This document shows positions 1 to 11,603 of a stretch of 11,603 nucleotides of DNA, one piece after another. The position numbers and the translations under genes were made by a program. Under the pieces are notes generated by a model. The model saw only the letters and a list, made by a program, of their open reading frames with translations, was not told the origin of the DNA and did no database searches. Positions within the stretch are counted from its first letter, which is position 1. Every line of letters begins with the position of its first letter. The DNA is from Planctomycetaceae bacterium (lineage in GTDB: Bacteria; Planctomycetota; MHYJ01; SBBU01). The stretch lies in NCBI GenBank assembly GCA_005239585.1, contig SBBU01000028.1, positions 1 through 11,603 of the forward strand, given 5' to 3'.

Positions 1-29
1 ACAGTAGCTTGAGATTTATATGAACAAAA

Positions 30-67
30 GTGTAAACTATGTCATAAGAATATTGTGTAAACTATGT
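30..67. repeat. Two-copy 13-bp direct repeat, possible IS end remnant
   Basis: The 13-mer GTGTAAACTATGT occurs exactly at 30-42 and again at 55-67, a 25-bp period, just upstream of the tRNA gene. The second copy is followed by GCCAGAAAGGACA. Paired TGTAAA-CTATGT-type motifs like these resemble the multiple transposase-binding repeats at the ends of some IS families with an integrase-type (DDE) transposase. That resemblance is from memory, and no transposase lies in the window. The repeat could instead be a pair of regulator sites for the tRNA. The exact duplication is certain; its meaning is inferred. Confidence 0.45.
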
Positions 68-89
68 GCCAGAAAGGACAAATTTATTT

Positions 90-163
90 GGGCGAGTGGC
101 GGAATTGGTATACGCGGTGGTTTCAAAAACCACACTTTGAGGGTTCGATTCCCTCCTCGCCTA
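90..163 (+). tRNA. tRNA-Leu (anticodon CAA) with an unusually short variable loop
   Basis: The cloverleaf is complete. The acceptor stem is 90-96 with 156-162, seven pairs with a terminal G-U. The D stem is GCG 99-101 with CGC 113-115, around a GAATTGGTATA loop. The anticodon stem is 117-121 with 129-133, around loop TTCAAAA with anticodon CAA at 124-126. The T arm is GAGGG, TTCGATT, CCCTC (139-155). The discriminator is A163 and no CCA is encoded. The D arm (GCGGAATTGGTA...CGC), the CAA anticodon and A73 all say leucine, reading UUG codons. The variable region is only ACTTT (134-138), whereas bacterial tRNA-Leu is normally class II with a variable arm of ten or more bases. All other stems pair perfectly, so this may be a functional class I-like tRNA-Leu, a gene that has lost its arm, or an assembly deletion. 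Confidence 0.88.
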
Positions 164-238
164 AGACAGCAAAGTTATGACATTTCTTCTACAGGAAAAA
201 CAGCCATTGCATTGGTTTCATCAACATCATTGATTCGA

Positions 239-244
239 TATACT
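239..244 (+). promoter_or_regulatory. Possible -10 box for pcp
   Basis: TATACT ends 10 bp before the pcp ATG at 255. No good -35 element lies 16-18 bp upstream (TTTCAT at 216-221 is the best), and pcp has no visible Shine-Dalgarno site. If used, it would give a transcript starting only about 4 bases before the start codon. Weak on its own, but it fits a pattern seen at other genes in the window. Confidence 0.25.
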
Positions 245-254
245 TATTCCACCA

Positions 255-800
255 ATGAAGGTACTAATAACAGGATTTGAGCCATGGGGCAGGATAAAGC
301 AAAATCCCAGCGGAGAGGCGGTCAAGATACTATTGAAAAAACCTCCTAATAGAATAAAGCTTTGTGGAGAAGTACTTCCTACGGAATTCAAAGAGGCAGA
401 GAAGAAAATCATTGCGGCCGTCAAGAGGGAAAAACCGAATTTCCTCATAATGACAGGACTCGCCACAGGACGCAAAAAGATATCACTAGAGGCAATTGCT
501 CTTAATATAGACCACTCTGAATATCCAGACGATAGCGGTGAGAAACGCTGGCGAAAACCCATAAAAAAAGGACCAATAGTGCTGGAATCGCGTCTTCCTA
601 TTGATCGACTCTACCAAGTGCTTAAGCGAGCTCACCTGCCAGTTACAATTTCATATAATGCAGGCACATACATCTGTAACCACGTCCATTACGTAGCTCG
701 CTATCATTTTCCCAGCCTTGAAAGCGGATTCGTGCATCTCCCCCCAAGGCCAATGAACAAAATTGTAAAGGCCTTGCGATTGATAATTAATTCACTCTGA
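255..800 (+). CDS. pcp: Pyroglutamyl-peptidase I (peptidase family C15)
   Basis: Cytosolic cysteine peptidase that removes N-terminal pyroglutamate (5-oxoproline) from peptides. The 181-residue product opens with the family signature MKVLITGFEPWG. It keeps the Glu-Cys-His catalytic triad in recognisable blocks: E79 in GLATGRKKISLEAIALNI, C141 in NAGTYICNHVHY, and H161 in GFVHLPP. It is 20-30 residues shorter than typical members, mainly at the C-terminus and between blocks, but no catalytic block is missing. The start is fixed by the conserved N-terminus, although no Shine-Dalgarno site is visible. The last 14 bases overlap the 3' end of the convergent phhB gene, so there is no room for a terminator between them. 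The gene lies downstream of the tRNA on the same strand, but a shared transcript cannot be judged. Family assignment is firm; the peptide substrates in this organism are unknown. Confidence 0.93.
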   Translation: MKVLITGFEPWGRIKQNPSGEAVKILLKKPPNRIKLCGEVLPTEFKEAEKKIIAAVKREKPNFLIMTGLATGRKKISLEAIALNIDHSEYPDDSGEKRWRKPIKKGPIVLESRLPIDRLYQVLKRAHLPVTISYNAGTYICNHVHYVARYHFPSLESGFVHLPPRPMNKIVKALRLIINSL

Positions 801-1128
801 GGGCGTTTACCTTGGCTGCCATTATGAAATCATTCTCATGCAGTCCGCCTATCTTGTGCGTGTACATGACTAGTTTTACCTTGTTGTAGTGGATCTCAAA
901 ATCTGGATGATGCCCCTCCGACTCGGCAAGCAGAGCAACCTTATTTACAAAGTCTATAGCTGCCTTGAAATCTTTAAATTTGAATGTCCCTGAGATACGC
1001 GTTGCATCAGAGGAAAGCTCCCACCCTTCAGTTGACTTGAGGAACTCTTCTGCCTTGGCTCTTTCAAGTGGCGGGATTCCCCCGCGACATGGCACACACT
1101 TTTTCTGCCCAAGTTCCGCACTATCCAT
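787..1128 (-). CDS. phhB: Pterin-4a-carbinolamine dehydratase (PCD/DCoH family)
   Basis: Dehydrates 4a-hydroxytetrahydrobiopterin in the recycling of the pterin cofactor of aromatic amino acid hydroxylases; many bacteria carry it for other pterin or folate roles. The 113-residue product has the full family motif: E71-G-H73-H74-P75, then Y81, H91 and D100 (GHHPDFEIHY, then THKIGGLHEND). H73, H74 and H91 correspond to the active-site histidines. The N-terminal CVPCRGG (C11, C14) is common in bacterial members. No Shine-Dalgarno site precedes the ATG. A promoter (-35 at 1161-1166, -10 at 1138-1143) would start transcription about 3 bases before the ATG, suggesting a leaderless mRNA. The 3' end overlaps pcp by 14 bp. 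No aromatic amino acid hydroxylase lies nearby. Confidence 0.95.
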   Translation of the reverse strand: MDSAELGQKKCVPCRGGIPPLERAKAEEFLKSTEGWELSSDATRISGTFKFKDFKAAIDFVNKVALLAESEGHHPDFEIHYNKVKLVMYTHKIGGLHENDFIMAAKVNALRVN

Positions 1129-1137
1129 TTAGGGCTA

Positions 1138-1166
1138 ATGATAAGAGCTCCTCTGCCCCATTTCAA
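1138..1166 (-). promoter_or_regulatory. Sigma70-type promoter for phhB
   Basis: Read on the minus strand, TTGAAA (1166-1161) is followed after exactly 17 bp by TATCAT (1143-1138). Each hexamer has one mismatch to consensus. The predicted transcription start, about 1131, is only about 3 bases from the phhB ATG. This divergent region also holds the sigma factor promoter about 40 bp away, on the other strand. Confidence 0.6.
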
Positions 1167-1206
1167 CCAGTTTCGGCCAATATATCACGGACTTTGGGAC
1201 AAGGGA

Positions 1207-1234
1207 TTGACTCACAAGCTACTTAGTATATAAT
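1207..1234 (+). promoter_or_regulatory. Sigma70-type promoter for the ECF sigma factor gene
   Basis: TTGACT (1207-1212) and a perfect TATAAT (1229-1234) are separated by 16 bp. The predicted transcription start at about 1240-1242 lies at or beyond the upstream in-frame TTG (1239) and ATG (1242). Translation from those codons would therefore be leaderless or impossible, which supports the start at 1317 with a leader of about 75 bases. Confidence 0.7.
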
Positions 1235-1316
1235 CGATTTGATGCCTGAACGACCTACGATAATGGGATTGATGGTCGATCGAAAGGAGGAGGGTTCGGC
1301 AGCGAGGATTAACAAC

Positions 1317-1904
1317 ATGTCCGAACTAGACATCGAGGAAGGAAAGCTTATAAAACGCTGCCAATCAGGCGATCAAGTTGCATTTAAAAAACTCTTCGAA
1401 CGATATCAACAAAAGATCTACATTGCTTCATACAACATCCTCGGCGACCACGACATTGCAAGAGATGTCGTCCAAGAAACTTTTGTCCGAGTCTTCAAAA
1501 ACATAAAGAATTTCAACAGGGGAAAACACTTTTATACATGGCTATATCAGATCGCAATTAACGTCTCTATCGATTTTTTGAGAAAAAGAGCCCGCAACAG
1601 AGAAACGGGTGCAGATGTAACCATATATGACAAAGACACCAAGACACCAACTCGCTGCATCGTACTACAGGAAACAAAGGACAAGGTAAGGCAAATCATC
1701 AGTATGCTTCCTGATAAGTACAAAATCGTCCTAGCCTTGCGCGACATCCAGGGTCTCTCTTGCGAGGAGATTGCCGAGATTATTGGTTGTAAATCAATCA
1801 CCGCAAGATGGAGAATCTATCAGGCGCGTAAAATATTCAAAGCTCTATGGACTGACACCCAACCCGGCAATTCCAACACCCGTAAACCACGCACCATCCC
1901 ATGA
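1317..1904 (+). CDS. ECF-type RNA polymerase sigma factor (sigma70 family, group 4)
   Basis: Directs RNA polymerase to a specialised set of promoters. The 195-residue product has two sigma domains. Region 2 is at about residues 22-92, with DIARDVVQETFVRVFKNIKNF and FYTWLYQIAINVSIDFLRKR as the core-binding and -10-recognition helices. Region 4 is at about 118-176, with LPDKYKIVLALRDIQGLSCE and a helix-turn-helix ending ITARWRIYQARK. The basic linker and the missing regions 1 and 3 are typical of ECF factors. The frame stays open upstream to a TTG at 1239. I chose M at 1317 because GAGG (1304-1307) sits 9 bases before it and the promoter places the transcript start at about 1241. A stronger AAAGGAGG at 1283-1290 has no start codon at usable spacing. 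No anti-sigma factor is adjacent; instead the stop overlaps the ATG of a 27-codon ORF. The target regulon is unknown. Confidence 0.9.
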   Translation: MSELDIEEGKLIKRCQSGDQVAFKKLFERYQQKIYIASYNILGDHDIARDVVQETFVRVFKNIKNFNRGKHFYTWLYQIAINVSIDFLRKRARNRETGADVTIYDKDTKTPTRCIVLQETKDKVRQIISMLPDKYKIVLALRDIQGLSCEEIAEIIGCKSITARWRIYQARKIFKALWTDTQPGNSNTRKPRTIP

Positions 1905-1984
1905 AAGAGATGGCTTTAGTACAGCAAATCAGACTCATCCCTGGCCCCAAGACTAGAGCTTTCTGTATTGTGGAGGATAAATAA
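1901..1984 (+). CDS. Possible 27-residue peptide overlapping the sigma factor stop
   Basis: An ATG at 1901 overlaps the sigma factor TGA in the arrangement ATGA and opens a 27-codon frame ending in TAA at 1982-1984. The product begins MKEMALVQQIRLIPG and ends FCIVEDK, with no recognisable motif or membrane segment. It has no Shine-Dalgarno site of its own and could be translated only by coupling to the sigma gene. ECF sigma genes are often followed by a 4-bp-overlapping anti-sigma gene, but this peptide is far too short and does not resemble one. It may be chance. Confidence 0.2.
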   Translation: MKEMALVQQIRLIPGPKTRAFCIVEDK

Positions 1985-1994
1985 AAGAAGCTCT
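1955..1994. terminator. Weak inverted repeat between convergent genes
   Basis: AGAGCTT (1955-1961) and AAGCTCT (1988-1994) form a 7-bp inverted repeat around a 26-base loop, in the 157-bp gap between the sigma factor gene and the end of the lipid operon. On the minus strand the arm at 1988-1994 is followed by TCTTTTATTTAT, a T-rich run. A shared terminator for the two converging transcripts is possible, but the stem is short, the loop is long and the T-run lies inside the loop. Apart from the 27-codon ORF, nothing else convincing is seen in this gap. Confidence 0.2.
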
Positions 1995-2061
1995 TAAATA
2001 AAGCCGCAGGTAACAAGTAATCATCTAGTGTAACGGTGTCCGTCCCCTCCACTCGCAAGTC

Positions 2062-3957
2062 CTATGGCTTCCAACTCTTTTCAATCTCATTAGTAAAGAG
2101 TTCCGGGGAGATTGCATTAAATCGTACCCTTTCTTCTCTTGATGGATGGATATAAAGGAGTTTTCCATCAAGCAATGCCTCAACCGCTGTTCGTGCAATC
2201 TGAGCAGGAGATTCAAAACTATTACTATCCTGTCCCGTGTAATACCTTAAAGTCCGTCTACCAAGCTTTCGCCCAAGAGCACTCTCGATGTGTGGTGGCA
2301 CAATTGTTGTGACTGTTATTTTCCTGTGTTTTAATTCCCTTCCTAACGACTCTGATAGAGTCCAAAAGGCCGCCTTCGATGAGTAGTAAGCACTATAAAG
2401 AGGTAACCCTGCCCGTCCACCAGAAGAAACCACGTTCAATATCCCTCCAGGACCTCTTACCCACTTTGCTAGAAACACCTGAATAAACCTTGCTGGCGTA
2501 AAGAAATTAACTTGAAATATTTCTCGAAGCTTTTCCTCAGATATCTCAGTAAATGGGTCTACAATTCCCACTGCTGCATTATTAACAAGATAATCAAACT
2601 TTTCATTCACACCTTGAATGAATGACTCAATAGACTCTTTTTTAGATAAATCAACAACAGACCATGCTGAAGAATATTTGTGCGCGAGTTTGCGAAGAGT
2701 TGATTCATTTCTGCCTACAAGGTAAAGCTCATGCCCACGCGAGTTAAACTCTTCACAAAAAGCATTACCCAAAGTTCCCGTCGCACCTGTTATTAAAACC
2801 TTGGGTCTAATATTTGATCTGACATTTATACGTACAGCTCCACTTCTTGTAACAGACCCAACCACATTGAAGAACATTTCAATCTCATCTTCAGTATTAT
2901 AAAAATGAGGCGAAATTCTTATATAATTACCACGTATAGAGACATTTATCCTATTCTCTTCTAATCTTTGTCTTACCTCGTCAATCTTCCCAGGGAGGCA
3001 GAAGCTCAGAATTCCTGACCGTTGACTTGAAGGCTTTATTCCTAAAGATTCTAGGTGTTCAAGCTCAATCTCTTTCAAGCTTCTAACCCTACTGTAGATG
3101 TTTTCCATCCCAATCTCATCAAGTTCATCAAGAGAGGCTCTTATTCCGGCAAGCGCAACAAAGTCAGGCATACCCGCCTCGAAGCGACATGCTCCATATG
3201 CAAACTTTGGTTCTCTTTCTTCAAAGAAGCCAGGATTCTCAACACTCATCCATCCGGCACACGGTACATGAAGGTCTTCAATTAACTCCTTTCTAATAAA
3301 AAGAAATCCTGTTCCAGGGGGAGCAAGAAGCCACTTTTGACCGCCACAAGCCAAAAAATCAATAAAACAGTTTTTAACATCTAACTGCACTGCCCCAACC
3401 GCTTGCACACCATCGACGCAGAATAATATACCGTTCTCTCTACAAAAACGACCAATCTCTTCAAGCTCATAAAACCGGCCTGTAAGATAATCAACAGCAC
3501 TAAGCGATATCAGCCTTACATTTCCAAGACTTGATTTTTTTAAGGTCTCCAATAGCGGCATCCCTGAATCAATTTTCAACGTGATAGTCTCTACCCCTAA
3601 CGATCTAAGGTTTTTCCACACATAAAGATTCGAAGGAAATTCATCCTGCGGAACTATCACCGTATCGCCAGATCTCCATCTGATCGCGTTTGCAACAAGC
3701 CCAAGTCCAGATGACGTATTTTGTACATGTGTAATCTCATCTGCTGATGCACCAATAATGTCTGCAAAGAGTCTCCTACTTCTTTCCAGATGAGTTATCC
3801 ACTCTGTAAGATTTTTCTCCATTGGTTCGTGCATATGATTTACTGTCCTTAGCATAGCCTCGGCTGTTCTATGTGAGATAGGACCTGTTGAGGCATGGTT
3901 TAAAAATATGCGGTCTTCGGTTATGGGATATTGCTTTCTTATAGATTCTATGTCCAT
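2062..3957 (-). CDS. Fusion of class V aminotransferase-fold PLP enzyme and short-chain dehydrogenase
   Basis: Numbered from the upstream ATG at 3963, residues 1-370 are a class V PLP enzyme (the fold of cysteine desulfurases and isopenicillin N epimerase). It has N-terminal LNHASTGPIS, DEFPSN at about 107, the cofactor-binding D184 in VDGVQAVG, and the Schiff-base lysine K210 in GGQKW. Residues 387-633 are an NAD(P)-dependent short-chain dehydrogenase, with TGATGTLG (392-399) for dinucleotide binding, NNAA (461-464), and the catalytic S513, Y526 and K530 (YYSSK). Both halves look intact and one uninterrupted frame joins them. I prefer the ATG at 3957: GGAGG (3964-3968) is 6 bases from it but directly abuts the ATG at 3963. 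The gene follows the CDP-alcohol transferase almost without a gap and is last in the operon. A plausible but unproven role is making the amino or hydroxy alcohol used as a lipid headgroup. The substrate cannot be read from sequence. Confidence 0.9.
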   Translation of the reverse strand: MDIESIRKQYPITEDRIFLNHASTGPISHRTAEAMLRTVNHMHEPMEKNLTEWITHLERSRRLFADIIGASADEITHVQNTSSGLGLVANAIRWRSGDTVIVPQDEFPSNLYVWKNLRSLGVETITLKIDSGMPLLETLKKSSLGNVRLISLSAVDYLTGRFYELEEIGRFCRENGILFCVDGVQAVGAVQLDVKNCFIDFLACGGQKWLLAPPGTGFLFIRKELIEDLHVPCAGWMSVENPGFFEEREPKFAYGACRFEAGMPDFVALAGIRASLDELDEIGMENIYSRVRSLKEIELEHLESLGIKPSSQRSGILSFCLPGKIDEVRQRLEENRINVSIRGNYIRISPHFYNTEDEIEMFFNVVGSVTRSGAVRINVRSNIRPKVLITGATGTLGNAFCEEFNSRGHELYLVGRNESTLRKLAHKYSSAWSVVDLSKKESIESFIQGVNEKFDYLVNNAAVGIVDPFTEISEEKLREIFQVNFFTPARFIQVFLAKWVRGPGGILNVVSSGGRAGLPLYSAYYSSKAAFWTLSESLGRELKHRKITVTTIVPPHIESALGRKLGRRTLRYYTGQDSNSFESPAQIARTAVEALLDGKLLYIHPSREERVRFNAISPELFTNEIEKSWKP

Positions 3958-3959
3958 AA

Positions 3960-4565
3960 TCATCCTCCAAAATTCCTTTTAATCCGGATAAACGATGTCA
4001 AAAGTCCTCCAGCAAAAGTCCACCAGAGAAAAATATAGATAAAATCAATCATCCAGCCATTCAGTAAGGAGAGAAACTGCAAAATCGAGGAGATAATTAG
4101 AGCGGCAATCCGATCAGTCTGACCAACAGGCCCCACACTCTGAGTTGGTTTTCCAACAGTTAGACCAAGTAATCCAGAAAATGTCACAAGCCAACCAGCG
4201 GCAACGGCAAGCATACCAGGAAAAGCTCTTGCCGGTACAGAAAGCGCAATCGAGAGCATAAGGATGATGTCACACAACTCAGGTGCTATTCTATTGATCA
4301 GTTCGCCCTTAGCTGTTGATCTTGAAAAAGTGACAGCAACAAGCCCGTCAAGTGTCCCAAGTGTCATTCTAAGAATGATCAGAATAACCCCTGCAAAATA
4401 GAGCCATGGGATTTTCTCGGCAAAAAAGTATGCTGCTGCTGTAGCAATACCAACGGGGACAATAGACCAGCTTAGGAGATTCGGATCAGTTTTTTCAAAG
4501 AGCACAATTGCACCTTTGAGCACCTTCCTGTAGCCGTATTTCGCGTTATAAAGCCCAATATCCAT
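3960..4565 (-). CDS. CDP-alcohol phosphatidyltransferase family membrane protein (YnbA/YnjF type)
   Basis: Members of this family move a phosphatidyl group from CDP-diacylglycerol to an alcohol in the membrane. This 201-residue protein has about six hydrophobic segments. It carries part of the CDP-alcohol signature, LDGLVAV (72-78) with G87 and D99, and also GPVGQTDR (145-152), a block I associate with the YnbA/YnjF subgroup. The full family motif D..DG..AR........G...D...D is degenerate here. The first Asp is G70, the Arg is V78, the third Asp is N91 and the fourth, the expected catalytic base, is P95. The subgroup itself tolerates Asn at the first and third positions, so V78 and P95 are the striking changes. 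GGAG 7 bases before the ATG supports the start. The gene starts 3 bp after the methyltransferase stop and its stop overlaps the upstream ATG of the next gene. It is a true family member, but activity is uncertain. Confidence 0.87.
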   Translation of the reverse strand: MDIGLYNAKYGYRKVLKGAIVLFEKTDPNLLSWSIVPVGIATAAAYFFAEKIPWLYFAGVILIILRMTLGTLDGLVAVTFSRSTAKGELINRIAPELCDIILMLSIALSVPARAFPGMLAVAAGWLVTFSGLLGLTVGKPTQSVGPVGQTDRIAALIISSILQFLSLLNGWMIDFIYIFLWWTFAGGLLTSFIRIKRNFGG

Positions 4566-4568
4566 ACA

Positions 4569-5381
4569 TCATCTCCATTTTCTTGCAAGATCAACCGCAT
4601 AAAATCCCCACCTATCCTGAAGAGTATCTATCACTTCAAACCCTGCCTCCTCAAGCCACTGGTGAATCGTCCGACTCGATCGAATGGACAAACGTAGCGG
4701 TCCATGATCAAAGTGTGGAAAAACTGATGTGACCATTTTCATGTCTGTGTGCCACGTCTGTGTCGTAAGCACGAGGCAACCGCCAACCTGCAGAGTCTCA
4801 CTTAAAAGTCTTATAGAATATTTTGCTATAGAATCATCTGTGATCCATTCGTAGATTCCTGCGGCAACAATCACATTTGGCCTCGGACTTGAGGAAAGAA
4901 GTTCCTCTCTGTTCAGTGCATCACCTGTTTCAAATCTGATGTCAAGACCTTGCAGATCTGCCTCCTTCTTCGCTTCCTCCAGCCAACGAACATCCATGTC
5001 TCTACATATTGTATGAACATGCTTGTTCTTAAATTCTGATATTGTCTCAATCATATAAGAAGCAGTTCCACATGCTATGTCCAGCACAGAGGCCCCGTTG
5101 CTATCTAATAACCTATCAGAGATAGCTCGCTTTAAAAGTATCTTGATGTTTCTCTTGCGAACACGTATAGATTCCCAACCTTCATGATTAAGGTAGAATC
5201 TATCAATCCATCTTCCAATCAGTAGCCATCCTGAAGGATTATTTTTATAAATGTAATCAAGAACCTTTCCTGAAGTAAGACCATGACGCAGTGTCAGGCT
5301 GATACCTGTACCAAGTCTCCCAAGACTGTGAATAAAACACTTTATCAAAAATATATTTACACTGCTGAGAATCGCTCTCAT
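4569..5381 (-). CDS. SAM-dependent methyltransferase, Methyltransf_20 type (like the C-terminal half of YnbC)
   Basis: The 270-residue product has a class I SAM-binding core with motif I VLDIACGTASY (99-109), CRDMD (126-130), a motif-II-like GDALNREE (153-160), and PRPNVIVAAGIYEWI (167-180). The order RFYLNHEGWESIRVRKRN, RD.D, GDAL, PRP, GIYE, QTWH, WGFY matches the methyltransferase half of E. coli YnbC as I recall it. In YnbC that half is fused behind an alpha/beta hydrolase (lysophospholipase-like) domain. Here the hydrolase is absent and only a hydrophobic N-terminal helix precedes it. AGGAG 6 bases before the ATG sets the start, which overlaps the acyltransferase stop as ATGA. The substrate is unknown for the family; the context suggests a lipid or lipid headgroup. 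Confidence 0.88.
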   Translation of the reverse strand: MRAILSSVNIFLIKCFIHSLGRLGTGISLTLRHGLTSGKVLDYIYKNNPSGWLLIGRWIDRFYLNHEGWESIRVRKRNIKILLKRAISDRLLDSNGASVLDIACGTASYMIETISEFKNKHVHTICRDMDVRWLEEAKKEADLQGLDIRFETGDALNREELLSSSPRPNVIVAAGIYEWITDDSIAKYSIRLLSETLQVGGCLVLTTQTWHTDMKMVTSVFPHFDHGPLRLSIRSSRTIHQWLEEAGFEVIDTLQDRWGFYAVDLARKWR

Positions 5382-6082
5382 AATCTTCTCCTAATTAAAA
5401 TTATGGCCTCCCTTAGATTATCAGTGAAATCGCGATAAGGATTTTCTTTTAAAGGATTCACATAAGCCATCATTGGTTTACCAAAATAAACAGTGATTCT
5501 TTCAGATTTTGGAACATAATTATTTTTTGGGAGGCTTGCATATGTGCCATTTAAACAGACTGGGACAATAGGTACTTTTGCCCGATGTGAAAGTACTGAT
5601 ACGCCACTGTGAAATCTTGCGATCTCCCCTGTTATGGACCTTGTACCCTCTGGATAAAAGATGAGACTATTACCCTTTGAAAGCTCCTTAGAGCATAATT
5701 CAAGGCTTTCCTCGTCAAAATGAGACCTGTCAAATGGGATCACATTAGCTAAAAGATGACTCAACGCCAACAGTCGCCTATTCTTAAAAAAATAATCTCT
5801 TGCTGCAACAGCGCGAATAGAATTTATCCTGAAGATTGGAACACCGCAAAAAATTGCAAGAGTATCAAGATGACTAGAATGGTTTGCCGCAAAGATAATA
5901 CCCTTTGAGCTGTTAAAGGGTGCTCTTCCAAATCTCCTAAAACCATGATAAGAAATAAAAAAGAATCTGATTAACACGTATACAGCAATTCTAATCATCT
6001 TGATGAATGTATTATCTTTGACTCTCTCATAATCTAGCGCAACAGATTCGGACCTGTTTTGTTTAAGCGACAAAACCTTCAA
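5378..6082 (-). CDS. 1-acyl-glycerol-phosphate acyltransferase family protein (PlsC-like)
   Basis: Transfers an acyl chain to a lysophospholipid-type acceptor, usually giving phosphatidic acid, at the inner membrane. The 234-residue protein has a hydrophobic anchor at about 29-46 and the family blocks: NHSSHLD (67-73, the H..D catalytic pair), AARDYFF (93-99), FYPEGTRS (142-149, acceptor phosphate binding) and VPIVPVCLNGTY (170-181). Its product would be the substrate of the cytidylyltransferase encoded just upstream. The start is a TTG that overlaps the upstream stop by 4 bp (TTGA). It has no clear Shine-Dalgarno site, so translation probably depends on coupling. An ATG 28 codons later would remove part of the N-terminus and also lacks a ribosome site. 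An alternative substrate, such as a non-glycerol backbone, cannot be excluded. Confidence 0.92.
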   Translation of the reverse strand: MKVLSLKQNRSESVALDYERVKDNTFIKMIRIAVYVLIRFFFISYHGFRRFGRAPFNSSKGIIFAANHSSHLDTLAIFCGVPIFRINSIRAVAARDYFFKNRRLLALSHLLANVIPFDRSHFDEESLELCSKELSKGNSLIFYPEGTRSITGEIARFHSGVSVLSHRAKVPIVPVCLNGTYASLPKNNYVPKSERITVYFGKPMMAYVNPLKENPYRDFTDNLREAIILIRRRL

Positions 6083-7047
6083 AGGACACCATAAAAATAG
6101 TTAGTAAGAAGCAAGAAGATCGGAGCTGTAAAAGCAATACTATTTATCCTGTCCGTTATCCCTCCGTGTCCTGGGATAACGTTTGCAAGATCCTTGACTC
6201 CGAGATCGCGCTTTATGAATGACAGAATAAGATCACCACACAGCCCTCCAACGGAAAGAACATATGAGATGAGGACAACAAACTCGATTGCGAAATCTGG
6301 AATAAGTATCCTGTGAAGCATCAATCCAAGAACGATGCAAAGTGCTACAGCGCCAAGCGCTCCCTCACAAGTCTTATTTGGACTAAGTTGTGGTATTAAT
6401 TTGTGCCTGCCTATTAAGCTTCCCACCATGTATGCCATAGCGTCATTAACGGCAACAAGAATAAGGAAGAATGAGGCATAGAGAATCCCATTTGATGAGT
6501 TTCTCATCAAAGCAAAATATGAGACAAACCATCCGAAATAAATAATTCCAAATATCGCCATGCTGCACTTTACGCCCATTCCTTTGTAGTCTCGTCGAAA
6601 GATTGGAACGAGCAATACGCTCAAAACTGCACAAAGTGGCATTAGCTGATGAATTTCATAACAAGAAGCAATAACAGTGAGGAATACAAATCCGATTGCC
6701 ATAAAAGATACACAAAGAAGAAGCAAGTCTTTTGATATCCCTGTAGCACGAGCATATTCTAAGAATCCTAATACTGAGATAAGAAAGATCACTATTTGAA
6801 ATGTTATCCTGTCAAAGATTGACCCAAAAATCAGAGGCACCATAATGTACCACATGCCGTATTTGACCCAGACAGATCTGGCATCAAGTCCTCTTCGCTT
6901 CTGGATAAAACTCATAATTGCTACAACAATAGAGGATGATAGAAGAATTGCCCCTGCTGTGGTAATGCTGATACTAAATTGAACATCCTGAGGTACTGAA
7001 CTCGAGAAGATTCCTTGAGTCATGACAAGATTTATCGCAAAAAGCAT
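6079..7047 (-). CDS. Phosphatidate cytidylyltransferase (CdsA family, YnbB-like)
   Basis: Converts phosphatidic acid and CTP to CDP-diacylglycerol in the membrane. The 322-residue product has multiple hydrophobic segments and the CdsA blocks: ND (201-202) in VNDAMAYMVG, SPNKTCEG (222-229), and the signature SFIKRDLGVKD...IPGHGGITDRIN (276-302). The signature normally ends in Asp (DR-hydrophobic-D), but position 302 is Asn (AAT, one transition from GAT). The tail DRINSIAFTAPIF closely resembles E. coli YnbB as I remember it, and YnbB has Asp there. It is the first gene of a five-gene operon and is followed by the acyltransferase with a 4-bp overlap. A perfect extended -10 (TGTTATAAT) lies 14 bp upstream and no Shine-Dalgarno site is seen, so the transcript leader is probably very short. 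An ATG at residue 9 is an alternative start. Confidence 0.92.
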   Translation of the reverse strand: MLFAINLVMTQGIFSSSVPQDVQFSISITTAGAILLSSSIVVAIMSFIQKRRGLDARSVWVKYGMWYIMVPLIFGSIFDRITFQIVIFLISVLGFLEYARATGISKDLLLLCVSFMAIGFVFLTVIASCYEIHQLMPLCAVLSVLLVPIFRRDYKGMGVKCSMAIFGIIYFGWFVSYFALMRNSSNGILYASFFLILVAVNDAMAYMVGSLIGRHKLIPQLSPNKTCEGALGAVALCIVLGLMLHRILIPDFAIEFVVLISYVLSVGGLCGDLILSFIKRDLGVKDLANVIPGHGGITDRINSIAFTAPIFLLLTNYFYGVL

Positions 7048-7060
7048 GCCAATTCAGTGC

Positions 7061-7069
7061 ATTATAACA
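7061..7069 (-). promoter_or_regulatory. Extended -10 promoter element for the lipid operon
   Basis: On the minus strand TGTTATAAT is a perfect extended -10 (TGnTATAAT). No convincing -35 lies upstream, which extended -10 promoters can do without. The predicted start at about 7054 leaves a leader of about 7 bases before the first operon gene. Confidence 0.55.
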
Positions 7070-7130
7070 CGCTATATTACAGGGGGTTATAAAACGTCCT
7101 TGAAACTCACCTAGATTGATACTTTTCTGC

Positions 7131-7145
7131 AGGTATTTTTTACCT
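7131..7145. promoter_or_regulatory. 15-bp palindrome in the divergent region, possible operator
   Basis: AGGTA, TTTTT, TACCT is a perfect inverted repeat with a 5-base spacer, placed between the lipid operon promoter and the uvrA promoter. A direct repeat ATTGATAC also occurs at 7115-7122 and 7166-7173, the second overlapping the uvrA -35. A repressor site serving one or both promoters is possible. The sequence matches neither the E. coli nor the Gram-positive LexA box. Confidence 0.25.
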
Positions 7146-7166
7146 ACACAAAGCTCTTTTTGTTAA

Positions 7167-7195
7167 TTGATACACTTGGATATAAAGGATATCAT
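7167..7195 (+). promoter_or_regulatory. Sigma70-type promoter for uvrA
   Basis: TTGATA (7167-7172) and TATCAT (7190-7195) are separated by exactly 17 bp, each one mismatch from consensus. The predicted start at about 7202 gives a leader of about 19 bases, with no Shine-Dalgarno site before the uvrA ATG. Confidence 0.55.
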
Positions 7196-7220
7196 TATAC
7201 TTGCCGTATTTTAAAAACTC

Positions 7221-10058
7221 ATGGAAAATAGATACATATCCATAAAAGGGGCCAAGGAGCATAACCTAAAGAATGTCGATATTGAGATCCCTCGAAATAA
7301 GTTGGTTGTGATCACTGGGCTTAGCGGATCGGGCAAGTCATCCATCGCATTCGACACTATCTATGCCGAAGGGCAAAGGCGCTATGTCGAGTCGCTTTCA
7401 GCATATGCCAGGCAGTTCCTTGAGCAGATGCAAAAGCCAGATGTAGAATCGATTGAAGGGTTGCCGCCAACAATCTCGATTGAACAGCGAACAGGGCACA
7501 CAACACCCCGCTCAACTGTCGCAACATCAACAGAAATCTATGATTATCTCAGACTCTTATTTGCGCGGATAGGCAAGCCATTTTGCTACAAGTGTTCAAG
7601 GGAAATTGCCCAACAGACACCTCAGCAGATTATTGAAAAGCTGATGCAGCTTCCTCCTGGGACTAAACTCATGCTCCTTGCGCCGGCAATACGAGGCAAA
7701 AAGGGATTTCACAGAGATGTGCTCGACAAGATCAAAAAACAGGGGTTCGTCAGGGTCAGAGTTAATGGGAAACTCATGGAGATAAAAGAAGTCCCGCCAC
7801 TTGATCGCAATAAGAAACACGACATTGATATTGTGGTAGACAGACTAATCATCTCGCCTGAGGTAAAACCTAGACTATCAGATTCAGTTGAAACCACTCT
7901 AAAAGGTGGTGAAGGTCTCTTGGTCGCTGTATGGGATGAGAATTCAAAAACACATGAGAAACTTTACAGTCAGCTTTATGCATGCCCATACTGCAACATT
8001 AGTCTTGGCGAGATTCAACCGAGACTCTTCTCATTCAACAGCCCTTACGGGGCATGCCAGACATGCGATGGCCTCGGCGCAAAGCTTGAGCTCGATGAGG
8101 AGCTTATAGTCCACAACACAAAACTGTCGCTGAAGGAAGGGGCTATCGAGGCATGGATGAAACTAGGCCACAGAATGGCCACGCGTTACATGTACAAACT
8201 GCGAGAATTTTGTACGTGGTTCAATACACCATTCAGCCAGCAATACGAAAAAATCCCTGAAGACAAGAAGAAAATCCTGCTTTACGGTACAACGAAAGAT
8301 GATGAATCAAAGTATGGATACTACTTTGAAGGCGTAATCCCAAACCTGATCCGTCGATTTGAGAACAGTGAAAGCGAGTTTGTGAAACGACGAATCCTCA
8401 ATTTCATGAATGAAAAGGCATGCACCAACTGCAAGGGTACGCGATTAAGACCTGAGGCTATGTCAATAAAGATCGCTGACAAGAATATACATCAAGTCAC
8501 ATTAATGACCGTTGAGCACGCACTCAAGTTCTTCGAGGAGCTGAATTTATACAAAGAGGAAAAGCATATCGCACGCCTTGTACTTAAAGAGATAAAAAGC
8601 AGGCTCAAATTTCTCTGCGACGTTGGTCTATCCTACCTCACACTTGATCGCAAAAGCGATACGCTTGCAGGAGGTGAGGCACAAAGGATACGCCTTGCCT
8701 CACAGCTTGGCTCAGGGCTTGTTGGTGTTTGTTATGTCCTGGACGAACCAACCATAGGCCTCCATCAGCGTGACAATAGGAGGCTCCTCGATACACTTGT
8801 AAGCCTTAGGAATATGGGAAACTCTGTGATAGTAGTAGAGCACGATGAAGATACAATAAGGTCTGCTGATCATGTAATCGACATGGGGCCGGGCGCCGGT
8901 TCTCATGGAGGTCTAGTCGTTGCGCAAGGCAGGATCGAAGAGATTATCGTTAATAAAAATTCCATGACAGGCATGTATTTGACAGGAGAGAAACAGATCG
9001 ATGTGCCAAGAAAGAGACGTCCCGTTGATCTGGCGAGGTCGGTAGAAGTCAGAGGTGCAAAAGAACATAATCTGAAGGATATAAATGTCAGATTTCCACT
9101 GGGAGTCTTTACAGTAGTAACAGGAGTCTCTGGCTCAGGCAAGTCCTCACTAGTCCATGACATACTCTACAAAGGTCTAAGAAGAACGATCCATAGCTCA
9201 AAAGAAAAGGCTGGGGATCACGATGGAATTTTAGGCTACAATCTAGTAGATCTGATAACAATCATCGATCAAACACCAATTGGGAGGACACCCCGCTCAA
9301 ATGCCGCCACTTACACAGGTGTATTCGACGAGGTACGAAATCTCTACTGCATGACCAAAGAGTCCCGCACTCGGGGCTATCTTCCCGGGAGATTTAGCTT
9401 TAACGTTAGAGGCGGCAGATGCGAGTCATGTAAGGGTCAGGGAGTCAAGATCATAGAAATGCACTTTTTACCAGATATTTATGTAACCTGCGAGGAATGC
9501 AAGGGTAAAAGATACAATCGAGAGACGCTTGAGATACTTTACAAAGGAAAATCAATCGCAGACATCCTTCAGACGTCAGTAGAAGAGTCCTTGCAGTTCT
9601 TCTCGAATTTTCCAAAGATCATATCAATGTTGAAAACACTCGATGATGTCGGCCTCGGCTACATCGCCCTCGGCCAGCCCAGCACAACACTCTCGGGAGG
9701 AGAGGCGCAAAGGATCAAGCTTTCAAGCGAACTTGGCCGGACCCACTCGGGCCACACCTTGTACATTCTTGACGAGCCCACAACAGGCCTTCATTTCCAC
9801 GATATTAAGAAGCTTCTAGAGGTGCTGAATCGCTTGGTAGACCTCGGAAATACAGTGGTCTGCATCGAGCACAACATGCATGTTATCAAAACAGCTGATT
9901 ACATAATCGATCTTGGCCCAGAGGGCGGCGAAGCAGGAGGTCAAGTAGTGATGACAGGTACCCCAGAACAAATCGTAACATGCACAAACTCACACACAGG
10001 ACAGATACTAACTGATTACATAAACAAACAGGCAACTAGAATAAACATCACAACATAG
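7221..10058 (+). CDS. uvrA: UvrABC excision nuclease subunit A
   Basis: ATP-dependent damage-recognition subunit of nucleotide excision repair; it works as a dimer that scans DNA and loads UvrB. The 945-residue product is full length. Half 1 has Walker A GLSGSGKS (33-40), a zinc site C255-C258/C279-C282, an ABC signature LAGGEAQR (482-489) and Walker B VLDEP with D508-E509. Half 2 has Walker A GVSGSGKS (635-642), a zinc site C734-C737/C757-C760, signature LSGGEAQR (824-831) and Walker B ILDEP with D851-E852. The only deviation is Ala for Ser in the first signature. The start is fixed by the conserved N-terminus ([14 protein letters not shown]), although no ribosome site is visible. The gene is divergent from the lipid operon, and the HEAT-repeat gene begins 34 bp after its stop, so the two may be co-transcribed. 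No recognisable SOS box precedes it. Confidence 0.98.
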
Positions 10059-10092
10059 CAGTTGAATTTCACATAGAGTTCATGTTGAATTA

Positions 10093-11544
10093 ATGGGCAT
10101 GTTTGGCATATTTCTCACTGCCTTGGTCCTAGTGACATACAACTTTCAGCAAGAGCCTACAAAAGAGCAAGTACAAGAATTGATCAGAACTTTAAATGAT
10201 GACGATCCGCAGCTACGGGATGTTGCAACAAAACAATTAAGCGAATTGTGGGAGAAAGAGGATGTAATCAAACTTGTAGAACAAGAACTCGCAAAGTCTA
10301 AAGGCCGGAATGAGGAGGTTTTTCAGCGCTGCCAGAAAATTCTCAATCTAATAAACTTTCAACGGATGTTGGAAAAGGAAATTGTGGCAGATATAGGCCA
10401 ACAAAAAATACTTGAGCTATATGATTCGGATGAAGCTGTCATCCTATCATTCTTTCAGAAATTGATAGGTGATCAGTCGCTCAAGACCAAATATCGTCTA
10501 ACCGATCAGTCCAAACTAGGGACCATCTCACGCTGGGTAGCAAACCGCCTGCAATCCACTGACACAAAGAAAACCTTTCTCATGTTCTTGACTATCCCAT
10601 ACCCTATGAAACTTGAAAATGCAGAGGGATGTGCCGACGGTGTTGTGCTGCTCCTAAATGATCAATCTAAGGATATAAGGCTTCAGGCCGTGACAGCACT
10701 CGGCCAGCTCGGTGCAAAACGGTACGCAAAAGAGATTGCTGAGAGGCTAAAAGACAAGGATCCATCCGTAGTAAACAGTGCAGTCTCTACACTGAGTAAA
10801 CTAGACGCAAGGGAATACGCCAACGATATTGCAAAACTGTTGGGAACTTTAAAAACTACTGCAAAGGCAGTGATTATCAATGTCCTGGCAAACTTTGACT
10901 CTAAAGAGCACGCCAAAGATATAGCCTTATGTTTAAAAGACCCAGATCTTACAGTTCGCTCCTCGGCAATATCTGCCCTTGCTAAACTGTCTGCCAAGGA
11001 TTACGCCAAGGATATAGCCAAATTTCTAAAAGATGTTAACCCTGAGATCAGGGCAAATGCAATCCTTGCCCTTGGCAACCTCGACGCAAAGGAATTCGCC
11101 AATGATATCACAGCACTTTTATCAGATGTCGTAGAATCTCACATGTATGAACCCGAAGGAATCAAAATTCCAAAACCAGTTGCCGCTATCGCAGCCAAAA
11201 CCCTGGCGCAATTAAAGGTAAAAGATGTTGCCAAGGCACTTGCCGAGTCACTCAAGATCGAAAACAATGCTATAAGAAGCTCCAGCTTAGAGGCACTTGT
11301 TGAGTTGGACGCTAAAGAATATATCAAAGAGATCGTCCCTTTACTGAATCAGAAAGATCAGCAGCCTGATAAGTATTACTGGATGCTTACACCTGTAAGA
11401 GGTCAAGCTGCACTTGCCCTTGGAGCACTCAAGGCAACAGAATACGCCAAAGATGTGGCAGGCCTCCTAAAAGATAATAACCCAACTGTGCGTAGCCTTG
11501 CAGCCGTAACCGTTACAAAGTGTGTGGGGTGCGGGTGGACATAA
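10093..11544 (+). CDS. HEAT-repeat protein, possibly exported
   Basis: The 483-residue product begins with a hydrophobic stretch (MFGIFLTALVLVTYNF), which could be a signal peptide or anchor but lacks the usual basic n-region. Residues 24-87 look like a divergent HEAT-type pair (LNDDDPQLRDVATKQLSEL). From about residue 180 there are nine tandem units of about 31 residues. Their pattern is YAKDIA..LKD..P.VR followed by A..AL..L.AKE, typical of HEAT repeats of the PBS-lyase type, which form protein-binding superhelices. Units 6 and 8 carry insertions. The ninth breaks off after AAVTVTK and the protein ends CVGCGWT, unlike the other units, so the C-terminus may be truncated or replaced. No ribosome site is visible. 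The gene follows uvrA closely on the same strand. Function is unknown beyond likely protein binding. Confidence 0.85.
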   Translation: MGMFGIFLTALVLVTYNFQQEPTKEQVQELIRTLNDDDPQLRDVATKQLSELWEKEDVIKLVEQELAKSKGRNEEVFQRCQKILNLINFQRMLEKEIVADIGQQKILELYDSDEAVILSFFQKLIGDQSLKTKYRLTDQSKLGTISRWVANRLQSTDTKKTFLMFLTIPYPMKLENAEGCADGVVLLLNDQSKDIRLQAVTALGQLGAKRYAKEIAERLKDKDPSVVNSAVSTLSKLDAREYANDIAKLLGTLKTTAKAVIINVLANFDSKEHAKDIALCLKDPDLTVRSSAISALAKLSAKDYAKDIAKFLKDVNPEIRANAILALGNLDAKEFANDITALLSDVVESHMYEPEGIKIPKPVAAIAAKTLAQLKVKDVAKALAESLKIENNAIRSSSLEALVELDAKEYIKEIVPLLNQKDQQPDKYYWMLTPVRGQAALALGALKATEYAKDVAGLLKDNNPTVRSLAAVTVTKCVGCGWT

Positions 11545-11554
11545 AAAGTTTAAC

Positions 11555-11603
11555 AAAAAACCCTCTCCGCCTATAATTTTGTTAGAACATTTAGGGGAGA
11601 GGG
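11555..11603 (+). terminator. Hairpin with flanking A-tract at the window end, possible terminator
   Basis: After a run of six A's, CCCTCTCC (11561-11568) pairs perfectly with GGAGAGGG (11596-11603), around an AT-rich loop of 27 bases. It lies 16 bp past the HEAT gene stop. The A-tract before the stem would be a T-tract on the other strand, so this could be a bidirectional terminator if T's follow beyond the window. It could instead be one copy of a dispersed CCCTCTCC-type intergenic repeat. The window ends exactly at the stem, so the right flank cannot be seen. Confidence 0.4.

What the first reader, a model, noticed from the sequence alone, without database searches (positions are those of the whole stretch)
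2062..7047. Five-gene lipid operon built on a YnbABC-like core plus an acyltransferase and a PLP-SDR fusion
The order CdsA-type, PlsC-type, Methyltransf_20, CDP-alcohol transferase, PLP/SDR fusion is tightly coupled (4-bp overlaps at three junctions counting the upstream ATG of the last gene, and a 3-bp gap at the fourth). Three members match E. coli ynbB, ynbC (methyltransferase half) and ynbA, a locus whose product is, to my knowledge, not established. Known family chemistry suggests a dedicated route: acylate, activate with CTP, make an alcohol headgroup by PLP and reductase steps, attach it, and methylate. This would be a second lipid pathway distinct from housekeeping phospholipid synthesis, perhaps giving an N- or O-methylated headgroup lipid. 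The pathway is inference; the gene families and coupling are seen.
Basis: partly seen in the sequence, partly recalled or inferred. Interest (0 to 1): 0.75.

Follow-up and report, generated by a model that had tools for sequence, protein, structure and literature searches.

The report
Accessory lipid operon with odd transferase
A contig, most likely from a planctomycete, carries five tightly packed lipid-enzyme genes that recur in the same order in two relatives of chlamydia and look like an extra membrane-lipid pathway of unknown product, in which the supposed head-group transferase lacks the residues such enzymes normally use.

Summary
In detail: five coupled minus-strand genes (7047-2062), CdsA, PlsC, Methyltransf_20, CDP-alcohol-transferase fold, class V PLP-SDR fusion. 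The host is most likely a planctomycete. The same five-gene order occurs in 2 of 232 Chlamydiota genomes. In those 232, the window's transferase subfamily and the PLP-SDR fusion occur in the same 8 genomes, adjacent in all 8. These keep other CDP-alcohol transferases and acyltransferases (8 of 8) and another CdsA (6 of 6 tested), so the operon is accessory there; the window's own genome is not held.

Two corrections. PlsC is not an addition: 17 of 20 pseudomonadotal Ynb-type loci carry one. And the transferase has the fold but not the catalytic signature: D1, R, D3 and D4 (the base) are replaced in 120 of 120 listed homologues, so the 'attach the head group' step cannot be assumed. The SDR keeps its catalytic lysine only in the three operons known to carry the methyltransferase. 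Best reading: a variant, in planctomycete and Chlamydiota genomes, of the Ynb/Arc1 accessory lipid pathway, product unknown.

The parts
6079..7047 (-). CdsA/YnbB-like CDP-diacylglycerol synthase paralogue (322 aa); C-terminal CdsA signature region looks intact by eye (GDLILSFIKRDLGVKDLANVIPGHGGITDR; motif recalled)
   Evidence: PF01148 5e-53; 35-37% to the CdsA of the two five-gene relatives
5378..6082 (-). PlsC-type acyltransferase (234 aa, TTG start); HX4D (NHSSHLD) and EGTRS motifs by eye (motifs recalled)
   Evidence: PF01553 1.2e-17; 4-bp overlap with CdsA
4569..5381 (-). Methyltransf_20 methyltransferase (270 aa), relative of the C-terminal half of E. coli YnbC
   Evidence: PF12147 2e-54; 42-43% to the relatives in G064 and G183, the only 2 of 232 Chlamydiota genomes with a PF12147 match better than 7.6e-6
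3960..4565 (-). CDP-alcohol phosphotransferase fold protein (201 aa) of a YnbA-related subfamily with a replaced catalytic signature: G70..D73-G..A77-V78........G87...N91...P95-E96..D99, then GPVGQTDR (145-152); the cytidine-site motif PNxxS (28-32) is kept
   Evidence: fold; invariant columns; signature count; roles of the residues: PMC4634129
2062..3963 (-). fusion of a class V (fold type I) PLP enzyme (about residues 1-372 of the 631-aa form; PLP lysine K208 and R347 kept, catalytic-cysteine loop of SufS absent) and an SDR (about 385-631; S511, Y524, K528 kept)
   Evidence: PF00266, PF00106; alignment A3 and alignment to 5b7s and SufS; Foldseek best match cysteine desulfurase 5b7u E 4.4e-28 (model pLDDT 76.5, with segments 231-263 and 558-581 under 50)

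Best explanation
The five genes are an accessory phospholipid pathway, a variant of the Ynb/Arc1-type lipid cluster found so far in a planctomycete-like contig and in Chlamydiota. Shown: gene families, coupling, the same order in the window and two Chlamydiota genomes, complete co-occurrence of transferase subfamily and PLP-SDR fusion in the Chlamydiota genomes searched, separate housekeeping genes in those relatives, and loss of the canonical catalytic signature in the transferase. Inferred: PlsC and the CdsA paralogue supply a dedicated pool of CDP-lipid; the PLP domain acts on a carboxylated amino acid (not as a cysteine desulfurase) and the SDR reduces its carbonyl product; the YnbA-type protein binds CDP-lipid through its kept cytidine site and either transfers the lipid-phosphate with a rearranged active site (N91, E96, D99, R152) or is a non-catalytic partner; the methyltransferase caps the product. 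The product would be a minor, perhaps attack- or stress-related, methylated amino-acid-derived lipid rather than a bulk membrane lipid.
For: Same five-gene order with overlapping or near-touching junctions in G064 and G183. Transferase subfamily in 8 of 232 Chlamydiota genomes and two-domain fusion matches in the same 8 of 232 (G097 is cut by a contig end), adjacent in all 8. Strong PF12147 only in the 2 five-gene genomes of 232. Other PF01066 genes at E <= 5.8e-27 in 8 of 8, other PF01553 genes in 8 of 8, a further CdsA in 6 of 6 tested. Transferase fold and signature loss. PLP: catalytic-cysteine loop missing, lysine and arginine kept. Fusion PLP domains in one clade, window branching first. 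Ynb/Arc1 relatives: YnbB overproduction raises MPIase but cannot replace CdsA (PMC6362211, passages); arc1A helps resist T6SS lipases (PMC12663445, passages).
Against: No product, substrate or phenotype is known. Two Chlamydiota genomes (G039, G216) carry the PLP half alone, without SDR and without lipid genes on the stretches seen (18 kb and 3.2 kb), so it can serve elsewhere. Five of the eight operon genomes have no strong methyltransferase match genome-wide and SDRs without the catalytic lysine (G097 is cut short; genomes may be incomplete), so the scheme does not hold for the whole family. The ynbB knock-out did not significantly change MPIase (PMC6362211) and arc1A's role looked auxiliary (PMC12663445). 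That arc1A is a YnbA is recalled annotation plus a matching layout, not a sequence test. Outside Chlamydiota and the window, neighbours of the listed transferase relatives (150 with E <= 0.001) could not be seen.
Confidence: 0.5

Rival explanations
1. One reading: a classical CDP-alcohol phosphatidyltransferase attaches a head group made by the PLP and SDR domains to CDP-DAG, and the methyltransferase methylates it.
For: Gene families and coupling; PLP and SDR active-site residues present in the window protein; CDP-alcohol phosphotransferase fold.
Against: D1, R, D3 and D4 of the signature are replaced in 120 of 120 listed homologues; in a characterised enzyme even D4 to N nearly abolishes activity (PMC4634129). 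Relatives without the SDR lysine and without the methyltransferase keep the transferase.
Confidence: 0.2
2. Membrane repair or lipase defence, as for P. aeruginosa Arc1: the operon rebuilds or modifies lysophospholipids after attack, with PlsC re-acylating and the rest marking or recycling the lipid.
For: arc1 (PA2541-36) protects against T6SS attack (PMC8926400) and arc1A against lipases (PMC12663445); six-gene layout YnbA, hydrolase-methyltransferase, PAP2/phosphatase, small protein, PlsC, CdsA in L093; in Chlamydiota loci L001 and L024 PlsC is fused to AMP-binding and carrier domains, an Aas-like layout.
Against: The window lacks the hydrolase and phosphatase genes; Arc1 kinship is inferred; no regulation data. 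Known Chlamydiota are intracellular (general knowledge), where T6SS attack by rivals is less expected.
Confidence: 0.2
3. Housekeeping phospholipid genes of the host that simply lie together.
For: The window genome is not held, so its other copies cannot be counted.
Against: All 8 operon-bearing Chlamydiota have other PF01066 and PF01553 genes, and 6 of 6 tested another CdsA; 224 of 232 Chlamydiota show no member of the subfamily; E. coli YnbB cannot replace CdsA (PMC6362211, data not shown there).
Confidence: 0.06

Closest known systems
E. coli ynbABC(D), chromosomal and plasmid copies
   Same: CdsA paralogue, YnbA-type protein, Methyltransf_20 domain; the plasmid copy also has a PlsC
   Different: YnbA-type sites have N at D1 (25 of 25 read) and at D3 (24 of 25) but keep D4 (25 of 25), with R in 20, I in 3 and K in 2 (the pattern allowed only these); ynbC carries a fused hydrolase, ynbD is a phosphatase; no tblastn match to the window's PLP or SDR half in 20 of 20 pseudomonadotal loci, though a Moraxella plasmid cluster has a separate SDR
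P. aeruginosa arc1A-F (PA2541-36), antagonism resistance cluster 1
   Same: Ynb-type layout in pseudomonadotal relatives; gene identities of PA2541, PA2537 and PA2536 are recalled
   Different: in such layouts no PLP-SDR, but hydrolase and phosphatase genes; Gac/Rsm-regulated (PMC8926400)
Variant in six other Chlamydiota genomes (G001, G002, G003, G035, G097, G219): CdsA divergent, transferase, PLP-SDR; a long PlsC-bearing protein follows where the contig is long enough (3 of 3)
   Same: same transferase subfamily, same fusion, CdsA and PlsC
   Different: no strong Methyltransf_20 match in the genome, SDR lysine lost in the 5 that could be read, PlsC fused to AMP-binding and phosphopantetheine domains in the 2 scanned
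CDP-alcohol phosphotransferases (AF2299 4o6n, IPCT-DIPPS 4mnd, PIP synthase 5d92)
   Same: fold; cytidine-site motif P(D/N)xx(T/S)
   Different: catalytic signature residues D1, R, D3, D4 missing
Class V PLP enzymes: T. onnurineus cysteine desulfurase 5b7s, SufS, cystine lyase C-DES 1elq
   Same: fold type I class V, PLP lysine and arginine
   Different: catalytic-cysteine loop of 5b7s/SufS absent; fused to an SDR

Membership tests
CDP-alcohol phosphotransferases (class I CDP-AP) | CDP-AP fold | tested here: met
   AlphaFold2 model pLDDT 88.7; Foldseek ranks 1-27 are CDP-AP
CDP-alcohol phosphotransferases (class I CDP-AP) | signature D1xxD2GxxAR..GxxxD3xxxD4 | tested here: not met
   D1, R, D3, D4 replaced in 120 of 120 listed homologues (D2 and the two G were required by the search pattern, A, G or S at the A position)
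[quoted passage not shown]
   needs an assay
Ynb/Arc1-type lipid cluster | YnbA-family protein beside a CdsA paralogue | tested here: met
   the YnbA relation is remote: 22% identity to E. coli YnbA, BLAST E down to 7.6e-12 with pseudomonadotal YnbA, shared N at D3 and a G-P-x-G-x-x-D-R-like stretch
Ynb/Arc1-type lipid cluster | Methyltransf_20 beside it | tested here: met
   12 of 20 pseudomonadotal loci have it too
Ynb/Arc1-type lipid cluster | alpha/beta hydrolase (fused or separate) and PAP2/dual-specificity phosphatase | tested here: not met
   neither is in the window; a separate hydrolase precedes CdsA in L023
Cysteine desulfurase (SufS/IscS) | PLP lysine | tested here: met
   K208, invariant in 10 of 10 fusions
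Cysteine desulfurase (SufS/IscS) | catalytic cysteine loop | tested here: not met
   loop absent in the alignment with SufS and 5b7s
SDR oxidoreductase | Rossmann domain with Ser-Tyr-Lys catalytic residues (recalled) | tested here: met
   PF00106; window S511, Y524, K528; the lysine is kept in 3 of 10 fusions only
Housekeeping cdsA/plsC | only copies in the genome | tested here: inconclusive
   not so in Chlamydiota relatives; window genome not held

The most novel reading that the evidence does not exclude
A new lipid-modifying system in which a CDP-alcohol-phosphotransferase fold has been rebuilt (loss of metal ligands and base, gain of the conserved N-R-x-x-P-E-x-x-D set) to do a different reaction on CDP-lipids, paired with a PLP-SDR enzyme that delivers an amino-acid-derived nucleophile or modifies the lipid directly, giving a lipid class not yet described.
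Probability: 0.2. Interest if true: 0.82.

Novelty: new variant of a known kind. Interest (0 to 1): 0.55.

Why it matters
Ynb-type clusters are widespread and, as Arc1, help survive lipase attack, yet the listings of my searches showed no paper that gives their product. This operon gives a handle: a subfamily whose transferase has lost the textbook active site and is paired with one PLP-SDR enzyme in every Chlamydiota genome found to hold it. If the transferase is active, that is a new chemistry for a textbook lipid-enzyme fold; if not, these clusters use the fold as a binding partner. Either result would make the open question of what ynbABC makes testable.

Tried and rejected
Cysteine desulfurase reading of the PLP domain: rejected, catalytic-cysteine loop absent. 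Serine-palmitoyltransferase-like (sphingoid base) reading of a PLP plus SDR plus acyl-carrier context: considered for the Chlamydiota variant, but the PLP domain's best Pfam family is class V (PF00266), with PF00155 only weak in some fusions; not pursued. Class V PLP beside SDR on plasmids: the three looked at (Sulfitobacter S223 and S190, Ensifer; 22-27% identity) have no lipid genes of this kind nearby. Viral-contig scans with the fusion and the transferase found no relative. The equal contig length (13378) of P0110 and P0239 suggested a linked standalone PLP; nothing more supports it. Promoter and terminator scans of 1900-7300 gave no more than shuffles. The genome-contig scan also returned seven loci (L004-L010) with the PLP half only; the neighbours of six were looked at by eye and no lipid cluster was seen.

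Limits of counts; one query (AMPL_chl) was cut out of frame and held a stop, so its silence means nothing; the 20 loci are 20 of the 22 best-scoring places (44 genomes with a match), G540 and G631 being passed over without a recorded reason. One search scored only 7998 candidates, so its four fusions are a lower bound. One search scored 5 candidates per genome and its tail was not shown. One search used patterns that fix D2 and both glycines, and for YnbA allowed only R, K or I after A; 2 of its 27 YnbA loci (L081, L088) gave no match. Completeness of the searched genomes was not reported, so absences are provisional. The PLP trees used every fourth of the listed standalone relatives (29 rows).
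Full report
What is there. Pfam names CdsA (PF01148, 5e-53), PlsC (PF01553, 1.2e-17), Methyltransf_20 (PF12147, 2e-54) and the class V PLP (PF00266) plus SDR (PF00106) fusion. The fourth protein has no Pfam match at 1e-3; an AlphaFold2 model (pLDDT 88.7) matches CDP-alcohol phosphotransferases in the PDB, and 7 of its 8 Chlamydiota relatives score weakly against PF01066, so it is a remote member by fold.

Host. Of the 120 listed best UvrA matches, the 16 whose name gives an organism are all planctomycetes, at 60-66% identity; the best match (79%) is unnamed. The window's own genome is not held.

Conservation of the order. The one genome-contig scan with the fusion found it whole in three Chlamydiota MAGs (L001-L003) and its PLP half alone in seven other loci. 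A profile of the transferase subfamily (A2) searched against 232 Chlamydiota genomes found 15 with a match: 8 at E below 1e-80, and 7 at E 2e-8 or worse that are ordinary transferases with the full D..DG..AR..G...D...D motif. All 8 have the PLP-SDR fusion immediately downstream. A CdsA gene is divergent beside the transferase in 6 and three genes upstream in the same operon in 2. The reverse search with the fusion profile (A3) listed matches over both domains in the same 8 of 232 and in no other (in G097 the contig ends inside the SDR; the list's weak tail was not shown). In G064 and G183 the order is CdsA, PlsC, methyltransferase, transferase, PLP-SDR, as in the window (L023: 5577-6530, 6527-7165, 7162-7959, 7962-8564, 8551-10515; L063: 329-1273, 1270-1983, 1976-2776, 2777-3382, 3369-5318), with an alpha/beta hydrolase gene before CdsA in L023 (Pfam) and, by eye only, the tail of one in L063. 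A strong PF12147 match (E below 1e-60) occurs in these 2 of 232 genomes; 16 more match only at 7.6e-6 or worse, 5 of them over the family cut-off.

Not housekeeping, in relatives. All 8 operon genomes have another PF01066 protein at E 5.8e-27 or better and 3-4 PF01553 proteins each, the operon's own counted where it is on a held contig. The 6 tested for PF01148 have a further CdsA, in G002 as two pieces (G183 and G219 were not tested). For the window itself this is untested.

Kinship to Ynb/Arc1. In 398 Pseudomonadota genomes A2 found 44 with a match, none better than 5.4e-21. In 20 loci taken from them, 17 have CdsA and 17 PlsC, 12 the hydrolase and methyltransferase, and none showed a match to the window's PLP or SDR half by tblastn at 1e-4. 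An E. coli plasmid has YnbA, CdsA, PlsC and hydrolase-methyltransferase; E. coli K-12 has ynbABCD without PlsC beside it; a Moraxella plasmid cluster has a separate SDR gene. So PlsC belongs to the usual set, an SDR can turn up, and the PLP-SDR fusion is the novelty. PMC8926400 (abstract, sections 5 and 13, and passages) names PA2541-36 arc1A-F, a Gac/Rsm-controlled cluster that protects against T6SS attack, without finding which effector. PMC12663445 (passages) finds arc1A contributes to resistance against lipase effectors, in an auxiliary role beside arc3A. That PA2541 is a YnbA and PA2536 a CdsA is recalled; the six-gene layout of L093 and the MIS start of the YnbA proteins in L077-L079, which fits the PA2541 deletion primer printed in PMC8926400 as I read it by eye, are consistent. 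PMC6362211 (passages): YnbB overproduction raises MPIase, its knock-out does not change MPIase significantly, and it cannot replace CdsA.

The transferase active site. PMC4634129 (passages) describes the CDP-AP signature D1xxD2GxxAR..GxxxD3xxxD4: the first three aspartates hold a metal, D4 is the likely base, and D4 to N nearly abolishes activity. Among the 120 listed homologues of the window protein, itself included and selected by similarity to it, D1 is G 88, A 24, S 7, T 1; R is V 58, E 29, T 20, Q 7, I 3, A 2, M 1; D3 is N 119, H 1; D4 is P 117, A 2, H 1; E follows D4 in 120 and D stands at D4+4 in 120. In 25 YnbA-type sites found in 27 loci, D1 is N in 25, D3 is N in 24 and T in 1, D4 is kept in 25. 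The cytidine-site motif P(D/N)xx(T/S) of that paper is kept (PNLLS; P28 and S32 invariant in A2). So the fold and probably the nucleotide site remain while the known catalytic set is gone; the listed homologues cited in A2 keep 41-56% identity to the window, so the protein is not decaying.

The PLP-SDR fusion. The PLP half matches 5b7s, SufS and C-DES; the lysine K208 and R347 are kept, the catalytic-cysteine loop is absent. In a tree with 29 sampled standalone relatives the 10 fusions form one clade (support 100), the window branching first. With two standalone Chlamydiota proteins added (L100 from G039, L101 from G216), these nest inside the clade, so most simply the SDR half was lost twice; both genomes lack the transferase subfamily and show no lipid cluster on the 18 kb and 3.2 kb seen. 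The SDR lysine is present in the window, L023 and L063 and replaced by N, H or Y in the other 7 of 10 fusions. The three that keep it are the three known to carry the methyltransferase; the neighbours of two of the seven (P0002, P0003) are unknown, and on the tree this may be a single joint loss, so it is suggestive, not proof, that reductase and methyltransferase work together.

Mechanism and limits. I commit to an accessory CDP-lipid pathway with an amino-acid-derived, reduced and methylated group, but the joining step is open: a rebuilt active site or a partner role. Nothing found here gives the product. PMC8429429 was looked at (passages) and concerns pssA and pgsA only; the other papers were seen as listings.

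Noticed in passing
L075 6122-6727, L018, L019, L020, L076-L095: The YnbA family as a whole departs from the CDP-alcohol phosphotransferase signature: asparagine at D1 (25 of 25 sites read) and at D3 (24 of 25), with D4 kept.
   Followed up: partly
L100 7983-9083 and L101 1469-2611: Standalone class V PLP proteins that nest inside the PLP-SDR fusion clade, in Chlamydiota genomes without the transferase subfamily; no lipid genes on the stretches seen.
   Followed up: partly
L001 3752-6145, L024 12479-14815, L026 5796-8285: AMP-binding, phosphopantetheine and PlsC domains fused in one protein, downstream of the PLP-SDR fusion (L001, L024) or of a plain ynbA-cdsA pair (L026) in Chlamydiota; Aas-like in layout.
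   Followed up: partly
L018 4631-7786: A ynbA-cdsA-plsC-methyltransferase cluster lies next to a nif gene cluster on a Pseudanabaena plasmid.
   Followed up: no
L022 6191-7819: A Methyltransf_20 protein on a Kosakonia plasmid stands beside ketosynthase, carrier protein, MaoC and FabG genes; no ynbA or cdsA match in the 14.8 kb.
   Followed up: no
L097 6510-8977: On an Ensifer plasmid a RidA gene precedes a separate class V PLP gene and an SDR gene, hinting at an enamine-forming PLP enzyme paired with a reductase.
   Followed up: no
window 89-164: tRNA-Leu (CAA) gene.
   Followed up: yes
window 255-800, 787-1128, 1239-1904, 7221-10058, 10093-11544: Flanking genes: pyroglutamyl peptidase-like protein, pterin-4a-carbinolamine dehydratase, ECF sigma factor, UvrA (divergent from the operon) and a HEAT-repeat protein.
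   Followed up: partly
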